Made by a program: the position numbers and the translations under genes. A stretch of 64,000 bases of DNA, from contig NZ_CP036271.1 of the NCBI RefSeq assembly GCF_007745175.1, forward strand, positions 2,495,227 to 2,559,226, given 5' to 3'. The DNA is from Caulifigura coniformis. Its GTDB lineage: Bacteria; Planctomycetota; Planctomycetia; Planctomycetales; Planctomycetaceae. This document shows positions 1 to 64,000 of the stretch, piece by piece. Every line of letters starts with the position of its first letter. The first letter of the stretch is position 1. The notes below the pieces were generated by a model. It ran no database searches. It was not told the origin of the DNA and worked only from the letters and a program-made list of their open reading frames with translations.

Positions 1-135
1 ATTACGAACCGTCATACAGCCGCTCCCTGGCAAATGGCCCGCACGGCCGTCGGATTGGACCTGTTCACCAAAGTCCATACGATCGGTCAGCACGGCGTCG
101 ACCGTTTTATCGTCGGCCCGGCGGACGATCTGTGA
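1..135 (+). CDS. 3' end of an unrecognised gene (partial)
   Basis: Frame 1 is open from the first base to a TGA at 133-135, giving 44 residues that end in FIVGPADDL. The gene starts upstream of the window, so only the C-terminus is visible. It contains a short alternation of hydrophobic and polar residues (TAVGLDLFTKVHTIG) but I do not recognise a family. It ends about 105 bases before the sppA ATG and is on the same strand, so co-transcription is possible. It could also be chance open frame, although its continuity to the window edge and GC-rich third positions favour a real gene. Confidence 0.45.
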   Translation: MTNRHTAAPWQMARTAVGLDLFTKVHTIGQHGVDRFIVGPADDL

Positions 136-240
136 CGGCTCTAAGGGCCGAAGCGATTGTTTTCCCTTGCAAGAATCGTCGCTGACCGTGCTTACGGCTT
201 TGTCGGCAAGCTCACCGCGACTTACCAGGATTGCCATTTG

Positions 241-1263
241 ATGCCGGAAGCCCCTCCGTATTACGTCCCTCCGCCCCCTCCGCCAGCCCCTCCGCGATCC
301 CGCAAATGGCTGGTCCGGCTGCTCGTATTCCTTTTGCTGCTCTCACTTCTGGCGAATTTCGCCCAGTCCGTGGCCTTCCAGGAATACGCCTCCGGAGAGA
401 AGCCCTACGAAAAGTTCCACTCGGGAGAATTGATCGCCACCGACAAGATCGCACGGCTGGAAATCAGCGGCGTCATCATGCCGCCGTCCACCGACCGCTG
501 GCTGAAGGCGATCAAGAAAATCTCGGAAGACGATGCGGTCAAAGGGGTCGTCCTCATCATCGATAGCCCGGGCGGACTCGTGGCCGACAGCCACCAGATC
601 TACCACCGCCTCCAGAAGCTCGCCGAGAAGAAGCCCATTGTCGTCTCGATGAAGCGGCTCGCCGCCTCGGGCGGCTACTACGTCGCGATGGGAGCCGGAC
701 CGAAAGCGAAGCTCTTCGTCGAGCCCACCACCTGGGTCGGCTCGATCGGCGTGATCGTTCCGCGCTACGACGTCTCCGACTTCGCAAAGCAGTGGGGCAT
801 CAAGTCCGAACCGCTCGTGACCGGCCCGCTCAAGAATACTCTCGATCCCCTCAACCCCATGAAGCCGGAAGAGGAAGCGGTCTGGAAAGCGATCATCGAC
901 GACGCATTCGCACGGTTCGTCAACGTCATCGACACCGGCCGCGCCAGGTTGGATGACGCGGCGATCCGCAAACTCGCCACGGGGCAGATCTACACCGCAC
1001 AGCAGGGGCTCGAGAACGGGTTGGTCGACGTCATCGGCTACGACGACGACGCCACCGAAGACCTCAAGACGCAGCTGGGACTCAAGTCCGCCCGGATCGT
1101 CGAATACCAGTTCCCCACCGGGCTCTTCGATGTGCTGAGCGCCAGCAGCGAGTCCGCCGCCTCGTCTTCCGCGGCCATCGATCCCCTGAAGCGGCTGTTT
1201 GAAGCCAACGTCCCGCGCGCCATGTACCTGTTCGGCTGGCGTCCCGGCATGGCCCAGGAGTAG
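241..1263 (+). CDS. sppA: Signal peptide peptidase SppA (S49 serine protease)
   Basis: This is a membrane-anchored S49 peptidase that degrades cleaved signal peptides and other membrane-embedded fragments. From ATG 241 the protein is 340 residues. It opens with a Pro-rich cytoplasmic stretch (YYVPPPPPPAPP), then one membrane anchor at about residues 22-45, then the S49 domain. The Ser-Lys dyad is visible: Ser143 in LAASGGYYVA and Lys198 in TGPLKNTLDP, spaced much like the Bacillus SppA dyad. A TTG at 157 is in frame, but it would add an N-terminus unlike the family, so ATG 241 is preferred. The single-domain length matches the short SppA class rather than the 67-kDa E. coli form. gatC follows after 8 bases on the same strand. 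Confidence 0.93.
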   Translation: MPEAPPYYVPPPPPPAPPRSRKWLVRLLVFLLLLSLLANFAQSVAFQEYASGEKPYEKFHSGELIATDKIARLEISGVIMPPSTDRWLKAIKKISEDDAVKGVVLIIDSPGGLVADSHQIYHRLQKLAEKKPIVVSMKRLAASGGYYVAMGAGPKAKLFVEPTTWVGSIGVIVPRYDVSDFAKQWGIKSEPLVTGPLKNTLDPLNPMKPEEEAVWKAIIDDAFARFVNVIDTGRARLDDAAIRKLATGQIYTAQQGLENGLVDVIGYDDDATEDLKTQLGLKSARIVEYQFPTGLFDVLSASSESAASSSAAIDPLKRLFEANVPRAMYLFGWRPGMAQE

Positions 1264-1271
1264 AAGCAGAC

Positions 1272-1571
1272 ATGTCCGATGAACTCACCCCCGATGTCGT
1301 CCGGCGAGTCGCCCGGCTCAGCCGGCTGAAACTCGACGAACCTCAGGTCGCGAAGCTCGCAAACGAGCTGTCGAAAGTGCTGCACTACGTCGACCAGCTC
1401 AACGAGCTCGACGTCTCGAACGTCGAACCGATGGCCCACGCCATCGAGCTGACGAACGTGTTCCGCGCCGACGATCCCCGGCCATCGCTTCCCCGCGAAG
1501 CCGCCCTCTCCAACGCCCCCAGGTCCGACGGAAAGTACTTCCTCGTCCCGCCGATCCTGGATGAGAAGTGA
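1272..1571 (+). CDS. gatC: Asp/Glu-tRNA amidotransferase subunit C
   Basis: GatC is the small subunit of the GatCAB complex, which converts misacylated Glu-tRNA(Gln) or Asp-tRNA(Asn) into the correctly amidated forms in the cytoplasm. The 99-residue product has the usual family length and features: an N-terminal helix with VARLSRLKLDE, a central LNELDVSNVEPM segment, and the C-terminal LVPPILDEK ending. The gene starts 8 bases after sppA and is followed by gatA after a 200-base gap, so a gatCA unit is likely. gatB is not in this window. Confidence 0.95.
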   Translation: MSDELTPDVVRRVARLSRLKLDEPQVAKLANELSKVLHYVDQLNELDVSNVEPMAHAIELTNVFRADDPRPSLPREAALSNAPRSDGKYFLVPPILDEK

Positions 1572-1712
1572 CCTTGTGGAGCTTTTCAGAGAATGAACTG
1601 CGAATGTCGTTCTTCGAAGCAGGGCGCCCTTCTCTGATCAACTCCTGGCAGGGACATCACCCTCGAGTCGAAGCCACGGTTCATTCTCGCTGAGGCCCCG
1701 TCCTCTGTTTTT

Positions 1713-1739
1713 ATCCGTCTCATCCGTCTGATCCGTGGT
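1713..1739. repeat. Three tandem 9-mers in the gatC-gatA gap
   Basis: ATCCGTCTC, ATCCGTCTG and ATCCGTGGT follow each other directly inside the 200-base gap between gatC and gatA. The first two differ at one position and the third keeps ATCCGT. The sequence is followed by a T-rich tract (TTCTCTTTTTTCTGAC) and the gatA ATG. No gene is visible in the gap. It may be a degenerate dispersed repeat or a spacer; function unknown. Confidence 0.6.
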
Positions 1740-1771
1740 TCTCTTTTTTCTGACGAATTGTTCGTGGCTCC

Positions 1772-3220
1772 ATGACGTCTGACCTGATCTCCCAACTGAC
1801 CTCCGGCGCGCTCACCTCCGTGGCTCTCACAGAGCGCTGCCTGGCCCTGATCGCCCAGCGCGATGGAGCGATCGGCGCATTCCTGCATGTCGACCGCGAA
1901 GACGCCCTGAAGCAGGCCGCCGAGGTCGATGCGCGCCGCGGCCGCGGCGAAGCCCTCGGCCCCCTCGCCGGCATCCCCATCGCCATCAAGGACGTCCTCT
2001 GCCAGACCGGCCAACCGACCACCTGCGCCAGCCGCATGCTGAAGTCGTTTGTCCCTCCCTACGACGCACACGCGGTTACGAAGCTGAAACAGGCCGGGGC
2101 CGTCCTCCTCGGCCGGGCGAACATGGACGAGTTCGCCATGGGCTCGTCCTGCGAGAACTCGGCCTACAAGGTCACGCGCAATCCCTGGAACCTCGACCGC
2201 ACCCCGGGTGGCTCCAGCGGCGGCTCCGCTGCAGCCGTCGCCGGAGGAATGACGCCCCTCTCGCTGGGAACCGACACCGGGGGCTCGATCCGCCAGCCCG
2301 CCTCCTTCTGCGGCGTCGTCGGCATGAAACCGACCTATGGCCGTGTCTCCCGCTATGGCCTCGTCGCGTACGCCAGTTCACTCGACCAGATCGGACCATT
2401 TGCCCCCGATGTGTTCGGCGCGGCGGCCCTCCTGGAAGCGATCGAGGGGCACGACCCGCGCGACTCCACTTCCGTGAACCGCCCCGCGCAAGGCTACACG
2501 AAAACTCTCGAACAGCCCCTGGCCGGCCTGCGCGTCGGCGTCGTGCGGGAGCACTTTGTCGAAGGCCTCGACGCCGACGTCGCCGGAGCAACGCGCCAGG
2601 CGATCGACGTCTACAAGTCGCTCGGCGCCACCGTCGTCGACATCTCGCTCCCTCACTCGAAGTACTGCATCGCCGCCTACTACCTGATCGCGTCGTGCGA
2701 GGCGTCGAGCAATCTCGCGCGGTACGACGGAGTCCACTACGGCCACCGCGCGGCGAACTTCGACGGCATGATCGACATGTACGCCGCATCCCGCGGCGAA
2801 GGCTTCGGCGAAGAAGTCAAGCGGCGCATCATGCTCGGTACGTTCGCGCTCTCCTCCGGTTACTACGAGGCCTACTACCTCAAGGCCCTCAAGGTCCGTC
2901 GACTGATCCGGCAGGATTTCGACAAGGCGTTCGAGCAGGTCGACCTCATCGTCTCGCCCGTCTCCCCGACGCCCGCCTTTCCCCTCGGCTCCCTGACGAC
3001 CGACCCGCTGGCGATGTACCTCATGGACATCTACACCATCAGCGCCAACCTCGCCGGTCTCCCGGGAATCTCCATCCCCTGCGGCTTCAGCAGCGACGGA
3101 CTGCCAATCGGCCTGCAGCTTCAGGCCCCCCCGTTCGAGGAAGAACGGCTGTTGCGCGCCGCGCGCATGTACGAAAAAGCCACCAGCTGGACGCGCCTCG
3201 CGCCGACGCCCGCCGCGTGA
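1772..3220 (+). CDS. gatA: Asp/Glu-tRNA amidotransferase subunit A
   Basis: GatA is the amidase subunit that hydrolyses glutamine and supplies ammonia for tRNA-dependent amidation. The 482-residue product is full length for the family. The amidase-signature triad is present: Lys73 in IAIKDVLC, cis-Ser148 in the GGSSGGS loop, and nucleophile Ser172 in [11 protein letters not shown]. The C-terminal half carries the usual SPTPAFPLG and ISIPCGF stretches. The start is the ATG just after a T-rich spacer; no strong ribosome-binding site is seen. It lies downstream of gatC on the same strand, with no gatB beside it. Confidence 0.96.
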
Positions 3221-3228
3221 ACTTCGCG

Positions 3229-3624
3229 TTACGGAAGCCGCTCCTCACCGCCGCTGCGTTTCAGCGCGACGCGGATTTTCTCTGCCGTCTCGGGCGACCG
3301 CAGTGCCCCCTTCCCGAATCCCGGCAATGCCCCCTTGGCGACCGCCTCCGCCTGCGCGTCCGCTTTGTCGCTGACGAGCATCACGGGAACGCCAGGAGCC
3401 TGCGCCTGCAGTTCTTCGAGCAGCGCGACGCCTGACGAACCATCCATGTCCAGCCGGCGGTTCACCAGCACGAGGTCATATTTCTCGGAGGCCACCCGGC
3501 TCAGCGCATCCCGCGCACTGTCGACGCTGTCGACCTCCGCTGAGTGATCCTGCTCGAAAAAACGCTCGAGCGAGGCGCTGTCGAAGCCACACTGGCCCAC
3601 ACTGAGCACGCGGGAAGAAGCCAT
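3229..3624 (-). CDS. Receiver-like (pseudo-receiver) protein
   Basis: The 131-residue product has the length and strand pattern of a response-regulator receiver domain with no output domain. The segment YDLVLVNRRLDMDGSSG aligns with the phosphoacceptor loop, but the position of the phosphorylated Asp is Asn55. The N-terminal acidic pair is also missing (VLSVGQCGFD in its place). A Lys occurs in PGFGKGAL near the usual conserved Lys. These changes suggest a receiver fold that cannot be phosphorylated in the standard way, perhaps a binding or adaptor module. It ends 8 bases from gatA in convergent orientation. No histidine kinase is nearby. Confidence 0.7.
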   Translation of the reverse strand: MASSRVLSVGQCGFDSASLERFFEQDHSAEVDSVDSARDALSRVASEKYDLVLVNRRLDMDGSSGVALLEELQAQAPGVPVMLVSDKADAQAEAVAKGALPGFGKGALRSPETAEKIRVALKRSGGEERLP

Positions 3625-3814
3625 TTCACGAATCCCAGTACCTGCGACACGGGCCGATCGATTCGCGATTCGACACGGACGCTCCGTCCACGAAGTTCCC
3701 TCACCGCGCCCTGGCGGACGCTCGGCCTGATGGTAAACCGAAGCGCCCCACTCGCAAGGGGGGATGCGGCCCGCCAATTGCTCTGCCTTCGCGAATCCGA
3801 AGGAGAAAATCGCG

Positions 3815-5332
3815 ATGTTGCTGCTGGTCACAGGGGGAACCGGCGTCGTCGGACGCGGAGTGATCCCCGAATTGCTCGCCGCCGGACACCAGGTACGGTT
3901 GCTGTCGAGACACGCCGAAGAGCAGGCCGCAGAATGGCCCGCCGGTGTGGAGTGCCTCAACGGCGATGTCACGGACCCGGCCTCCCTCGATGAAGCGGCC
4001 CGTGGCTGCGACGTCGTGATCCACGTCACCGGCATCGTCGATGAGAAGCCGCCGGAGATCACTTTCGAACGGGTCAACGTGGAAGGAACGCGCCACGTTC
4101 TCGAGGCGTCCAGCCGGGCCGGCGTGAAACGCTTCGTGTTCATCTCCTCGCTCGGAGCCGATCGCGGGACGTCCCCCTATCACCGATCGAAGATCGAGGC
4201 CGAACAGCTCGTTTCCAGGTTCCCGCGGGAGTGGGTGATCCTGCGTCCGGGCCACGTCTTCGGCCCCGGCGACGAGATGATTTCGATGGTCCTCAAGATG
4301 GTGAGGACGTCGCCCGTCGTTCCCGAGATCGGCCTGGGACAGCATCGCTTCCAGCCGCTGTGGTTCAAGGATTTCGGCAAGGCCGTCGCGAAGTGCGTGA
4401 CGCGCCCCGAGCTTTCCAGGCAAATCCTCGAAGTCGCCGGCGCCGAAGTGATCACCGTGTCCGAGCTTCTCCACACGCTGTCCGAACTGACCGATCGACC
4501 GGCGCTCCCGCTGCCGCTTCCCGCGTTCCTTGTGAAGAGCACGCTCTGGGCCTTCGAACGCGGCCGCCGGTTCCTCCCAGGCCAGGCGGAGCTCCCATTG
4601 AACGAATCCAAGCTGACGATGCTCGTCGAAGAGAACATGATCGCCGAAGGCGGGCCCAACGCCCTCGTCGACACGCTCGGCATCCCGCCGACTCCACTCG
4701 CCGATGCCCTCCGCGAACTGGCCGACACGCTGCTTGAGAACCCGCTGCACACCGGTGTCGGCCGACTGGAACACAAGCAGTTCTGGATCGACCTCGCGGA
4801 CGCCGCCGTCGACGCCGAAGGGCTGATGACGTTGTTCAAGACCCGTATCAACGAGGTGATGCCCATCGATTTCAGTGCCGAGCCCGGCGCACCGCAGCAG
4901 GTGGAGAACGGCGCGACCCTCTGCGCACACCTCCCCGGGCGGGGCAACATCCAGGTCCGCGTCCATCAATGCGATCCCGATCGGGTGACGTTCACGACCG
5001 TCGAAGGGCATCCGCTCGCCGGCGTCGTCAGCTTCTTCGCCGAAGGTCGCAGCCCCGGACTCCGTTTCACCGTCGAGACCATGGCCCGACCCGCCAACAC
5101 GCTCGACTGGATCGCCATCAACCTTGCCGGCCGCTGGTTTCAGGACCTCACCTGGCAGAACGTGGCCGCCAGAATGGGCGAACTCAGCGGAGGCCAGTCT
5201 CCAGACGGCGTCCAGACCAAGGCAAGGACCGTCGAAGGAGAAGAGGCCCGCCAGATCGAACAGTGGGCGGACGACTTCATCGCCACGCGGCGTCGCGAAA
5301 AGATGGAAGAAGAAATCGCCCTGAAGAACTGA
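3815..5332 (+). CDS. NAD(P)-binding SDR-family protein with C-terminal extra domain
   Basis: The 505-residue protein begins with a Rossmann fold: TGGTGVVGRG near residue 6 binds the dinucleotide. NVEGTRHVLEAS and SPYHRSKIEAEQ (Tyr-x-x-x-Lys pattern Y-HRSK) follow, as in atypical extended SDRs of the NmrA/NDUFA9 type, covering about residues 1-300. The C-terminal part from about residue 320 has GNIQVRVHQ and VTFTTVEGHPLAGVVSFF, resembling DUF1990-like domains; this second assignment is tentative. An ATG at 3815 gives a start directly before the nucleotide-binding motif; longer in-frame starts upstream look unlikely. The substrate cannot be read from sequence. Confidence 0.8.
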   Translation: MLLLVTGGTGVVGRGVIPELLAAGHQVRLLSRHAEEQAAEWPAGVECLNGDVTDPASLDEAARGCDVVIHVTGIVDEKPPEITFERVNVEGTRHVLEASSRAGVKRFVFISSLGADRGTSPYHRSKIEAEQLVSRFPREWVILRPGHVFGPGDEMISMVLKMVRTSPVVPEIGLGQHRFQPLWFKDFGKAVAKCVTRPELSRQILEVAGAEVITVSELLHTLSELTDRPALPLPLPAFLVKSTLWAFERGRRFLPGQAELPLNESKLTMLVEENMIAEGGPNALVDTLGIPPTPLADALRELADTLLENPLHTGVGRLEHKQFWIDLADAAVDAEGLMTLFKTRINEVMPIDFSAEPGAPQQVENGATLCAHLPGRGNIQVRVHQCDPDRVTFTTVEGHPLAGVVSFFAEGRSPGLRFTVETMARPANTLDWIAINLAGRWFQDLTWQNVAARMGELSGGQSPDGVQTKARTVEGEEARQIEQWADDFIATRRREKMEEEIALKN

Positions 5333-5377
5333 CGCGCCACGTCCCCGTTTCGAGCGAGCAGTCCTCAAGGCAGCGAC

Positions 5378-6286
5378 TCAACCGCGGCCGCGGCCAATCG
5401 CCCACCAGCCCAGGAACAGCCCCACGAGGATCGTGTCGATCACAATGATCGCGATCATCTCGGTCGATCGACTCGAGACGGCCGGCCGGCCATCGTTCGG
5501 AGTTTCAAACGTCGCGGTCGATCCGGTCAGGAAGTCCTTTGCGGCTTCGAGTGCATGATCGACCCGGCGCCGCGCCGACGCGTCCGACTCCTCCGTCAGC
5601 GTCCGCATCTCGCGCGTGGCGAACAGCATCTCCCGCCGCGCTAAAGCCGACTTCCTCGCTGCGGTCGACGATCCAGACACCGGCCGTTCGCGCAGCATCC
5701 GTTCCAGGTCGACCTGCATCGCTTCCATCTCGGCCGCCAGTTCCTCCGGCATCGGCTTCTGGTCGTTGTGAATCGCCTCCACCTGCCGCCACATCGCATC
5801 CAGACGGTGCAGACGAGTCGCATCGCTGGGCGACCAGGACACGAACCGGATCGCCAGCGTCGTGACAACCGCAACCGCTGCGACGATCGTCACCAGCATC
5901 CGTCCACGGCGACCGAGCCAGCCGGTCAGAGTCTCGAACGTCTGGACCACCAGCTGTACCAGCCCGCTGGCGAGTCCGCTGGCCATCTCCGACAGCCGCT
6001 CGAACACGCCGCGGAAACGGGACGCCTTCCCGGCAGACAAACTGGATTGCAGTCGGCGCGAGGCCGCGGTTTCAAGCAGCCGGGCCGCCGTCGCTGCGGG
6101 AGAATCACCGGCCGAGTTGAGAAACAGCTTCCGGATCTCGGACGCGGGAAGCCATTCCTCCGCTCCTTCAAGACGCACGGCATCCGAGTCGGCGAGCCGC
6201 TGTTTGAGGACAAGCGCTTCGAGTTCCTCGGTCACCAGCGGACCGCGGACGCGCTCGTTCGACCTCCAGTACCACAGTTCGCTCAT
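5378..6286 (-). CDS. GYF_2-domain membrane protein
   Basis: The 302-residue protein starts with a GYF_2 (DUF4339) domain: MSELWYWRSNERVRGPLVTEEL followed by acidic residues and EEWLPASEIRKLF, a module that usually reads protein-protein contacts. Two membrane segments are visible: LVTIVAAVAVVTTLAI near the middle and a C-terminal one (MIAIIVIDTILVGLFLGWW) followed by a short basic tail. The region between is polar with charged helices. ATG 6286 is preferred because it opens the GYF motif and has GAGGTGGA just upstream. It is convergent with the SDR gene and lies head-to-tail with the DUF1559 gene upstream of it. Function unknown. Confidence 0.75.
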   Translation of the reverse strand: MSELWYWRSNERVRGPLVTEELEALVLKQRLADSDAVRLEGAEEWLPASEIRKLFLNSAGDSPAATAARLLETAASRRLQSSLSAGKASRFRGVFERLSEMASGLASGLVQLVVQTFETLTGWLGRRGRMLVTIVAAVAVVTTLAIRFVSWSPSDATRLHRLDAMWRQVEAIHNDQKPMPEELAAEMEAMQVDLERMLRERPVSGSSTAARKSALARREMLFATREMRTLTEESDASARRRVDHALEAAKDFLTGSTATFETPNDGRPAVSSRSTEMIAIIVIDTILVGLFLGWWAIGRGRG

Positions 6287-6331
6287 TCCACCTCGGCCAC
6301 GCACCCCGCCAGAGCGGAACGGCGACTCCGC

Positions 6332-7240
6332 TCAGTACAGCTGCTCAGTTTCGTCGCCATCAATGCTGGCGGCCGCCTTGTAGGTGATCAGGTCGATCGT
6401 GTCCGACAGAAAACGGACGCCGCCGTCCCCCATCAGCACATGCGTCCCCCCCGGATGCTCGCTTCCCAGGGAGATGTCATTGAACCCGGCGCCGTTGTTG
6501 AAGAACGTCTGACCGATCGACGTCAGAACATTCTTGCATCCGCTCATCGGGTTGCCGTTCACGCCGCGAACCCACGTGCGATAGCTGTTGGCTTCCGACC
6601 ACGAAATCTCGCCGACGACGAACGTGTTCGATGCCCCGTCAGTGATATCCGCGGCCTTCTTGTTCGACTGGGCGCTCAACAGCCCCTGGTCGCCGAACGG
6701 ACCGAACCCCGGAACCAGCCGGTATTCCCCCCCGCCGGGCTTTTCACCGCGGGGTCCCATGATCCCGTAGTAGTGCGTCGTCCAGGGATACTGATCGTCG
6801 ACCTTGTCGAGCGATGTCTGGGAATGCTCGATATCGCCCGAAGGGCAGAGATATGCGTCAATGCGGGCCAGGCCGTGCGGATTCCCTTTGCCGTTGGGAG
6901 TCGCCGAGAAGTATTTGCCGTGGCCGAAATTGAACTGCGCGTACAGCGGGCCCTGATCCATCTGGGGCAGGATGAAGACATGCCAGCTCAACTCGTTCGA
7001 GAAGACCCCCCCCGGCGGAAAAGAGTTGTGGACATCGTGGTAGTTGTGCAGCGCCAGACCGATCTGCTTCAGATGGTTGGAACATTGCGTGCGCCGGGCC
7101 GCTTCCCGCGAATCGGCAACCGCGGGCAGGATCAGCGCCAGGATGATGCCGATGACCCCGATCGAGACCAGAAGTTCCAGGATGCTGAAGCCATCGCGCG
7201 ATCGAGACGGCCCTCGATCCTGATCCGGACGTGCATTCAT
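6332..7240 (-). CDS. DUF1559 family pseudopilin-like protein
   Basis: The 302-residue product has a type IV pilin-like N-terminus: a polar, basic leader, then GFSILELLVSIGVIGIILALILPAV, the hydrophobic helix used for membrane insertion and assembly, with cleavage expected after the Gly before Phe. It continues with [26 protein letters not shown], the hallmark of planctomycete DUF1559 (SBP_bac_10-like) proteins. The C-terminus has the GGTHVLMGDGGVRFLSDTID ending typical of the family. ATG 7240 is chosen over an in-frame TTG at 7249. The molecular role of DUF1559 proteins is not established; they are a large lineage-specific set. Confidence 0.9.
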   Translation of the reverse strand: MNARPDQDRGPSRSRDGFSILELLVSIGVIGIILALILPAVADSREAARRTQCSNHLKQIGLALHNYHDVHNSFPPGGVFSNELSWHVFILPQMDQGPLYAQFNFGHGKYFSATPNGKGNPHGLARIDAYLCPSGDIEHSQTSLDKVDDQYPWTTHYYGIMGPRGEKPGGGEYRLVPGFGPFGDQGLLSAQSNKKAADITDGASNTFVVGEISWSEANSYRTWVRGVNGNPMSGCKNVLTSIGQTFFNNGAGFNDISLGSEHPGGTHVLMGDGGVRFLSDTIDLITYKAAASIDGDETEQLY

Positions 7241-7257
7241 AACGGCCAATTTCTCAA

Positions 7258-7278
7258 GTCAGTAGTCAGTAACGAGTA
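7258..7278. repeat. Heptameric tandem repeat (GTCAGTA type)
   Basis: GTCAGTA occurs twice in direct succession and is followed by ACGAGTA, all in a 7-base register ending in GTA. It sits just upstream of the DUF1559 gene (minus strand) in the 320-base divergent gap that ends at the glutamate dehydrogenase ATG. Similar GTA-ending heptads occur at 13394-13414 (read on the minus strand) and 63939-63966. Nothing else in this gap was recognised apart from likely promoter DNA for the two divergent genes. Confidence 0.65.
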
Positions 7279-7560
7279 TTCTTCAGCTTAGCGTTCCCGG
7301 GAAAGGGACGGTAGGAGATTCACCGGCGGCCACGCCGCTCCCGCAGCGAAGTGCGGCCGGATCCTCACATCGGTCTACAGTCGAAAGCCGGTCCGCACAA
7401 ACATCCCGATTCCACAGCCCCGGCAAAGAGGGCAAACCCTCCCGATAAGCCGGAACTCAGGTTCCGATGCGCATCCGAACTCGCGGTTGACGCACTCCGC
7501 CGAAACACGTTCTCCTTCCACTCGAATCCTGCCCGCTGCACACATGGGAGCCCGCCTGCG

Positions 7561-8790
7561 ATGAGCGCCGCCGACGATGCACAACGCTATTTCGACCATG
7601 CTGCCGAGGTGATGGGGCTCTCGGCCAACATGCGCAAGCTGCTCTCGACGCCCCTCCGCGAAGTGCGAGTCCAGGTCGCCGTCGAGATGGATGACGGACA
7701 GGTGCAGACCTACATCGGCTACCGCATCCAGCACGACAAGGCCCGCGGGCCGATGAAGGGCGGACTCCGCTTCCATCCCGAAGTCGACACGGGCGAAGTC
7801 TTCGCGCTCGCCAGCCTGATGACCTGGAAAACCGCGGTCGTCAATCTCCCTTACGGCGGCGCGAAGGGAGGCATCGCCATCGACCCGAAGAAGCTCAGCC
7901 AGGGCGAACTCGAACGAATCACCCGGAAATTCGTCGACGAAATCCACGACGTCATCGGCCCCGATAAAGACATCCCCGCCCCCGACATGGGAACCAATGC
8001 CCAGGTCATGGCCTGGATCATGAACCAGTACGAAAAGTACCACGGCTTCAGCCCCGCCTGCGTCACCGGAAAGCCGGTCGACCTCCATGGCGCGGAAGGT
8101 CGCGAAGAAGCGACCGGTCGCGGAGTCGGCATCATCGCCCGCTGCCTCGCCGGGCGGCTCAAGAAACCGATCACCGGCATGACCGTCGCCCTGCAGGGCT
8201 TCGGAAACGTCGGAAGCTTCTGCGCCAGGTTCCTCCACGAAATGGGAGCGAAGGTCGTCGCGGTCTCCGATGCCTTCGGCGGAGTCCGGAACAGAAACGG
8301 GCTGAATATCCCGAAACTGCTCGAGTACAGCGCCACCAACGGCAAGGTCTCAGGCTTCCCCGAATCCGACGAGATCTCGAACCCCGAACTGCTCGCCCTC
8401 GACGTCGACATCCTGATCCCGGCCGCGCTCGGGGGAGTGCTCCACAAGGGAAACGCCGCGGACGTCCGCGCCAAGGCCATCATCGAGGCAGCCAACGGCC
8501 CCACCACTCCCGAAGCGGATGAGATCTTCGAGAAGAAGGAGATCATCGTTGTCCCCGACATCCTCGCCAACGCCGGCGGCGTTACCGTGAGCTACTTCGA
8601 ATGGGTCCAGAACCGCCAGTACTTCAAGTGGAAGCTGGACCAGGTTCGCGAACAGCTCGAAAACGTCATGTCCGAAAGCTTCGATCGCGTCTGGAGCGTC
8701 GCCGAGGAAAAGAAGGTTCACCTGAGAACCGCGGCCTACATCCTCGGAATCGGCCGAGTCGGCCGCGCCACCGTCACCGGCGGTATCTGA
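7561..8790 (+). CDS. Glu/Leu/Phe/Val dehydrogenase (glutamate dehydrogenase type)
   Basis: The 409-residue enzyme interconverts glutamate and 2-oxoglutarate plus ammonium with NAD(P). The substrate and catalytic residues are visible: Lys66 in [13 protein letters not shown], Lys90 in LMTWKTAV and Lys102 in [22 protein letters not shown] follows, and the nucleotide-binding fold has [10 protein letters not shown] in the second half. The late [16 protein letters not shown] motif is standard for the family. ATG 7561 has GGGAG upstream and yields the normal length of about 410 residues. It is likely a single-gene unit: upstream is divergent and downstream is a hairpin-rich gap. Confidence 0.95.
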
Positions 8791-8809
8791 CCCACGCCAC
8801 AAGCCGTAG

Positions 8810-8826
8810 GGCCGGCTATGCCGGCC
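8810..8826. terminator. Perfect GC hairpin after glutamate dehydrogenase
   Basis: GGCCGGC (8810-8816) and GCCGGCC (8820-8826) pair perfectly around a TAT loop, 19 bases after the dehydrogenase stop. There is no T-run, so it is a terminator-like or repeat-type hairpin rather than a classic intrinsic terminator. A second element, the 12-bp palindrome CCGGCATGCCGG, lies at 8873-8884. Confidence 0.5.
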
Positions 8827-8872
8827 GTCTTCCACGAGTTGCGCCCAGATTCATTCCTGGTGCAAAGCCGCC

Positions 8873-8884
8873 CCGGCATGCCGG
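8873..8884. repeat. 12-bp perfect palindrome
   Basis: CCGGCATGCCGG is its own reverse complement. It shares the GCCGGC core of the hairpin at 8810-8826 and lies between glutamate dehydrogenase and the Lys-rich gene. The pair may be two copies of one degenerate intergenic element. Confidence 0.45.
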
Positions 8885-8928
8885 CTGCTTAACGAATTCG
8901 GAACACGAATTCGCCCCGGGAGCCCTTC

Positions 8929-9159
8929 ATGGCTGTTCGCAAGTCGTCCACCAAGTCGTCCGGTCGCTCAGGGAAGAAGGCCGGCGGCGCGAAGCCCAGG
9001 AACTCACTCGTCGAAAACATCAATCGCCAGAAGAAAGCCGGGAAGAGCCGCTCCAAGAAGGATTCGACAATCTCCGCCGAGTCCTATAGCCAGATGCAGC
9101 AGGGCTGGCCCAAGTCAAAAAAACGGAAGGCCAAGGCGAAGGCGAAGGCGAAGAAGTAG
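8929..9159 (+). CDS. Small Lys/Arg-rich basic protein
   Basis: The 76-residue product is extremely basic: MAVRKSSTKSSGRSGKKAGG at the start and a KSKKRKAKAKAKAKK tail. Only a short central part (NSLVENINRQKKAG, then SAESYSQMQQGWPK) has non-basic character. The composition and tail resemble histone-H1-like or ribosome/DNA-associated small proteins, but no specific family is recognised. The tail is encoded by a repetitive AAGGCGAAGGCG tract, so length variation by slippage is plausible. It is flanked upstream and downstream by intergenic hairpins and is probably transcribed alone. Confidence 0.65.
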   Translation: MAVRKSSTKSSGRSGKKAGGAKPRNSLVENINRQKKAGKSRSKKDSTISAESYSQMQQGWPKSKKRKAKAKAKAKK

Positions 9160-9182
9160 CGGACACGCACAGCCCAGGGGTG

Positions 9183-9201
9183 GCACTGGCTCCGCCAGTG
9201 C
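9183..9201. repeat. GCACTGGC-TCC-GCCAGTGC hairpin repeat
   Basis: An 8-bp perfect stem with a TCC loop, preceded by GGGGTG. The same core with a 7-bp stem recurs at 57041-57057, and a diverged inverted copy is at 57088-57106. It lies between the Lys-rich gene and the convergent membrane protein gene, so it may also act as a bidirectional terminator. Confidence 0.7.
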
Positions 9202-9241
9202 ATCTCACGCTGCAACCGCCATCAAAATCGACGCCCGAACC

Positions 9242-9781
9242 CTATGCGTCGAGCCCGCGCTCCTTCCGGATCCGTCTCACCTCTCCGACCACTTCCGCCA
9301 CCAGCCGCCCGTTCTGTGAAATCGCGGCGTATTCGAGCCCGGACACCAGCAGGTTCAGGCCCACCAGCGCCATCGCCAGCGTGAAGTGGATCGTCGACGT
9401 CATCGTCGACGCAGCTGTCGGCAGAGGATCGGCGGACGCGCCGAACGCCCCGGTGACGATCACCAGCAGCATGCACAGCACCATTCCCGGGATCGCCTTG
9501 TACTTCAGCCGGATGTTCCGCTGCCGGAACCGCTCGTCCAGCCGGTAGGCCGTCGTCGTGTCTTCCAGCCAGCGCCCGGTCCCCATGAAGTAGGTCAGCA
9601 CCACCGCATGCAGCATGAGGACAAGCAGCGACGCGCCCAGTGCAACCAGCAGGTGCATCGAGACCGCGTGCTTGACCGCCTGCAGGTCCCGCGACTCGTC
9701 ATGCACCCCCAGCCCGTACCAGACGGCGGCCGCCAGCGCAAAGTTGGCGGCGATCGACAGCGTCAGGAAAATTCGGTTCAC
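9242..9781 (-). CDS. Four-helix membrane protein of unknown function
   Basis: The 179-residue product has four clear membrane segments: near the N-terminus (FLTLSIAANFALAAAVWYGL), LHAVVLTYFMG in the first half, PGMVLCMLLVIVTGAF in the middle and FTLAMALVGLNLLVSGLEY near the end. A charged segment with WLEDTTTAYRLDERFRQRN joins helices two and three. It ends in a basic cytoplasmic tail (EVRRIRKERGLDA). The start codon is GTG (position 9781) with no clear ribosome-binding site. I do not recognise a named family. Confidence 0.75.
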   Translation of the reverse strand: MNRIFLTLSIAANFALAAAVWYGLGVHDESRDLQAVKHAVSMHLLVALGASLLVLMLHAVVLTYFMGTGRWLEDTTTAYRLDERFRQRNIRLKYKAIPGMVLCMLLVIVTGAFGASADPLPTAASTMTSTIHFTLAMALVGLNLLVSGLEYAAISQNGRLVAEVVGEVRRIRKERGLDA

Positions 9782-10094
9782 GGCGTGACAGACGGTGCGT
9801 CTGTATTAAGGGAAACCCTCATACCGGCCGGACTTTTTTGAACGGCGGCGTCAATGGGCGCTATTCTCTTCAAACACGGCCTGACGTGCGAACCTGTCCA
9901 ATCGGCGTACGGTCGATTCTCACAAATGCTTTTGAAGAATCGGAAGCAATCACTTGTCGTCCTGCCTTCCCCTCGCTCGTATACTTTGCCAGTGCATCAG
10001 ATGACCTTTCCGATGTGCAGCGTCACCTTGAGTGAGCGACTCGCCGCTGTCATCCGGATCGAACGTCTCGGCGCACGCATGAGAGGTAACAACC
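9782..10094. other. Gap between membrane-protein gene and GroES-like gene
   Basis: No convincing coding frame is seen. It should hold the promoters of two divergent genes. A TATACT at 9980-9985 could be a -10 element, but the nearest -35-like TTGTCG is 20 bases away, so this is weak. A CIRCE element (TTAGCACTC/GAGTGCTAA), common before groES, was looked for and is not present. Confidence 0.4.
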
Positions 10095-10460
10095 ATGGCG
10101 ATCCACGAATATGTCGAACCGCTCGGTCCGCGGATCCTCATTCGGAAGGATGAGGGACGCCAGAAAACCCGGGGCGGAATCGTTCTTCCCGACAGGGCGG
10201 AAATTCCCACCATCACCGGCCGCGTCGTTGACGTCAGCGCGGAAATCGCAAACGCCGAAGACTTCCCCGTCCGTAAGTACGACAAGGTCCTCTTCCATCC
10301 CAAAAACGCGATTCCCGTCGATCTGGAATCCGATAACGTCCTCTACGTCGTGCCGGCCGAAGATGTCATGGCCGTGTTCCGCCGCGGACCCGCCAAGAAG
10401 AAGCGGGAAACCCCGGCCGTCGGCGGTGACGTTGCGGACTCTGACGATTCCGTAGAGTGA
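10095..10460 (+). CDS. GroES-family co-chaperonin-like protein
   Basis: The 121-residue product matches the cpn10 fold: IHEYVEPLGPRILIRKDEGRQKTRGGIVLPDRAE at the start, with the mobile-loop position around residues 22-35, and KYDKVLFHPKNAIPVDLE and VLYVVPAEDVMAVF at the end. Canonical GroES is about 95 residues; here a charged extension RRGPAKKKRE and an acidic C-terminus are added. The loop has RGGIVLPD, close to the usual GGIVLP. No groEL is adjacent, so this may be one of several GroES paralogues. AGAGG lies at good spacing before the ATG, and a strong hairpin follows. Confidence 0.88.
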   Translation: MAIHEYVEPLGPRILIRKDEGRQKTRGGIVLPDRAEIPTITGRVVDVSAEIANAEDFPVRKYDKVLFHPKNAIPVDLESDNVLYVVPAEDVMAVFRRGPAKKKRETPAVGGDVADSDDSVE

Positions 10461-10467
10461 GATCACA

Positions 10468-10495
10468 CCCGGCCGCCGGGAAACCGGCGGCCGGG
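10468..10495 (+). terminator. 12-bp hairpin with GAAA loop after the GroES-like gene
   Basis: CCCGGCCGCCGG (10468-10479) pairs with CCGGCGGCCGGG (10484-10495) around a GAAA tetraloop, 7 bases after the stop codon. It is a very stable stem with a GNRA loop but lacks a T-run. Confidence 0.75.
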
Positions 10496-10584
10496 AGCAA
10501 GTCAACGCGGAGGGAACCAGCGAGGCAGTCGGTCGGTCTTTCCAGAACGGACGATTCCCGCTATTCCACCCGCCTTAGGAATGT

Positions 10585-10633
10585 CCCACGGTTCACAGGT
10601 GAACGAGACTCGTCTCGTCGCCTGAACCGTGGG
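10585..10633. promoter_or_regulatory. Long nested hairpin before the acetyltransferase gene
   Basis: CCCACGGTTCA-GG (10585-10599, two-base bulge CA) pairs with CCTGAACCGTGGG (10621-10633). Inside it, ACGAGAC (10603-10609) pairs with GTCTCGT (10612-10618). The nested structure is followed by GTTTCGCATTTC and lies about 110 bases before the acetyltransferase ATG. It may be a leader structure or a terminator; no known riboswitch consensus is recognised. Confidence 0.5.
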
Positions 10634-10743
10634 GTTTCGCATTTCAGGGTTTCGACTTTTTCCGCGAGCTGTTTCTGATGGCAAACGTTGCCTGGATGGA
10701 TCTCCCCCTCTTCTCGGACGCTCTCGACCACGGAGCGACGTCC

Positions 10744-11178
10744 ATGACCGAACCCGCCCCTGAAGCGTCTTCGACCATCCGTCCCGCCCGGTTCGATGAC
10801 CTGGAAAACATCGAAGACCTCATCGAGCCCTTCGTCGATGGCGGCAAACTCCTCCCGCGCACCTGGGACGAGCTGCAGAGCCTCGTCCCCACCGGATTCG
10901 TCTGCGAATCGAACGGCCAGATCATCGGCTTCGCAGCCCTCGAGATCTATTCCCGCAAGCTCGCCGAAATCCGCAGCCTCTGCGTCGCCCGCAGCGCACA
11001 GGGGCAGGGCGTCGGCAAGCGGCTGGTGAAGGCCTGCGTCGACTTCGCCACCGATCGCGCCGTCTTCGAAGTCATGGTCGTCACCTCCACCGAAGACTTC
11101 TTCAAGAACTGCGGCTTCGACTTCACGCTCCCCGGCGAGAAGAAAGCCCTCTTCATGCAGACGCGCGAACAGCCCTGA
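10744..11178 (+). CDS. GNAT acetyltransferase resembling short N-acetylglutamate synthase
   Basis: The 144-residue protein is a GNAT domain with the acetyl-CoA signature ARSAQGQGVGKRLV. The arrangement matches short-form N-acetylglutamate synthases: LIEPFVDGGKLLPRTWDEL, VCESNGQIIGFAALEIY, LAEIRSLCV, then TSTEDFFKNCGFDF near the end. Such enzymes acetylate glutamate as the first step of arginine synthesis. ATG 10744 has GGAG at good spacing; an in-frame ATG at 10678 would add 22 residues that do not look conserved. No arginine genes are adjacent, so the substrate assignment is an inference from motif similarity. Confidence 0.78.
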   Translation: MTEPAPEASSTIRPARFDDLENIEDLIEPFVDGGKLLPRTWDELQSLVPTGFVCESNGQIIGFAALEIYSRKLAEIRSLCVARSAQGQGVGKRLVKACVDFATDRAVFEVMVVTSTEDFFKNCGFDFTLPGEKKALFMQTREQP

Positions 11179-11189
11179 CGCTTCGTCGT

Positions 11190-11206
11190 CGACGCTGCCA
11201 GCGTCG
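11190..11206. terminator. CGACGCT-GCC-AGCGTCG hairpin between convergent genes
   Basis: A 7-bp perfect stem with a GCC loop lies in the 29-base gap between the acetyltransferase stop and the queC stop, so it can serve both genes. The same hairpin recurs at 20123-20141. Confidence 0.65.
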
Positions 11207-11207
11207 T

Positions 11208-11897
11208 TTACGGCTTCAACGCCGGATCCGACAGCCCTGCCTCAGCAAAACCCTTCGCCCGCAGGATGCAGGAATCGCACGCCCCGCAGGGCCTTCCTTC
11301 GGGCGTGGGGTCGTAGCAACTGTGCGTCAGGCCGAAGTCGACTCCCAGCTCCACGCCGCGGCGGATGATCTCCGCCTTCGTCAGCCGGATCAGCGGCGTG
11401 TGGATCTGGAACCGGCCCTTTCCCTCCACACCCACCTGCGTCGCCAGATTCGCCAGCGTTTCAAACGCCGCGATGAACTCCGGCCGGCAGTCGGGATAAC
11501 CGCTGTAGTCGACCGCGTTCACGCCGATGAACAGGTCGAACGCCCCCAGCGTCTCGGCCCAGCCCAGCGCGATCGAGAGAAACACCGTGTTTCGCGCCGG
11601 CACATACGTCACCGGGATTCCCGCCGACATCGTTCCTTCGTCGCGATGCTTCGGAACTTCGATGTCCGCCGTCAGCGCCGAGCCCCCGATCGACCGCAGG
11701 TTGAGGTCGATCACGACGTGCTTCGCCACCCTGAGCGCATCGCACACCCGCCCGGCCGCCGCGAGTTCTTCGTCATGCCGCTGCCCGTAATGGAACGACA
11801 TCGCGTAGCACTCGAATCCCGCCGCCCGCGCCTCGGCCAGCGCCGTCGCCGAATCGAGCCCTCCGCTCACCAGGATCACCGCTCGTTTCGTCGCCAT
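11208..11897 (-). CDS. queC: 7-cyano-7-deazaguanine synthase
   Basis: QueC converts 7-carboxy-7-deazaguanine to preQ0 with ATP and ammonia, in queuosine and 7-deazaguanine biosynthesis. The 229-residue product is full length. The PP-loop SGGLDS is at residues 11-16 ([14 protein letters not shown]). The C-terminal zinc site has four cysteines in [28 protein letters not shown] and the [20 protein letters not shown] stretch (here [16 protein letters not shown]) are diagnostic. No other queuosine gene is next to it; the upstream neighbour is an MFS transporter gene on the same strand, 87 bases away. Confidence 0.96.
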
Positions 11898-11984
11898 TCG
11901 CTCTCACCCTGCCGATTCAGTTCTCCGTGAGTCGCCCTCACGCCTCCGGCAAGTTCTAACGCATCACACGCCACTTCGGCGCGG

Positions 11985-13346
11985 TCACGTCGGCGCCACC
12001 GGCGGCAGCTCCGACGCCGCGTTCATGCCGGCCGCCGTATCCGGCAGGATTCCGCGTTGGACGTAGATGGGCCTCGCGTGCCGCCGAAGCCGCCTCAACT
12101 GGCTGGCGAACGCCCCGCCCGCGGTCAGAACCACCACCCCGGAACCGAGCACAACCGCGCTCGGCCCGAACCGGGCCGCCAGCCAGCCGCCGAGCAGGCT
12201 GCCGAACGGCGCCGTCCCCTGGAACGCCATCCCGAAGAACGACATCACTCGCCCCCGCTTGTCTTCGTCCACAAGCGTCTGGATCAGCGTATTGGCCGCC
12301 GCCATCTGCACCATCATCCCCGCGCCCGTCAGCACCAGCAGCACGCACGAAATCCACGCCGTCGTGCTTTCTGAAAACCCGATCAGCCCCGCCCCCAGCA
12401 TCAGATTGGCCGCGATGATCACCTTCCCCAGACCCAGCACCGTCGACCGCGAAGCCAGGTACAGCGCCCCGCCAAACGCCCCCAGTCCCATCGACGCCGA
12501 GAGAAAGGCCAGCGTATTCGAGCCCCCATGCAGAACTTCCGCCGCAAACACCGGCAGCAGCACGCTCTGCGGCATCGTCGCGAAACTCACCACTCCGATC
12601 AGGAGGAGCAGGGCCCGGATCGGCGGGAACCCGGCAGCGTAACGCACCCCCTCCACAAAATGCCGACCGACCGACGCCGCCACATGCAAGCGCGGCCGCG
12701 CCGCGATCCGCATCGCCACCAGCGCAACGATCACCCCCAGGTAGCTGACCGCGTCAATCACGAAACACCACGCCTCCCCCACCGCGGCGATGATCATCCC
12801 GCTCAGCGCCGGCCCCACCAGCCGCGAGCCGTTGACCAGCGACGAATTCAGCGCAATGGCATTCGGAAGGTCTTCTCGCTTTTCGACCATCTCCACCAGC
12901 AGCGCCTGCCGCGCCGGCATGTCGAACGCGTTGATCACGCCCTGGAACAGGTTCAGCCCCGCAATCAGCCAGATCGTGGCCTCCGCCGGCTCGCCGAGAA
13001 ACGCCACGATCGCCAGCGCCACCGACTGCACGAACGACAGCACCTGCGTCGCGATCAGAACCTGCCGCCGGTCCCAGCGATCGACAAAAACGCCGGCCAC
13101 AGGTCCTAGAAAAAACGTCGGCGCCAGCCCCGCGAAATTCACCACGCCCAGCAGCCAGTTGGCATTCGCGCCGCTCAGCCGGAACACGAGCCAGCTCGAC
13201 GCCATCCGCGTCATCCATGTCCCGACAAGCGAAACCGCCTGACCCGCAAAGAACAGCCGGTAGTTGCGACTGCCCAGCGCCCGCCCGAAATTCCGTAGAC
13301 GCGAAGGAGCGACGACCGGCCGGCTGTGTTCTTCGTCCAGATTCAT
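11985..13346 (-). CDS. MFS transporter (MFS_3/EntS-like)
   Basis: The 453-residue integral membrane protein has about 12 predicted helices. The N-terminal half holds YRLFFAGQAVSLVGTWMTRMASSWLVFRL and then VFVDRWDRRQVLIATQ, the loop 2-3 motif of the major facilitator superfamily. NAFDMPARQALLVEMVEKREDLPNAIALNS is characteristic of the MFS_3 branch, which includes enterobactin exporter EntS-like proteins. ATG 13346 (MNLDEEHS) is preferred to upstream in-frame codons. The substrate cannot be inferred; many members are exporters. It is on the same strand as queC and nadK. Confidence 0.88.
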   Translation of the reverse strand: MNLDEEHSRPVVAPSRLRNFGRALGSRNYRLFFAGQAVSLVGTWMTRMASSWLVFRLSGANANWLLGVVNFAGLAPTFFLGPVAGVFVDRWDRRQVLIATQVLSFVQSVALAIVAFLGEPAEATIWLIAGLNLFQGVINAFDMPARQALLVEMVEKREDLPNAIALNSSLVNGSRLVGPALSGMIIAAVGEAWCFVIDAVSYLGVIVALVAMRIAARPRLHVAASVGRHFVEGVRYAAGFPPIRALLLLIGVVSFATMPQSVLLPVFAAEVLHGGSNTLAFLSASMGLGAFGGALYLASRSTVLGLGKVIIAANLMLGAGLIGFSESTTAWISCVLLVLTGAGMMVQMAAANTLIQTLVDEDKRGRVMSFFGMAFQGTAPFGSLLGGWLAARFGPSAVVLGSGVVVLTAGGAFASQLRRLRRHARPIYVQRGILPDTAAGMNAASELPPVAPT

Positions 13347-13393
13347 CCCGCCGATTGTCGCGGTCCCCGTCGCAACAACAACCCGCCCATTCC

Positions 13394-13414
13394 TACCCAC
13401 TACCCACTACCCAC
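13394..13414. repeat. Heptameric tandem repeat (TACCCAC x3)
   Basis: TACCCAC is repeated three times without gaps, then TACCTC. On the minus strand this reads as GTGGGTA three times, again ending in GTA. It fills the short gap between the MFS start and the nadK stop and touches the nadK stop codon. Confidence 0.75.
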
Positions 13415-14268
13415 TACCTCTGATACCTCGCCTGCCCCCCCCAGCCGAGCTTGCGGTGCAGGGCATTGTAAAAACTGTGCCCCGGCAGCCGGGCCAGCAG
13501 GAACGAAACCGGCGCCTTGCGGATCGTCACGCGGTCCCCCGACTGGAACGGCGTCTTGATCTGCCCGTCCACCACCAGCGTCACCCCCTCCTGGGCCTCC
13601 GGCATCGACAGCTCATACACGTGATCCGCATGTTCCACGATCGGCCGGATCGTCAGCGCGTGCGGGCAGATCGGCGTGATCACGAACGCCTGCAGGTTCT
13701 GCGCAAGGATCGGCCCCCCCGCCGACAGACTGTGTGCCGTCGATCCCACCGGCGTACTGACGATGATTCCATCGCCGCTGATCGTCGTCACCCGTTCGTC
13801 GTCAATCGCCAGATCGACGTCGAGCATCGACAGCGAGCCCCCCGCCATCAGGGCCGTTTCATTCAGCCCCAGGTAACTCGCGGTCTCGCCGTTCGCCCGC
13901 CGATGCTCGGTAATGAACATCAGGTGCTCGACCACATGAAACCGGCGAGCCTCGATTTGCGGCAGCGCCTTCTCCAGCTCCTCTGGCATCACGTCCGCGA
14001 GAAACCCGAGCCGCCCGAGGTTCACCCCCAGGATCGGCAGCTGGTGCTCGCCGAACTGTCGGCACGAACGCAGGATCGCCCCGTCGCCCCCCAGCACGAT
14101 CGCCAGATCGACATCCAGCCCTTCCGAGCAGCAGTCGTCGCTCGTCGCGACATCGACGATCTCGATCGCGGCCCGCTTCCGCAACTGCGGCTCAATGACG
14201 CGCAGCGCGTTCTGGACGCGATCAGTCTGATCACGGGCGATCACAAGAACGCGGACGGGTGCAGCCAT
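13414..14268 (-). CDS. nadK: NAD kinase
   Basis: NadK phosphorylates NAD to NADP in the cytoplasm. The 284-residue protein carries GGDG at residues 60-63 (IVLGGDGAILRS), the LGRLGFLADV strand, the LNE motif with YLGLNETALM, and the SGDGIIVSTPVGSTAHSLSAGGPI block that forms the NAD site. The length is usual for bacterial NadK. It starts 138 bases from the sulfatase stop and is on the same strand as MFS and queC, so it could head that group. Confidence 0.95.
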   Translation of the reverse strand: MAAPVRVLVIARDQTDRVQNALRVIEPQLRKRAAIEIVDVATSDDCCSEGLDVDLAIVLGGDGAILRSCRQFGEHQLPILGVNLGRLGFLADVMPEELEKALPQIEARRFHVVEHLMFITEHRRANGETASYLGLNETALMAGGSLSMLDVDLAIDDERVTTISGDGIIVSTPVGSTAHSLSAGGPILAQNLQAFVITPICPHALTIRPIVEHADHVYELSMPEAQEGVTLVVDGQIKTPFQSGDRVTIRKAPVSFLLARLPGHSFYNALHRKLGWGGQARYQR

Positions 14269-14305
14269 CGAAGCAGCATAGCAGCGGCCCGGGCGGAAAC
14301 GGAGC

Positions 14306-14327
14306 GGCCGCCATCGAGATGGCGGCC
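14306..14327 (-). terminator. 9-bp hairpin downstream of the sulfatase gene
   Basis: GGCCGCCAT (14306-14314) pairs with ATGGCGGCC (14319-14327) around CGAG. It lies between the sulfatase stop and the nadK start, where a terminator for the sulfatase unit is expected. No T-run is present. Confidence 0.5.
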
Positions 14328-14405
14328 CGGCAAAAATTCACCACATTCGGCCTTCTTGCTGCACGGAAACCCGCGACAGCGTCCTTCCGAGCGGTGGCGA
14401 ATCGT

Positions 14406-16160
14406 TCAGCGTCGATGCACGTTGACGTAGTAAGCTCCTGCGATCTCCTGGCCGGCGGCGTCGAGAAGCATGGTCCGAAGTTGGGTTCGCCCGGCGGGCA
14501 AGGTCAGCGTGAACTCGACGGCCTCGTCCTCCGCTGCGACCTTTTTCTCGTCACTCTGGTCGCCGACGACGATGCGGGCTGAGGCAACTGGCAAAGCGAC
14601 GCCGGCTGGGAATACTCCAGCGGTGTTCTTCTCTTCCGGTTTTCCCGCAGTGATCGGTCCCGGCGCTTCGGCGGGCCAGCGCCTCAGCGTGAAGCGATAC
14701 TCTCCGGCCTGGGCCGCTTCGACGTTCCAGCCGCCGTTTCGCCGCAAGCCCTCACGGACCTGCTTCCCCTGATCGAGGAAAGAGTCTTCCCAATCAGCGG
14801 GCGAGAGCAGGACTGGGTTCTCGGCTTCGGAACCGATGATGAGCGCTTCGCGCTGATTGAGGCCCGGTTCAATCCCGTCCCACCATTTTCGATAGGCCGT
14901 TCGCAGCCTGTCGACGACATCCGGATGCTGGCTGAGAACATTCCGGGACTGCCGCGGATCTGATCGCAGGTCATACAACTCCCGATCCGACACGAGTCTC
15001 CAGGGACCGTGCAGGACACACGCATCACCGAAGCGGGGCGCGGGGATGTCCATCCGGCTGTATTGAATGACGAGCGTACGATCGGGCAGGGGCGTGTCCG
15101 ATCCCCGAAGTTGCGAGGCCAGGCTGAGGCCATCGAACTTCGTAGTGGTGGACACGTCACACAAGTCCAGCAGCGTCGGAAGTAGATCCTGAACCTCGCA
15201 CAGGCTCGCGAGGTCGCCCGGCGGCCTGAGCGCTCCGTCCGGCCAGCGGATGAAACAGGGGACGCGATGGCCCCCTTCATAAAGCTGGACTTTGCCGCCG
15301 CGCATTCCGGCGTTGAACACGGAAAGTCCCGCTCCGCCGCCATTGTCTGTCAGGAACACGAGCAGCGTGTTCTGCTTGAGGCCGGACTCGGTCAGGAACG
15401 TCTCCAGGCGTCCCATGTTGTCGTCGATATTGGCCAGCATTCCGAAGAAGCCAGCCACCATCTCTTTCTGGTCTGCGTAGGGCTGGCGATCCTCCGCGCG
15501 GGCGTACCAGGGGCCGTGGGGCGCGTTCGTCGCGAGGTAACAGAAGAACGGGGCCCCGGCTTCGGCGGAACGCTTCATCCACTGCATCGCTTCGCGAAAG
15601 AAAACATCGGTGCAGTAGCCCTCGTACTTCTCGCGGACTCCATTGTGCGAATAGACGTCATCGAAGTAGTCGTTGGAGAAGAAATCGGGCGCGGAGCCGA
15701 CGTGCGACGAGGGGAAGAAAACCGTCTCCTGAAACCCACGATCCTGCGGCCGATAGGGATAGGTGTCTCCCAGATGCCACTTGCCGAACTGACCGGTTCG
15801 ATATCCGGCCTGCGTAAACAGGTCTCCGGCGGTCGGGAATTTCAGCCGCAGCATCGTCCGGCCGCTGGACACGTTCATCGCGCCGTTGCGCAGGCAGTCG
15901 ACACCCGTCATCAGCTGGCCGCGTGTCGGTGTACACATTGGGGCGACGTGAAAGTCCGTCAGCCGGATGCTCTCCCCGTGAAGGCGGTCGAGGTGCGGAG
16001 TCTTCAGAACGGGATTGCCGTGACACGAGAAGTCGCCGTAACCCTGGTCATCGGTCATGACCACGATGACGTTGGGCCGATCTGCCCGGACATCGCCCGC
16101 TCCGAAGAACGCCGCGCACTGCACAGCGAAGAAGAGGGCCAATCGTTGCGGCATTGGCAT
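14406..16160 (-). CDS. Formylglycine-dependent sulfatase (S1 type), secreted
   Basis: The 584-residue product hydrolyses sulfate esters, probably on polysaccharides, outside the cytoplasm. A signal peptide is clear (RLALFFAVQCAAFFGAGDVRA, then DRPN). The alkaline-phosphatase-fold metal site starts with NVIVVMTDDQGYGDF. The residue converted to formylglycine is Cys76 in the CTPTR core, fitting Cys-x-Pro-x-Arg. LTDNGGGAGLSVFN and the later PCFIRWPDG are typical arylsulfatase stretches. A C-terminal beta-rich part follows. The lipoprotein and DUF1559 genes lie immediately upstream on the same strand, so a three-gene unit is plausible. Substrate unknown. Confidence 0.93.
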   Translation of the reverse strand: MPMPQRLALFFAVQCAAFFGAGDVRADRPNVIVVMTDDQGYGDFSCHGNPVLKTPHLDRLHGESIRLTDFHVAPMCTPTRGQLMTGVDCLRNGAMNVSSGRTMLRLKFPTAGDLFTQAGYRTGQFGKWHLGDTYPYRPQDRGFQETVFFPSSHVGSAPDFFSNDYFDDVYSHNGVREKYEGYCTDVFFREAMQWMKRSAEAGAPFFCYLATNAPHGPWYARAEDRQPYADQKEMVAGFFGMLANIDDNMGRLETFLTESGLKQNTLLVFLTDNGGGAGLSVFNAGMRGGKVQLYEGGHRVPCFIRWPDGALRPPGDLASLCEVQDLLPTLLDLCDVSTTTKFDGLSLASQLRGSDTPLPDRTLVIQYSRMDIPAPRFGDACVLHGPWRLVSDRELYDLRSDPRQSRNVLSQHPDVVDRLRTAYRKWWDGIEPGLNQREALIIGSEAENPVLLSPADWEDSFLDQGKQVREGLRRNGGWNVEAAQAGEYRFTLRRWPAEAPGPITAGKPEEKNTAGVFPAGVALPVASARIVVGDQSDEKKVAAEDEAVEFTLTLPAGRTQLRTMLLDAAGQEIAGAYYVNVHRR

Positions 16161-16227
16161 CAGTAATCCTGAAACTGCGATTCGGAATCATTCCGGGAAC
16201 AACGGGAAGGTCAGCATGACCCGGCGA

Positions 16228-16419
16228 TCATTGCTTGCGTTTGGGCCTGGGCGCCGGTGCTGATGGCGGGGGAGGAAGTTCGCCGGCTTTGGGGAGTTCG
16301 TCTTCGGTGACGACCCGAGTAGGCACGTTCTCGTTCGTAACCCCGCCGCATCCCGCGGCCTGCAGGGATGCTCCGCTGACCACAATGGCCGTTAACAGAC
16401 CTCTCGGGCGCGACATCAT
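16228..16419 (-). CDS. Small lipoprotein next to DUF1559 gene
   Basis: A 63-residue product with a lipoprotein signal: basic start (MMSRPRG), hydrophobic stretch LLTAIVVSGASLQAAGCGG with lipobox AAGC, then a short polar region and a Pro-rich, basic tail (PPPPSAPAPRPKRKQ). Small lipoproteins of this build often follow DUF1559 genes in planctomycetes. It lies 59 bases after the DUF1559 stop and 67 bases before the sulfatase start. The short length lowers certainty, but signal and position agree. Confidence 0.7.
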   Translation of the reverse strand: MMSRPRGLLTAIVVSGASLQAAGCGGVTNENVPTRVVTEDELPKAGELPPPPSAPAPRPKRKQ

Positions 16420-16478
16420 GAAGTTCTCGCTGCGAAAGTGAACGCGACAACGGTCAAGGAGATTTCAGCGAAGGTCGC

Positions 16479-17495
<1,017 letters not shown>

Positions 17496-17774
17496 CGCCT
17501 GGGCTCCCGTGGGAACAGCACTGAGTGCAAGTGATCAAGGCAGAAACAAATCGCTGCGGCCGGACTGTCGATCCTCATCGACGTCCTCAAACCAGCTTAA
17601 GCCCGTCTCAACGCTCGCCGCAACACGGATAGCCGTGTCGGCGGCGTGGCATCGCAACCACTGTGTGAGCCCATCGTCACTGCGAGCGTTTGCCGGCCCC
17701 GAGAGAGGCGATGGACCTCGGTGGCAGCCTTTGAATGGAATGCGCGTCGGTGTCGCCCCTTCGGGGTTCACCGA

Positions 17775-18122
17775 TCACCCTCTCGCTGCTCTGCTACGCC
17801 GCAGTTGTTGGGTCCACTTCTTCGCAGACTCCTTCTCCTGACCCGGAGTTTCAGCCGGCCCATTCAGCCTCATGTTCAAGAGTTCGAGCTGAATTCTGCC
17901 ACAGTGTTCGCCGCGAAGATGAGCTGCCAGCAACCTTTTCTCTTCGCGATACTTCTTCCAGAAAGCCAGCCACTGAGTTCGCCGAGTTGCCGGCGGAACG
18001 CGCATCTTCCACGGCAATTGCTCGCACGGATCACCGCAAACAAGGCAGTTCAGATTTCGAACGGACTGACTGCGCCGCCACGTTTTCCCGCAGGGGACAC
18101 ACACCCAGGTGCGATTGCTCAT
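17775..18122 (-). CDS. Small zinc-ribbon protein, unknown function
   Basis: The 115-residue product begins MSNRTWVCVPCGKTWRR and continues NCLVCGDPCEQLPWKMR, giving two Cys-x-x-Cys pairs about 17 residues apart, a likely zinc ribbon. The middle (WLAFWKKYREEKRLLAAHLR) is a basic amphipathic helix. The C-terminal end is basic and of low complexity. The family is not recognised. The 3' part of the gene (TTGGGTCC...CTCTGCTACGCCGC on the plus strand) may overlap a dispersed repeat, so the last residues are less certain. It follows pilT with a 53-base gap on the same strand. Confidence 0.6.
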   Translation of the reverse strand: MSNRTWVCVPCGKTWRRSQSVRNLNCLVCGDPCEQLPWKMRVPPATRRTQWLAFWKKYREEKRLLAAHLRGEHCGRIQLELLNMRLNGPAETPGQEKESAKKWTQQLRRSRAARG

Positions 18123-18175
18123 GTCGAAACTCGAGACGTCGCTCCATGGTTCCGTAATGCTCGATGATCGCCGAC

Positions 18176-19360
<1,185 letters not shown>

Positions 19361-19699
19361 GCACCAGACTCCAGAAATGGCGAACGACAGGAACGATCAG
19401 ACGAAACCCGGAAAGCGACAGGAGCGACCGCTGGAAATTCCCGGAACTCGACGCGAGTGACGATACCAGAAGGATTCGCCGATGACGAAGGAAAAGCAAT
19501 GGACCCCGGCCGCGGAATCGCCGTCCGGCCACCGGCAGCAATCTGCCGTAAGTTCTTCACAAATCACGCGTTCCCTCGTCCCTGTCAGCGGAACCCGCCC
19601 CCTCCCGTCGCCTCGGCCCGCCGCAAAGTCGGATTGCCGCGGATCGCCGGATCGCGTTAAAAGCCCGACATTCCGATGTTCCGGCAAGGATGCCTCCCC
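19361..19699. other. Divergent gap between pilT and a small membrane-protein gene
   Basis: 339 bases without a convincing gene. It should contain divergent promoters. No clear -10/-35 pair, known operator or hairpin was recognised. Confidence 0.4.
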
Positions 19700-20113
19700 A
19701 TGTTTTCCCCCGAAGCCAATGCCATCCGCCGTGGGCTGACCGGTGTCGTGCTCTGCCTCGGCGCGGGTGGGCTCACGTATCACCTCGCCAGTTGGTACGG
19801 AACCGACGACCCCATCACGCTGGCCGTCGCCGTCATCCTCGCTGAACTCTTCCTGGGAGCCTGCATTTTCCTGGGCCTGTTTATCACCACCCGCATCTCG
19901 GACACGATGGTGTTCGGCCCCGTCCACGAAGTGCAGCCGCAAGGCGCTCCCACCGTCTGGGCCCCTCGGCAACCCGCCCAGATGACCCCCACCGATCGCA
20001 AACTGCAGCTCTACCTGCGGCGCGTGATGTACGAGTGCGATGCCTCAAAGACCGCCAAAACCGGAGAGCGCAAACGCGTGCTCAACGAAGGCCCGATGCT
20101 GAAACGCGCCTGA
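19700..20113 (+). CDS. Small two-helix membrane protein
   Basis: The 137-residue product has two membrane segments, RGLTGVVLCLGAGGLTYHLA and LAVAVILAELFLGACIFLGL, followed by a soluble C-terminal half with RKLQLYLRRVMYECDASKTAK and a basic end. ATG 19700 has AAGGA nine bases upstream; an in-frame ATG at 19676 is less likely. No family is recognised. It is convergent with the YTV-type gene and separated from it by two hairpins. Confidence 0.65.
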   Translation: MFSPEANAIRRGLTGVVLCLGAGGLTYHLASWYGTDDPITLAVAVILAELFLGACIFLGLFITTRISDTMVFGPVHEVQPQGAPTVWAPRQPAQMTPTDRKLQLYLRRVMYECDASKTAKTGERKRVLNEGPMLKRA

Positions 20114-20122
20114 CCTCCGTTC

Positions 20123-20141
20123 TCGACGCTGCCAGCGTCGA
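20123..20141. repeat. TCGACGCT-GCC-AGCGTCGA hairpin
   Basis: An 8-bp perfect stem with a GCC loop, the second copy of the hairpin found at 11190-11206. Both copies sit just after a plus-strand gene and before a convergent minus-strand gene. Confidence 0.7.
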
Positions 20142-20158
20142 ACCTCCGACACAAAAAC

Positions 20159-20190
20159 AGACAAGCCCGCGCACCCGCGCGGGCTTGTCT
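20159..20190. terminator. Strong bidirectional terminator hairpin
   Basis: AGACAAGCCCGCGC (20159-20172) pairs perfectly with GCGCGGGCTTGTCT (20177-20190) around ACCC. It is preceded by ACAAAAAC and followed by GCGTTTC, so each direction has some A/T-rich flank. It separates two convergent genes. Confidence 0.85.
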
Positions 20191-20217
20191 GCGTTTCAAC
20201 GCGAATCGGAAGCTCGA

Positions 20218-21666
20218 TCAGGCGCTCTTCGCCGGAATCGGGTCGCCTGCCGGAGCCGCCTCTTCAGCAGCCGGAGCATCCTTCTTCTGCGGAACCGAAC
20301 CCTCTTCCATCGGCTTCAGCGAAGGAAGGTCGCCACCGGCCGGAGTTTCCGGAACCGGGCGGGCCGTGCTCTGCTCGTAGGTGCTGGTGGGCGAGCCACC
20401 CGCCGGCGAGGTCTGCTCCGGAATGCCGTTCTGGGGAGTCTCCGAGCCGGACGGTCCGCAGTTGTTGCAGACCTGTCCGCCGCACTCCTGCACCGGCACC
20501 ATCCGGCACACTTCGTAAGCCACCTGCCGCGGGGTGCACTTGGCAACCATGCGGGTGTAGGTCACCGGTTCCTGGCGGGTGACGCACTTCGCAACCTTGC
20601 GGGTCACCTGGAAAGGCACCTGCTTCGCGACACAGTACGGGACTTTCTGGGTCTGGACTTCCGTCACCATCTGGCACGTATGGACCGGCACCTTGCGGGT
20701 CATCTGCTCGGTCACCATCCGGCACACCTGGTAAGGAATCCGCTGCGTCACCGTGCGGCACGTCATCCGGCAGACGCGATGCGGAATCGTCTCCGTCACC
20801 TGGCGGGCGACCGTCCGGCACACCTGCACCGGGCAGTTCTCCACGATCTGCTGCGGCACAACCCGACACACCTGCACCGGGCAGCTCTGACGAACCACCT
20901 GCGGCTGGTAGGTGGTGCAGGGAATCTGCTGGGCGACGATCTGCGGACACCACTGCCGACGACAGGTCGTGAAGCCCGGAGCCTGCACCATGCACATCCG
21001 CGGCACGCCGCAGGCGTCGATCGTGCAACGCGGCACCATCGGGCCCGGGTGGTAATACTGCTGCTGCACCCACCGACCGCAGTCGCGCTGCACCGTGCGG
21101 TACGTCGTCACCGGCTGCATCACGGTGTAGCAACGCTCCTGGTTGATCGTTTCCGTCACCTGGCGGTAAACGGTCCGGCACACCTGGCGATTGATCGTTT
21201 CCGTCACCGGCTCATACACCGTCCGGCACACCTGCTGGTTGACCGTCTCCCACACCGGCTCCTGCACCTGGTAGTTGCATTCGCGGTACTGCGTTTCGGT
21301 CACCGGCCGCTGGACGCAATACGTCTCATCGCGGTAGGTCGTCTGCGTCACCGGACGGCACGTCTGGTACTGCACGTCGCGGTACGCCGTCTCGTACTCC
21401 GTCCGGTAGCACGTCTCGGCCACATCTTCGTACACGGTGTCAGCCACCGTCTTCATGCACGTCACCTGCTCGGGGACATAGCACGTTTCATACACCGTGC
21501 GGTACTGGGTTTCCCGCTCGATCTTGCACGCGGTGTAGCACGCCGTCGGCTGACACGATGTCACCGGACAGCAGCTGTAATTGGCCGCGCCGCAACAATA
21601 TGCGGCCTGGGCCTGGGAAGCGGCTGAGCAGACCAATGCTGCAGCCAGTGCGAGTACGCGATTCAT
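20218..21666 (-). CDS. Cysteine-rich YTV-type cell-surface repeat protein
   Basis: The 482-residue protein has a signal peptide (MNRVLALAAALVCSAASQAQA, then AYCCGAA). The body consists of more than 20 short units built around V-C-R-x-V or Y-x-T-V-Y-E-T-C patterns, such as TVYEPVTETINRQVCR and CPVQVCRVVPQQ, with a Cys roughly every 8-15 residues. This matches the Cys- and Tyr-rich YTV protein class described from detergent-insoluble planctomycete cell envelopes, where disulfide cross-linking is proposed. The last 90 residues are Pro/Ser/Glu-rich. AGGAGA precedes ATG 21666. The gene is isolated, with a terminator downstream and a 448-base gap upstream. Confidence 0.85.
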   Translation of the reverse strand: MNRVLALAAALVCSAASQAQAAYCCGAANYSCCPVTSCQPTACYTACKIERETQYRTVYETCYVPEQVTCMKTVADTVYEDVAETCYRTEYETAYRDVQYQTCRPVTQTTYRDETYCVQRPVTETQYRECNYQVQEPVWETVNQQVCRTVYEPVTETINRQVCRTVYRQVTETINQERCYTVMQPVTTYRTVQRDCGRWVQQQYYHPGPMVPRCTIDACGVPRMCMVQAPGFTTCRRQWCPQIVAQQIPCTTYQPQVVRQSCPVQVCRVVPQQIVENCPVQVCRTVARQVTETIPHRVCRMTCRTVTQRIPYQVCRMVTEQMTRKVPVHTCQMVTEVQTQKVPYCVAKQVPFQVTRKVAKCVTRQEPVTYTRMVAKCTPRQVAYEVCRMVPVQECGGQVCNNCGPSGSETPQNGIPEQTSPAGGSPTSTYEQSTARPVPETPAGGDLPSLKPMEEGSVPQKKDAPAAEEAAPAGDPIPAKSA

Positions 21667-22114
21667 CGAAAAGTCTCCTGAGACCAGGTGCCTCAATGCG
21701 GCTACTTCGTGCGCGTCCCGTCGCAGTCAGCTCGTGAGAGATGATCCTGCCACGGAAGTCCGCGCCATTCAAATCAAAACGGACGGTGAATCCGGAAAAA
21801 CCGCTCCGTCGCCACGATGGCGCCCGGCACATCCTTCTGAGACACCCCAAGTGGCAACCCCGACGCAAATTCGCAGGTCACCGCATTCAACCTAGCGTGG
21901 CGATGCGACGACGCGGCCCGTGTCAAACTCGGAAGCGATTTGCAGGCGTTGATTTCCGGCAGCATCTCGCAGGGCCGGCAGAGTTTTCCCAGACCTCGGC
22001 CATACATCCGTTGCAGAGCGCATCCTTGCCATGCGCGACACCGCACGTTGAACTTTCCTTCACGGGTCGGCCAGTTGGACTCAAGTCCACGCTCGTTCGT
22101 CGCACTGAGGAACC
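21667..22114. other. Divergent gap between surface-protein and LRR genes
   Basis: 448 bases without a gene I can support. Short open frames exist on the minus strand but have no recognisable motif or plausible start. It presumably contains the promoter of the surface-protein gene and that of the LRR gene. Confidence 0.4.
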
Positions 22115-22861
22115 ATGTCGGATTTCGCCCTCGAAGTCATTCTCTACGCCGGACTCCTGCTGGCGGCACTCGGCATCGTCTGGCTGCTCGTCACGGCCTT
22201 TCGCCGGAGCGCGAAACGCGGACTGGCCGTCACGCTCATTCCTCCGCTCGCCCTCTGGCACGTCTGGAACGCCTGGCCGAAAACCCGCGGCCCGGCCCTG
22301 CTCACCGTGATCGGACTCTCGGCCGCGCTCTTCCCCATGGCTTACACACGGTTGAAACCGATCGATCTTGGAGAACGAGTCCGGATCGTCGACGGTGAAA
22401 AGCACGTCACCCTCACCGGCTGGGATCGTCCGAACTACGCCGCGATCGCGCAGCATCCCGATTGCGTCGTCCTGCAGATGGCCAATCCCGACGTCGATGA
22501 CAAGGCGCTCCACCACGTTGCGAAACTCGAGTCACTGAAAGAACTCGATCTCGATGGAACCGCGATTTCTGATCGCGGACTCAAAGACCTGTCGTCCCTT
22601 GTGAAGCTGGAACGGCTGCGCATCTCACGCACGAAGATCAGCGACACCGGCTTTCGGGAGTCCATCGCGACGCTCCCGGCCCTGAAACAGCTCTGGTGCC
22701 CGGAAACGGAGATCTCGAAGGCGGCGCTCAATGAATGGAAGGCCGCCGGAGAAGGGCGAAGGTTCATCGGTGGCCGCGATGCCGCTCCCGCTGTGGACGC
22801 GTCGGCCCCAACTCCGGACGCCTCGAGTCCCCCCGCAGAAGCCACCAGTTCGAGTATGTGA
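22115..22861 (+). CDS. Membrane-anchored leucine-rich-repeat protein
   Basis: The 248-residue product begins with two hydrophobic helices (LEVILYAGLLLAALGIVWLL and ALLTVIGLSAALFPM). The external part holds about three LRR units: LESLKELDLDGTAISDRGLKDL, LVKLERLRISRTKISDTGF and LPALKQLWCPETEIS. The tail is Ala/Pro/Ser-rich. LRR arrays normally bind proteins; the partner is unknown. GAGG precedes the ATG. The lipase gene follows after 36 bases on the same strand, so the two are likely co-transcribed. Confidence 0.75.
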   Translation: MSDFALEVILYAGLLLAALGIVWLLVTAFRRSAKRGLAVTLIPPLALWHVWNAWPKTRGPALLTVIGLSAALFPMAYTRLKPIDLGERVRIVDGEKHVTLTGWDRPNYAAIAQHPDCVVLQMANPDVDDKALHHVAKLESLKELDLDGTAISDRGLKDLSSLVKLERLRISRTKISDTGFRESIATLPALKQLWCPETEISKAALNEWKAAGEGRRFIGGRDAAPAVDASAPTPDASSPPAEATSSSM

Positions 22862-22897
22862 CGCGACCCTCCGACCCGCACTCACGGACATCCTCCC

Positions 22898-23758
22898 ATG
22901 CCTCTGACCCTCGACGTCTCCGCCACGACGAAAACCAAGGGCAACGCCGCCTGGTTCGCCACCGCCTGCGACCTCGCCTATCTCCCCGAAACCGAAGGCG
23001 TCCCGAAATTCAGGGAACTGCTCAACGTCGATGCGAAGCTCGTGAGCGTCGACAACACCCAGTGCTATGTGTGCACATCTCCCACGGCCATCGTCTGCGC
23101 CTTCCGCGGATCGGAATGTCCGAACTCGCTCGATGGATTCAAGGACTGGCTCCTGACCAACGCCCGTAACTTCCTCGTCTTGCCGGAGGGCAGGGCAGGG
23201 ACCGACTTCGCCGCCGCAGGCGTCGGCGCGCGATTCCACCGCGGCTTCATCGAAGCGCTCGGCGAAATCTGGGATCCCTTCTTCAAGGCCGTCGATGCGG
23301 AGTTCAGCAAACAGGAACGACCTGTCTTCGTCACGGGCCACAGCCTCGGCGGCGGACTCGCCGTCCTCGCCGCCTGGCGGCTCCAGCGCCAGATGATCCC
23401 TGTCCAGCAGGTCTACACCTTCGGCGCGCCGATGACCGGCAACACTGCCGCCGCCGAAGCCTTCGCGAAAGAGTTTCCCAACCGAATCTACCGCTTTGTC
23501 GACTATCGCGACATGGTCCCGAAACTCCCGACCGTCAGCCTCCTGAGCAACGAGTACGGACACTGCCTGACCGAAGTCCTCCTCGGAGACGATGCGGCCG
23601 CAGACGGCGCGCAGGGAACTCTCGGCTCGATCGCCTCCCGGACTACCGACCAGGTCCTGTCACTCACGATCATGGACGAAATCTGGAACCACCTGCAGTC
23701 CGGCATCTCGGCCCACCTGATGGGCAGCTATCTCAAGGAGATCGACTCGCAGGCCTGA
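22898..23758 (+). CDS. Lipase class 3 family protein
   Basis: The 286-residue product has the alpha/beta-hydrolase fold of class 3 lipases. The nucleophile is Ser149 in VTGHSLGGGLA. Likely partners are Asp205 in VDYRDMVPKLP and His222 in EYGHCLTEV. VYTFGAPMTGN, the segment after the nucleophile strand, is typical of the family. AWFATACDLAYLPETEG at the start resembles other planctomycete members. No signal peptide is visible, so it may act in the cytoplasm on acylglycerols or other esters; the natural substrate is unknown. Confidence 0.9.
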   Translation: MPLTLDVSATTKTKGNAAWFATACDLAYLPETEGVPKFRELLNVDAKLVSVDNTQCYVCTSPTAIVCAFRGSECPNSLDGFKDWLLTNARNFLVLPEGRAGTDFAAAGVGARFHRGFIEALGEIWDPFFKAVDAEFSKQERPVFVTGHSLGGGLAVLAAWRLQRQMIPVQQVYTFGAPMTGNTAAAEAFAKEFPNRIYRFVDYRDMVPKLPTVSLLSNEYGHCLTEVLLGDDAAADGAQGTLGSIASRTTDQVLSLTIMDEIWNHLQSGISAHLMGSYLKEIDSQA

Positions 23759-24240
23759 CGCGGTCGTCATCTCGCTCCACTTTGCGCGCAACTCCCCGCG
23801 TAGGGTGGAGGAAACATGAATCCGATCGCCGCAGACACCGTCACACGCCAAACCGTCGCCGGCCAGCGTACTCCCGCGTTCCAGGCCTCTAGCCCGAGGC
23901 GCAACGCCGTTGGACCTTGCGGGCGCCACGTGGCGCCCGCATGGGCCGCGCGCATCCCAGTCCGGAATCACCCGGGGAGGAAGGGCAACAACAACGCACC
24001 GCCCCCCGACCCCGTCATCCTTGGGGTCCATGGAATCCTTGCCCCGGAAACGCAGGTTTGACGACGATCCCGATGGGCAAGAACCCCGCATTCCCGGTGA
24101 ATCCACATCGCCGGGTCGTCGAGCCGGAACTTGCCTGTACAATGGGTCGACCGCGTCACAACACGGGGTCCGCACCCCATCCGCCTCGGAGAATCGTCCT
24201 CCGGGCATCTTCTTCCTTCGCCAGTCACCCTCGTCCGCCG
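23759..24240. other. Long gap between lipase and SufT-like genes
   Basis: 482 bases with no convincing gene. It contains a 22-bp perfect palindrome at 23919-23940 and, just before it, a CTAGCCCGAGGCGCAACGCC stretch that looks like part of a dispersed repeat. A promoter for the SufT-like/murD cluster is expected in the downstream part but is not obvious. Confidence 0.5.
23919..23940. repeat. 22-bp perfect palindrome centred on CCACGTGG
   Basis: GCGGGCGCCAC is followed directly by its reverse complement GTGGCGCCCGC. With no loop it would form a cruciform in DNA or a dimer-binding site rather than an efficient RNA hairpin. It is in the 482-base gene-free gap. Confidence 0.75.
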
Positions 24241-24651
24241 ATGTCGTCCGACCTTCCCACGCTGCCCGACGTCCCGTGCCCCGTTCCCGCCACCCCGGAA
24301 CCGGCCGCGGCCGCTGAGGCGCCCGCCGAACCGAAAACCTACGACGGCCCGCCGCCCGACGAAACGGCCATGATCGAGGCGCTCAAGGAAGTCATCGACC
24401 CCGAACTGATGATCAACATCGTCGACCTCGGCCTGGTCTACACCATCACGCTCGATGAGCGCCAGGTGCACGTCGACATGACCCTCACCAGCCCCGCCTG
24501 CCCGGCCGGACCGCAGATCGTCCAGCAGTCCAAGATGGCGCTCGAACGACTCGGCGGCATCGAGAAGGCGAATATCCGGCTCGTCATGAGCCCCCCCTGG
24601 TCCCCCGCGCGGATGACCGACGAAGCCCGCGACATCCTCGGCATCTTCTGA
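24241..24651 (+). CDS. DUF59/MIP18 family protein, SufT-like
   Basis: The 136-residue protein has a Pro/Ala-rich N-terminus of about 40 residues and then a MIP18/DUF59 domain: MIEALKEVIDPELMINIVDLGLVYTI, VDMTLTSPACPAGPQI with the conserved Cys, and VMSPPWSPARMTDEARDILGIF. SufT-type proteins assist maturation of iron-sulfur proteins in the cytoplasm. It starts a compact cluster with an unknown gene 15 bases downstream and murD beyond. No suf genes are adjacent, so a PaaD-like or generic iron-sulfur role remains possible. Confidence 0.88.
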   Translation: MSSDLPTLPDVPCPVPATPEPAAAAEAPAEPKTYDGPPPDETAMIEALKEVIDPELMINIVDLGLVYTITLDERQVHVDMTLTSPACPAGPQIVQQSKMALERLGGIEKANIRLVMSPPWSPARMTDEARDILGIF

Positions 24652-24666
24652 AAGCGGGCATCCTGA

Positions 24667-25086
24667 ATGTACGTCCCTGACCTCACGCCCTACGCGGAAT
24701 ACGACCGGCCCAACCACCGCATCTTCCACGTCGGCTGGATCGAAAAAAACGAGCCCTTCGAGACCGAGGAACCGCCTGAAGGCGTCATCGAAATGCTGAA
24801 GCGGCAGCTGCCGTTTCGAGTCCTCCGCACCCGCGGCTGGTTCAAGTGCCGTATGTGCCGCCGCGGAGAATACCTGCAGTTGGACGAGTACAAACAGACG
24901 CTGGGCGGCGCGGAGATCTGGATCGAAAATGGTCAGGTCACCTACGCCTGCCCGGACATGATCATCCACTACATCGAAGACCATCACTACAAGCCCCCGG
25001 CCGCGTTCTACACGGCCCTCAAGATCGTCGACAGAAAAGGCCGGCGGCCCAAGGTTCCGAAAAAGAACTCGGACCTGACGTCGTGA
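24667..25086 (+). CDS. Conserved-looking protein between SufT-like and murD genes, unknown
   Basis: The 139-residue protein is unrecognised. It begins MYVPDLTPYAEYDRPNHRIF and has a Cys pair in WFKCRMCRRGEYLQL, a further Cys in TYACPDMIIHYIEDHHY, and a basic C-terminus. A zinc or iron-sulfur site is conceivable from the Cys/His content but is not established. The stop overlaps the murD GTG start in GTGA at 25083-25086, so translation is probably coupled. Its place between an iron-sulfur-assembly-type gene and a cell-wall gene gives no firm function. Confidence 0.78.
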   Translation: MYVPDLTPYAEYDRPNHRIFHVGWIEKNEPFETEEPPEGVIEMLKRQLPFRVLRTRGWFKCRMCRRGEYLQLDEYKQTLGGAEIWIENGQVTYACPDMIIHYIEDHHYKPPAAFYTALKIVDRKGRRPKVPKKNSDLTS

Positions 25087-26573
25087 GCCCCCCGTCGAGC
25101 CCTTCGCCGCGCGACCTTCGCGGACGCCGCGTGACCGTGATGGGCCTCGGCGCCTTCGGCGGCGGAGAAGGGGTCGTCCGCTTCCTCTGTGAACGCGGAG
25201 CGCGCGTCACCGTCACTGACCTCAAATCCGAGGTCGACCTCGCCGCGACGCTGGCGAGGCTTGATGGCTGTCCCATCGAGTCGCTCCACCTCGGCGGACA
25301 TCGGGAAGAAGACTTTCGCGATGCCGACCTCGTCGTCGTGAATCCCGCAGTCCCGCGACCCAACCGCTTCCTCGAAATGGCCAGCGCGGCGGGCGTGGAA
25401 CTGACCAGCGAGATGAACCTGTTCATCGAGCACAACCGGGCCGCGGTCGCTGCGGTGACCGGGAGTATCGGCAAGTCCACGACGACGGCGCTCCTCGAAC
25501 GCATGCTCGCCGCCGCCGGCATGACAACCCGGCTCGGAGGAAACATTGGTCGCAGTCTCCTCTCCGAAGTCGAGGAGATTCGCCCGCAGGACCTCGTCGT
25601 CCTCGAACTGAGCAGCTTCCAGCTCGCCGACCTCGACCGGATCCGGTTTCGGCCGGACGTCGCCGTCGTGACGAACCTTCGCCCCAATCATCTCGACTGG
25701 CATCGCGACCTCGACGACTACCGCTGTGCCAAGCAGACAGTCCTGCGCTGGCAGCGGGTCGACGATCTTGCGGTCCTGAACGCGGACGACGCCGACGTGT
25801 CGCGCTGGTCGACGCGGGGAGCGGTCCACTGGTTCGGAACTCATCAGGTCGCCGCCGAACTGCCGGCGGAAGATTTCGCGGAAGACGACTTCGACGTCGA
25901 GTCCCCCCTCCCATCGGACTCCGAGCCGGCGCGCGAAGGCTGCTTCGTCCACGACATGACGCTCGTCACGTCGCGGTTCTCAATCGATCTTCGGGACGGC
26001 TTCGCGCTGCCAGGCCGGCATCACGCGCGGAACGCCGCCGCCGCCTGCGCCGCGGCAATGGCAATGGGCGCCGGCGACACGGCGATCCGCGCGGCCCTGC
26101 GCGATTTCCAGGGACTGCCGCACCGGCTTCAGCCCTTGGGAACCTTTCACGGCCGACGCTTCTTCGACGACAGCAAAGCCACGACCCCCGAAGCGGCGAT
26201 GGCCGCGCTGGAGGCGTTCGAAGAACCCGTCGTGCTGCTCGCCGGCGGCTACGACAAACACGTCGACCTGGGCCCGTTCTCCGAGGCGATCGCGCACAAG
26301 GTGAAGTCGGTCGTGCTCATGGGACAAACCGCGTCCGAGCTCGAACGACGAATCCGCGAATGCCTGGAAACAGGGAAGGGGGGCCGACTGCGACGCGACA
26401 GAATTAACGTGGCGGCAGACTTCGACTCGGCCTGCGCCACGGCCTTCGCGGAGTCGTCCCCGGGGGACGCCGTTGTGCTTTCCCCGGGATGCGCAAGCTA
26501 CGGCTGGTTTAACAATTACGTGGAACGGGGAGAGGCGTTCGCGCAGGCCGTCTCCCGCTGGGCCGCTGGCTGA
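25083..26573 (+). CDS. murD: UDP-N-acetylmuramoyl-L-alanine:D-glutamate ligase
   Basis: MurD adds D-glutamate to UDP-MurNAc-L-Ala in cytoplasmic peptidoglycan precursor synthesis. The 496-residue protein has the N-terminal UDP-binding region (VTVMGLGAFGGGEGVVRF), an ATP loop TGSIGKSTTT at 126-135, TNLRPNHLDWHRDLDDY, DDSKATTPEAAMAALEAF, LAGGYDKHVDL and SPGCASYGWFNNYVERGEAF, all diagnostic. The ATP loop has Ile where most Mur ligases have Asn (usual GTNGKST). GTG 25083 is the best start, overlapping the previous stop. The gene indicates peptidoglycan synthesis in this organism. No other mur gene is adjacent. Confidence 0.95.
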   Translation: MSPPSSPSPRDLRGRRVTVMGLGAFGGGEGVVRFLCERGARVTVTDLKSEVDLAATLARLDGCPIESLHLGGHREEDFRDADLVVVNPAVPRPNRFLEMASAAGVELTSEMNLFIEHNRAAVAAVTGSIGKSTTTALLERMLAAAGMTTRLGGNIGRSLLSEVEEIRPQDLVVLELSSFQLADLDRIRFRPDVAVVTNLRPNHLDWHRDLDDYRCAKQTVLRWQRVDDLAVLNADDADVSRWSTRGAVHWFGTHQVAAELPAEDFAEDDFDVESPLPSDSEPAREGCFVHDMTLVTSRFSIDLRDGFALPGRHHARNAAAACAAAMAMGAGDTAIRAALRDFQGLPHRLQPLGTFHGRRFFDDSKATTPEAAMAALEAFEEPVVLLAGGYDKHVDLGPFSEAIAHKVKSVVLMGQTASELERRIRECLETGKGGRLRRDRINVAADFDSACATAFAESSPGDAVVLSPGCASYGWFNNYVERGEAFAQAVSRWAAG

Positions 26574-26876
26574 TGGCCGCGGGAGTCTGCCCATTGCCCC
26601 GTTTCCCCAATCGCGGAAGTGCGCAGCGGCGCGTCCCACTCTGCGCAATTCGGCCGGTTCCAGCTGTGCACGGCCGCATTTCCGCGTAAACTCAAAGGGT
26701 GTGGAAAGTTGCCGCGCAGCCGCCTGAAATGACCGTCTCTGCTCAACGGTCATTCGAGGAGCAGGTAGGCGATGGGCAGGACGCCAGCTTTGGCCAACTT
26801 CTGATCAACTCCTGCCTTCTGCATTGCCGGCCAGCCTGGCCGACAATGTCCCGCCTCAAGGACACGACATCGAACC
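26574..26876. other. Gap between murD and the PSD1-type gene
   Basis: 303 bases with no gene seen. It contains an inverted repeat at 26728-26754 and otherwise likely the promoter of the PSD1/DUF1501 pair. Confidence 0.4.
26728..26754. promoter_or_regulatory. 9-bp inverted repeat with 9-base spacer
   Basis: AATGACCGT (26728-26736) and ACGGTCATT (26746-26754) are perfect inverted repeats. The lower GC of the arms compared with the terminators of this window suits an operator, but a terminator for murD is also possible. Confidence 0.45.
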
Positions 26877-29366
26877 ATGCGCCCTTCGCTGTCTGTGATT
26901 GCCGCATTCCTCGCCCTCGCCCCGGTCGCTCTGTCGGCGGCCGACAAGCCCATCGACTTCAACCGCGACGTCCGGCCGATCCTCAGTGACAAGTGCTTCC
27001 ACTGTCACGGCCCCGATGCCCATTCGCGTGAGGCCGAGCTGCGACTCGACGTCGAAGCGGACGCCAAGCGCGACCGCGACGGCTCGTTCGTTATCAATTC
27101 CGCGAAGCCCGAAGCCAGTCTTTTGATCGAGCGGATCGTCAGCACGGACGACGACCGGATGCCCCCGCCGGAGCTCGACAAGCAGCTCACCCCAGCCGAA
27201 ATCGCCATTCTCAAACGATGGGTCGCCGAGGGGGCGGTCTACAAACAGGCCTGGGCCTACGAGAAGCCAGCGCGACATGAAGCCCCCGCGGTGAAGGACC
27301 AGGCGTGGTCGACCCACTGGATCGATCGTTTCGTTCTGGCCCGGCTTGAAGAAGAAGGACTCACTCCAGCACCCGACACCGATCGGGTCACGCTGATCCG
27401 CCGACTCACATTCGATCTCACCGGGCTCCCGCCGACGCCGGCGGAGGTCGAGGCCTTCGTGAACGACCCGGCGTACGATGCGCTTGAGAAACTTGTCGAT
27501 CGCCTGCTCGCGTCGGACGAGTGCGGCGAGCGACTCGCTGCCTACTGGCTCGACCTTGTTCGCTTCGCCGACACCGTCGGCTACCACGGCGATCAGGACC
27601 ACAATGCGTCGCTCTACCGCGACTACGTGATCGATGCCTTCATCGCCAACATGCCGTTCGACCGGTTCTCTCGCGAGCAGCTTGCCGGCGACTACCTCGA
27701 CAATCAGACCGACGACCAGAAGATCGCGACCGCCTATAACCGGCTGCTGCAGACGACGCACGAAGGAGGCCTGCAGGCCAAAGAGTATCTGGCGGTCTAT
27801 GGCGCTGATCGAGTGAGGAACATCTCCGGTGTCTGGTTCGGCGCGACGATCGGATGCGCCCAGTGCCACGACCACAAGTTCGATCCGTACACCGCGAAAG
27901 ACTTCTACTCCCTGCAGGCGTTCTTCGCCGACATCGACGACGAGCGGCACTTCAAGGAGGGAACCAACACGCTCCCCGCCCGTCGCGCGCCGGAGATTCC
28001 CTTGCTTTCGCGCCGCGAAAGGCAGGCGCTCAACAAGCTCGAATCACAGCAGCGCAAGATTGTCGAACAGCTCGCCCGGCTCGGTCCTTCGCCGAAGGAA
28101 CTCGCCGAGAAAGCAGCCCAGGAAGTCATCGCCGGTTCCGAAAAGACCTCGCCCGCTTCGGCCGAAGGGCAGGCCGCGGAAGATCCTGAAACGGCCGCGA
28201 AACGCGCCGCTCTCGACAGGCAACTCGCCCGGCTCGAGAAGTCGATCAAGAGGCTCAACGATTCCACCCGGACGGTGATGATCACGCTGCACAAAGAGCC
28301 GCGGATCACCAGGCTCCTCCCGCGCGGCAACTGGCTCGACGATTCGGGCCCCGAGACCCCGCCGGCGATTCCCGAGTTCATGGGAACGATTGGTTCCGAA
28401 AACCACCGTCCGACACGCCTCGATCTCGTCAACTGGCTGTTCGACGCGGAGAAAGGGAATGGCCTTCTCACCGCGCGCGTCTTCTCGAACCGGTTCTGGT
28501 ATCTCGCATTCGGCGACGGCCTCAGTCGGTCGCTCGAAGACTTCGGAGGACAAGGGGAGCCTCCAAGCCACCCGGAACTTCTCGACCGCCTGGCTTTTGA
28601 GTTCGTCGAGAGCGGCTGGGATGTCCGCCACATGCTGAAGCTCATGGTGATGAGCCGGACCTACCGGCAGTCATCGCGAGCCTCAAAGGAACTGCTCCAA
28701 CGCGACCCCGAAAACCGGCTGCTGGCTCGACAGGCGCGGTTCCGCATTCCGGCAGAAGCCGTCCGCGACACCGCCCTCGACCTCAGCGGCCTTCTCGTCC
28801 AGAAAGTCGGCGGCCCCAGCGTGAAGCCCTATCAGCCGGCCGGCTATTACCGTCACCTGAACTTCCCAACCCGCGAATACAAATCGGACACGGAGACTGC
28901 AAAGCAGTGGCGACGCGGCGTCTATGTCCACTGGCAGCGCCAGTTCCTGCACCCGATGATGAAGGCCTTCGATGCGCCGACGCGGGAAGAGTGCACGGTC
29001 AAACGTCCTCGCTCCAATACGCCAATCGCTTCACTCGTGCTCCTGAACGACCCCACGTTCGTCGAAGCCGCCCGCGCCTTCGCTGTCCGCATCATGAAGC
29101 AGGGAGGCTCGACTCCCGACGAACGGATCGCGTTCGCGTTCCGCCTGGCAACCTCCCGACATCCCGATGATGTCGAGGCGAAGCTTCTCCGCGACCTCTT
29201 CGCGACCTCACTGAAAGAAGCCCAGGCCGATCCCGATCGCGCTGAGGAAATCCTGGCGGTCGGCCTCGCGAAGCGGCCCGGGAACATGGATGAGGTTGAA
29301 GAAGCGGCCTGGACGACAGTCGCCCGGGCGATCCTGAATCTTGGTGAGACGTACCAGAGAAACTAG
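26877..29366 (+). CDS. PSCyt1-DUF1549-DUF1553 protein (PSD1 type), secreted
   Basis: The 829-residue protein has a signal peptide (LSVIAAFLALAPVALSA). A planctomycete cytochrome-C-like domain follows, with FNRDVRPILSDKCFHCHGPD and the haem motif Cys40-x-x-Cys43-His44. DUF1549 comes next (WIDRFVLARLEEEGLTP; GLPPTPAEVEAF), with a second haem-type motif CAQCHDHKFDP at Cys327-Cys330-His331. A charged coiled-coil-like insert follows at about residues 380-470, and then DUF1553 (LVNWLFDAEKGNGLLTARV; MSRTYRQSS). The family pairs with DUF1501 proteins, as here. The biochemical role is not established; extracytoplasmic redox or polysaccharide-related functions are proposed by context only. Confidence 0.93.
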   Translation: MRPSLSVIAAFLALAPVALSAADKPIDFNRDVRPILSDKCFHCHGPDAHSREAELRLDVEADAKRDRDGSFVINSAKPEASLLIERIVSTDDDRMPPPELDKQLTPAEIAILKRWVAEGAVYKQAWAYEKPARHEAPAVKDQAWSTHWIDRFVLARLEEEGLTPAPDTDRVTLIRRLTFDLTGLPPTPAEVEAFVNDPAYDALEKLVDRLLASDECGERLAAYWLDLVRFADTVGYHGDQDHNASLYRDYVIDAFIANMPFDRFSREQLAGDYLDNQTDDQKIATAYNRLLQTTHEGGLQAKEYLAVYGADRVRNISGVWFGATIGCAQCHDHKFDPYTAKDFYSLQAFFADIDDERHFKEGTNTLPARRAPEIPLLSRRERQALNKLESQQRKIVEQLARLGPSPKELAEKAAQEVIAGSEKTSPASAEGQAAEDPETAAKRAALDRQLARLEKSIKRLNDSTRTVMITLHKEPRITRLLPRGNWLDDSGPETPPAIPEFMGTIGSENHRPTRLDLVNWLFDAEKGNGLLTARVFSNRFWYLAFGDGLSRSLEDFGGQGEPPSHPELLDRLAFEFVESGWDVRHMLKLMVMSRTYRQSSRASKELLQRDPENRLLARQARFRIPAEAVRDTALDLSGLLVQKVGGPSVKPYQPAGYYRHLNFPTREYKSDTETAKQWRRGVYVHWQRQFLHPMMKAFDAPTREECTVKRPRSNTPIASLVLLNDPTFVEAARAFAVRIMKQGGSTPDERIAFAFRLATSRHPDDVEAKLLRDLFATSLKEAQADPDRAEEILAVGLAKRPGNMDEVEEAAWTTVARAILNLGETYQRN

Positions 29367-29432
29367 CTCCCGTTCGACGGCGTCGCCGGCGCCATGTCGA
29401 ATCACCAGCACTGCGAGTCGCGTGAACGAACC

Positions 29433-30848
29433 ATGAGCCTCTTCAATTCCGCCCTTGCCCGCCGTCAGTTCCTGTCGACCACCGGCGTCGGCTTCGGAGC
29501 CGCCGCCCTCTCGAGCCTCATCGCCCGCGACTCCCAGGCCCATGCGCCAGGCCGGTCCGGCCTCCCGCATTTCCCCGCGACGATCAAGCGGGTGATCTAC
29601 CTGTATATGTCCGGCGGGCCATCGCAGTTCGAATCGTTCGACTACAAGCCCGAGATGGAACGCCTCGACGGGCAGCCAATGCCCGAGTCGTTCACCAAAG
29701 GACAGCCCATCGCCCAGCTTCAGGGGAAGGAGCTGAAAGTCCAGGGCCCGATGACGAAGTTCAAACAGTACGGCGAATCGGGCCAGTGGGTCAGCGACTT
29801 CTTCCCCTGGCAGCAGAAGCTCGCGGACGACATCTGCGTCATCCGCTCGATGCACACCGACCAGATCAATCACGACCCGGCCAACACCTTCATCAACACG
29901 GGCACCGCCATCAGCGGACGCCCCTCGATGGGGGCGTGGATCAATTACGGACTCGGCTCCGAGTGCGAGGACCTCCCCGGCTTCGTTGTCATGACGAGCG
30001 TCGGCGGCCGCAATCCCCAGCCGATCGCCGCCCGGCAGTGGGACGCTGGCTTTCTCCCCAGCCGGTTTTCGGGAGTCGAGTTCAACTCCGCCGGCGACCC
30101 GGTCCACTACATCTCCAATCCCCCCGGCGTGACGAACGCCCAGCAGCGGCGTCTCGTCGATGCCGTCAACGCGCTCGACCGCCGCCGCAATGAGACAGTG
30201 ACCAATCCCGAGCTCGAAACCCGCATCGCCAACTACGAAACGGCCTTCCGGATGCAGGCATCGGTCCCCGAGCTGATGGACATGTCCGGGGAGCCGCAGC
30301 ACATCCTCGACATGTACGGCTGCAAGCCGGGCGACGGATCGTTCGCCTCGAACTGCCTCCTCGCCCGCAAGCTGGCCGAGCGCGGAGTCCGGTTCATCCA
30401 GCTCTATCACCGCGGGTGGGACCATCACGACGGCATCGAGAAGTACATGGACATCTGCTGCCGACTGACCGACCAGCCAACCTACGCACTGATCCACGAC
30501 CTCAAGCAGCGCGGCATGCTCGATGACACCCTCGTCATCTGGGGCGGCGAATTCGGTCGAACCCCGATGTCGCAAACAAGCAAAGGCGCCCCCGGCCGGG
30601 ATCACCACATGCGCTGCTTCACCAGCTGGATGGCGGGGGGCGGCATCAAGGGCGGGCTCAGCTACGGGCAGTCCGACATCCTCGGCTACTTCCCCGCCGA
30701 GAACCCCGTCCACGTCCGCGACATGCACGCCACAATGCTGCACATGTTCGGCATAGACCACGAGCGGTTCACGATCAAGCACCAGGGTCTCGACCTGAAA
30801 CTCACCGGTGTCGAAAAAGCCCACGTCCTGAAAGACATCATGGCTTGA
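29433..30848 (+). CDS. DUF1501 protein with twin-arginine-type leader
   Basis: The 471-residue protein starts MSLFNSALARRQFLSTTGVGFGAAALS, a Tat-like leader (RRQFL) for export of a folded protein. The DUF1501 body has VIYLYMSGGPSQFESFDYKPEM, FTKGQPIAQLQG, HTDQINHDPANTFINTG, the central GVRFIQLYHRGWDHH and VIWGGEFGRTPMSQ. These proteins resemble the sulfatase/phosphatase superfamily but their activity is not known. It is the standard partner of the PSD1-type gene, which ends 66 bases upstream. A longer start at 29394 is possible but lies inside a repeat-like GC element. The 3' end overlaps the convergent sulfatase gene by 11 bases. Confidence 0.92.
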   Translation: MSLFNSALARRQFLSTTGVGFGAAALSSLIARDSQAHAPGRSGLPHFPATIKRVIYLYMSGGPSQFESFDYKPEMERLDGQPMPESFTKGQPIAQLQGKELKVQGPMTKFKQYGESGQWVSDFFPWQQKLADDICVIRSMHTDQINHDPANTFINTGTAISGRPSMGAWINYGLGSECEDLPGFVVMTSVGGRNPQPIAARQWDAGFLPSRFSGVEFNSAGDPVHYISNPPGVTNAQQRRLVDAVNALDRRRNETVTNPELETRIANYETAFRMQASVPELMDMSGEPQHILDMYGCKPGDGSFASNCLLARKLAERGVRFIQLYHRGWDHHDGIEKYMDICCRLTDQPTYALIHDLKQRGMLDDTLVIWGGEFGRTPMSQTSKGAPGRDHHMRCFTSWMAGGGIKGGLSYGQSDILGYFPAENPVHVRDMHATMLHMFGIDHERFTIKHQGLDLKLTGVEKAHVLKDIMA

Positions 30849-32310
30849 ACAGCTCGATCGGGACGTCGTTCGTCCGGTCCGGCCCCGGCGTGCTTCTCCC
30901 CCGCGCCCTGTAGTCCTCGAGCAGCTTCGTCAGCCGCATGACCACGTCCGGGTTCGCAGCCTCGACGTTGTGCTGTTCGCCAGGGTCGGTATCGAGGCGA
31001 TAGAGCTGCGGCGATTCCGCATCGCCGCCCTTGCTCCACCCGCCGCTCCCCGCGCACAGGCACAGCTTCCACGATCCCTGCCGGATCGCGAAGCGACCCG
31101 AAATGCTGTGATGCACGACCGCTTCGTGCACCGGTGCAGTCGCTTTCCCAAGCAGGACGGGGAGGATGCTGACACTGTCCTCGCCCGCCTCAGGAGGGAG
31201 CGTCGCTCCGATCAGTTCGGCACACGTCGCCATCAGGTCACTGTGACAGATCAGCTGATCGGATCTCGAACCGGCCGCGATCCGTCCCGGCCAGCGGACA
31301 AAGAACGGCACGCGGTGACCTCCCTCCCAGATGTCCGCCTTGTAACCGCGGAACCCGGCGCTCGCGAAGTGGCCTGCCTGCTCAAGCTGGTTCGTCTTCG
31401 CTGCTGGTGAGCAGCCGTTGTCGGACGTGAAAACCACCAGCGTGCTGTCCGCCAGCCCGGCGTCATCGAGCGCTGTCAGCACCTGGCCGACGACGGCATC
31501 GGTCTGCATCACGAAGTCGGCGTAGCTCCCGAGCGGGCTCTTCCCCTGCCACTCCGGCGCCGGGACGATCGGCGTGTGGGGCGACGTCAGCGGCAGGTAC
31601 AGGAAGAACGGCGTTCCGGCGCGACTGTCCGCGGCCCGGTCGTCGATGTACTGAACCGCCCGCGCGGCGAGCCGCGGGAGCATGTCCACAGGTTCGAGAG
31701 ATTCAATCACGCGGTCGTTCTCGACCAGCGCCTTCATCGTGCGGGCGTTCGAGCACCCCCAGAACAGGTCGAACCCGCGCGTGGTCGGCCCGCCCACGAT
31801 CTTCGATCCGACCGGCGGCGTGTTTTCGGCGGCCTTCGCTTTCTTCCCTCTCGCCGGTGAAGATCCGGCGTCAGCTGGACGCTCGGACAGGTAGCCCAGG
31901 TGCCACTTGCCCAGACAGGCGGTGGTGTATCCGTGTTGCTTGAGGAGCTGGGGAACGGTCAGCCGCTCCGACACGATCAGCGGCTCATCGTCTCCGCCAT
32001 CAAGAACGCCCTGCTGCAGCCGCGTCCTCCAGGCATACCGCCCTGTGAGGAGGCCGTACCGTGTCGGAGTGCAGACGGCCGATCCGCTGTGGGAGTCGGT
32101 GAATGTCATCCCCTGCGACGCCAAGCGATCCAGGTGCGGAGTTGCGATCATCCCCCGCTCCGGGTTCAGGCACTGCACGTCCCCGTACCCGAGGTCGTCC
32201 GCGATGATGTAGATGATGTTCGGCTTCTCGGCCGCGATTGCGCGAGCGGCAATCGCCTGCAGCACAATGACAATCAGGGCGAGAAGGGACGCCGATGTTC
32301 TCGAGCGCAC
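30838..32310 (-). CDS. Formylglycine-dependent sulfatase (arylsulfatase A-like), secreted
   Basis: The 490-residue enzyme has a signal peptide (LLALIVIVLQAIAARAIA, then AEKPN) and the sulfatase core: NIIYIIADDLGYGDV for metal binding, and Cys80 in the CTPTRYGLLTGRYAWR segment for conversion to formylglycine. FTSDNGCSPAAK and HRVPFFVRWPGRI are typical later motifs. The best start is GTG 32310, which has GAGGAG eight bases upstream and places the signal peptide at the N-terminus; longer ATG starts would bury it. It overlaps the convergent DUF1501 gene by 11 bases. Substrate unknown. Confidence 0.93.
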   Translation of the reverse strand: MRSRTSASLLALIVIVLQAIAARAIAAEKPNIIYIIADDLGYGDVQCLNPERGMIATPHLDRLASQGMTFTDSHSGSAVCTPTRYGLLTGRYAWRTRLQQGVLDGGDDEPLIVSERLTVPQLLKQHGYTTACLGKWHLGYLSERPADAGSSPARGKKAKAAENTPPVGSKIVGGPTTRGFDLFWGCSNARTMKALVENDRVIESLEPVDMLPRLAARAVQYIDDRAADSRAGTPFFLYLPLTSPHTPIVPAPEWQGKSPLGSYADFVMQTDAVVGQVLTALDDAGLADSTLVVFTSDNGCSPAAKTNQLEQAGHFASAGFRGYKADIWEGGHRVPFFVRWPGRIAAGSRSDQLICHSDLMATCAELIGATLPPEAGEDSVSILPVLLGKATAPVHEAVVHHSISGRFAIRQGSWKLCLCAGSGGWSKGGDAESPQLYRLDTDPGEQHNVEAANPDVVMRLTKLLEDYRARGRSTPGPDRTNDVPIELFKP

Positions 32311-32365
32311 GGGCAGACTCCTCGAAGAGACCTGTTCGAGAATACCGACATCGCCCCGAGATGCG

Positions 32366-32806
32366 TTACTCAGCGGACGGTGGAAGGGCCCCGCCCGAGG
32401 GCGCCTTCCATCGGGCAACCGCCTCATCGACATCCACCGGCAGCACGACCACCGCCGGCCCCGGATGTGGGGACGCGATCGCCTCCCGGACCTGCTGGTT
32501 CACCTTCTCCAGCCGGCGTCGCACTTCTGCTTCACTTCCGATCCGCGGCAACTCTGCCAGCGTGCGTTCCAGTTCCCGGCGCGCCTCGAGGATTGGTGGC
32601 ACGATCGAGAGACCCTCATCCTTCAGCTTCTGCCTGATCCACCAGTCATCATCGGGTGGATCATCGATCCCTGGAATCGGCTTGCCGGCGCCAGCGAGGT
32701 TGTCGAACTGGCCCGCGTCCATCGCCTCACGAATGCGGCGTTCGGCGAAGCTCTCCCAGCTCATGCCGGCAGGCTTGCGATTCGGCAGTGGCGGAGTCGT
32801 CGACAT
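32366..32806 (-). CDS. DUF1992 (DnaJ-homologue-type) protein
   Basis: The 146-residue protein has the DUF1992 pattern: SWESFAERRIREAMDAGQFDNLAGAGKPIP and DDWWIRQKLKDEGLSIVPPILEARRELE near the middle, followed by a helical LEKVNQQVREA stretch. DUF1992 proteins are annotated as DnaJ homologue subfamily C member 28-like, although no J domain is present here. The function is unknown. It is on the same strand as the sulfatase, 55 bases upstream of its GTG. Confidence 0.85.
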   Translation of the reverse strand: MSTTPPLPNRKPAGMSWESFAERRIREAMDAGQFDNLAGAGKPIPGIDDPPDDDWWIRQKLKDEGLSIVPPILEARRELERTLAELPRIGSEAEVRRRLEKVNQQVREAIASPHPGPAVVVLPVDVDEAVARWKAPSGGALPPSAE

Positions 32807-32827
32807 GCCTCGATCGTAAACCCACCC

Positions 32828-32841
32828 GTTCCACGTGCAAC
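32828..32841. promoter_or_regulatory. ParB-site-like 14-mer A
   Basis: GTTCCACGTGCAAC differs from the perfect palindrome GTTCCACGTGGAAC at one base and resembles chromosomal parS sites (core CACGTG flanked by GTTY and RAAC). It lies between the divergent DUF1992 and nucleotidyltransferase-like genes. Two further copies are at 33573-33586 and 36124-36137. Confidence 0.45.
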
Positions 32842-32944
32842 CCCCGCCGGAGTTCCGCCTTCAGTCGGCGCTCATGCAGCGAACACCATCACCTCGCGAC
32901 AAACTCGCATTGCCCCCCGCCGCGCGATCGTGAACACTCACATC

Positions 32945-33544
32945 ATGCCCGTCGTTCTCAAAGACTTCTCCTGGGACAGGATGATCGCCGCCGTGGACGC
33001 CGTTCGCGAACGCGCCCGCCGAGCTTCGGCCGCGCTCACTCAATCGTCCGTGCCCCACTCAATCATCGGCGGCCACGCGGTCGCCTCCTGGGTTGCCCGT
33101 GTCGATGCAGAGGCCGTCCGCAACACGGCCGACGTCGACCTGCTCATCCGCCGCGAAGATCTCGATCGCACAATCGCCGCGCTGAGCAGCGCCGGATTCG
33201 TCCACCACAATGTGAACGGGATCGACCTCTTTCTGGATGGACCGACCGGCTCGGTGCGGAGCGGAGTGCACGTCGTGTTCGCCCGGGAGAGAGTTTTCAG
33301 CGACTACCCGACGGAGACGCCGGATGTGACCGAGGCTGAACCGGGCCCGGAGTTCCCCGTGCCGACGCTCGAGGCCCTCGTCCGGATGAAGCTCACGTCA
33401 TTTCGACTGAAGGACAAAGTCCACGTCCTCGACCTCATCGGGGTCGGCCTGGTCGATGAATCCTGGCTGAACCAACTGCCGCCGCCGCTGGTACCGCGAC
33501 TGAAGGAACTTCTCGAATCGCCCGATCGAGAACGCACCCATTGA
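32945..33544 (+). CDS. Nucleotidyltransferase-like protein
   Basis: The 199-residue product resembles minimal nucleotidyltransferase-fold proteins: HSIIGGHAVASWVARVDAEAVRNTADVDLLI has the small-residue motif and then the paired acidic residues (D-V-D), and later VPTLEALVRMKLTSFRLKDKVHVLDLI is typical of such proteins in the DUF6036/AbiEii-like range. No second gene with a toxin or antitoxin signature is adjacent, so a toxin-antitoxin role is not supported. It could act on tRNA or small molecules; function unknown. ATG 32945 lies after the ParB-site-like element A. Confidence 0.7.
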   Translation: MPVVLKDFSWDRMIAAVDAVRERARRASAALTQSSVPHSIIGGHAVASWVARVDAEAVRNTADVDLLIRREDLDRTIAALSSAGFVHHNVNGIDLFLDGPTGSVRSGVHVVFARERVFSDYPTETPDVTEAEPGPEFPVPTLEALVRMKLTSFRLKDKVHVLDLIGVGLVDESWLNQLPPPLVPRLKELLESPDRERTH

Positions 33545-33572
33545 GCAGTGGCGTTCAACCCCGCCGCTCAAG

Positions 33573-33586
33573 GTTTCACGTGCAAC
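33573..33586. promoter_or_regulatory. ParB-site-like 14-mer B
   Basis: GTTTCACGTGCAAC, identical to the copy at 36124-36137. It lies in the 67-base gap between the convergent nucleotidyltransferase-like and SUKH genes. The bases just before it (CCGCCGCTCA) also occur before the end of the GT39 relic at 34621-34630. Confidence 0.5.
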
Positions 33587-33611
33587 GGCGCCTTGCCCCC
33601 GCGCCCCGCCC

Positions 33612-34580
33612 TCACTCAATCCGGCCCTTCACATACTTGTCGATCTTCATCCCTTCCTTCTGCCGTTCCTTGATTCTCCATTCGCCGTCCACGTGCTCCA
33701 GGACCCAGCGATGTTTGTACTTTCTCTCCCGATCCCATCGTTTGGCCCGGAGCGTGTAGACATACGCCTTCGCTCCCTTGATTTCCGTGCGAACGAACTC
33801 GTCCCGGTTGTCGGGTGCGAAGTCGTCGCTGCCAATCGTCATGTCCGAAAACTTCGCACCGGTCGTCAGTCGTTCCCAGAGAGCCTTCTTGAACTTCTTG
33901 CAGTCCCGCCAGGCATCAGACTCGAAGCCACTGAATTCGCGGGGAAGATCGGGATCATCCATCTCCTTGAAGACAGACTGCACCAGCTTCCAGTTCTCCT
34001 CCCAGAACTCTTCGAGCGTCTGCTCAGGCGTCCGCGTCGGCAGGATGGTGGGGGGTTTGCTCCGCTTCTTCTTCTCAGGAGGCTGGTAGTTGATTGCCGT
34101 CCGGCTGCTCGCGTTGAACGGCTCGAATTCGAGAGGTCCGACATCCGGGTTCAACTTGCAGTCGACGCAACACCACTTGAGCAGGTCCCACAGCGACCCG
34201 TCGACCACCGAGACGGACTCTTCCTCCCGTGGCAACACATACAGCCGACCGGGCCGCTTGGGGTGAAAGCAGAACTCGTCACCGTCCAGCGTGTCCGCAA
34301 ACCGGATGCACTCCCCCGCCCGCTTCGGGGACAGCTTCCGCTCGCCCCAGAACCAGTACGCATCGATCCGGTCCCGCCACTCCTGAAGTGAGTTAGCGAT
34401 CTCCCACGGCGGAAAGACCCTGACGAAAACGGAGAGCGCCCCCTCGCCGAACCGCGTGATGTATTCGCGATAGCCCTCGGGAAATGTGACGCCCAGAACC
34501 CGCTCGGCCTCGTCGACATCCGCGACCGAAACCTCCTGCAGCGGTTTCCCTTCAACAACAGAAATCTCGTCGATCGTCAT
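33612..34580 (-). CDS. SMI1/KNR4 (SUKH) protein with C-terminal NTF2-like region
   Basis: The 322-residue protein begins with a SUKH-type domain: VADVDEAERVLGVTFPEGYREYITRFGEGALS, followed by WEIANSLQEWRDR and a VLPREEESVSVVDGSLWDLLKW stretch. After a basic linker (PPEKKKRSKPP) the second part has an NTF2-like pattern ending in KHRWVLEHVDGEWRIKERQ. SUKH proteins are often immunity proteins against polymorphic toxins, but many stand-alone members exist. No toxin is adjacent. The fusion to an NTF2-like module could be a two-part immunity protein or a bacterial housekeeping SUKH protein. Confidence 0.75.
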   Translation of the reverse strand: MTIDEISVVEGKPLQEVSVADVDEAERVLGVTFPEGYREYITRFGEGALSVFVRVFPPWEIANSLQEWRDRIDAYWFWGERKLSPKRAGECIRFADTLDGDEFCFHPKRPGRLYVLPREEESVSVVDGSLWDLLKWCCVDCKLNPDVGPLEFEPFNASSRTAINYQPPEKKKRSKPPTILPTRTPEQTLEEFWEENWKLVQSVFKEMDDPDLPREFSGFESDAWRDCKKFKKALWERLTTGAKFSDMTIGSDDFAPDNRDEFVRTEIKGAKAYVYTLRAKRWDRERKYKHRWVLEHVDGEWRIKERQKEGMKIDKYVKGRIE

Positions 34581-34627
34581 CGTTCACCCCCGCCTACGAT
34601 TGAGCCGGGTCGCCTGCGACCCGCCGC

Positions 34628-34825
34628 TCACTGTATCGAGTGCAACAGTCGAATCCTCTCAACCATCGGTGGGTCCCTCGGCGACAGGTCCCAGGCCCAA
34701 CGGCTATCGAGCAGGACAAGATCGTTCGGCCGATACTCGTACTCGTCCACGACCTCGAGGCGCCCGCCTGCGATCAGCCGACCCGCTTCACCGCGATGCG
34801 ACGCCTCTGCGTGCGGCCCCACGTC
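34628..34825 (-). pseudogene. 3' relic of a GT39-family gene
   Basis: About 65 codons read VGPHAEASHRGEAGRLIAGG, RLEVVDEYEYRPNDLVLLDS, RWAWDLSPRDPPMVERIRLL, then HSIQ and a stop. They align without gaps apart from a short shift to the last residues of the intact gene at 36116-37933 (VGPHADQAEADRLIAAGRLE and so on). An in-frame stop lies four codons before the homology begins, right after the end of the TlpA-like gene, so no start or membrane domain remains. It is best read as the leftover of a duplicated or replaced glycosyltransferase gene. Confidence 0.8.
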
Positions 34826-34836
34826 ACGCCCTCAAC

Positions 34837-35919
34837 TCAAGGAGCCGGCTCGGTCAGGAGTTCTTCGATGTGCTTCCGCATCTGGGCTTCGCCCGTCTGC
34901 CCCTGCCAGTTCAGCTCGCCCGTCCAGTAGAAGCGGAGCCGTCCGGCCTTGTCGACGAGGTACACGCTTGGCCACATCGAGTTGCCCCACGCATCCCAGT
35001 TCTTCGAGTCCACGTCGATGAGCACCGGGAACTCGAACTTCTCCTCGGCCGCCTTCCTCTTCACAGCCTCGATGTCCCGTTCGGCCTTGGTCTCGGGAGT
35101 GTGAATCCCGACGATCACCAGATCCTGCCCCCGGTATCGCGACTGCCAGTCGAGGTAGGCGGGGTAGTTGTGAATGCAGTTGATGCACCCGAACGCATAG
35201 AAATGGACGGCCACGACCTTGCCGCGGAGGCTGCTGGAGGCGAGTCCCTCACTGTTGGCCCACTGGCCTGAGTCGATGAGGTCAGGGACCCGGAAGGCGG
35301 GCCGGCCCAGGCGGGTCACATCGAAGGCCTCCCCCAGCATCCTCGTCCAGCCGTCGCGCTGGGCCTGGGTCAGGCGGTCGAGCACCTTCCGCTGCTCGCC
35401 GATCTTGAGCGTTCGCAGCCGGCCCTCAAGCTGCTTTTGCGGCGTCTTCTCCTCTTTGGCCTTGGCCGCCGCGCGCTGCAGGCTCTCCCGGGTTTCCGAA
35501 ACAATGGCCCGGATCTTCTCCTTCTGGCTGTCGGTCAGCTTGAGGACCGGCTCCATCTCCGGCTGCAGAAACGAGTCGGTCCCCAGCCGGCGCAGTTCGA
35601 CTTCCCGCAGCCGTGTCTCCTGACGCTCGTCGAGAACCTCTTTCAGCTCCTCCCGTGCTTCGGCCACCAGGGCCGCGAACGTCGGCCGGCTGACCTCCGG
35701 CTTCTGGTTGCGCAGCGGGAAGAACCGCAGGTCCCAGCCATCGCGCATCGTCGTGAATCGTGACTGCTGCTCGGCCGAGAGCTTGAGTTCCTCGACGACC
35801 GCCGGCTCGTGCAGCAGCACCCAGAAGGCCTCGATGCGCGGATCGGGCTCGTCGGAGAAAACGGGACCAGCGAGAGCGACCAGCAGAACAGCCGCGAAAG
35901 TGCAGCAGGGCAGTCTCAT
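34837..35919 (-). CDS. Exported TlpA-like thioredoxin-fold protein with helical N-domain
   Basis: The 360-residue product has a signal peptide (LPCCTFAAVLLVALAGPVFS, then DEPD). The first 210 residues are charged and helical, with repeated ELKLSAEQQ / LKLTDSQKEKI / RLTQAQRDGW patterns common in planctomycete exported proteins. The C-terminal part is a TlpA-like thioredoxin fold with Cys245-x-x-Cys248 in FYAFGCINCIHNYPAYLDW and VYLVDKAGRLRFYWTG. It probably acts in periplasmic thiol redox or reduction of cofactors. GGAAGG precedes the ATG. It lies between the GT39 gene and its 3' relic. Confidence 0.85.
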   Translation of the reverse strand: MRLPCCTFAAVLLVALAGPVFSDEPDPRIEAFWVLLHEPAVVEELKLSAEQQSRFTTMRDGWDLRFFPLRNQKPEVSRPTFAALVAEAREELKEVLDERQETRLREVELRRLGTDSFLQPEMEPVLKLTDSQKEKIRAIVSETRESLQRAAAKAKEEKTPQKQLEGRLRTLKIGEQRKVLDRLTQAQRDGWTRMLGEAFDVTRLGRPAFRVPDLIDSGQWANSEGLASSSLRGKVVAVHFYAFGCINCIHNYPAYLDWQSRYRGQDLVIVGIHTPETKAERDIEAVKRKAAEEKFEFPVLIDVDSKNWDAWGNSMWPSVYLVDKAGRLRFYWTGELNWQGQTGEAQMRKHIEELLTEPAP

Positions 35920-36115
35920 GAATCGCCTTCCGGAACCAGAGCTACAACCCGCGACCAGGCCGGGCACGACCAGGCCGCCGCAAGCGACGTCGCCCTTCAC
36001 GGTATCCGAGAGCATGATGAATGGAACAGGGTCCCGCGGCGTTGAGCCCCGACTGGGCGACGCACCGCCGCCGACTGGCCCCCGTTCCGATGGGTGCCTT
36101 GTCTCCTGTTCAGCC

Positions 36116-37933
36116 TCAATCCCGTTTCACGTGCAACAGCCTGACCCGCTCGACGACCGGCTTGTCGGTCGTCGGCAGTTCCCACGCCGGGCGGCTGTCG
36201 AGCAGGACCAGATCACTGGGCCGGTAATCGAACTCGGCGACGACCTCCAGCCGGCCCGCCGCGATGAGCCGGTCGGCTTCGGCCTGGTCCGCATGCGGAC
36301 CGACGACGACATACAGCGGCACCTCGGTCTGGTTCGGCCCCACCCGGGTCATGTCGAAATCGGCGGCCGCGAGCGTCAGGTATCCGACCGGGCTGTCGCG
36401 CTGCCCCGCCGCGAGGTGGAAGTACAGGCCGGGCTCGGCGAGGACATAGAGCGCGCACCGGACGCCTTCGACCTCGCGGGGCAGGGATTCAGTCCGTAAG
36501 CGGGCCACGATTTCTGCGGACACCGACTGCAGCCCACTTCGATTCTCCCACGCCGGGTAGGGGCCCCGGACCGATCCTGTGAACGCCGCGTAGGCTCCCA
36601 CCATGACGACGAACGCCGCGAAGAAGACTCCCAGTCTCTTCCAGCGACCTTGCGGTGGCGCCGGATCAGGGGACGGGCCGTTCAGCGTCGAGGCGTTCCA
36701 GTCGGCCGGAAGGAGCCATGTCGCCATCAGGCAGGCGAGCCCGAGAATCACACCGAAGATCCACGTCAGGCCAAGCCGCGGGTAGGGCGTGTACAACGGC
36801 ACGGCGACAGTCAGTCCGATCAGCCAGGCCGCCGCCAGCCAGAGGCTCAGCTCGCGCAGGCGTGATCGCGCCGTCACGTTCGCAGAGACCGGGTCTCCCT
36901 CCGCTCGCCCATCGCTTCGCGCCTCTGCCGACAACCGACGCCACTCAAACGCGATCAACTGGCTGGAAAGGATGACCGTCGCGAAGAGCAGGGCGGGAAA
37001 CGGGGAGAGCTTGGTCAGCAGGCGGTTGTCGTGGGCGAGAGCGGCCACCTGCCGCACAGCGTTCGGCCACCACTGCCCCAGTCCCGTGAAGTACCCCGCA
37101 TGGTTCTTCGCCACGGCCGAATAGCCGCCGTACTTCTGCAACTCCCACAGCCACGGCGCCCAGAGCAGAAACGCGATGCCCGCGGTGAGCCCCCACCGAC
37201 CCAGGCACACGCCGGCAGCGCCGAACACCGTCCCCGATTTCGGCGCGTCGGCGAGCGGCGGGCCTGAGCCCGCTGATGACTTCACGCGTTTTTTGGACCG
37301 CGATGGTGACGGCTGAGGATCAGGGGGCTGACGCCCGCTCGCCACTATCGCGCCCGCGCCCCCGAACACGATCCACCCCGCCGTCCCCGCCCCGGTGATC
37401 GCCAGCGTGAGCCAGCCGTTGTACTTGGTCCACCACGCCAGGGACGCCAGCACCCCGGCCGCGACGATGTTCCCGGCCCCTCCCGACTGGACCGCTCGCC
37501 ACCCCGCCCACACCCCCGCGGTCATCCACAACCCGAGCATCGCGTCCGTCAGCGCCGCACGGCTGTACGCGATGTGGAACTCGTTGAAGGCTAACAGCAC
37601 CATCGCCGCCATCGCCGCGGGTGGCCCCCACCACGCGCGAACCATCCCCCAGACCACCAGCAACGTCAGCGACCCGCTGACGACATTCACCCACATCACC
37701 CCCTGCGGCCCGCCGAAAATCGCCGCCCACTCCAGGCAGAACGGCAACAGCGGCGGGGCATACAGATGCTGGAACGGGTACCGCCCGTCCGGCGTGTAAA
37801 GGTTCGACGCGTACACTCCCTCGTCGAAATGTTCGACCGCCATCCGCGCGGGAACCGCCGCGCGCAGTCCGAAGCCGGCCGCGAAGACGGCGACGACGAG
37901 AGCAATTTCGAGACGGGTCGGGCGCGGGCTCAT
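36116..37933 (-). CDS. GT39/ArnT-like membrane glycosyltransferase
   Basis: The 605-residue protein has about 10-11 membrane helices. FDEGVYASNLYTPDGRYPFQHLY, with the acidic pair in the first external loop, is typical of PMT/ArnT-type enzymes that use polyprenyl-phosphate sugars. AFNEFHIAYSRAALTDAMLGLW follows in the third or fourth helix region. A Pro/Ser/Lys-rich loop interrupts the middle. A soluble C-terminal domain of about 130 residues ends in VVERVRLLHVKRD. Acceptor unknown; lipid or surface glycan is likely. A homologous 3' end fragment lies at 34628-34825. Start is ATG 37933. Confidence 0.86.
   Translation of the reverse strand: MSPRPTRLEIALVVAVFAAGFGLRAAVPARMAVEHFDEGVYASNLYTPDGRYPFQHLYAPPLLPFCLEWAAIFGGPQGVMWVNVVSGSLTLLVVWGMVRAWWGPPAAMAAMVLLAFNEFHIAYSRAALTDAMLGLWMTAGVWAGWRAVQSGGAGNIVAAGVLASLAWWTKYNGWLTLAITGAGTAGWIVFGGAGAIVASGRQPPDPQPSPSRSKKRVKSSAGSGPPLADAPKSGTVFGAAGVCLGRWGLTAGIAFLLWAPWLWELQKYGGYSAVAKNHAGYFTGLGQWWPNAVRQVAALAHDNRLLTKLSPFPALLFATVILSSQLIAFEWRRLSAEARSDGRAEGDPVSANVTARSRLRELSLWLAAAWLIGLTVAVPLYTPYPRLGLTWIFGVILGLACLMATWLLPADWNASTLNGPSPDPAPPQGRWKRLGVFFAAFVVMVGAYAAFTGSVRGPYPAWENRSGLQSVSAEIVARLRTESLPREVEGVRCALYVLAEPGLYFHLAAGQRDSPVGYLTLAAADFDMTRVGPNQTEVPLYVVVGPHADQAEADRLIAAGRLEVVAEFDYRPSDLVLLDSRPAWELPTTDKPVVERVRLLHVKRD
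36124..36137. promoter_or_regulatory. ParB-site-like 14-mer D within the 3' end of the GT39 gene
   Basis: GTTTCACGTGCAAC occurs within the last codons of the glycosyltransferase gene (encoding LLHVKRD on the minus strand). It is identical to the intergenic copy at 33573-33586. Because this copy is coding, the match could reflect the peptide sequence rather than ParB binding. Confidence 0.4.
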
Positions 37934-37964
37934 GACATGCCAGTTTAGGACCGCCCCGAATGCA

Positions 37965-38000
37965 AAGCACCCCGGCTGCTCCGCAGCAGCCGGGGTGCTT
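37965..38000 (-). terminator. 16-bp perfect hairpin after the FMN/ApbE fusion gene
   Basis: AAGCACCCCGGCTGCT (37965-37980) pairs with AGCAGCCGGGGTGCTT (37985-38000) around CCGC. It lies 13 bases beyond the stop of the fusion gene and before the GT39 start, so it separates the two units. Confidence 0.85.
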
Positions 38001-38013
38001 GAACACTGTCGCC

Positions 38014-40677
38014 CTACTTCTGTTCCGGCCACGCGCCCGTCTGAATCGCCCCGCCCCCTCCACTCGGAATGAGCTGGGCGCCAAGTTCGCGAAGCCTGGC
38101 CACCGCCTGCGCATCCGCGGCCATCAGGAGCGCAGTGTCCCAGCCATCGGCCTCGCGACAGGTGGGCGCGATCACCGCCACCGCCCGCCACCGCGGCTCC
38201 GCCGGCCGGCCGGTCAGCGTTGAGAGCAGGTGCTTGTTAGCACCGCTGCCGCCGCGAGGATACACGCCGCTTGTGGAGAGCGCCTGGTCCCGGAGAGTCA
38301 GGCGGGGCGTCGCCCACGCGCCCGCGTCCGGATCCAGCCCCACCTCCCACGCCCCGGACGACCGCAGTTCCCCTCCGATCTCGATGAGGAATTCCTTCAG
38401 GCCCGCCGTCCGCAGCAGGTCATACACCCGGTCGACCGCGTGGCCCTGCAGCAGCGAACCGAGATCGATCTGCACACGAGGATCCCGTTTCTGCAGCGAG
38501 GGGACCATCTCCTCCACGGCCAGTTTCTGCCATCCGATCGACTCGAGCAACGTTCGGATCGTCTCATTCGAAGGCGGCTCGGCCTTTGGCCCCGAAGGAC
38601 CGTTGCCCCACGCATCCACCAACGGACCGACGGTGATGTCGAACGCGCCGCTGGTCGCCTCGCTCAGCTCGAGGCCCTGGGACACCAGCGAGGCGAGTTC
38701 CTTCGAGCACTCGATTTCGAGCGTCGTCTCGCTGCTGTTGAACTGCGACGTTTCCGACCCGGGACGCCAATGGGACAGAGTCGCTTCGATCCGTTCGAGC
38801 TCAGCGGTCACCTGATCCTGAAGCGTCGCCGTCCCCCCCAGCGGATCGCGGATCTTGATCGTCCAGCTCGTCCCGAACGCCCGCCCGGTGAGCGTCGAAG
38901 GACCAGCCACGCGGGGCACGGCGCCGCCGTCGGAGCCTGCCTCCACCGGCCACCACATCCATGCGGCGGCAATCCCCACCGTGGCCATCGCCAGCAGGTC
39001 CCGAACCGACCAGCGGTCGGCCGTGCCGTGTGACCGGACGAACTTCAGCAGCGCCCCCGTCGGGCAGCCGAACCGGCAGTAGGCCTGCGGAACGAAGAGC
39101 GCAGCCACCAGCCCGGCGAGGCCGACCAGCATCGACACGGCGGCCGCGGGGCCGAGAACCCACGCGTCGAATGGCTCGAGCCAGGTGAGGTTGAACTGCG
39201 GTCGAACCAGGGCCAGCACGAACGCAGCGATCAGGAGGAGCCAGGGCAGGAGTCCCAGCGCCCGATTCAGTAGCCGCGGCAGCCGGATGTGCAGCCGCCG
39301 ATTTCGCCCGAGCCATTCCTGGACCGCGCCATGCGGACAGAGTGAGTGACAGTAGACCTGGCGCTTGGCTGACCACGGAACGACCAGCGCCACGGCAACG
39401 AGCGCCACGAGGCCCGGCGCCGTCGACCACGACGCCCCGTTTCTCGACCAGCCGGCAAGCAGGGACATCGAGAGCATGTCACCCAGCCACAGTCCGAAAG
39501 CAGCCACCAGGACGAGCTGCCAGATTTCCCGCACCCGACGCCCTCCCAGCATCGGAACAAACGTGATCGCCAGACCACCAGTCACGATCCCCAGCAGCCC
39601 AAGGTCACGCAGCTTCCAGGTCGCGCCGATGGCCTTGGGCGTCGCCTGTTCGACTTCCGATTGCAGACGACGGCGAACCCCTTCGGCCAGTCCAAAACTT
39701 GTCTGCGTTGCTCCGGACACCCCTTCGATGCCCGAGGTGTTGAAGTCGATGCGAGTCCAGTCGTCGATCGATTTGCCGGCAAGTCCATCGAGGAAACCCT
39801 CGTCATCGCGGACGCGATCGACGTATTCAGGGGTGTCGTAGCTGCTGCGCAGACGCACCGCGGTGACACGCTTGCGCGATGAGTCCACCGCGACGAGCGC
39901 CTCAGTCGGTCCGCTGTATCCCCGGACGGTTTCCGCCGCCGGCGATGTCCGCAGCAGATAGCCCAGCGTGGCGTCTTCTGGCCCCCGCACTTCCACCCAG
40001 CCCGCGCGGCCCGCATCAGACTTCAGGTTCGTGGCGGTCGGAAAAACCTCCTGCGCTTCGGCCAGTGTGATCGAATCCGGAAACCGCAGTGAGGTCGCAT
40101 GCCCCGCCAGCCGTGCTTCGAGCGACTCCGCCATTGCCAGACTGGTCAGCGTCGACCCGCTGACCGCTTCGATGGCAGGCCGCTGGCCACTGGCAGGGTT
40201 CCACCCCCGGAACTGGGTCCAGTAGGTCGAGGCATTCCTCACCTGCTCGACATGCTCGGCCGTGTCGCGACTCCACAGCAGACTGACGCCCGTGATGCCG
40301 CCGTTGGGGTCGAGACCGACGAGCAGGTTGCTTGGACCGGAGTAACCGACGAGATGATCGGACTGGGGGGACGTCGTCAGGACGACTCCCAGTTCTACTC
40401 CAGCCGAATCGAGGACCTTCCAGCCGTTGAGGATCGGCACATGGGGGCCGAGGCGAGCGGCGGTCGGAAACAGTCGCAACGTCTCTTCAAAAGGAATGTC
40501 GCTCGGTTGGTCCCGGCGGTGGTTGCTTTGGGCGATCAGGAATGCCGCCGCTGCGAGGATGAGGGCCCGCGTGACGCGAACCAGCCAGCGAACCACGAGC
40601 GGCAGCGGCTTGAACGGAGCGCGCGGGTCCTTCAGGACTGGCAGCAAAGGGCTGTGATCCGGCGGACCTGCTGACAC
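38014..40677 (-). CDS. Fusion of two FMN-binding domains, NosR-like Fe-S membrane core and ApbE-like domain
   Basis: The 887-residue protein has one early membrane anchor (about 28-50), then two FMN-binding domains with flavinylation motifs SGSTLT (173-178) and SGATQT (321-326), each preceded by an IE-x-V element. About six membrane helices follow, with two Cys-x-x-x-Cys-Pro motifs (YCHSLCPHG, Cys443/Cys447; YCRFGCPTG, Cys534/Cys538), as in the NosR/NapH core. The last 295 residues match ApbE flavin transferase (GTSWTIKI, IDLGSLLQGHAVD, IEIGGEL, ADGWDTALLMA). The ApbE part departs from consensus: Gln for Lys in the KGYAVD-type motif and STLTG for DPxTG. GTG 40677 has AGGAGA upstream; TTG 40704 is an alternative. 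Confidence 0.88.
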   Translation of the reverse strand: MSAGPPDHSPLLPVLKDPRAPFKPLPLVVRWLVRVTRALILAAAAFLIAQSNHRRDQPSDIPFEETLRLFPTAARLGPHVPILNGWKVLDSAGVELGVVLTTSPQSDHLVGYSGPSNLLVGLDPNGGITGVSLLWSRDTAEHVEQVRNASTYWTQFRGWNPASGQRPAIEAVSGSTLTSLAMAESLEARLAGHATSLRFPDSITLAEAQEVFPTATNLKSDAGRAGWVEVRGPEDATLGYLLRTSPAAETVRGYSGPTEALVAVDSSRKRVTAVRLRSSYDTPEYVDRVRDDEGFLDGLAGKSIDDWTRIDFNTSGIEGVSGATQTSFGLAEGVRRRLQSEVEQATPKAIGATWKLRDLGLLGIVTGGLAITFVPMLGGRRVREIWQLVLVAAFGLWLGDMLSMSLLAGWSRNGASWSTAPGLVALVAVALVVPWSAKRQVYCHSLCPHGAVQEWLGRNRRLHIRLPRLLNRALGLLPWLLLIAAFVLALVRPQFNLTWLEPFDAWVLGPAAAVSMLVGLAGLVAALFVPQAYCRFGCPTGALLKFVRSHGTADRWSVRDLLAMATVGIAAAWMWWPVEAGSDGGAVPRVAGPSTLTGRAFGTSWTIKIRDPLGGTATLQDQVTAELERIEATLSHWRPGSETSQFNSSETTLEIECSKELASLVSQGLELSEATSGAFDITVGPLVDAWGNGPSGPKAEPPSNETIRTLLESIGWQKLAVEEMVPSLQKRDPRVQIDLGSLLQGHAVDRVYDLLRTAGLKEFLIEIGGELRSSGAWEVGLDPDAGAWATPRLTLRDQALSTSGVYPRGGSGANKHLLSTLTGRPAEPRWRAVAVIAPTCREADGWDTALLMAADAQAVARLRELGAQLIPSGGGGAIQTGAWPEQK

Positions 40678-40761
40678 GAGACCCGATTTCTCCTGGGCGA
40701 ACAAACGGCTGGCAATTCAGCGTAGTTCGAAGAGGGAGACGATTCACGGCCGTTCAACAAA

Positions 40762-40794
40762 GAAGCCCGGCTTCCTGGGCAGAAGCCGGGCTTC
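40762..40794. terminator. 13-bp hairpin between fusion and EF-hand genes
   Basis: GAAGCCCGGCTTC (40762-40774) pairs with GAAGCCGGGCTTC (40782-40794) across a 7-base loop. It is downstream of the EF-hand gene (minus strand) and upstream of the fusion gene. Confidence 0.75.
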
Positions 40795-40808
40795 GGGCGT
40801 CGAAAATC

Positions 40809-40852
40809 GAGCCGAGGCGTGCCTGGATTGTCGGAGAGGCACGCCCCGGCTC
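40809..40852 (-). terminator. Second hairpin directly after the EF-hand gene
   Basis: GAGCCGAGGCGTGCCT (40809-40824) pairs with AGGCACGCCCCGGCTC (40837-40852) with one A-C mismatch and a 12-base loop. It starts 10 bases past the EF-hand stop. Confidence 0.7.
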
Positions 40853-40862
40853 AGCGGAGGAT

Positions 40863-42272
40863 TCACTCGTCGCTTTCGGGGCGACGTTCCCGACGCTCAC
40901 TCGGAGCGCCGAATTCCCGGGCGATCGCTTCCCGCAGTTCCTCGGGACTGATCCGGCCGTCACCGTTGCCATCCAGGTCCTTGAACCGTTCCTTCATCCG
41001 GTCCGGAGCTTCGTCCTTCGAAACACTGCCATCCCCATCCCGGTCGAGCCGGGAGAAGATGTCTCGAGGCCGCTCGCCGTCACGGCCAGGTCCCCGTTCC
41101 CCACGCGGCGGGCCTCCTTCCGGCCGACCCTCCGGACGACCTTCAGGACGCGGACGATCACCTTCGCGTGCCCCCTCGGGACGCGGCCGATCGCCGTCGC
41201 GCGGACCTTCCGGACGTCGATCACCGTCGCGCATTCCTTCCGGGCGGGGACGGTCGCCGTCCCGCGGTCCGTCAGGACGCCGGTCACCATCGCGCGGCCC
41301 CTCTGCCCGCCGTTCACCGTCGCGGACCATTTCGCGATCACGGTCGCCCCCTTCACGACGCATCCCGTCCGGTCCGCCGAAGCCCGGCCGGCCAAAGCCC
41401 CGGAACTCCGATCCCCCAAACGGCCCGCCAGCCAGCTCGGCAAAATCGAGTTCGCCGTCTGAGTTCCGGTCGAGTTCTTCGAATCGGTCGGCCAGCCGCG
41501 CGAGCTCCCTGCGATTCAGCTTTCCATTCTCGTCGCGATCAAGGACCCGGATCAGCGGGCTCATCGGCCGTCCCTCGCCGAAGCGACCGAATCCCCGTGC
41601 TTCCGGGCGGTCCCCACGTTCCATGCGGTCCCCTTCCGGAGGTCGAGGCGGGCCATCCGGACGTCCGGGGCCATCTCCTCGGCCCGGTCCCGGTCCGCGA
41701 TCGCCGTCTTCCCGGGCCATCTCACGTCCTTCAGGACGCGGGCGGTCGCCCGCCCCTTCCGGCCGTCGACCGTCGCGGCCCCCCGGCGGACCGTACTTCG
41801 CCATCACTTTCTCGAATTCCTCACGCGTCAATTCGCTCTTCCCCGAGGCAGTGAACACCAGTTCAAGTCGCTCCTGCATTTCAGCCGGCGCCTGTTCCGG
41901 GATCTCCTGCTTCGTGAACTTGCCGTCCTTGTCCCGGTCGATCCGTTCGAACATCTGGCCCGGCGAAAACATCGGGCGATCGCTGCCAAACCGCCCGCGG
42001 GGAGCCTCGACCGGCTTGTCCTCATGCGTCATTGCGGCGACGAACTCTTCGCGGCTCAACTTGTGGTCGTCGTTCTTGTCCCCAACGCGGACCAGCCGCT
42101 CGTAAAACCGCTTGCGATCTTCGCCGATCTCGTCGTCGACGAGCGTCCCGTCGCTGTTCTTGTCGAGCGTTTCAAAGAGCTTCGCGGGCTCCTGGACCGG
42201 CTCGTCGCTCTTCACGGGACCGATCCACGTCAGCGCCGACGCGCAGACCATCCCGAATGCCATTCGTTTCAT
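40863..42272 (-). CDS. Secreted EF-hand protein with Asp/Arg/Pro-rich repeats
   Basis: The 469-residue product has a short signal peptide (MAFGMVCASALTWIGPVKS). Seven canonical calcium-binding loops are visible: DKNSDGTLVDDE, DKNDDHKLSREE, DRDKDGKFTKQE, DRDENGKLNRRE, DRNSDGELDFAE, DRDGDGSVSKDE and DGNGDGRISPEE; an eighth (TASGKSELTREE) lacks key acidic residues. Between them lie low-complexity stretches built from PRDGDRRPEG units. Such proteins are common in planctomycetes and are thought to bind calcium outside the cell. Two hairpins lie downstream. The gene is divergent from the Pro-rich protein gene across a 267-base gap. Confidence 0.85.
   Translation of the reverse strand: MKRMAFGMVCASALTWIGPVKSDEPVQEPAKLFETLDKNSDGTLVDDEIGEDRKRFYERLVRVGDKNDDHKLSREEFVAAMTHEDKPVEAPRGRFGSDRPMFSPGQMFERIDRDKDGKFTKQEIPEQAPAEMQERLELVFTASGKSELTREEFEKVMAKYGPPGGRDGRRPEGAGDRPRPEGREMAREDGDRGPGPGRGDGPGRPDGPPRPPEGDRMERGDRPEARGFGRFGEGRPMSPLIRVLDRDENGKLNRRELARLADRFEELDRNSDGELDFAELAGGPFGGSEFRGFGRPGFGGPDGMRREGGDRDREMVRDGERRAEGPRDGDRRPDGPRDGDRPRPEGMRDGDRRPEGPRDGDRPRPEGAREGDRPRPEGRPEGRPEGGPPRGERGPGRDGERPRDIFSRLDRDGDGSVSKDEAPDRMKERFKDLDGNGDGRISPEELREAIAREFGAPSERRERRPESDE
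41094..41345 (-). repeat. Coding tandem repeats of a PRDGDRRPEG unit
   Basis: Within the EF-hand gene this segment encodes repeated 9-12-residue units such as RPEGMRDGDR, RPEGPRDGDR and RPEGAREGDR. The DNA repeats with a period near 30-33 bases. The regular frame-keeping period and amino-acid similarity show it is a coding repeat prone to copy-number change. Confidence 0.8.
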
Positions 42273-42539
42273 GAGCTTGCTCACCGAGGGGGTGTCACTT
42301 GGAACACGACATGAAACCCCGGGCGCGTGACGGCGGTATCGGACCATTTTCAAAAGCTGTTCGATTCTGCAACGGTCGGCCTCGCCTCCGATCCACTGGA
42401 CCGGGTGACCAAATCCGCCCTTTTCCGGGTTTCTCCGATCAGATAGCTTCCGCGCAAATTGCCCGGGAGCCGCGGACGGATCGCGCGATTCCCGGAGGTG
42501 GCCAAGGACTGCAATGTCGCTCAGGGAAGGGCGCTGCGG

Positions 42540-44525
42540 ATGACTCGTAAACTTTCATCATCAAGAACCGTTCGCTGGCTGGGCGGCCTGTCGGTTCTGT
42601 TCAGCGTTGCGACAGCAGCGGTCGTCCTCCGCGGTCAGGAGGAGGACATCAACCCGATCGGAATCCTCTTCCGCCGCCGCGATGCGCGCAACGCCAAGCA
42701 GGATGAGAAGGAGAAGACGCCTCCCGGCCAGCTCCCCTCCGATGTTCCCAAGGCGCCCCCTGCCCAGTTCAGCCAGCAGAAGCAGGCCCCGGCCGCGACT
42801 CCCGCGGTGCAGAATGCCGACCCGCTGATGAAGTATGTCGATGAAGCGCTGCGCCTCAGCCAGCGCCGTCTGCTCGTCGCGGAATCCGCCAACGGCAACC
42901 CGAACTCGCCGTGGCAGATCATGCACGGCGTCCTCGCCCTCAGGCACAACCTCGAACTCAGGACGCCGCGCGGCACCGTCAACGCCCTGGGGTGGCTCTC
43001 CCGCAACCCGATGTTCCGCGGGGAAGCCTGGTTTGAAGCGACCCGCTTCGGCGGACGCGCCCATCCGTTCTCCGTCCCCTACCACTTCGAAGGGCACGTC
43101 AACCAGTTCCTGTCGCTGCTCACGATGTCCAACCTGCCGCTCGACCATAAATTCGGCGTCGCGGGCGGTAAGGGATACGTGACGATGGCGGAGATGGTTC
43201 GCCACGCCCAGATGATGGTGAACGCCAACGAAGAAATCAGCTGGACCCTCTGGTTCCTCACGCACTACCTCGAGCCCGACGCCGTCTGGACAAACCACAA
43301 CGGCGAACGCTGGGGAATGGAAAAACTCGTCGCCATGCAGACGGGCCAGAACGTCACCACAGCCCCCTGCGGCGGAACCCACGGCCTCTTCGCCCTCGCC
43401 TACGCGCGCAACTCGTACCTGCAGAAACACGGCAAGGTCACCGGCACCTGGCTCCAGGCCGACCAGAAAATCCAGCGTTACATCGCCGAGGCCAGCTCCG
43501 GAATGAATGCCGACGGATCGTTCTCGTCCGCGTTCTTCCGCGAACCCAAGCAGCACACTGATGACCCGACCGATCGCCTGAAATCGAGCGGACACATGCT
43601 CGAGTGGCTGATGATGGCCGTGCCGCAACAGGACCTGAAGCAGAACTGGGTTCGCTACGGCGTCTATCGCGTCGCGGTCGACCTGATCCAGTTCAGCAAC
43701 CAGGAAATCGACCCGGGCCCGCTGTACCACGCCGTCCACGCGATCACCCTCTACCGCGAGCGCGTGACTCCCAAGCAGATCACGCCGCAGAATCCCAGGC
43801 CGCTCGAGTCGGAACTGGCTCGCACCCCGAAGCCACAGACGGCGCCGCCCGCTGCCGCGCCACCCAAACCGACGATCGACCCGAAGTCGGTCGCGGCCAC
43901 GCCGTCGAATCCGCCGCCGCCGCGCCCTGTCGCAGAAGCGCCCCCGGGTGAGACAAAGGTCGTGATGGCGCCAGCGAACACACCGGCTCCGGTTCCCATG
44001 CCGACGGCCATCCCGACACCGCCTCCCGGCAGCACAGCCGAACCCAAGGTGGCCGTCGACACGCCCAAGCCGATTCCGTCCAACCAGTCGGCCAGCCCTG
44101 TCCCCATGCCGGAAGAACCCCGCGTGGCGGCGAACACGCCCGACAAAGTTGAGTCGCTCGTGTTGCCGACGCTCCCGGCGCCAGGCTCCGGACCGTCTGA
44201 CCCGAAGCGGCCCCCTTCAGCGCTGCCGATTGACAAGCCGGTCGGACTCGCCGCGACGCCGCCGAACCCGACGCCGATCGACACCCCCGCCGCGACGGAC
44301 GAGAAGCCGCCCGTCGTTCCGGAAGTCACAGTGGGAGCCCTCCCGGTTCCACCACTGCCGACGTTCGAAATCTCGAAGGGCACGAAGAAGAAGGGATCCA
44401 AGCCCGACGCCGCGGACGAATTGGCCCCCAGGCCGACGACGGTCTCGAGCCCGACGCCGATCGTCCTGCCGCCGCTCCCGCTCGATCCGATCGACAGCTC
44501 GGCCGCGGCAGAAGCCTCGAAGTAA
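42540..44525 (+). CDS. Exported protein with helical domain and Pro-rich C-terminus
   Basis: The 661-residue product begins with a signal or anchor (VRWLGGLSVLFSVATAAVVL). Residues about 90-410 form a helix-rich domain with MKYVDEALRLSQRRL, WQIMHGVLALRHNLEL, FEGHVNQFLSLLTMSNLPLDH, GTHGLFALAYARNSY and SGHMLEWLMMAVPQ; conserved His and Cys (APCGGTHG) suggest a toroid-like or enzyme fold, not identified. Residues 430-661 are Pro/Ala/Thr-rich low complexity. Homologues in planctomycetes often carry an unhelpful GTPase-activating-protein annotation. GGGAAGGG precedes ATG 42540. A textbook terminator follows. Confidence 0.75.
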   Translation: MTRKLSSSRTVRWLGGLSVLFSVATAAVVLRGQEEDINPIGILFRRRDARNAKQDEKEKTPPGQLPSDVPKAPPAQFSQQKQAPAATPAVQNADPLMKYVDEALRLSQRRLLVAESANGNPNSPWQIMHGVLALRHNLELRTPRGTVNALGWLSRNPMFRGEAWFEATRFGGRAHPFSVPYHFEGHVNQFLSLLTMSNLPLDHKFGVAGGKGYVTMAEMVRHAQMMVNANEEISWTLWFLTHYLEPDAVWTNHNGERWGMEKLVAMQTGQNVTTAPCGGTHGLFALAYARNSYLQKHGKVTGTWLQADQKIQRYIAEASSGMNADGSFSSAFFREPKQHTDDPTDRLKSSGHMLEWLMMAVPQQDLKQNWVRYGVYRVAVDLIQFSNQEIDPGPLYHAVHAITLYRERVTPKQITPQNPRPLESELARTPKPQTAPPAAAPPKPTIDPKSVAATPSNPPPPRPVAEAPPGETKVVMAPANTPAPVPMPTAIPTPPPGSTAEPKVAVDTPKPIPSNQSASPVPMPEEPRVAANTPDKVESLVLPTLPAPGSGPSDPKRPPSALPIDKPVGLAATPPNPTPIDTPAATDEKPPVVPEVTVGALPVPPLPTFEISKGTKKKGSKPDAADELAPRPTTVSSPTPIVLPPLPLDPIDSSAAAEASK

Positions 44526-44556
44526 CCGGCTGCGAAACCTTGAAACTCGCCTGAAC

Positions 44557-44592
44557 CACCCCGGCATCTGGACACCAGTGCCGGGGTGTTTT
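44557..44592 (+). terminator. Intrinsic terminator with T-run
   Basis: CACCCCGGCA (44557-44566) pairs with TGCCGGGGTG (44579-44588); CTGG and CCAG extend the stem around ACA, with one bulged T. TTTT follows directly. It lies 31 bases after the stop of the Pro-rich protein gene and is the clearest Rho-independent terminator in the window. Confidence 0.9.
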
Positions 44593-44742
44593 CGTGTCGG
44601 CTCCGGGCTCCCCGGTGGGGGGAGTGCTGCATCGAGCTTCGAAGGATCCCCGCAAAGTGACTCCCGTCCAGGCGGAAGCGGCGATGCCGAACTCGATCGC
44701 AACTGTGGCGGCAGGGCTCTGAAAACCCGGCCGAATCTGCAC

Positions 44743-45309
44743 CTACTTTGCGGCGCCCGCCGTCGGCGGAGTGATGCCAAAATCCTCGATCGTCAGCAGC
44801 GACTGGAAGGCGATCCCTTTCGCGGCGAACGCCTCCCGGCCCCCCTCCATGCGATCGACCACTGCGGCCACCATCACGACGTCCATGCCGAAATCCCGTG
44901 CCCGCTCGGCCGCCAGCAGCGAACTGCCGCCTGTCGTCACAACGTCTTCCAGCAGCACGGCCTTCATCCCGGCAGTCACCGGACCTTCGATGAACTTCTG
45001 CGTGCCATGCCCTTTCGCTTCCTTCCGTACCAGGAAGCCGGCGTATTCACGTCCCTGATCCGCGGCCACGGTCAACGCACCGGCTACCAGCGGATCGGCG
45101 CCGATCGACATTCCGCCGATCGCTTCGAACGACGTGTTCTTCAGCAGTTCGAGGAACCCCAGGCTGACGAGCCGCAGACCCGTGGAATGCAGCGTGACCT
45201 GCTTGCCGTCCAGGTAGTAGCTGGCCTTCTTGCCCGAGGCGAGCGTGAAGTCGCCAAACTTCAGAGCCCGCTGGCGGAACACTTCAATGAGTTGGTTTCG
45301 ATCGTACAT
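44743..45309 (-). CDS. pyrE: Orotate phosphoribosyltransferase
   Basis: PyrE joins orotate and PRPP to form OMP in pyrimidine synthesis. The 188-residue protein has FGDFTLASGKKASYYLDGKQVTL at the N-terminus, YAGFLVRKEAKGHGTQKFIEG with the catalytic loop Lys residues, and the PRPP-binding motif VLLEDVVTTGGSS. The length is slightly short of the E. coli enzyme but typical of the group. ATG 45309 is preferred over an upstream in-frame start. It is 138 bases downstream of the DMT-like gene with a hairpin between, so it is likely transcribed on its own. Confidence 0.94.
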   Translation of the reverse strand: MYDRNQLIEVFRQRALKFGDFTLASGKKASYYLDGKQVTLHSTGLRLVSLGFLELLKNTSFEAIGGMSIGADPLVAGALTVAADQGREYAGFLVRKEAKGHGTQKFIEGPVTAGMKAVLLEDVVTTGGSSLLAAERARDFGMDVVMVAAVVDRMEGGREAFAAKGIAFQSLLTIEDFGITPPTAGAAK

Positions 45310-45348
45310 AGGAGTCACAGGGCAGGCTTCGAGCCGCGTTCGCAAGCA

Positions 45349-45375
45349 GATCCCCCGAACAAAGCCCGGGGGATC
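45349..45375 (-). terminator. 9-bp hairpin after the DMT-like gene
   Basis: GATCCCCCG (45349-45357) pairs with CGGGGGATC (45367-45375) across a 9-base loop. It lies between the DMT-like gene stop and the pyrE start. Confidence 0.65.
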
Positions 45376-45447
45376 GCATCCAGGGCGTCGCTCGCTCTCC
45401 GTCGAAAACGGTCGAGCGACAGTTGATTCGTCGAAAGCTGATTGGTC

Positions 45448-45999
45448 TCAGGAATTGGATGGCGCGCTCGCGGCTGCCGCCGCCGGAGCTGGAGTCGCAG
45501 GCTTCGGCGGCGCGTGAGGCGCGGGGGTGTACAGGCGGACCAGCACGATCCCCGCCATCACCAGCAGCATCCCGACCCACAGCAGCGGATTCACGTTGGG
45601 CCGCTCTTTCATCAGGACGAGGTCGGTAATGGCGTTCACCATTGTGGCGCCGCCGAACACAATCGGCATGACGAGCGCCGGACCTCCAAACTTCCCCTTG
45701 ATGGCGTAGAACACCGCGGCTGTGAGACACAGCGCGCCGAACGCTCCCAGCGAGCCCGCCAGGAACCCCCACTTTGCCGCGGGATAGTGCGTCCCGCTGA
45801 AGGAAAAGCTGTCTCCAAACAGCTTCATACAAACGAGTCCGCCGATCACGCCCCACACCAGGTAGGCCACGCCGATGAACATGTACGGCTTGAAGGGGCT
45901 CCACTCCGTTCCACGGGCTTTGCCGAGCGCCGGGCCATAGGTTCCCCAGAAACAGGCGGTCGCCACGGCGAACGCAATCGGCACCCAGATCCCGCGCAT
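45448..45999 (-). CDS. Small multi-helix membrane protein, EamA/DMT-like
   Basis: The 183-residue product has about five membrane helices: WVPIAFAVATACFWGTYGPAL, MFIGVAYLVWGVIGGLVC, WGFLAGSLGAFGALCLTAAVFYAI, ALVMPIVFGGATMVNAI and LLWVGMLLVMAGIVLVRL. The first helix with TACFWGTYGP and the AIKGKFGGPALVMP turn recall drug/metabolite transporters, of which this is about half length, so it might form a dimer. A Pro/Ala-rich C-terminal tail follows. GGAGAAG precedes ATG 45999. Substrate unknown. Confidence 0.75.
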   Translation of the reverse strand: MRGIWVPIAFAVATACFWGTYGPALGKARGTEWSPFKPYMFIGVAYLVWGVIGGLVCMKLFGDSFSFSGTHYPAAKWGFLAGSLGAFGALCLTAAVFYAIKGKFGGPALVMPIVFGGATMVNAITDLVLMKERPNVNPLLWVGMLLVMAGIVLVRLYTPAPHAPPKPATPAPAAAAASAPSNS

Positions 46000-46119
46000 C
46001 AGCTTCTCCCTGAATTCAACTCGCACTCGCCCGGCGAACGGTTCTGCCGGTCGCGGGAATGCTAGCAGGGGACGCCCGGAGCGGCATCTGTCGAACAGAG
46101 CAGGTGGTCCCGCAATCGC

Positions 46120-46968
46120 TCAGAACTTGTACGCCGGGTTCTTGGCCGAGAAGTCTTCGTTTGCCAGGCCGACATTGGTCCGCACCTTGACGTACGTGAA
46201 TTCTTCAACCAGCGGCGGTTCCTGGCCTGACGCGGCCGGATAACCGTAGTTCTCGATCCGCACCGGCAGGTTCGCCTGCGCATCAATGTACAGCCGCGTC
46301 ACGTGAAACGGGAACTGGCGCCGCGGCTGCGGATGGGTGCATTCAATCGCCGGACACGACATCCCGCCGATCTTGGCATCCGGGTAGTACTGCACGTTCG
46401 TTTCGCCGAACTGCCCTTCGTACTCCCACTGCGCGATGACCTTGTCGATCAGCTTCCGCATCCCGATCTCGGTAATCGGGTGCCGGTTCTCTGCCCGGAC
46501 CTGTGGAGCGTCGATCGCCAGCGGCACCGTCCCCACCAGCGACTTGAGCCCGCTCCCTTCGTGGGCCAGGAGCTTGTTGTCGTTCTGGCCGTAGACAAAC
46601 AGGATCTCGCGCCCGGGATTCGGCTCCTGGTTCTTCAGATAGACGCTGAACGGCTCTTCGCGAAACTTCATTTCCATCGTCTGCGTCACCACCGCGCCGT
46701 TCAGAAGTTCGCGCTTGATGAACACGCACTGGTAATCCCGTACCGAGTCGAGCGACTTCCGGCTGGCCCGCGCAAGCTTGAGCGCGGGAGCCAGCGGATG
46801 CCGCTCGTCCACCGGGGGATACTTGTGACCGCTCGCCGACGCCTGCGCCGTCGGGCTCGGAGCATTCAACGATTGCCCCTGCACGTGTGACCCCGACAGC
46901 ACCAGGGCCAGCGCGCACACCCGGCGGAGTGCAGTCGAACGAGCAGCAAAGGCGAGCGCCATGAACAT
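46120..46968 (-). CDS. DUF1571 exported protein
   Basis: The 282-residue protein has a signal peptide (RRVCALALVLSGSHVQG). The DUF1571 body includes LDSVRDYQCVFIKRELLNG, MEMKFREEPFSVYLKNQEPNPGREILFVYGQNDNKLLAHEGSG and a final TYVKVRTNVGLANEDFSAKNPAYKF. The fold resembles LolA-type lipoprotein carriers, so lipid or lipoprotein binding in the periplasm is plausible but unproven. ATG 46968 has GAGG at good spacing. It is the last gene of a likely operon with the carboxypeptidase-regulatory-like gene 21 bases upstream. Confidence 0.85.
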   Translation of the reverse strand: MFMALAFAARSTALRRVCALALVLSGSHVQGQSLNAPSPTAQASASGHKYPPVDERHPLAPALKLARASRKSLDSVRDYQCVFIKRELLNGAVVTQTMEMKFREEPFSVYLKNQEPNPGREILFVYGQNDNKLLAHEGSGLKSLVGTVPLAIDAPQVRAENRHPITEIGMRKLIDKVIAQWEYEGQFGETNVQYYPDAKIGGMSCPAIECTHPQPRRQFPFHVTRLYIDAQANLPVRIENYGYPAASGQEPPLVEEFTYVKVRTNVGLANEDFSAKNPAYKF

Positions 46969-46989
46969 CCGCATCCTCGTGACCCGCCG

Positions 46990-47568
46990 TTACGGGCTCG
47001 TCGGAATCTTGTTGACGTCGTCTTCAAGGTTATCAAGTTTGTGCACGGCCACACCGGCCAGCGCCACACCGGCAACGCCCAGCCCGAGCGCCGCAATCGT
47101 CGCCGGATCGAGATAACCAAACTGCCCGCGAACCACAGGAGACGAGCCGTTCACCACGACCGTCTTCATCGCCTGCGCGGGGGCGACATCCGCCTGCCAC
47201 AGCCGATACGTCGCCTGCGACTGCGGAGTCTGCACCTGGTACACGCCTCCCTTCAGGCTCGCGAACTTGAAACGCCCCTGCGAATCGGCCGTGGTCGTCG
47301 CCACTTCCTTCTCATTGCGGACCAGCTTCACAACCACTCCGTCGAGAGGCTTGCCCTGGTCATTGATAACCCGGCCGGCGAACGTGCCATCTTCGGCCAG
47401 CGCCACGTCGCGAACCTTCGGAGCGTCGGGCTTCGTCGTCTCGGCAGACTTGGGCGCTTCGGCAGCCGCCGGGCGGGCCGGCTTCTCCTGGGCCATCAGC
47501 GGCGCAGGCAGCGCCGTTCCGCAGGCAGCGATCGCCGCCATCCACCATGATTTTCCGATGTGACGCAT
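46990..47568 (-). CDS. Exported protein with carboxypeptidase-regulatory-like domain
   Basis: The 192-residue product has a signal peptide (WWMAAIAACGTALPAPLMA). After an Ala/Pro/Lys-rich segment comes a beta-sandwich of the CarboxypepD_reg type: GTFAGRVINDQGKPLDGVVVKLVRNEKEVATTTADSQGRFKFASLKGGVYQVQ. A C-terminal Gly/Ala-rich hydrophobic helix follows (TIAALGLGVAGVALAGVAV). GGAGG precedes ATG 47568. It is placed between the HExxH-protein gene and the DUF1571 gene with short gaps, suggesting one envelope operon. The domain usually acts in binding or stability rather than catalysis. Confidence 0.8.
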   Translation of the reverse strand: MRHIGKSWWMAAIAACGTALPAPLMAQEKPARPAAAEAPKSAETTKPDAPKVRDVALAEDGTFAGRVINDQGKPLDGVVVKLVRNEKEVATTTADSQGRFKFASLKGGVYQVQTPQSQATYRLWQADVAPAQAMKTVVVNGSSPVVRGQFGYLDPATIAALGLGVAGVALAGVAVHKLDNLEDDVNKIPTSP

Positions 47569-47624
47569 TCCATTGCCTCCAGCGTAAAAGGACTCTGACT
47601 CTCCGCGCACTCACGGCTCAGCCG

Positions 47625-48407
47625 TCAGCGCCACGACTTCAAATGTTGAACGAGCTGCTGGTTGTAGTTCGGAGCGACGGCGGCAAGACGCGCCGACAGC
47701 GGCCGGCCGGCATCCCCCTGCTCGATGTCGTACAGGTAATCGCTGAGGACCTGCCTCACGTTCTGCGGCCCATGCACCATGAAATGCACCCAGGCCCAGC
47801 TCTCGCGGTATTCGTCTTCATGCATGTCGCCGAGGTCTTCCAGGACCTCCAGCCTCTGCAGGTTCGGCTTCCAGCGGAACACGATCGACCGCTTCAGACT
47901 CCTGAGATACGGGCTCCCCGACGCGCGCTCCGCGGCCGGGGTCTCGAAGTACTCCGCAAAGCCTTCATCGAGCCACAGCGGTACGAACGGCAACGCGTTG
48001 TGCAGGACCGCGTGCGTGCACTCGTGCCGCACGTCCGTCGCATAACCCTTCCGGCGATAGACATACACCCGCGACATGTCCGCCCCTTTGACGAACAGCG
48101 CCGGCCGCGACATCCCTTCCGGAACCCGCTGCGCCAGATGATCACGGTACGTGCGAACGGAAGAAAACAGGCTGACCTGGATCGGGTCGTCGGACGCCTT
48201 GATCGCCAGAAGCCCCTCGACGTCGGCCTTCAGAAGGTCCATCTCGCGAACCAGACTCCGGCCTTCGTCATCCGTCAGCGGAAACTCTGACCGCAATTCG
48301 AACGGGCCCGCTTTCCTCTGGTCGACCCACTCGGCCGAGACCGTCGCCACGGCCGCTGCGAGAAACGCAGACGCCACGATGAGCCGGTGGACAAAACGGC
48401 CGGACAT
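47625..48407 (-). CDS. Exported HExxH metallopeptidase-like protein
   Basis: The 260-residue protein has a signal peptide (LIVASAFLAAAVATVSA). The zinc motif is His128-Glu-Cys-Thr-His132 in ATDVRHECTHAVLHN, followed by WLDEGFAEYFE (Glu148/Glu152), the gluzincin third-ligand arrangement. Similar to DUF1570 or peptidase-MA-like proteins, which may cut peptides in the envelope. It starts a minus-strand run with the carboxypeptidase-regulatory-like and DUF1571 genes. It is divergent from the DUF4159 gene across 235 bases. Catalysis is inferred from the motif only. Confidence 0.82.
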   Translation of the reverse strand: MSGRFVHRLIVASAFLAAAVATVSAEWVDQRKAGPFELRSEFPLTDDEGRSLVREMDLLKADVEGLLAIKASDDPIQVSLFSSVRTYRDHLAQRVPEGMSRPALFVKGADMSRVYVYRRKGYATDVRHECTHAVLHNALPFVPLWLDEGFAEYFETPAAERASGSPYLRSLKRSIVFRWKPNLQRLEVLEDLGDMHEDEYRESWAWVHFMVHGPQNVRQVLSDYLYDIEQGDAGRPLSARLAAVAPNYNQQLVQHLKSWR

Positions 48408-48642
48408 CAGGCAACAAGGCGGTCGAACGTTGAAAATATGGGGAAAATGCGTCGTTCTGGCGAAGTGTCACCAGGGAATTGGCGACGAACTCCGGCAAAA
48501 ACCGCGGGAAGCTACCGCCGTTCGCCAAAAACGGTCAAGACGGGTATGCGGCTCCCCTGAAGCGAGCCGCGATCGACTCGACCCTTGAGACTCGGGCAAC
48601 GGTATGTGACGATCAACCGATGCGTTGTGTCAGGAGGGGACC

Positions 48643-49422
48643 ATGAGGATGGGGAATCGCTGGACGAAAAGGGCCATCGCCCTAGGAGCATGTCTCGGGG
48701 CCGCGACGCTGTGGGCCGAGGAGCCTCGAAGTGTCATCCAATCCCTGAACGACGCGTTTCCCGGAATCCAGATCGATCCCGACGCGAATCACGCCGTCAC
48801 TCCCGAAGAGGCCGCCAATGCCCCCGGGCCGCTCCAGCCGGGCGTCGTCAATTGCGCGATCCTGACCTACGGCAACGGAAAGACGTCGAGGTGCTTCAGC
48901 AGCGAGTTCCTCGCCCAGGCCTCGCGAGAGACGAATATCAGGACGAACCCCCGGTTCGTGTCGACGGCCCTCGAATCTTCGGACCTGTTCAAGTGTCCGT
49001 TCGCGATCCTGACCGGCGAGGGAAAGTTCGCGCTCACCGAAGCCCAGCGGCTGAACCTCAGGAACTACCTTGAGAACGGCGGATTCATCATCGCATCCGC
49101 GGGCTGTAGCAACGAAGACTGGCACAACAGCTTCCGCGCCGAGATCGAGAAGACCTTCGCGGACGCACCGCTCAAAACGCTCGATCCATCCCACGCCGTT
49201 TTCCACACGGTGTACGACATCCACGAACTGCGGCTGAAGGGTTCACGCCGGGCTCATCTCGAAGGCCTCGAGATCGATGGACGCATCGCCTTGATCTTCT
49301 CCCCCGATGGACTCAATGACACCGGGAAGGCCGGTCCCAAATGCTGCTGCTGCGGTGGAAATGAAGTCCAGAACGCCCGGCAGGTGAACGTGAACCTCCT
49401 CGCCTACACGCTCACTCACTGA
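48643..49422 (+). CDS. DUF4159 exported protein
   Basis: The 259-residue product has a signal peptide (KRAIALGACLGAATLWAEEP). The DUF4159 region includes NCAILTYGNGKTSRCFSSEFL, TGEGKFALTEAQRLNLRNYLENGGFIIASAGCSNEDW, LDPSHAVFHTVYDI and a distinctive Cys cluster GPKCCCCGGNEVQNAR near the end, then VNVNLLAYTLTH. DUF4159 proteins have a glutamine-amidotransferase-like fold; activity is unknown. AGGAGGGG lies before ATG 48643, one of the best ribosome-binding sites seen here. The thioredoxin-fold gene starts 10 bases later. Confidence 0.85.
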   Translation: MRMGNRWTKRAIALGACLGAATLWAEEPRSVIQSLNDAFPGIQIDPDANHAVTPEEAANAPGPLQPGVVNCAILTYGNGKTSRCFSSEFLAQASRETNIRTNPRFVSTALESSDLFKCPFAILTGEGKFALTEAQRLNLRNYLENGGFIIASAGCSNEDWHNSFRAEIEKTFADAPLKTLDPSHAVFHTVYDIHELRLKGSRRAHLEGLEIDGRIALIFSPDGLNDTGKAGPKCCCCGGNEVQNARQVNVNLLAYTLTH

Positions 49423-49432
49423 GGGCCCTCGC

Positions 49433-50305
49433 GTGTCGGTGTTCCGAATCCTGTGTGTTCGACTCGCCTTCGCCGTCGGCCTCTGCGCCGCGGCATTCAC
49501 GAACAACGCACACGCGCTCGACTTCCTGACCGACCCGGCCGCGATCCCGTCCGACAACACGCGGCCACGCGTCCTGATCTTCGGCAGCGTCTCCTGCGGA
49601 TGGTGTCGCAAGCTCGCCGCCGACACTCTCACCAGCCCGCTCATCGCCGAGCGGCAGGACCAGTTCGTGTGCCTCAAGATCGACGTGGATGAGCATGAAC
49701 TCCTGGCGTCACGATACGGAGTGACCGGCCTGCCGCAGACGGTCATCACGGATGCCGAAGGCAACGTGATCGGCGAGAAGTCGGGATATCTGCCGCCAAT
49801 CGAGTATGCGGCCTTCCTTGATGCGACGCTGAAGAATCCGCAGTCGACGGCGACCGACCTCGCGAAATGGCTCGTCGAACTCAAATCGTCCACAGCGGCG
49901 AGTCGTCACGACGCGGCGAAGAACCTGCTTCAGCACGTCTCGCGGGTCGATGGTCCTGGGCGCGATGAGGCCATCGCAGCACTGAAAGAGCAGGGGCCGA
50001 CGGCGTGGGGCGAGATCGCTCCGTACCTCGATCATCCCCGCCTCTCCGTTCGTGCCGCCGCGGGGGGGCTCCTGCGGCGGGCGACGCTCGCCAACCGCGA
50101 GTTCGATCCATTTGCCAGGCCGGATGTCCGCCGCGAACAGTCGCAGGACTGGTCCACGTGGGTCGAGTCTCAGGGAGGAACAGTCGCTGTCGTTTCCTTC
50201 ATCGACTGGGATGCGGACGCGACCGCCTGGTCTTTGGAAGGAAATGCGGATCGCCCGCCGGCCCCGCCGCTCGCTCAACCTCTCGGGACGCCGGCCGTTC
50301 CATGA
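49433..50305 (+). CDS. Exported thioredoxin-fold protein with HEAT-like C-terminus
   Basis: The 290-residue protein has a signal peptide (RLAFAVGLCAAAFTNNAHA). A thioredoxin fold with Cys55-Gly-Trp-Cys58 (FGSVSCGWCRKLAADT) and cis-Pro segment GVTGLPQTVITD follows, then a helical region with SRHDAAKNLLQHVSR and WGEIAPYLDHPRLSVRAAAGGLLRRA that resembles HEAT-like repeats. The start is GTG 49433 with GAGGG upstream. It overlaps the next gene by four bases (ATGA). It probably reduces or forms disulfides in the periplasm; the partner may be the Cys-rich DUF4159 protein (inference). Confidence 0.82.
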   Translation: MSVFRILCVRLAFAVGLCAAAFTNNAHALDFLTDPAAIPSDNTRPRVLIFGSVSCGWCRKLAADTLTSPLIAERQDQFVCLKIDVDEHELLASRYGVTGLPQTVITDAEGNVIGEKSGYLPPIEYAAFLDATLKNPQSTATDLAKWLVELKSSTAASRHDAAKNLLQHVSRVDGPGRDEAIAALKEQGPTAWGEIAPYLDHPRLSVRAAAGGLLRRATLANREFDPFARPDVRREQSQDWSTWVESQGGTVAVVSFIDWDADATAWSLEGNADRPPAPPLAQPLGTPAVP

Positions 50306-50652
50306 CCGCGTCCTCTCCGCGTCCTCCCCTCATCAACCGGCCACTCGTCGGCGTCCTCGCCATCGCCGGGCTCGTCGGCGGCCTGGGGCTGATGGCATTC
50401 GACCGGTTCGACAACCTCTGGGGCGCCTCGCTGTTCCGGGTTGGAATCCTGATGTCGGCCCTGTGGCTGTGGCTTGCCGCCCGGAAGGAGCCGGTGGCCA
50501 AACCATCGCCAATCGCAACATGGGTCACGCTTGGCATCGGCGGATTTGCACTGGCGGCCATCCGCAGCCGCAAACCGGTGCTGATGATGGTGACCGGGAT
50601 TGTGTTCGCCCTGGTGGCGTTTATCGTCAAGCCACGACGACCGCGTGTCTGA
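50302..50652 (+). CDS. Small membrane protein, unknown
   Basis: The 116-residue product has three to four hydrophobic segments: LVGVLAIAGLVGGLGLMAF, ILMSALWLWLAA, TWVTLGIGGFALAAI and MMVTGIVFALVAFIV, ending in a basic tail (KPRRPRV). It overlaps the thioredoxin-fold gene in ATGA at 50302-50305, so translation is likely coupled. No family is recognised. It may anchor or serve the preceding thioredoxin-fold protein. Confidence 0.75.
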   Translation: MTASSPRPPLINRPLVGVLAIAGLVGGLGLMAFDRFDNLWGASLFRVGILMSALWLWLAARKEPVAKPSPIATWVTLGIGGFALAAIRSRKPVLMMVTGIVFALVAFIVKPRRPRV

Positions 50653-50704
50653 AGCCTGACAGGAGCCCGGCCTTCGGCAACTCGTTCGAGGAGTCGTGAT
50701 ACTC

Positions 50705-51853
50705 ATGGCGAGTTCTCCCGCAACGAACTTCAGGAGCACTGTCGGGATCGAAATGATCCGGGTTCCTGCCGGCTCCTTCACGATGGGGAGCCCCGAGTCC
50801 GAAGACGGTCATTGGGCCTGGGAGCAGGAGCGAGTCGTCGAATTCGCCAGCGACTTCTGTTTGGGGAAGTTTCCGGTCACGCAGGCCCAGTACCAGGCCG
50901 TCACAGGCGTGAACCCGACAGAGCACGAGCACGCTCCGAACGCGCCGGTGACGACGCTGAAATGGGAATCGGCCGCCGACTACTGCCGGGCACTTACCGA
51001 TCTCGATCGCGAAGCGGGAGTGCTCCCCGAAGACTGGGCATACCGCTTGCCGACGGAGGCGGAATGGGAATACGCATGCCGGGCCGGAACCTCAGGACCG
51101 CATCATGGTCCACCCCTGGACGTCGCGTGGTACCACGAGAATGCGAACGAATCGCCGCACCCCGTCGGACAGAAATTGCCGAACGCATGGGGCTTCCACG
51201 ACATGCTGGGCAACGTCTGGGAATGGTGCCAGGACTGGTTCTGCTTGCGGAATTCCACCCGGTCCGTGCGCGGCGGGAGCTACTACAACAGCGAACGATT
51301 CTGCCGCGCGGCTCAGCGATTCGGCTTTGTGTCGTTCCCCGGACGCTACCTGGGCTTTCGAGTGCTGGCCGCCAAGCAAGGACCGTTCGATCTCAGTCCG
51401 CCGATCGATGGCTATCCCCCGCAACACTTTCCATGGCCGATCTTCGATGCGATCGACGCGAATGATTTCAACCTGGCATCGCGAATCGTCGCGGCCGATC
51501 CCACGGCCGTCGAATCGCCGGACGTGATCCCGCCGCCGCTTCACAACTGCATCTACGACGACAGGCCGGAGATGCTGGTGTGGCTCCTCGACCACGGAGC
51601 CAACATCGAAAGACGCGACCAGGACTATGGCGCAACACCACTCTCCACGGCGATCGTGATGCGGAAGAAGCGCATGATCTCACTCCTGGTCGCTCGAGGA
51701 GCCAACACCGAAGGACAGTGGGAACGCGCTCTGGATGGACTGGCCGGCGCCTACGAAGAGGCCGATGCCCGGCTCGACCGCGAAGGCTACCGGGACATCG
51801 TGACGTTGCTTCAGGAGTTGGGTCTCCAGCGGTCACCGGCAGAGCGGCCATAG
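50705..51853 (+). CDS. FGE-sulfatase-like protein fused to ankyrin repeats
   Basis: The 382-residue protein has a formylglycine-generating-enzyme-type domain at about 15-225: MIRVPAGSFTMGSPESEDG, YRLPTEAEWEYACRAGTSG, GNVWEWCQDWF and SVRGGSYYNSERFCRAAQRF, ending LGFRVL. Real FGEs use a pair of cysteines near the end; only one Cys is visible there, so it may not convert sulfatases. About residues 240-370 contain ankyrin-like units (MLVWLLDHGANIERRDQDYGATPLSTAI; MISLLVARGANTEG). No signal peptide is seen. It follows the small membrane-protein gene by 52 bases. ATG 50705 is used; GTG 50696 is possible. Confidence 0.85.
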   Translation: MASSPATNFRSTVGIEMIRVPAGSFTMGSPESEDGHWAWEQERVVEFASDFCLGKFPVTQAQYQAVTGVNPTEHEHAPNAPVTTLKWESAADYCRALTDLDREAGVLPEDWAYRLPTEAEWEYACRAGTSGPHHGPPLDVAWYHENANESPHPVGQKLPNAWGFHDMLGNVWEWCQDWFCLRNSTRSVRGGSYYNSERFCRAAQRFGFVSFPGRYLGFRVLAAKQGPFDLSPPIDGYPPQHFPWPIFDAIDANDFNLASRIVAADPTAVESPDVIPPPLHNCIYDDRPEMLVWLLDHGANIERRDQDYGATPLSTAIVMRKKRMISLLVARGANTEGQWERALDGLAGAYEEADARLDREGYRDIVTLLQELGLQRSPAERP

Positions 51854-51876
51854 GCCGGGAGTCGATTCAAAACGAA

Positions 51877-51900
51877 AACCGGGGGCGAGTACCCCCGGTT
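51877..51900. terminator. 9-bp hairpin between convergent genes
   Basis: AACCGGGGG (51877-51885) pairs with CCCCCGGTT (51892-51900) around CGAGTA, with CAAAACGAA before and CCGATCTTG after. It separates the FGE-ankyrin gene from the convergent Tat-exported protein gene. Confidence 0.75.
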
Positions 51901-51930
51901 CCGATCTTGTCGCTGCTACGACGCAGGCCC

Positions 51931-53454
51931 TTATGCCTGCAGCGCGGCGCGGGTCCGGCCGATCAGGCCGCTGTCCCTGTCGGACGTTCCCTTGAGGTTG
52001 AAGACCGCCAGCGCCAGGAACTGGTTGCGGAATTCAGGGCTGACGTGCGCGAAGTTTTCGAGCACGGCCGAGCTGAACTTGTAGTCGTGGGAATTGCTTC
52101 CCTTCTGGAAGACGAGGCGACGGGCCGCGTCCAGAACAGCTTTCGGATCGCCGCCGCCATTCAGATAGCTGCAGAGCTTGCGCGACGCACGGAGCTTGTC
52201 GCCAGAGACGTCGGCGAAGATCTCTTCCACCGTGAACGGGCCGCCCGACACGCCGCCCAGCGGCGCCACGTCCGAAACGGCCAGCTTCGCAAGCTGCCCG
52301 CGCCCCTTCGCGGCGTCGCGGAACAGGGCATTGAACGAGCAGGCCTGCAGCAACAGCCGCTGCCGCAGCGATTCGTCTTTCACCTGGCCAGCGATGTAGT
52401 GCAGGGCGTTGGCGCTGGTCAGTCCGTGCAGGGAGACGATTCCGGGCTGCCGCATCAGCAGTTCACCCGCGCTGACGAATACGCCATCCCACACGCTGTC
52501 GGCGCTCACGCCCGCCGACAGGATCTCCGCCGCGTTCTTCGCCGCCTCATGCGCATTTCCAATTCGGTGGGCTGCGATCAGTTCGTTCGTCGCCCCCGCG
52601 TCGATCCGCGTCGTCGCCGGCCGAGCCGTGATGAGCGCCGCGTTCTGCTTCCAGGGACGATCGGCCGCGAGGTCGTTCTTCGCGGGATTCGGATCGTTGC
52701 CGTGGCTCATCATCGCAAACGCCAGCGATCGCAGGACCGGCTCGGCATGCTGCCAGCCGATCACTTCGAGAGTCCGCCAGGCGTTCGCGAGGAAGATCGC
52801 CTTATGGCCGATGTCGCGGAAATCACGCGCGGCATAGCGGGCGAAGAGTTCAAACACCTCGTCCTTCTTCAGCGAACGCACGATGCCCGCGGTCGCCACA
52901 TCCACTTTCTCGACGTTCCAGGTCTCCATCGCTTCGGCGAACAGCTTCGCCGCGTCAGGACCATGCGGAACTTTGGCCTCGTTCACCGGCTTCATCTTCC
53001 AGCCGGTCTTCGACGCCTCTTCCGCCTGCGTCGCCTTCACATAGTCGATCGCCCAGAAGATCGGCAGCCAGCGTTCGTCCTCGGGGCCCGCCGTACTCGC
53101 AAGATGGCAGGAATTCACGACCAGGACGCTGTGAAACTTGAAGCCGACGGACGGCCGCGGCTGCACGTTCCGGATTCCCGTCAGTTGCAGCGCCGCGAGC
53201 ACTTCGCGATAGGGCGTTCCTTTGCGGATGACGCCTGCCAGCCGTTCGAGCACCTGCTCACGCGGCGTGTCTTCAATCAACCGGACGAGCGGCTCGATCT
53301 CAGGCGTGAACAGGACTCGATCCGAAACTGCGGCCGTTTCGCTGGCGGAAACGCGCGGGAGGGTCCCCAGAAACGCCCAATCGGCGGCCGACCACGCCAT
53401 TCCACCCACGGCGGCGGTTTTGAGGAACTGACGACGATTTTTGGGATCGATCAT
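51931..53454 (-). CDS. Tat-exported protein, unknown function
   Basis: The 507-residue product starts MIDPKNRRQFLKTAAVGGMAWSAADWAFLG, a twin-arginine leader. The body is helical with LIEDTPREQVLERLAGVIRKGTPYREVLAAL, HSVLVVNSCHLAS, WLPIFWAIDYVKATQAEE, and later LHYIAGQVKDESLRQRLLLQACSFNALFRDAAKGRG and a C-terminal HDYKFSSAVLENFAHVSPEFRNQFL. Conserved His residues could bind a cofactor, in keeping with Tat export of folded proteins, but no family is recognised. It is divergent from the fur gene with 209 bases between, so Fur control is conceivable. Confidence 0.82.
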   Translation of the reverse strand: MIDPKNRRQFLKTAAVGGMAWSAADWAFLGTLPRVSASETAAVSDRVLFTPEIEPLVRLIEDTPREQVLERLAGVIRKGTPYREVLAALQLTGIRNVQPRPSVGFKFHSVLVVNSCHLASTAGPEDERWLPIFWAIDYVKATQAEEASKTGWKMKPVNEAKVPHGPDAAKLFAEAMETWNVEKVDVATAGIVRSLKKDEVFELFARYAARDFRDIGHKAIFLANAWRTLEVIGWQHAEPVLRSLAFAMMSHGNDPNPAKNDLAADRPWKQNAALITARPATTRIDAGATNELIAAHRIGNAHEAAKNAAEILSAGVSADSVWDGVFVSAGELLMRQPGIVSLHGLTSANALHYIAGQVKDESLRQRLLLQACSFNALFRDAAKGRGQLAKLAVSDVAPLGGVSGGPFTVEEIFADVSGDKLRASRKLCSYLNGGGDPKAVLDAARRLVFQKGSNSHDYKFSSAVLENFAHVSPEFRNQFLALAVFNLKGTSDRDSGLIGRTRAALQA

Positions 53455-53589
53455 GAGCGTTCTCCGTGAAACATCCGCAATGCGACAGATCAGACCCCGT
53501 TGATACTTCGGAGACGGCGCTGCGTCTATGCATGCGTCAAAAAGAATTGGAACCCACCGCAGCAACCCAACCGCTTCTGCAAGTCGAAT

Positions 53590-53601
53590 GCATATATATA
53601 G
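53590..53601 (+). promoter_or_regulatory. AT-rich element upstream of the fur-type gene
   Basis: GCATATATATAG is the longest AT alternation in this GC-rich window. It lies about 63 bases before the Fur ATG and could be the -10 region of its promoter or part of an operator. A second short motif, CTATGCATGCGTC, is about 60 bases upstream (53526-53538). Confidence 0.5.
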
Positions 53602-53663
53602 ACGTGCGGACTGCCGAGGCCTACGATGAATTCCTGAGGAATACGAAGGAGCAGGGGGCAGCC

Positions 53664-54122
53664 ATGAGCGATCAGGTGCGGCGAGAGAAGCCAGACGAAA
53701 TCCGCACGATCCGCTCGATGCTGAAGACGGCCGGCATCCGCGCGACGCCGGCACGGATCAGCGTCCTGCGCGAACTGCGTGCCTCAAGGTCGCCGCTGAC
53801 ACACGCCGACCTCACAGAGATCCTCGTCCCCGAGGGCTTTGACAAGGCGACTGTCTTCCGCAATCTGAATGATCTCGCGGAGGCCGGTCTCGCGAGCCGG
53901 ACCGAACTGGGTGACCACGTCTGGCGGTTCGAGGCGGTTGATCCCGCCCATGCGGGCGAGGAGAAGCATCCGCATTTCGTCTGCGTCGAGTGCAAATCAG
54001 TCACCTGCCTGGGCGACATGGAATTCACCACCAAATCGCGCAAGCAGGCCTCCACCATCGGCAACATCACCGAGATCCTGATCAAGGGACACTGCAGCGC
54101 CTGCGCCTCCGCCGTGCCGTGA
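53664..54122 (+). CDS. Fur-family transcriptional regulator
   Basis: The 152-residue protein is a Fur-type repressor: a winged-helix N-terminus with RATPARISVLRELRASRSPLTHADL and FDKATVFRNLNDLAEAGL, then a dimerisation/metal domain. Structural zinc cysteines are visible as Cys107-x-x-Cys110 (HFVCVECKSV) and Cys144-x-x-Cys147 (GHCSACAS); FEAVDPAHAGEEKHPHF supplies His/Glu ligands. Which metal or signal (iron, zinc, peroxide) it senses is not clear. ATG 53664 gives the usual length; an upstream in-frame extension is unlike the family. A GGAG-rich stretch precedes the start. Confidence 0.92.
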   Translation: MSDQVRREKPDEIRTIRSMLKTAGIRATPARISVLRELRASRSPLTHADLTEILVPEGFDKATVFRNLNDLAEAGLASRTELGDHVWRFEAVDPAHAGEEKHPHFVCVECKSVTCLGDMEFTTKSRKQASTIGNITEILIKGHCSACASAVP

Positions 54123-54254
54123 GCAAAAGACGCACGTCTCCGGCCCGACGTCGCCCCAACTCATGAAGCCGGCACACGACGACACTCGCTGATGGGCACT
54201 CGGACCACATGACTGGTATGCTGACGGGGCACCCTCGTCGAACGGCAGCCACCC

Positions 54255-56264
54255 ATGTCGCGTCGCACTGCAAGCCTTGCCTTCTGCTGCACTGCATTGC
54301 TGGTCTTCGGCGCGGCTGGCCTTTTCGCCGACGAACCGGCCCCTGACGAGCCGCCGATCTCGGCCGACGATCGCGGGCACTGGTCCTACCGACCTCTGGC
54401 GACCGTCCATCCCCCCGCAGTGGCCGACACCACCTGGGGCAGGACGCCCATCGACCGCTTCATCCTCGCCCGCCTCGAGCAGAAATCGCTCCGGCCGATG
54501 CCCGAGGCCGACCGCGCAACACTCCTCCGCCGCATCACCTTCGACCTCACCGGCCTGCCCCCCACTCCCGGGGAGCTGCGCGACTTTCTCAGCAGCGAAG
54601 ATCCGGATGCGTATGAACAGGTCGTGGACCGCCTGCTGGCGAGCCCGCGCTATGGCGAGCGCTGGGGACAGCACTGGCTCGATGTCGCCCGCTACGCCGA
54701 CACGGATGGCTTCGAGTTTGATGCCATCCGCCCCAACGCCTGGCGCTATCGCGACTGGGTCATTGATGCGTTCGACCACGACATGCCCTATGGCGAGTTC
54801 GTCCGCAGGCAGATCGCGGGCGATCTGGTCGAGCCGGACAACCCGGCCTCGATCGTGGCGACAGGCTTCCTCCTGTGCGGGCCCGACATGCCCGACATCA
54901 ACCTGCAGGAAGAACGAAGGCACACGGTCCTGAACGAGATGACCGGCGCCGTCGGCGAAGTCTTCCTCGGGATGCAGATGGGGTGCGCTGCCTGCCACAA
55001 CCACAAGTTCGATCCGATCAGCCAGCTCGATTTCTATCGCCTCAGGGCCTTCTTCGAGCCGTGCGAACTCTTCCGGGAACAGCCGCTCGCCAGCGCCGAA
55101 CAGCGACAGGCGATCGCCGAACTGCAGAAGCAACAGTCCGGAAAGTGGAAGGAGCTGGAAGCGGAGCGGAACCGGCTGATGGCCGAAGATCCGGAAATCA
55201 ATGCCCCCCGCATCAAGGCGATCGACGGCGACCTGGCCAAACTGAAAGGGGCGTTGCCGGCAGGCGTTGCTCTCGGCCGGGCTGTGCAGCCGGCCTCGAT
55301 GCCTGTGGAAAGCCGGCTGTACGCCCGCGGAGACTTTCGACGGATCGGCCCTGTCGTGAGTCCGGCCGTTCCGCGCGTGGCCGGGTCGGCCGCCGTCGAA
55401 TCGACATTGCCTGAGGCCCGGACAACCCTGGCCGACTGGATCGCCTCACCCGAAAATGGCCTGGCCGTCCGGGTAATGGTGAACCGTATCTGGCTGCATC
55501 ATTTCGGCCGCGGCCTGTCGGAGAACCCGAACGACTTCGGATCGATGGGAACGCCTCCCTCGCATCCCGAGCTGCTCGAATGGCTGGCCAACGAATTCGT
55601 GTCATCGGAAGGGAGCGTGAAATCGCTGCACCGGCGCATTGTCACGTCAGCCGATTACCGCACGGCCGGTCGCTCCGAGGCGGACCCGGCCCGGTGGAAC
55701 GCGCTGCTCGAGGCCGATCCTGACAACCGCCTGCTCGGACGCATGCCCCGCCGCCGACTCGACGGCGAGGAAATCCGCGACGCCATGCTCGCCGCAGCCG
55801 GCTCCTTGAACGACGAACGATTCGGCCCCGGGGTCCGCCCGCCGCTGCCGGCAGAAGTCGTTTCCACACTCCTGAAAAACCAGTGGAACGTGACGCCCGG
55901 GAAGTCGTCACACACGCGCCGGAGCGCGTACCTGTTCGTTCGACGAAACCTGCGGTTCCCGCTGTTCGAAGTCTTCGACCGGCCCGATGCGAACCAGAGC
56001 TGCCCGCGTCGACACGAGAGCACCACCGCCCCTCAGGCACTGACGCTCCTCAACTCCCAGTTCACCTGGACCTGCGCAGAATCGCTGGCGACCGAGATCG
56101 CACGGTCGGCCCAGACGCCCGCGGAACAGGCTGACGCCGCCTGCCGAATCGTCCTGACGCGCCCGGCCACGCCCCAGGATGCCGGGCTGCTCGCCGAAGC
56201 CGGGGATCTCACGACCTACTGTGCCGCGCTCCTCAACGCGAGCGAATTCCTGTACGTCGAGTGA
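54255..56264 (+). CDS. DUF1549-DUF1553 protein (PSD1 type) lacking the cytochrome domain
   Basis: The 669-residue protein has a signal peptide (SLAFCCTALLVFGAAGLFA). There is no PSCyt1 domain; it goes straight to WSYRPLA and DUF1549 (IDRFILARLEQKSLRPMPEADRATLLRR; GLPPTPGEL). The haem-type motif CAACHNHKFDP is at Cys244-Cys247-His248. A charged helical insert follows (QKQQSGKWKELEAERNRL), then DUF1553 (LADWIASPENGLAVRVMVNRIW; VTSADYRTAGR; RRHESTTAPQALTLLNS). Unlike the copy at 26877-29366, no DUF1501 gene follows; the next gene is on the opposite strand. The C-terminal part is shorter than in typical members. Confidence 0.9.
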   Translation: MSRRTASLAFCCTALLVFGAAGLFADEPAPDEPPISADDRGHWSYRPLATVHPPAVADTTWGRTPIDRFILARLEQKSLRPMPEADRATLLRRITFDLTGLPPTPGELRDFLSSEDPDAYEQVVDRLLASPRYGERWGQHWLDVARYADTDGFEFDAIRPNAWRYRDWVIDAFDHDMPYGEFVRRQIAGDLVEPDNPASIVATGFLLCGPDMPDINLQEERRHTVLNEMTGAVGEVFLGMQMGCAACHNHKFDPISQLDFYRLRAFFEPCELFREQPLASAEQRQAIAELQKQQSGKWKELEAERNRLMAEDPEINAPRIKAIDGDLAKLKGALPAGVALGRAVQPASMPVESRLYARGDFRRIGPVVSPAVPRVAGSAAVESTLPEARTTLADWIASPENGLAVRVMVNRIWLHHFGRGLSENPNDFGSMGTPPSHPELLEWLANEFVSSEGSVKSLHRRIVTSADYRTAGRSEADPARWNALLEADPDNRLLGRMPRRRLDGEEIRDAMLAAAGSLNDERFGPGVRPPLPAEVVSTLLKNQWNVTPGKSSHTRRSAYLFVRRNLRFPLFEVFDRPDANQSCPRRHESTTAPQALTLLNSQFTWTCAESLATEIARSAQTPAEQADAACRIVLTRPATPQDAGLLAEAGDLTTYCAALLNASEFLYVE

Positions 56265-56301
56265 CCCGTGGGCGACGCTGACCGTGTCGACAACGCACTC
56301 C

Positions 56302-57009
56302 TCACCTCCGCCGCGTCGCCGGAGTTCGTCCCGCTTCCTCCCGCTGCTCGTCGGCCGTCATCCGCAGTGAGGTCTCGAGCGTCCACCGACGGCGCACCAC
56401 ATCGAGAACGCAAAGTGCAACGACGAGCCCCGCGAGCTGCAGCGCCAGCAGCGACAGATCATCGCTCGTTCGGCGCAGCGTCGCTTCCAGCGAACCCTGC
56501 CATGCGCGGCTGAATTCGAACGTCTGCACGGCGATGAACGCGCCGCCAGCCACCCCGGCCAGCACCACGATCGACCACAGGGCGGTGACCACCTGCCCGG
56601 CCGAGAACAGGCGATTCATCCCTTCAAACGGGTTCACGCGGGAAAGGTCGGCGGACATCGCGGCCGGTGACCACTGGAACCCGGTCTGCGCCAGATTGAC
56701 CACGGCGGCCGTTCCCCACACGGCCGCCATTCCCCAAACGGCGAACAGGCCAAGCGCGAGGAAGTCGCCCTGCAGGAGGGAAGCGGCGGAATCGAGATCG
56801 AGCGAGAGGGCCGGCCGTTCCTGGAGACGTGACTTCAACCGCGAGGCGAGCTGGTCGACGACGGCCGGGCCGGTCCACAGCCACAGGGCGGCCGCCGCCG
56901 CGAGAGAAACCGCCCCGGTGAATGCCGCGCTCCGCGCTGAGTATCCCTGTTCACGGGCCCACGCGCGCCGCCGTTCGGAAGCCGGCAATGTCCGCTCGAC
57001 GTCTTCCAT
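56302..57009 (-). CDS. FlhB/YscU-like membrane protein without the autocleavage domain
   Basis: The 235-residue protein matches the N-terminal membrane half of FlhB: a charged start (TLPASERRRAWAREQGYSARSAAF), four hydrophobic segments, the motif LAQTGFQWSPAAMSADLSRVNPFEGMNRLFS at about 106-136, and RRRWTLETSLRMTADEQREE just before the C-terminus. Full FlhB continues with a cytoplasmic domain bearing the NPTH cleavage site; here the protein stops 15 residues later. No flagellar or type III secretion gene is nearby. It may be a relic or a stand-alone derivative. It is convergent with the PSD1-type gene. Confidence 0.8.
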   Translation of the reverse strand: MEDVERTLPASERRRAWAREQGYSARSAAFTGAVSLAAAAALWLWTGPAVVDQLASRLKSRLQERPALSLDLDSAASLLQGDFLALGLFAVWGMAAVWGTAAVVNLAQTGFQWSPAAMSADLSRVNPFEGMNRLFSAGQVVTALWSIVVLAGVAGGAFIAVQTFEFSRAWQGSLEATLRRTSDDLSLLALQLAGLVVALCVLDVVRRRWTLETSLRMTADEQREEAGRTPATRRR

Positions 57010-57040
57010 GCGTCAGGGAATCTGTCAGAAAAATGGGTGC

Positions 57041-57106
57041 CACTGGCTCCGCCAGTGCAATCAACAATTCGGCCTCCCATCCGGTTCGCACTGGCAAAGC
57101 CTGTGC
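57041..57106. repeat. Two inverted copies of the CACTGGC hairpin repeat
   Basis: CACTGGC-TCC-GCCAGTG (57041-57057) is preceded by GGGTGC; GCACTGGC-AAA-GCCTGTGC (57088-57106) is followed by CACC. The second is the reverse orientation of the first, with one stem mismatch. The element at 9183-9201 has the same core. They lie between mcsB and the FlhB-like gene. Confidence 0.75.
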
Positions 57107-57162
57107 CACCAGGAATCTGAAGCCTCAGGGAGCCTAATTCCAACAGCCCCGCCCCGCGAAGA

Positions 57163-58224
57163 TCAGTTCGCCGAAGGCTCGACCAGCCGCTGGCGGAGAT
57201 AGGCCGCGCGAACGGCGTTGCGATCCGCCGCGTCGCCCGCGTCGTCCCGCAGCTTCTGGAGATGGGCCGGCTGCGAATGGAGGAACAGCTCGTTGACGAC
57301 CGGGATGGTCAGCTGGTCGACGAGCCCCAGGTTGATCCCAAGCCGCACCAGCGACAGCCGCTGCAGCGTCTCTTCGGAATTGATCGTCTGCGCGCTCTTC
57401 AGGATTCCATAGGCCCGCGACACCTGGTCGTGCAGCCGGTTGCGGTCCTCTTTGACGAGCGCCTGCCGCACCCGTCGTTCGTACTCGAGGATGTCCGGCA
57501 CGACGCGTTTGACCGTCGAGACGAGTTGCTCCTCCGACTTGCCGAGCGTGATCTGGTTCGAGATCTGGTAGAAGTCGCCCATCGCCTGGCTCCCTTCACC
57601 GTACAGCCCGCGCACGGCCAGGCTCATCTTGTGCATCGCCTGGAAGACCTTCTGGATCTCCTTCGTCAGGACGAGAGCGGGAAGATGCAGCAGGACGCTG
57701 ACCCGCATGCCGGTGCCGACGTTCGTGGGACAACTGGTGAGATAGCCGAACTCTTCGCTGAAGGCGAACGTGACGTTCTCTTCGAGTTCGTTGTCGAGCC
57801 GATTGATCGCCTGCCAGGCCTCATCGAGGGCAAAACCGGAGCGAAACACCTGCATCCGCAGGTGGTCTTCCTCGTTGATCATCAGGCTGATCGATTCGCG
57901 GGAATCGATGGCCACGCCCCGCGGGCCTTCTTTCTCCGAATGCTCGCGGCTGATCAGCTGCCGCTCGACGAGAAACTGGCGGTCGACCTGCGAGAGATTC
58001 TCGACGTTCTGGTAGACGAGGTTTCCGCAGCTGCCGACCGAGGCGATTCTCTCGCGAAGAAGCGATTCCACTTCAGCCCGGCCCGCGGCATCCGCCCGCG
58101 GCGGAAACGGGTACTCGACGAGGTTGCGCGCGAGGCGAATCCGGCTCGAGACGACGATGTCCGATTCAGCGCCCGTTCCGCGCAGCCACTCCCCCGTCGA
58201 CTGAATAAACCGATCAAACTCCAC
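57163..58224 (-). CDS. mcsB: Protein arginine kinase McsB
   Basis: McsB phosphorylates arginine residues and marks proteins for ClpC-type degradation or regulates stress repressors. The 353-residue product has the phosphagen-kinase fold: IVVSSRIRLARNLVEYPFP near residue 23, EEDHLRMQVFRSG and the catalytic Cys165 in YLTSCPTNVGTGMRVSV. RGLYGEGSQAMGDFYQISNQITLGKSE supplies the C-terminal Arg-binding region. The length is full. Unlike the Firmicutes clpC operon, no mcsA, ctsR or clpC is adjacent in this window; the flanking genes are the FlhB-like gene and a CNNM gene on the same strand. Confidence 0.94.
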   Translation of the reverse strand: MEFDRFIQSTGEWLRGTGAESDIVVSSRIRLARNLVEYPFPPRADAAGRAEVESLLRERIASVGSCGNLVYQNVENLSQVDRQFLVERQLISREHSEKEGPRGVAIDSRESISLMINEEDHLRMQVFRSGFALDEAWQAINRLDNELEENVTFAFSEEFGYLTSCPTNVGTGMRVSVLLHLPALVLTKEIQKVFQAMHKMSLAVRGLYGEGSQAMGDFYQISNQITLGKSEEQLVSTVKRVVPDILEYERRVRQALVKEDRNRLHDQVSRAYGILKSAQTINSEETLQRLSLVRLGINLGLVDQLTIPVVNELFLHSQPAHLQKLRDDAGDAADRNAVRAAYLRQRLVEPSAN

Positions 58225-58430
58225 GTCGATTGCTCCCTATCGCGAGGCGTCGGGCGTCACGCCCCGGTCCGGCGTCCCCTCAACTGCCGTCGCCAGACAC
58301 TTATCACTGTATGCAATTGGCAGAGGCCGAAACAGGGCCGTTTTCGCCAGCGGCCGTGCTCCAAACGCCCCTCCACGACCCGGTGCGCCGCAAAATCGCC
58401 CCCCTGCCCGACCACGGGGAACGGAGCACT

Positions 58431-59774
58431 TCAGATCTCGACCGGCTCTCCGCCCCCTTCCGGCTCTGGAGGTTTGGGAGGCACGACGAGGATCCGGTCG
58501 ATCCGAGCACCGTCCATATCAACGACTTCCATCGAAATCCCGAACCAGTTCACTTTCTCGCCGACACGGGGAATCCGCTCGAGCATCTGCAGCACGACGC
58601 CCGAAACCGTGCTGATGTCGTCCGGCGGTTTCAGGGACGGCACCTTGTCCTGGAGAAGTTCCACGAAGTCGTAAATCGGCATCGTTCCATCGACGAGCCA
58701 CGAGCCATCTTCCCGCTGGACGTACAGCTGGATGTGGTCTTTTCGGTGCTCGTCGTGAATCTCGCCGACGAGTTCCTCGAGCACGTCTTCCATCGTGACG
58801 AGCCCTTCGGTGCCACCGAATTCGTCGACGACGATCGCCAGCTGAGTCCGATGCTCCTGGAACGTTTCGAGCACCTTGTCGAGAGTCATCGTGTCGGGCA
58901 CGAAGACCGGCTTGTGCAGCAGCTTCCGCAGTTCCACCGGGCGCCCCAGGTAGACCTGCTGGAAGACATCCTTGATGTAGACGAATCCCAGAACCTGGTC
59001 GAGCGTCTCCTGGTAGACGGGAATCCGCGAGAAGCCCGCCATGGCGATCGAGCCCATCACTTCGTCCTGCGGCGTATCGACGTCGAGGGCCTCCATATCA
59101 ACGCGCGGCCGCAGGATATCCTTGACCTTCTTGTCCCCCAGCTGCAGCGCCTCGATCGCCACGTCCTTCTCGGAAACGTTGAACACCCCCTCCGCGTGGC
59201 CCGTCTCGATCAGGTGCTCGATGTCTTCGATGGAAACGCTCGGCTCGTTCTCCGATTTCAGCCGGAACACGAACAGGATGCCCGTGGAAACCCAGCTGAG
59301 CATCGCCACGAACGGCCGCGTCAGCCGGCTCATGACGCTCATCGGAAACGAAACGACGCGGGCCAGAGGCTCGGCCCGCTGCAGCGCCAGACGCTTCGGA
59401 ACGAGTTCGCCCAGCACGATCGACACGAAGCTGATGCCCATCGTGATCACGCCCAGCGACAGCGGGACGCGGTACTTCTGGACGACAGCGTACTTCGACG
59501 TCGACATCCACTCGGCGAGATCACCGGCCAACTCTGATCCGCCGAACGCGGCCGCCAGGGTTCCTACAAACGTGATTCCAACCTGGATCGTCGACAGAAA
59601 CCGCCCCGGATCCTGCGACAGCAGTAACGCCAGTTTGGCCCCACGATCGCCCAGTTTCGCGAGTTGCTCGAGCCGTCCCCGACGAGCCGTCAGAATGGCG
59701 ATTTCCGCTCCGGCGAAGAAGCCGTTGAGCAAAATAAGCAGCAGGACGATGAAAACTTCCACAGAGATGGACAT
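58431..59774 (-). CDS. CNNM/CorC-HlyC family membrane protein
   Basis: The 447-residue protein has a DUF21 membrane domain with four helices (VFIVLLLILLNGFFAGAEIAILTARRGRL; FLSTIQVGITFVGTLAAAFGG), then a pair of CBS domains (VKDILRPRVDMEALDVDTPQDEVM; LHKPVFVPDTMTLDKVLETFQEHRTQLAIVVDEFGGTEGLVTMEDVLEELVGEI) and a C-terminal CorC_HlyC domain (LVDGTMPIYDFVELL). Family members handle magnesium or cobalt efflux; hemolysin naming is historical. ATG 59774 opens the first helix. It is on the same strand as mcsB and the deacetylase gene. Confidence 0.94.
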   Translation of the reverse strand: MSISVEVFIVLLLILLNGFFAGAEIAILTARRGRLEQLAKLGDRGAKLALLLSQDPGRFLSTIQVGITFVGTLAAAFGGSELAGDLAEWMSTSKYAVVQKYRVPLSLGVITMGISFVSIVLGELVPKRLALQRAEPLARVVSFPMSVMSRLTRPFVAMLSWVSTGILFVFRLKSENEPSVSIEDIEHLIETGHAEGVFNVSEKDVAIEALQLGDKKVKDILRPRVDMEALDVDTPQDEVMGSIAMAGFSRIPVYQETLDQVLGFVYIKDVFQQVYLGRPVELRKLLHKPVFVPDTMTLDKVLETFQEHRTQLAIVVDEFGGTEGLVTMEDVLEELVGEIHDEHRKDHIQLYVQREDGSWLVDGTMPIYDFVELLQDKVPSLKPPDDISTVSGVVLQMLERIPRVGEKVNWFGISMEVVDMDGARIDRILVVPPKPPEPEGGGEPVEI

Positions 59775-59918
59775 CACATTCCCGCAGGACAATCGATTGA
59801 TCGTTGCGGATTATAGGGCTCGCCGGTCGTCACGCGACCGAAGTCCGACGACCCGGCGGGCATGTTCCGAAAACGGCAGGCCCTGCCCGGGCGAGCAAAA
59901 GCCGCGTGGTCGCAGCCC

Positions 59919-60938
59919 TCAGGCGCGGGCAAACAGCCCCGGCAGCGTGTTCAACGCCTGAAACCGCGGCGCGCTCAAATCCGGCTCCATCGCGATCCGC
60001 GGCAGGCTGTAGTGGTCGGCCGTGCGCGCGTGCGTCGCGTCCAGGTAGCCCCCCTGGAAGTTGAACGCCCAGCGGAGACCGGCCTCCTGCATGAGCTGCT
60101 CCGTTTCGGAGGTGAACGCATCCGCGGTCCCCACGGGATAGCTGAACGAGTTCACCGTCCCGCCGAGAACGTCCTCGATCCGACGCTTCGACTCCGTGAT
60201 CTCGAATTGCTGCTGCTCGCGGCTGCAACGGGCGAGGACCGGATGCGTGACCGTATGCGCCCCGATCGACTGGCCGGCCGATTGCAGTTCCCGGATCTGA
60301 TCCCACGTCATCCAGGGGGCGAATCCGTCCGTCACCGGGCAGCGTCCGGAGCCGGTCGCCTCGGCAATTTCCTCCAGAAACGCCGGCCCCTCTTCGGTCG
60401 CCAGCCCCTTATAGGTGCGGAGAAGGGTCTGAATGACGGCCGAGGTCTCGTCGGCCCCCCAATTCGCTCGCGGCGTGCCATCGTGCGACAGCCGTGCGGG
60501 CCATTCGCGACGGACCGCCTGTTTCACCATCCAGGAGATTTCATCCCACCACGCCACGCGCCGGCCGTCGATGAATCCCGTGGTAATAAAGAACGTCGCC
60601 GGAATTGCATGGCGGCGCAGGACCGGCAGCGCCAGCTGGTAGTTGTCGAGGTAGCCGTCGTCGAAGGTGATCAGGACAAACCGTCCTGAGCGGTCGAGTG
60701 CGGAGGCCAGGTCGTCCATGCCGATCACGTCCGCGTGCGATTTGAGCCACGCGAGCTGGTCGTCGAATTGCTGCTGAGTCGCGCTGAAGACCCCGGAATC
60801 GAGCGGTGATGCGACCGCGTCGCCGATGCGGTGATAGTTGAGAACCAGCAGCCCGTTCCAGGGTCGCAGCCGGCGCAGGAGCGGGCCGATGCCGGTCGCG
60901 GCCAGCGCGCGGGCGAGGATTTCCTTCTTGTGCTGCAT
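59919..60938 (-). CDS. Polysaccharide deacetylase (NodB-type)
   Basis: The 339-residue protein has a NodB homology domain: VLNYHRIGD, LITFDDGYLDNYQLALPVL with the metal/catalytic Asp pair, PATFFITTGFIDGRRVAWWD, and HTVTHPVLARCS with the His-x-x-x-His metal ligands, then FSYPVGTADAFT. Such enzymes remove N- or O-acetyl groups from polysaccharides. No clear signal peptide is seen at ATG 60938, so it may act on lipid-linked or cytoplasmic substrates, or a different start may be used. It is divergent from the DUF1570 gene across a 219-base gap. Confidence 0.9.
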   Translation of the reverse strand: MQHKKEILARALAATGIGPLLRRLRPWNGLLVLNYHRIGDAVASPLDSGVFSATQQQFDDQLAWLKSHADVIGMDDLASALDRSGRFVLITFDDGYLDNYQLALPVLRRHAIPATFFITTGFIDGRRVAWWDEISWMVKQAVRREWPARLSHDGTPRANWGADETSAVIQTLLRTYKGLATEEGPAFLEEIAEATGSGRCPVTDGFAPWMTWDQIRELQSAGQSIGAHTVTHPVLARCSREQQQFEITESKRRIEDVLGGTVNSFSYPVGTADAFTSETEQLMQEAGLRWAFNFQGGYLDATHARTADHYSLPRIAMEPDLSAPRFQALNTLPGLFARA

Positions 60939-61073
60939 GGAACGGACGACGGCATCGGGGAGAGGAACCGCGGGGCAGGGTCGCGCCGGTACATCGCGCC
61001 GCTGCCAAAACGTCAGAAAACCATACGTCACTTCCAGCTGCGCTCGGGCGAAAGCCGTCTTTCCGCCGCTTCC

Positions 61074-61088
61074 GTGTACGCCGTACAC
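61074..61088. promoter_or_regulatory. GTGTAC-GCC-GTACAC inverted repeat in a divergent gap
   Basis: A perfect 6-bp inverted repeat with a 3-base spacer between the deacetylase and DUF1570 genes. Its position, 70 bases before the DUF1570 GTG, suits a small operator shared by the divergent genes. Confidence 0.45.
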
Positions 61089-61157
61089 TCGGATTACTCC
61101 GGTTCTGACGGCTCGGGCCCCTTCCCGTCCGGCTATCCCTGTGTTGAAGGACACGTC

Positions 61158-62723
61158 GTGCCCCGGCGCATTTGCAGGCTGTTCATTCTCGCCGCGGCGT
61201 TTCTGCCCGTCGTTTCACCCCCGCCCTCGGCTCAGGCCGCGCCACCAGCGTCCCCCGCACGCAACACGCTCTACGACCGCCTCCTGGGCGACTACGAAAC
61301 ACGCCACGCCAGATTCGCGGCCCAGGTGGAAATTTTGGCCGCCGAAGAGCAGGACCCTGCGGAGGCCCAACGGCTTCGCGCGCTGGCCGGCCCGCCGGAG
61401 GTCCGCTCGCTGCAGATGATGGAGCTGCCGGAAACGCCCACGCCTCCACTCCCGGCCGACCTGCCGGGCGCCGAACGCAACCGTCTCCTGCGCCTGCGGG
61501 CGCTCGAATCCGACTACGCCAACGACCTGTACAAGCTGGGGCAGAAAGCGAAATCCAACGGACAGATCAGCCTGGCGTGGCGGTTCATCCAGGAGGCGGC
61601 GTACCGCAATCCCGATCACGAAGGGGCTCGCACCAGCCTGGGCTATGTCCTCTACCAGAACGCCTGGACCACTCCCTTCCGCCGGCAGATGCTTGTCCAG
61701 GGAAACGTCTGGCATGACCGCTTCGGCTGGCTGTCCACGGACGATCTCCCCAAGTACCTGGCCGGAGAACGCCGCGCCAAAGATCGCCGCTGGCTTCCGG
61801 CCGATCGCGATGCAGCGATCCGCGCCGACTGGGCGAACGCCTGGGAAGTCGATTCCGAACATTTCCACGTCCGCTCGAACCACAGCCTCGAGCGGGCCGT
61901 GGAGATCAGCGTCGAGCTCGAACGGTTCCACGACTACTTCGTCCGCGAGTTCGCCCCGGTCTTCATGACGCCGCAGCAGATGCAGAAGCTCTTCCAGGGG
62001 GCCGGCGGCAAGGTCGGAACGAAGCGACACATCGTCCACTACTACCGGACGCGCGAGGAGTTTCAGAAGCGCCTCGTCGGCAAGCAGTCGGAGGCGGCCT
62101 TCAGCGACGGCATGTATATGCCCGACGATCGCATCGCCTTCTTCTTCGATCGCCCCGGCGAGAACGACCGCGTCGCCGAAACGATGTACCACGAAATGAC
62201 TCACCAGATTCTCTGCGAGAGTTCGCTGAAGCTGGTCGGCGTCGGCAACTGGGACGAAGGCGATTTCTGGCTCGTCGAAGGCCTCGCCTGCTACCTCGAA
62301 TCGTTCCAGCCGCTGGGACGCGGAGGGACCGTCGGCGACCCGGGCCACCTTCGCATCGACTGGGCTCGCCGGTTCCTTGTCGACGAAGAGTTTTTCGTGC
62401 CTCTGGAGCGGTTCACCGCGATGACCCAGCGTGAGTTCCAGTGCGCCGACATGGTCAACGGCCCCGCCCGTATCAAGCGGCTGCAGCAGCTCTATGCCCA
62501 GGCCGCGGGCGTCACCCATTTCTTCATGCACTCAGGCGACGGCCGGTATCGCGACGCGCTCGTCAAATACCTGGCCGACATTTACAGCGCCGACCAGCGG
62601 GTCCGGAAGAACAATCCCACGCTCGCCGAACTGACCGGCGTTCCCTTTGAGGAACTCGATCGGCAGTACCAGGACTACATCCGCGGACTGCCCGCATCGA
62701 CCCGGACCGCAACGCGCCCGTAA
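61158..62723 (+). CDS. DUF1570 exported metallopeptidase-like protein
   Basis: The 521-residue protein has a signal peptide (RLFILAAAFLPVVSPPPSAQAA). The N-terminal third is Pro/Ala/Leu-rich and helical. The DUF1570 core has HFHVRSNHSLERAVEISVELERFHDYFV and the zinc motif His345-Glu-Met-Thr-His349 in TMYHEMTHQILCES, followed by DFWLVEGLACYLESF with the glutamate third-ligand pattern. Protease activity is an inference from the motif. GTG 61158 is preceded by GAAGGA and gives the signal peptide at the very N-terminus; longer frames upstream are unlikely. The DCC gene follows 99 bases later. Confidence 0.87.
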   Translation: MPRRICRLFILAAAFLPVVSPPPSAQAAPPASPARNTLYDRLLGDYETRHARFAAQVEILAAEEQDPAEAQRLRALAGPPEVRSLQMMELPETPTPPLPADLPGAERNRLLRLRALESDYANDLYKLGQKAKSNGQISLAWRFIQEAAYRNPDHEGARTSLGYVLYQNAWTTPFRRQMLVQGNVWHDRFGWLSTDDLPKYLAGERRAKDRRWLPADRDAAIRADWANAWEVDSEHFHVRSNHSLERAVEISVELERFHDYFVREFAPVFMTPQQMQKLFQGAGGKVGTKRHIVHYYRTREEFQKRLVGKQSEAAFSDGMYMPDDRIAFFFDRPGENDRVAETMYHEMTHQILCESSLKLVGVGNWDEGDFWLVEGLACYLESFQPLGRGGTVGDPGHLRIDWARRFLVDEEFFVPLERFTAMTQREFQCADMVNGPARIKRLQQLYAQAAGVTHFFMHSGDGRYRDALVKYLADIYSADQRVRKNNPTLAELTGVPFEELDRQYQDYIRGLPASTRTATRP

Positions 62724-62822
62724 TTGCTGTTAATCGCCCCGTTCCGGGTCGGTTTCTTCCACAGAAAGAAACGCCGGCTGACTCGACAACACGAGCCTCC
62801 GGCCGACCGGAACCCAGGGGTC

Positions 62823-63251
62823 ATGTCGACGGACTACGAAATCGAAGTGTTCTACGACGGCGGCTGCCCGCTCTGCCGGCGCGAGATCGACATGCTCCGC
62901 CGACGGAATCGGCGTCAGCGCATCCGCTTCACGGACATTGATGCGGAGACGTTCGACCCGGCCGCCGTCGGCAAGACAATGGATGAACTGATGGCCGAGA
63001 TCCACGGGCGGCTTCCCGATGGCTCGGTCATCAGCGGCGTCGAGGTGTTCCGACGGTTGTACTCGGCCGTCGGCCTCCGCTGGCTCGTCGCGCCCACGCG
63101 ACTGCCTGGCATCGCGGCTCTGCTCAACGTCGGCTATCGACTGTTCGCACGGAACCGCCTGAAACTGACCGGCCGCTGCAAAACGGGCGTCTGCCGCTCG
63201 CCAGTTGCCTCTTCGCTGGAAGGTCAGACGCCACCGAAATGCTCGTCGTGA
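62823..63251 (+). CDS. DCC-family (DUF393) thiol-disulfide oxidoreductase-like protein
   Basis: The 142-residue protein has the DCC signature [16 protein letters not shown] with Cys15-x-x-Cys18, then [14 protein letters not shown] and [27 protein letters not shown], typical of DUF393. The C-terminus has two further cysteines (RCKTGVCRS). The family is thought to act in thiol-disulfide exchange; the partner is unknown. ATG 62823 is chosen because it immediately precedes the signature motif. Confidence 0.88.
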
Positions 63252-63319
63252 GCGAGTGACGCGCCTGGGCCTGCGAGCGAACCAGCCTGTCGCCCGATCC
63301 AGGAGGATCGGAGGTGAGA

Positions 63320-63754
63320 TCAAGGCTTCGATTCCATCGCTCTGGCGTCTTTTCTCGAAAGCGGGTCCGTGGGACCAAGCCGCTCTTCCGGCCTGTGCCC
63401 CAGCCGGACGATGTACTCATTGACGAGATGGTCGTACCGGGCGCGATTCTCGTAGGTTGGCTCAAACTTCGAATGCAGCGATTTCAGCGCCTCGATCACC
63501 TTCCCGGTGTTCCCTGCTTCGAGTTCCAGAAGTGTGGTGTCGATCAGCCCCTTCGACGCACTGCCGTACCACGCTTTCGAGTTGAATCGCTCGAACGAGC
63601 CCACGCCAGCTGCGACCGCGTAGCACATTCCGATCGCGCAGCATCCCAGCGCAATCCGCAGTCCCCGACGGGCCTGGAACTCTGATGCCAGCCACGCCAC
63701 CGGCATCGCGAGACAGAGAAAGAGAATGAGCTTGATCTGATTGGGAAGGTCCAT
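63320..63754 (-). CDS. Small membrane protein with helical tail, unknown
   Basis: The 144-residue protein has two membrane segments, IKLILFLCLAMPVAWLAS and IALGCCAIGMCYAVAAGV, followed by an external or cytoplasmic helical part with LIDTTLLELEAGNTGKVIEALKSLHSKFEPTYENRARYDHLVNEYIVRLGHRPEE. The tail resembles short alpha-helical repeat proteins. No family is recognised. It is convergent with the DCC gene. ATG 63754 is preferred; in-frame codons upstream give a sequence unlike a protein start. Confidence 0.65.
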   Translation of the reverse strand: MDLPNQIKLILFLCLAMPVAWLASEFQARRGLRIALGCCAIGMCYAVAAGVGSFERFNSKAWYGSASKGLIDTTLLELEAGNTGKVIEALKSLHSKFEPTYENRARYDHLVNEYIVRLGHRPEERLGPTDPLSRKDARAMESKP

Positions 63755-63938
63755 GCCAGTCAGGCTACCAGACGAGTCTCGAAATCGGCCCGAAGACCCA
63801 GGGCTGGTCACTTTTTCAAGATGGGCCAATTCGCCGTTGGCTCGCGTCGTTGCCGCAGAATGACTTGCGGAGACGAGAGACGACCGTCTGTGAAAAAGTG
63901 ACTCGCCCCGCCCCAATCCCAATCCGCCAAAGCACTCC

Positions 63939-63966
63939 CGAGTCCCGAGTACCGAGTACCGAGTAC
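63939..63966. repeat. Heptameric tandem repeat (CGAGTAC type)
   Basis: CGAGTCC followed by three exact CGAGTAC units in a 7-base period. Shifted by one base the unit ends in GTA like the repeats at 7258-7278 and 13394-13414 (minus strand). It directly precedes the poly-C run. Confidence 0.8.
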
Positions 63967-63967
63967 C

Positions 63968-64000
<33 letters not shown>

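What the first reader, a model, noticed from the sequence alone, without database searches (positions are those of the whole stretch)
38014..40677. Single-chain flavinylated electron-transfer protein with its own ApbE-like domain
Seen: two SGxT-type flavinylation motifs, two CysX3CysPro membrane motifs and a C-terminal ApbE-like domain in one frame. Known: ApbE attaches FMN to a Thr in such motifs, and NosR/NapH-type cores pass electrons across membranes. Inference: the protein may flavinylate itself and link quinol or cytoplasmic electrons to an exported acceptor, possibly the thioredoxin-fold or haem-motif proteins encoded nearby. The ApbE domain has substitutions (Gln for Lys in the KGYAVD-type motif, STLTG for DPxTG), so it may be inactive or altered.
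Basis: partly seen in the sequence, partly recalled or inferred. Interest (0 to 1): 0.8.

Follow-up and report, generated by a model that had tools for sequence, protein, structure and literature searches.

The report
Self-flavinylating membrane electron conduit fusion
This planctomycete gene encodes one predicted membrane protein that joins two domains predicted to carry FMN to the kind of enzyme domain that attaches FMN, so it likely flavinylates itself, and it is inherited together with an enzyme, predicted to be secreted and to bind FAD, that is its likely electron partner.

Summary
Confirmed: window 38014-40677, minus strand, encodes one 887-aa protein: TM1, two FMN_bind domains (SGST176, SGAT324), six more predicted TM helices with two CX3CP motifs, and a C-terminal ApbE domain whose predicted fold matches V. 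cholerae ApbE. It is a family: the 120 best database hits all carry the same three Pfam families in one chain (Planctomycetota, Verrucomicrobiota). Catalytic Ser/His/Asp are kept in 118-119 of 120 rows; the 'suspicious' Gln is typical (118/120), so inactivity is not supported. No other FMN_bind domain was found in the genome. The fusion label changes five times on a core tree (at least four forced). The nearby genes are not the partner; a predicted-secreted FAD_oxidored-Golvesin_C enzyme probably is. It lies directly upstream in 30 of 41 testable fused loci, accompanies the core in 50 of 51 genomes (6 of 98 without a strong core), and its distances mirror the core's (Mantel r 0.85); here it lies 1.88 Mb away. 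Best model: a PceC/NapH-like conduit that flavinylates itself and carries electrons between this enzyme and quinone. FMN attachment, direction and substrate are untested. New variant of a known kind.

The parts
38014..40677 (-). whole gene, 887 aa fusion protein (GTG start; stop included)
   Evidence: relatives with the same architecture
40689..40694 (-). AGGAGA, likely ribosome-binding site for the GTG start at 40677
   Evidence: read from sequence; inference
40516..40599 (-). predicted TM helix 1 (residues 27-54), N-terminus predicted inside
   Evidence: AF2 helix; charge count
40114..40347 (-). FMN_bind domain 1 (residues 111-188)
   Evidence: PF04205 over cut-off, (35.2 bits)
40150..40161 (-). 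flavinylation motif 1, S173-G-S-T176; predicted FMN acceptor Thr176
   Evidence: G174, S175, T176 and T178 in 120/120 rows; same variant in PceC
39664..39921 (-). FMN_bind domain 2 (residues 253-338)
   Evidence: PF04205 over cut-off, (37.8 bits)
39706..39717 (-). flavinylation motif 2, S321-G-A-T324; predicted FMN acceptor Thr324
   Evidence: S321, G322 and T324 in 120/120 rows, A323 in 119
38953..39612 (-). membrane core, predicted TM helices 2-7 (residues 356-575)
   Evidence: AF2 helices 356-373, 380-398, 421-437, 468-491, 509-528, 558-575; Fer4_5
39334..39351 (-). CX3CP motif 1 (C443, C447), predicted cytoplasmic side
   Evidence: both Cys 120/120; 6 K+R in this loop
39061..39078 (-). CX3CP motif 2 (C534, C538), predicted cytoplasmic side
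   Evidence: both Cys 120/120; 4 K+R in this loop
38086..38877 (-). ApbE (FAD:protein FMN transferase) domain, residues 601-864; S803, H816 and D844 match the catalytic Ser/His/Asp, T848 a metal-ligand position
   Evidence: residue roles from PMC12052999 and PMC4767422, mapped by eye on motif and spacing

Best explanation
The gene encodes a single-chain, predicted NapH/PceC-like membrane protein whose C-terminal ApbE domain likely attaches FMN to Thr176 and Thr324 of its own two FMN_bind domains, making a flavin conduit that would pass electrons between a predicted-secreted FAD oxidoreductase and the membrane quinone pool. Shown here: the fused architecture, its conservation, retained catalytic residues, no other FMN_bind domain in the genome search, a family tree on which fusion changes several times, and co-inheritance with one FAD_oxidored-Golvesin_C protein. 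Predicted: seven TM helices placing both FMN_bind domains and the ApbE domain outside and both CX3CP motifs inside; ApbE would act after export, in cis or between neighbouring copies, since a low-confidence linker (580-590) joins it to the core. Inferred: the oxidoreductase FAD is one terminus and the quinone pool the other. I favour flow from the oxidoreductase (oxidising a carbohydrate-like substrate; beta-sandwich modules at both ends) through the FMNs and the cysteine-motif core to quinone, about 55:45 over the reverse.
For: Fusion family: 120 of 120 listed relatives (of 360) carry PF04205+PF12801+PF02424 in one chain (includes the window's own protein). Conservation over 120 aligned rows: T176 120, T324 120, four Cys 120 each, S803 118, H816 119, D844 119, T848 117 (+2 Ser), Q744 118. 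ApbE fold; FMN part matches NqrC/RnfG weakly. Own genome: FMN_bind found only in this protein, no NqrB/RnfD match (control rings in 4 genomes), four ApbE. Fusion label: 5 changes on a 125-row core tree, at least 4 forced by starred branches; the fused ApbE of G028 groups with apbE genes beside split cores, and G126 has ox, core, apbE in that order (L141). Partner: ox directly upstream on the same strand in 30 of 41 fused named loci with at least 700 bp upstream (45 fused in all) and 15 of 35 split; adjacent in 29 of 51 core-bearing genomes, gaps 31-870 bp; ox match at E<=1e-80 in 50 of 51 strong-core genomes versus 6 of 98, Fisher p 1.2e-31, 4 of those 6 with a weak core match. Controls with two neighbour genes show no positive association (thioredoxin 5/51 v 24/98, glycosyltransferase 36/51 v 68/98). 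Four genera with genomes at least 96% complete have both or neither (G000/G001, G088+G110/G024, G075/G102, G029/G092). The own unlinked ox falls in the fused clade's ox group (99*), which spans two phyla; Mantel r 0.85, 0 of 2000 permutations, n 68.
Against: No experiment: FMN attachment, self-modification, iron-sulfur content, quinone binding and electron flow are all untested. The acceptor-side lysine essential in Shewanella NqrC (K207, PMC4767422) has no evident counterpart in domain 1 and seems to be Asp311 in domain 2 (weak alignment; that the aligned RnfG Lys is the K207 equivalent is my recall). Both sites have E for D, and site 1 also S for A, against the D-x-x-[S/T]-G-A-[S/T] motif, though PceC and A. 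woodii RnfG also have TGST. The genome has three other ApbE genes that could act in trans, and 47 of 51 core-bearing genomes show no ApbE in the core's frame. Here the ox gene is 1.88 Mb away. G070 has a split core with a fused-type ox; G003 and G035 have ox-like genes (43% identical) without a core match; G085 (62% complete) has core without ox; three of the 50 ox matches (G012, G020, G076) are fragments. The co-occurrence test ignores shared ancestry apart from the genus contrasts. The charge pattern is not clean: the ends of the outside loop 55-355 hold 6 K+R and 6 D+E. Electron direction and substrate rest on analogy only.
Confidence: 0.6

Rival explanations
1. Same protein and partner, but electrons run outward: quinol reduces the core and FMNs, and the secreted FAD enzyme is a reductase.
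For: Known systems of this architecture (PceC/RdhC, NosR, NapH) are thought to feed reductases outside the membrane from quinol (PMC5928378; PMC8238504). The ox fold list includes flavocytochrome c3 and fumarate reductase.
Against: PMC8238504 also lists alcohol-oxidase clusters with NapH-like cores. Beta-sandwich modules at both ends of the ox (Golvesin_C over cut-off; CBM_35-like below cut-off) suit a carbohydrate oxidase better. Quinol to a flavin near -184 mV (measured in a different protein, PMC10339131) would be uphill (recalled energetics).
Confidence: 0.35
2. The fused ApbE domain does not serve its own chain: the FMN_bind domains are flavinylated by stand-alone ApbE, and the fused domain acts on other proteins or is redundant.
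For: Three other ApbE genes in the genome; few split cores have an apbE in the fetched stretch (6 of 47), so trans flavinylation must be common in the family.
Against: No other FMN_bind or NqrB-type substrate found in the genome; one other ApbE is already fused to a DUF2271 domain; fusion to the same core appears several times on the tree.
Confidence: 0.2
3. The ApbE domain is catalytically dead or changed in specificity.
For: STLTG for DPxTG and Gln for Lys.
Against: Gln is family-typical (118/120) and Ser at the D position too (91/120); Ser803, His816, Asp844, Thr848 are nearly invariant; E. coli wild type has Glu at the Gln position.
Confidence: 0.08
4. The core and the ox are only co-inherited (linked genes moved together) and do not exchange electrons.
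For: They are adjacent in many genomes, so co-transfer alone could give matching trees.
Against: The association holds where the genes are unlinked (G000, G026, G028, G004, G005 and others), and both are absent together in some close relatives.
Confidence: 0.12

Closest known systems
NapH-like flavinylated membrane systems (PMC8238504, sections 8-9 read)
   Same: N-terminal extracytosolic FMN_bind domain(s) on a Fer4_5 (PF12801) membrane protein, linked to an ApbE and an extracytosolic oxidoreductase
   Different: ApbE is part of the same chain; two FMN_bind domains; the likely partner is an FAD_oxidored-Golvesin_C enzyme, not named in the sections and passages seen
PceC/RdhC (PMC5928378, passages and section 23 read)
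   Same: FMN domain between TM1 and TM2 facing out, two CX3CP motifs, no C-terminal iron-sulfur domain, [S/T]G[A/S]TX[S/T] acceptor motif
   Different: six predicted TM and one FMN domain in PceC against seven predicted TM, two FMN domains and ApbE here; a dehalogenase partner was searched for without result, but the control did not ring
NosR
   Same: FMN domain plus CX3CP membrane core (NCBIfam NosR model hits 425-545)
   Different: 39.5 bits against a cut-off of 1000; no C-terminal iron-sulfur domain (six Cys in all)
Kinetoplastid fumarate reductase with fused ApbE (PMC12052999, passages)
   Same: a flavinyl transferase fused to its own flavinylation target
   Different: eukaryotic glycosomal enzyme with ApbE at the N-terminus; here a bacterial predicted membrane conduit with ApbE at the C-terminus

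Membership tests
ApbE / FAD:protein FMN transferase (PF02424) | curated profile score | tested here: met
   208.3 bits against 25.6
ApbE / FAD:protein FMN transferase (PF02424) | fold of solved ApbE | tested here: met
   predicted model against 6nxj: E 3.5e-20, TM-score on target 0.84
ApbE / FAD:protein FMN transferase (PF02424) | Ser-His-Asp triad and metal-ligand Thr | tested here: met
   S803, H816, D844, T848 by alignment to E. coli ApbE (His to Asp spacing 28 as in V. cholerae H257-D285) and in 118/119/119/117 of 120 rows; roles
ApbE / FAD:protein FMN transferase (PF02424) | FMN transferase activity | not testable with these tools
   needs protein
FMN_bind (PF04205) | curated score and acceptor Thr motif, both copies | tested here: met
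   35.2 and 37.8 bits, both over the cut-off of 22; T176 and T324 120/120
FMN_bind (PF04205) | acceptor-side Lys as in NqrC K207 | tested here: inconclusive
   Asp311 in domain 2 by a weak alignment; none evident in domain 1
RdhC/PceC | FMN motif plus two CX3CP motifs | tested here: met
   definition
RdhC/PceC | six TM helices | tested here: not met
   seven predicted; both numbers are predictions
RdhC/PceC | reductive dehalogenase in the genome | tested here: inconclusive
   no PF13486 match, but the control genomes did not ring either
NosR (NF046105) | curated score | tested here: not met
   39.5 bits against 1000
NosR (NF046105) | C-terminal iron-sulfur domain | tested here: not met
   Cys only at 443, 447, 534, 538, 657, 840
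NapH (TIGR02163) | curated score | tested here: not met
   22.4 bits against 213.05
NapH-like flavinylated system as defined in PMC8238504 | PF12801 membrane protein in a flavinylation-associated gene cluster | tested here: met
   Fer4_5, FMN_bind and ApbE in one gene; definition

The most novel reading that the evidence does not exclude
A PVC-superphylum respiratory module: a secreted, carbohydrate-binding FAD dehydrogenase feeds quinone through a haem-free chain of covalent FMNs in a membrane protein that installs its own cofactors. Fusion of the maturase to its substrate was selected several times, so the conduit needs no separate maturation gene.
Probability: 0.33. Interest if true: 0.75.

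Novelty: new variant of a known kind. Interest (0 to 1): 0.62.

Why it matters
If true it is a bacterial electron-transfer protein that carries its own cofactor-attaching enzyme, a good single-chain system for studying flavinylation in cis and for making self-maturing flavoproteins. It also gives one uncharacterised branch of NapH-like cores, found here in many Planctomycetota and Verrucomicrobiota, a concrete candidate partner, which makes its role testable in cultured planctomycetes.

Tried and rejected
Frameshift or misassembly: rejected by the other fused relatives (119 of the 120 listed rows are not the window's own). Degenerate ApbE: rejected on family conservation. Local neighbours as partners: the thioredoxin-fold protein (34837-36015) has strong matches in 5 of 51 core genomes against 24 of 98 others (sets counted by hand); the glycosyltransferase (36116-37930) in 36 of 51 against 68 of 98, although a homologue also lies beside the core in G004; the neighbours tested at fused loci G026 and G028 are unrelated metabolic genes. 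Third conserved gene in the operon: over 46 hand-picked loci the core family recurs in 44 and the ox in 30, the next family in 6. Conserved context of unlinked ox genes: in 14 loci the next most common family is in 4. Substrate of the ox from structure: model pLDDT 84.1; matches are to the general FAD Rossmann fold and, for the end domains, to xanthan lyase, so no substrate was named. Sequence search of the membrane core alone against solved structures: nothing at E<=5. Own-genome dehalogenase and nos_propeller searches gave nothing, but the controls did not ring either, so inconclusive. The K/R regex counts were too crude to use.

Limits of the samples: one search scored only the 7,996 candidates sharing most words and listed 120 of 360. 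One search kept 80 of 193 loci and its patterns came from the fused alignment, so 45 fused to 35 split is not a frequency. One search did not list 74 genomes without a match by name.

Literature: searches over the open-licence PMC library turned up no description of this bacterial fusion or of this ox partner in what I saw of their hits. Supplementary tables of PMC8238504, which may list such clusters, could not be opened.

Full report
What is there. The finding lies on the minus strand. From GTG 40677 (AGGAGA 11 nt upstream) to the stop at 38014 runs one 887-residue frame. Pfam gives two FMN_bind stretches, two Fer4_5 stretches and one ApbE domain, each family over its cut-off. AlphaFold2 on 120 aligned rows gives a confident model (mean pLDDT 90.4, pTM 0.68) with seven helices of TM length and a low-confidence stretch at 580-590 before the ApbE domain. 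Foldseek places the ApbE domain on V. cholerae, Salmonella and E. coli ApbE (E 3.5e-20 to 2e-17, TM-score on target 0.77-0.85) and, weakly (E about 0.01), the FMN part on NqrC and RnfG. Loop charges favour the two CX3CP loops inside (6 and 4 Lys+Arg, against 1 and 1 in the two short outside loops), hence FMN domains and ApbE outside; the ends of the long outside loop 55-355 hold 6 Lys+Arg and 6 Asp+Glu and do not help. That topology is a prediction.

It is a family, not an oddity. A search of 5.8 billion proteins gave 360 relatives at E<=1e-3 among 7,996 scored candidates; the 120 listed all carry the three Pfam families in one chain (one is the window's own protein). In an alignment of 120 rows (window protein plus 119 others) the acceptor Thr of both motifs and all four core Cys are invariant, and the residues matching the ApbE catalytic Ser/His/Asp are kept in 118, 119 and 119 rows. 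E. coli wild-type enzyme has Glu at the Gln position. At site 1 the letters G-S-T are invariant; PceC, reported to carry FMN on Thr168, also has TGST (I read this from the mutagenic primer in PMC5928378), as does A. woodii RnfG. A point against: the lysine essential in NqrC is not evident in either domain.

Why self-flavinylation. The genome search found FMN_bind domains only in this protein and no NqrB/RnfD, while four ApbE domains exist: this one, two with no other Pfam domain, and one fused to DUF2271. Among 149 genomes (own plus 148 relatives), 51 have a strong core match, E below 1e-40, and four a weak one; in 4 of these 51, the window's genome included, core and ApbE share a frame. Among 80 named loci kept out of 193, 45 are fused and 35 split (L214 counted as fused although its frame is broken; the sample leans to fused). 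On a 125-row FastTree of the core the fused label needs five changes, at least four forced by starred branches; these supports are not bootstraps, the program warned of long branches, and some changes could be losses. In the clade with G028, relatives have apbE directly downstream of the split core (L052, L130, L141, L153) and the ApbE domains group accordingly, which looks like fusion of neighbouring genes. Repeated fusion of the maturase to the same protein is the best indirect evidence that this protein is its substrate.

The partner. Around split and fused cores one gene recurs: a protein of about 740-810 aa with a signal-like N-terminus (by eye), an FAD_oxidored domain and a Golvesin_C domain (three copies scanned), here called ox. 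It is directly upstream on the same strand in 30 of the 41 fused named loci with at least 700 bp upstream sequence, and in 15 of 35 split loci, and adjacent to the core in 29 of 51 core-bearing genomes. Over the 149 genomes an ox match at E<=1e-80 is present in 50 of 51 strong-core genomes and 6 of 98 others (Fisher 1.2e-31). The one miss (G085) is 62% complete; four of the six extras (G045, G123, G135, G141) have a weak core match; G003 and G035 are true exceptions; in G012, G020 and G076 the ox match is a fragment. Two window neighbours used as controls show no positive association. Relatives are not independent, but in four genera, with lacking genomes 96-99% complete, both genes are present or absent together. 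In the window's genome the ox is 1.88 Mb away (G000:C1:649784-652105). Its sequence nevertheless falls inside the ox group of the fused clade, with planctomycete and verrucomicrobial members, rather than with the ox of most same-family split genomes; ox and core distances correlate at 0.85 (0 of 2000 permutations, 68 pairs: named loci with a long ox plus hand-picked relatives). One discordant case is G070.

Mechanism and direction. By analogy with PceC, NosR and NapH the core would link the quinone pool to the outside through the CX3CP region and the FMNs. The ox model (pLDDT 84.1) is an FAD Rossmann protein with beta sandwiches like the end of xanthan lyase, and the own copy has a below-cut-off CBM_35 match. 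I therefore lean to oxidation of a carbohydrate-like substrate with electrons passed inward, but only at about 55:45.

Relation to known systems. It fits the broad NapH-like flavinylated systems described in PMC8238504 (sections 8 and 9 read). It fails NosR and NapH model cut-offs and lacks NosR's C-terminal clusters. A maturase fused to its target is known from kinetoplastid fumarate reductase (PMC12052999). I found no report of this bacterial fusion or of this ox partner in the searches listed under Tried and rejected. Papers seen: PMC8238504 (sections 8, 9 and passages), PMC12052999 (section 7 and passages), PMC4767422 (section 20 and passages), PMC5928378 (section 23 and passages), PMC10339131 (passages), PMC11334425 (one passage, in its reference list); all others in listings only.

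Noticed in passing
L058:7684-9246 (own genome, G000:C1:2150683-2152245): A second ApbE fusion in the same genome: ApbE joined to DUF2271, a domain tied to flavinylation in PMC8238504; possibly another self-contained maturase-substrate pair.
   Followed up: partly
window 34637-34822, minus strand: A 59-residue copy (69% identical) of the C-terminal end of the glycosyltransferase at 36116-37930, lying on the far side of the thioredoxin-fold gene 34837-36015; looks like a duplication or insertion scar.
   Followed up: no
G000:C1:646467-649568 (L122:4968-8069): The own-genome ox gene is followed on the same strand by a 1033-aa DUF7133 plus cytochrome c protein.
   Followed up: partly
window 40863-42353, minus strand: A protein rich in Arg, Gly, Pro and Asp with many EF-hand matches directly upstream of the fusion gene.
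   Followed up: no
L177, L189, L197, L222, L226, L235: Contigs titled Akkermansia muciniphila carry these genes; the isolate names look environmental, so the record titles may be mislabelled MAGs.
   Followed up: no
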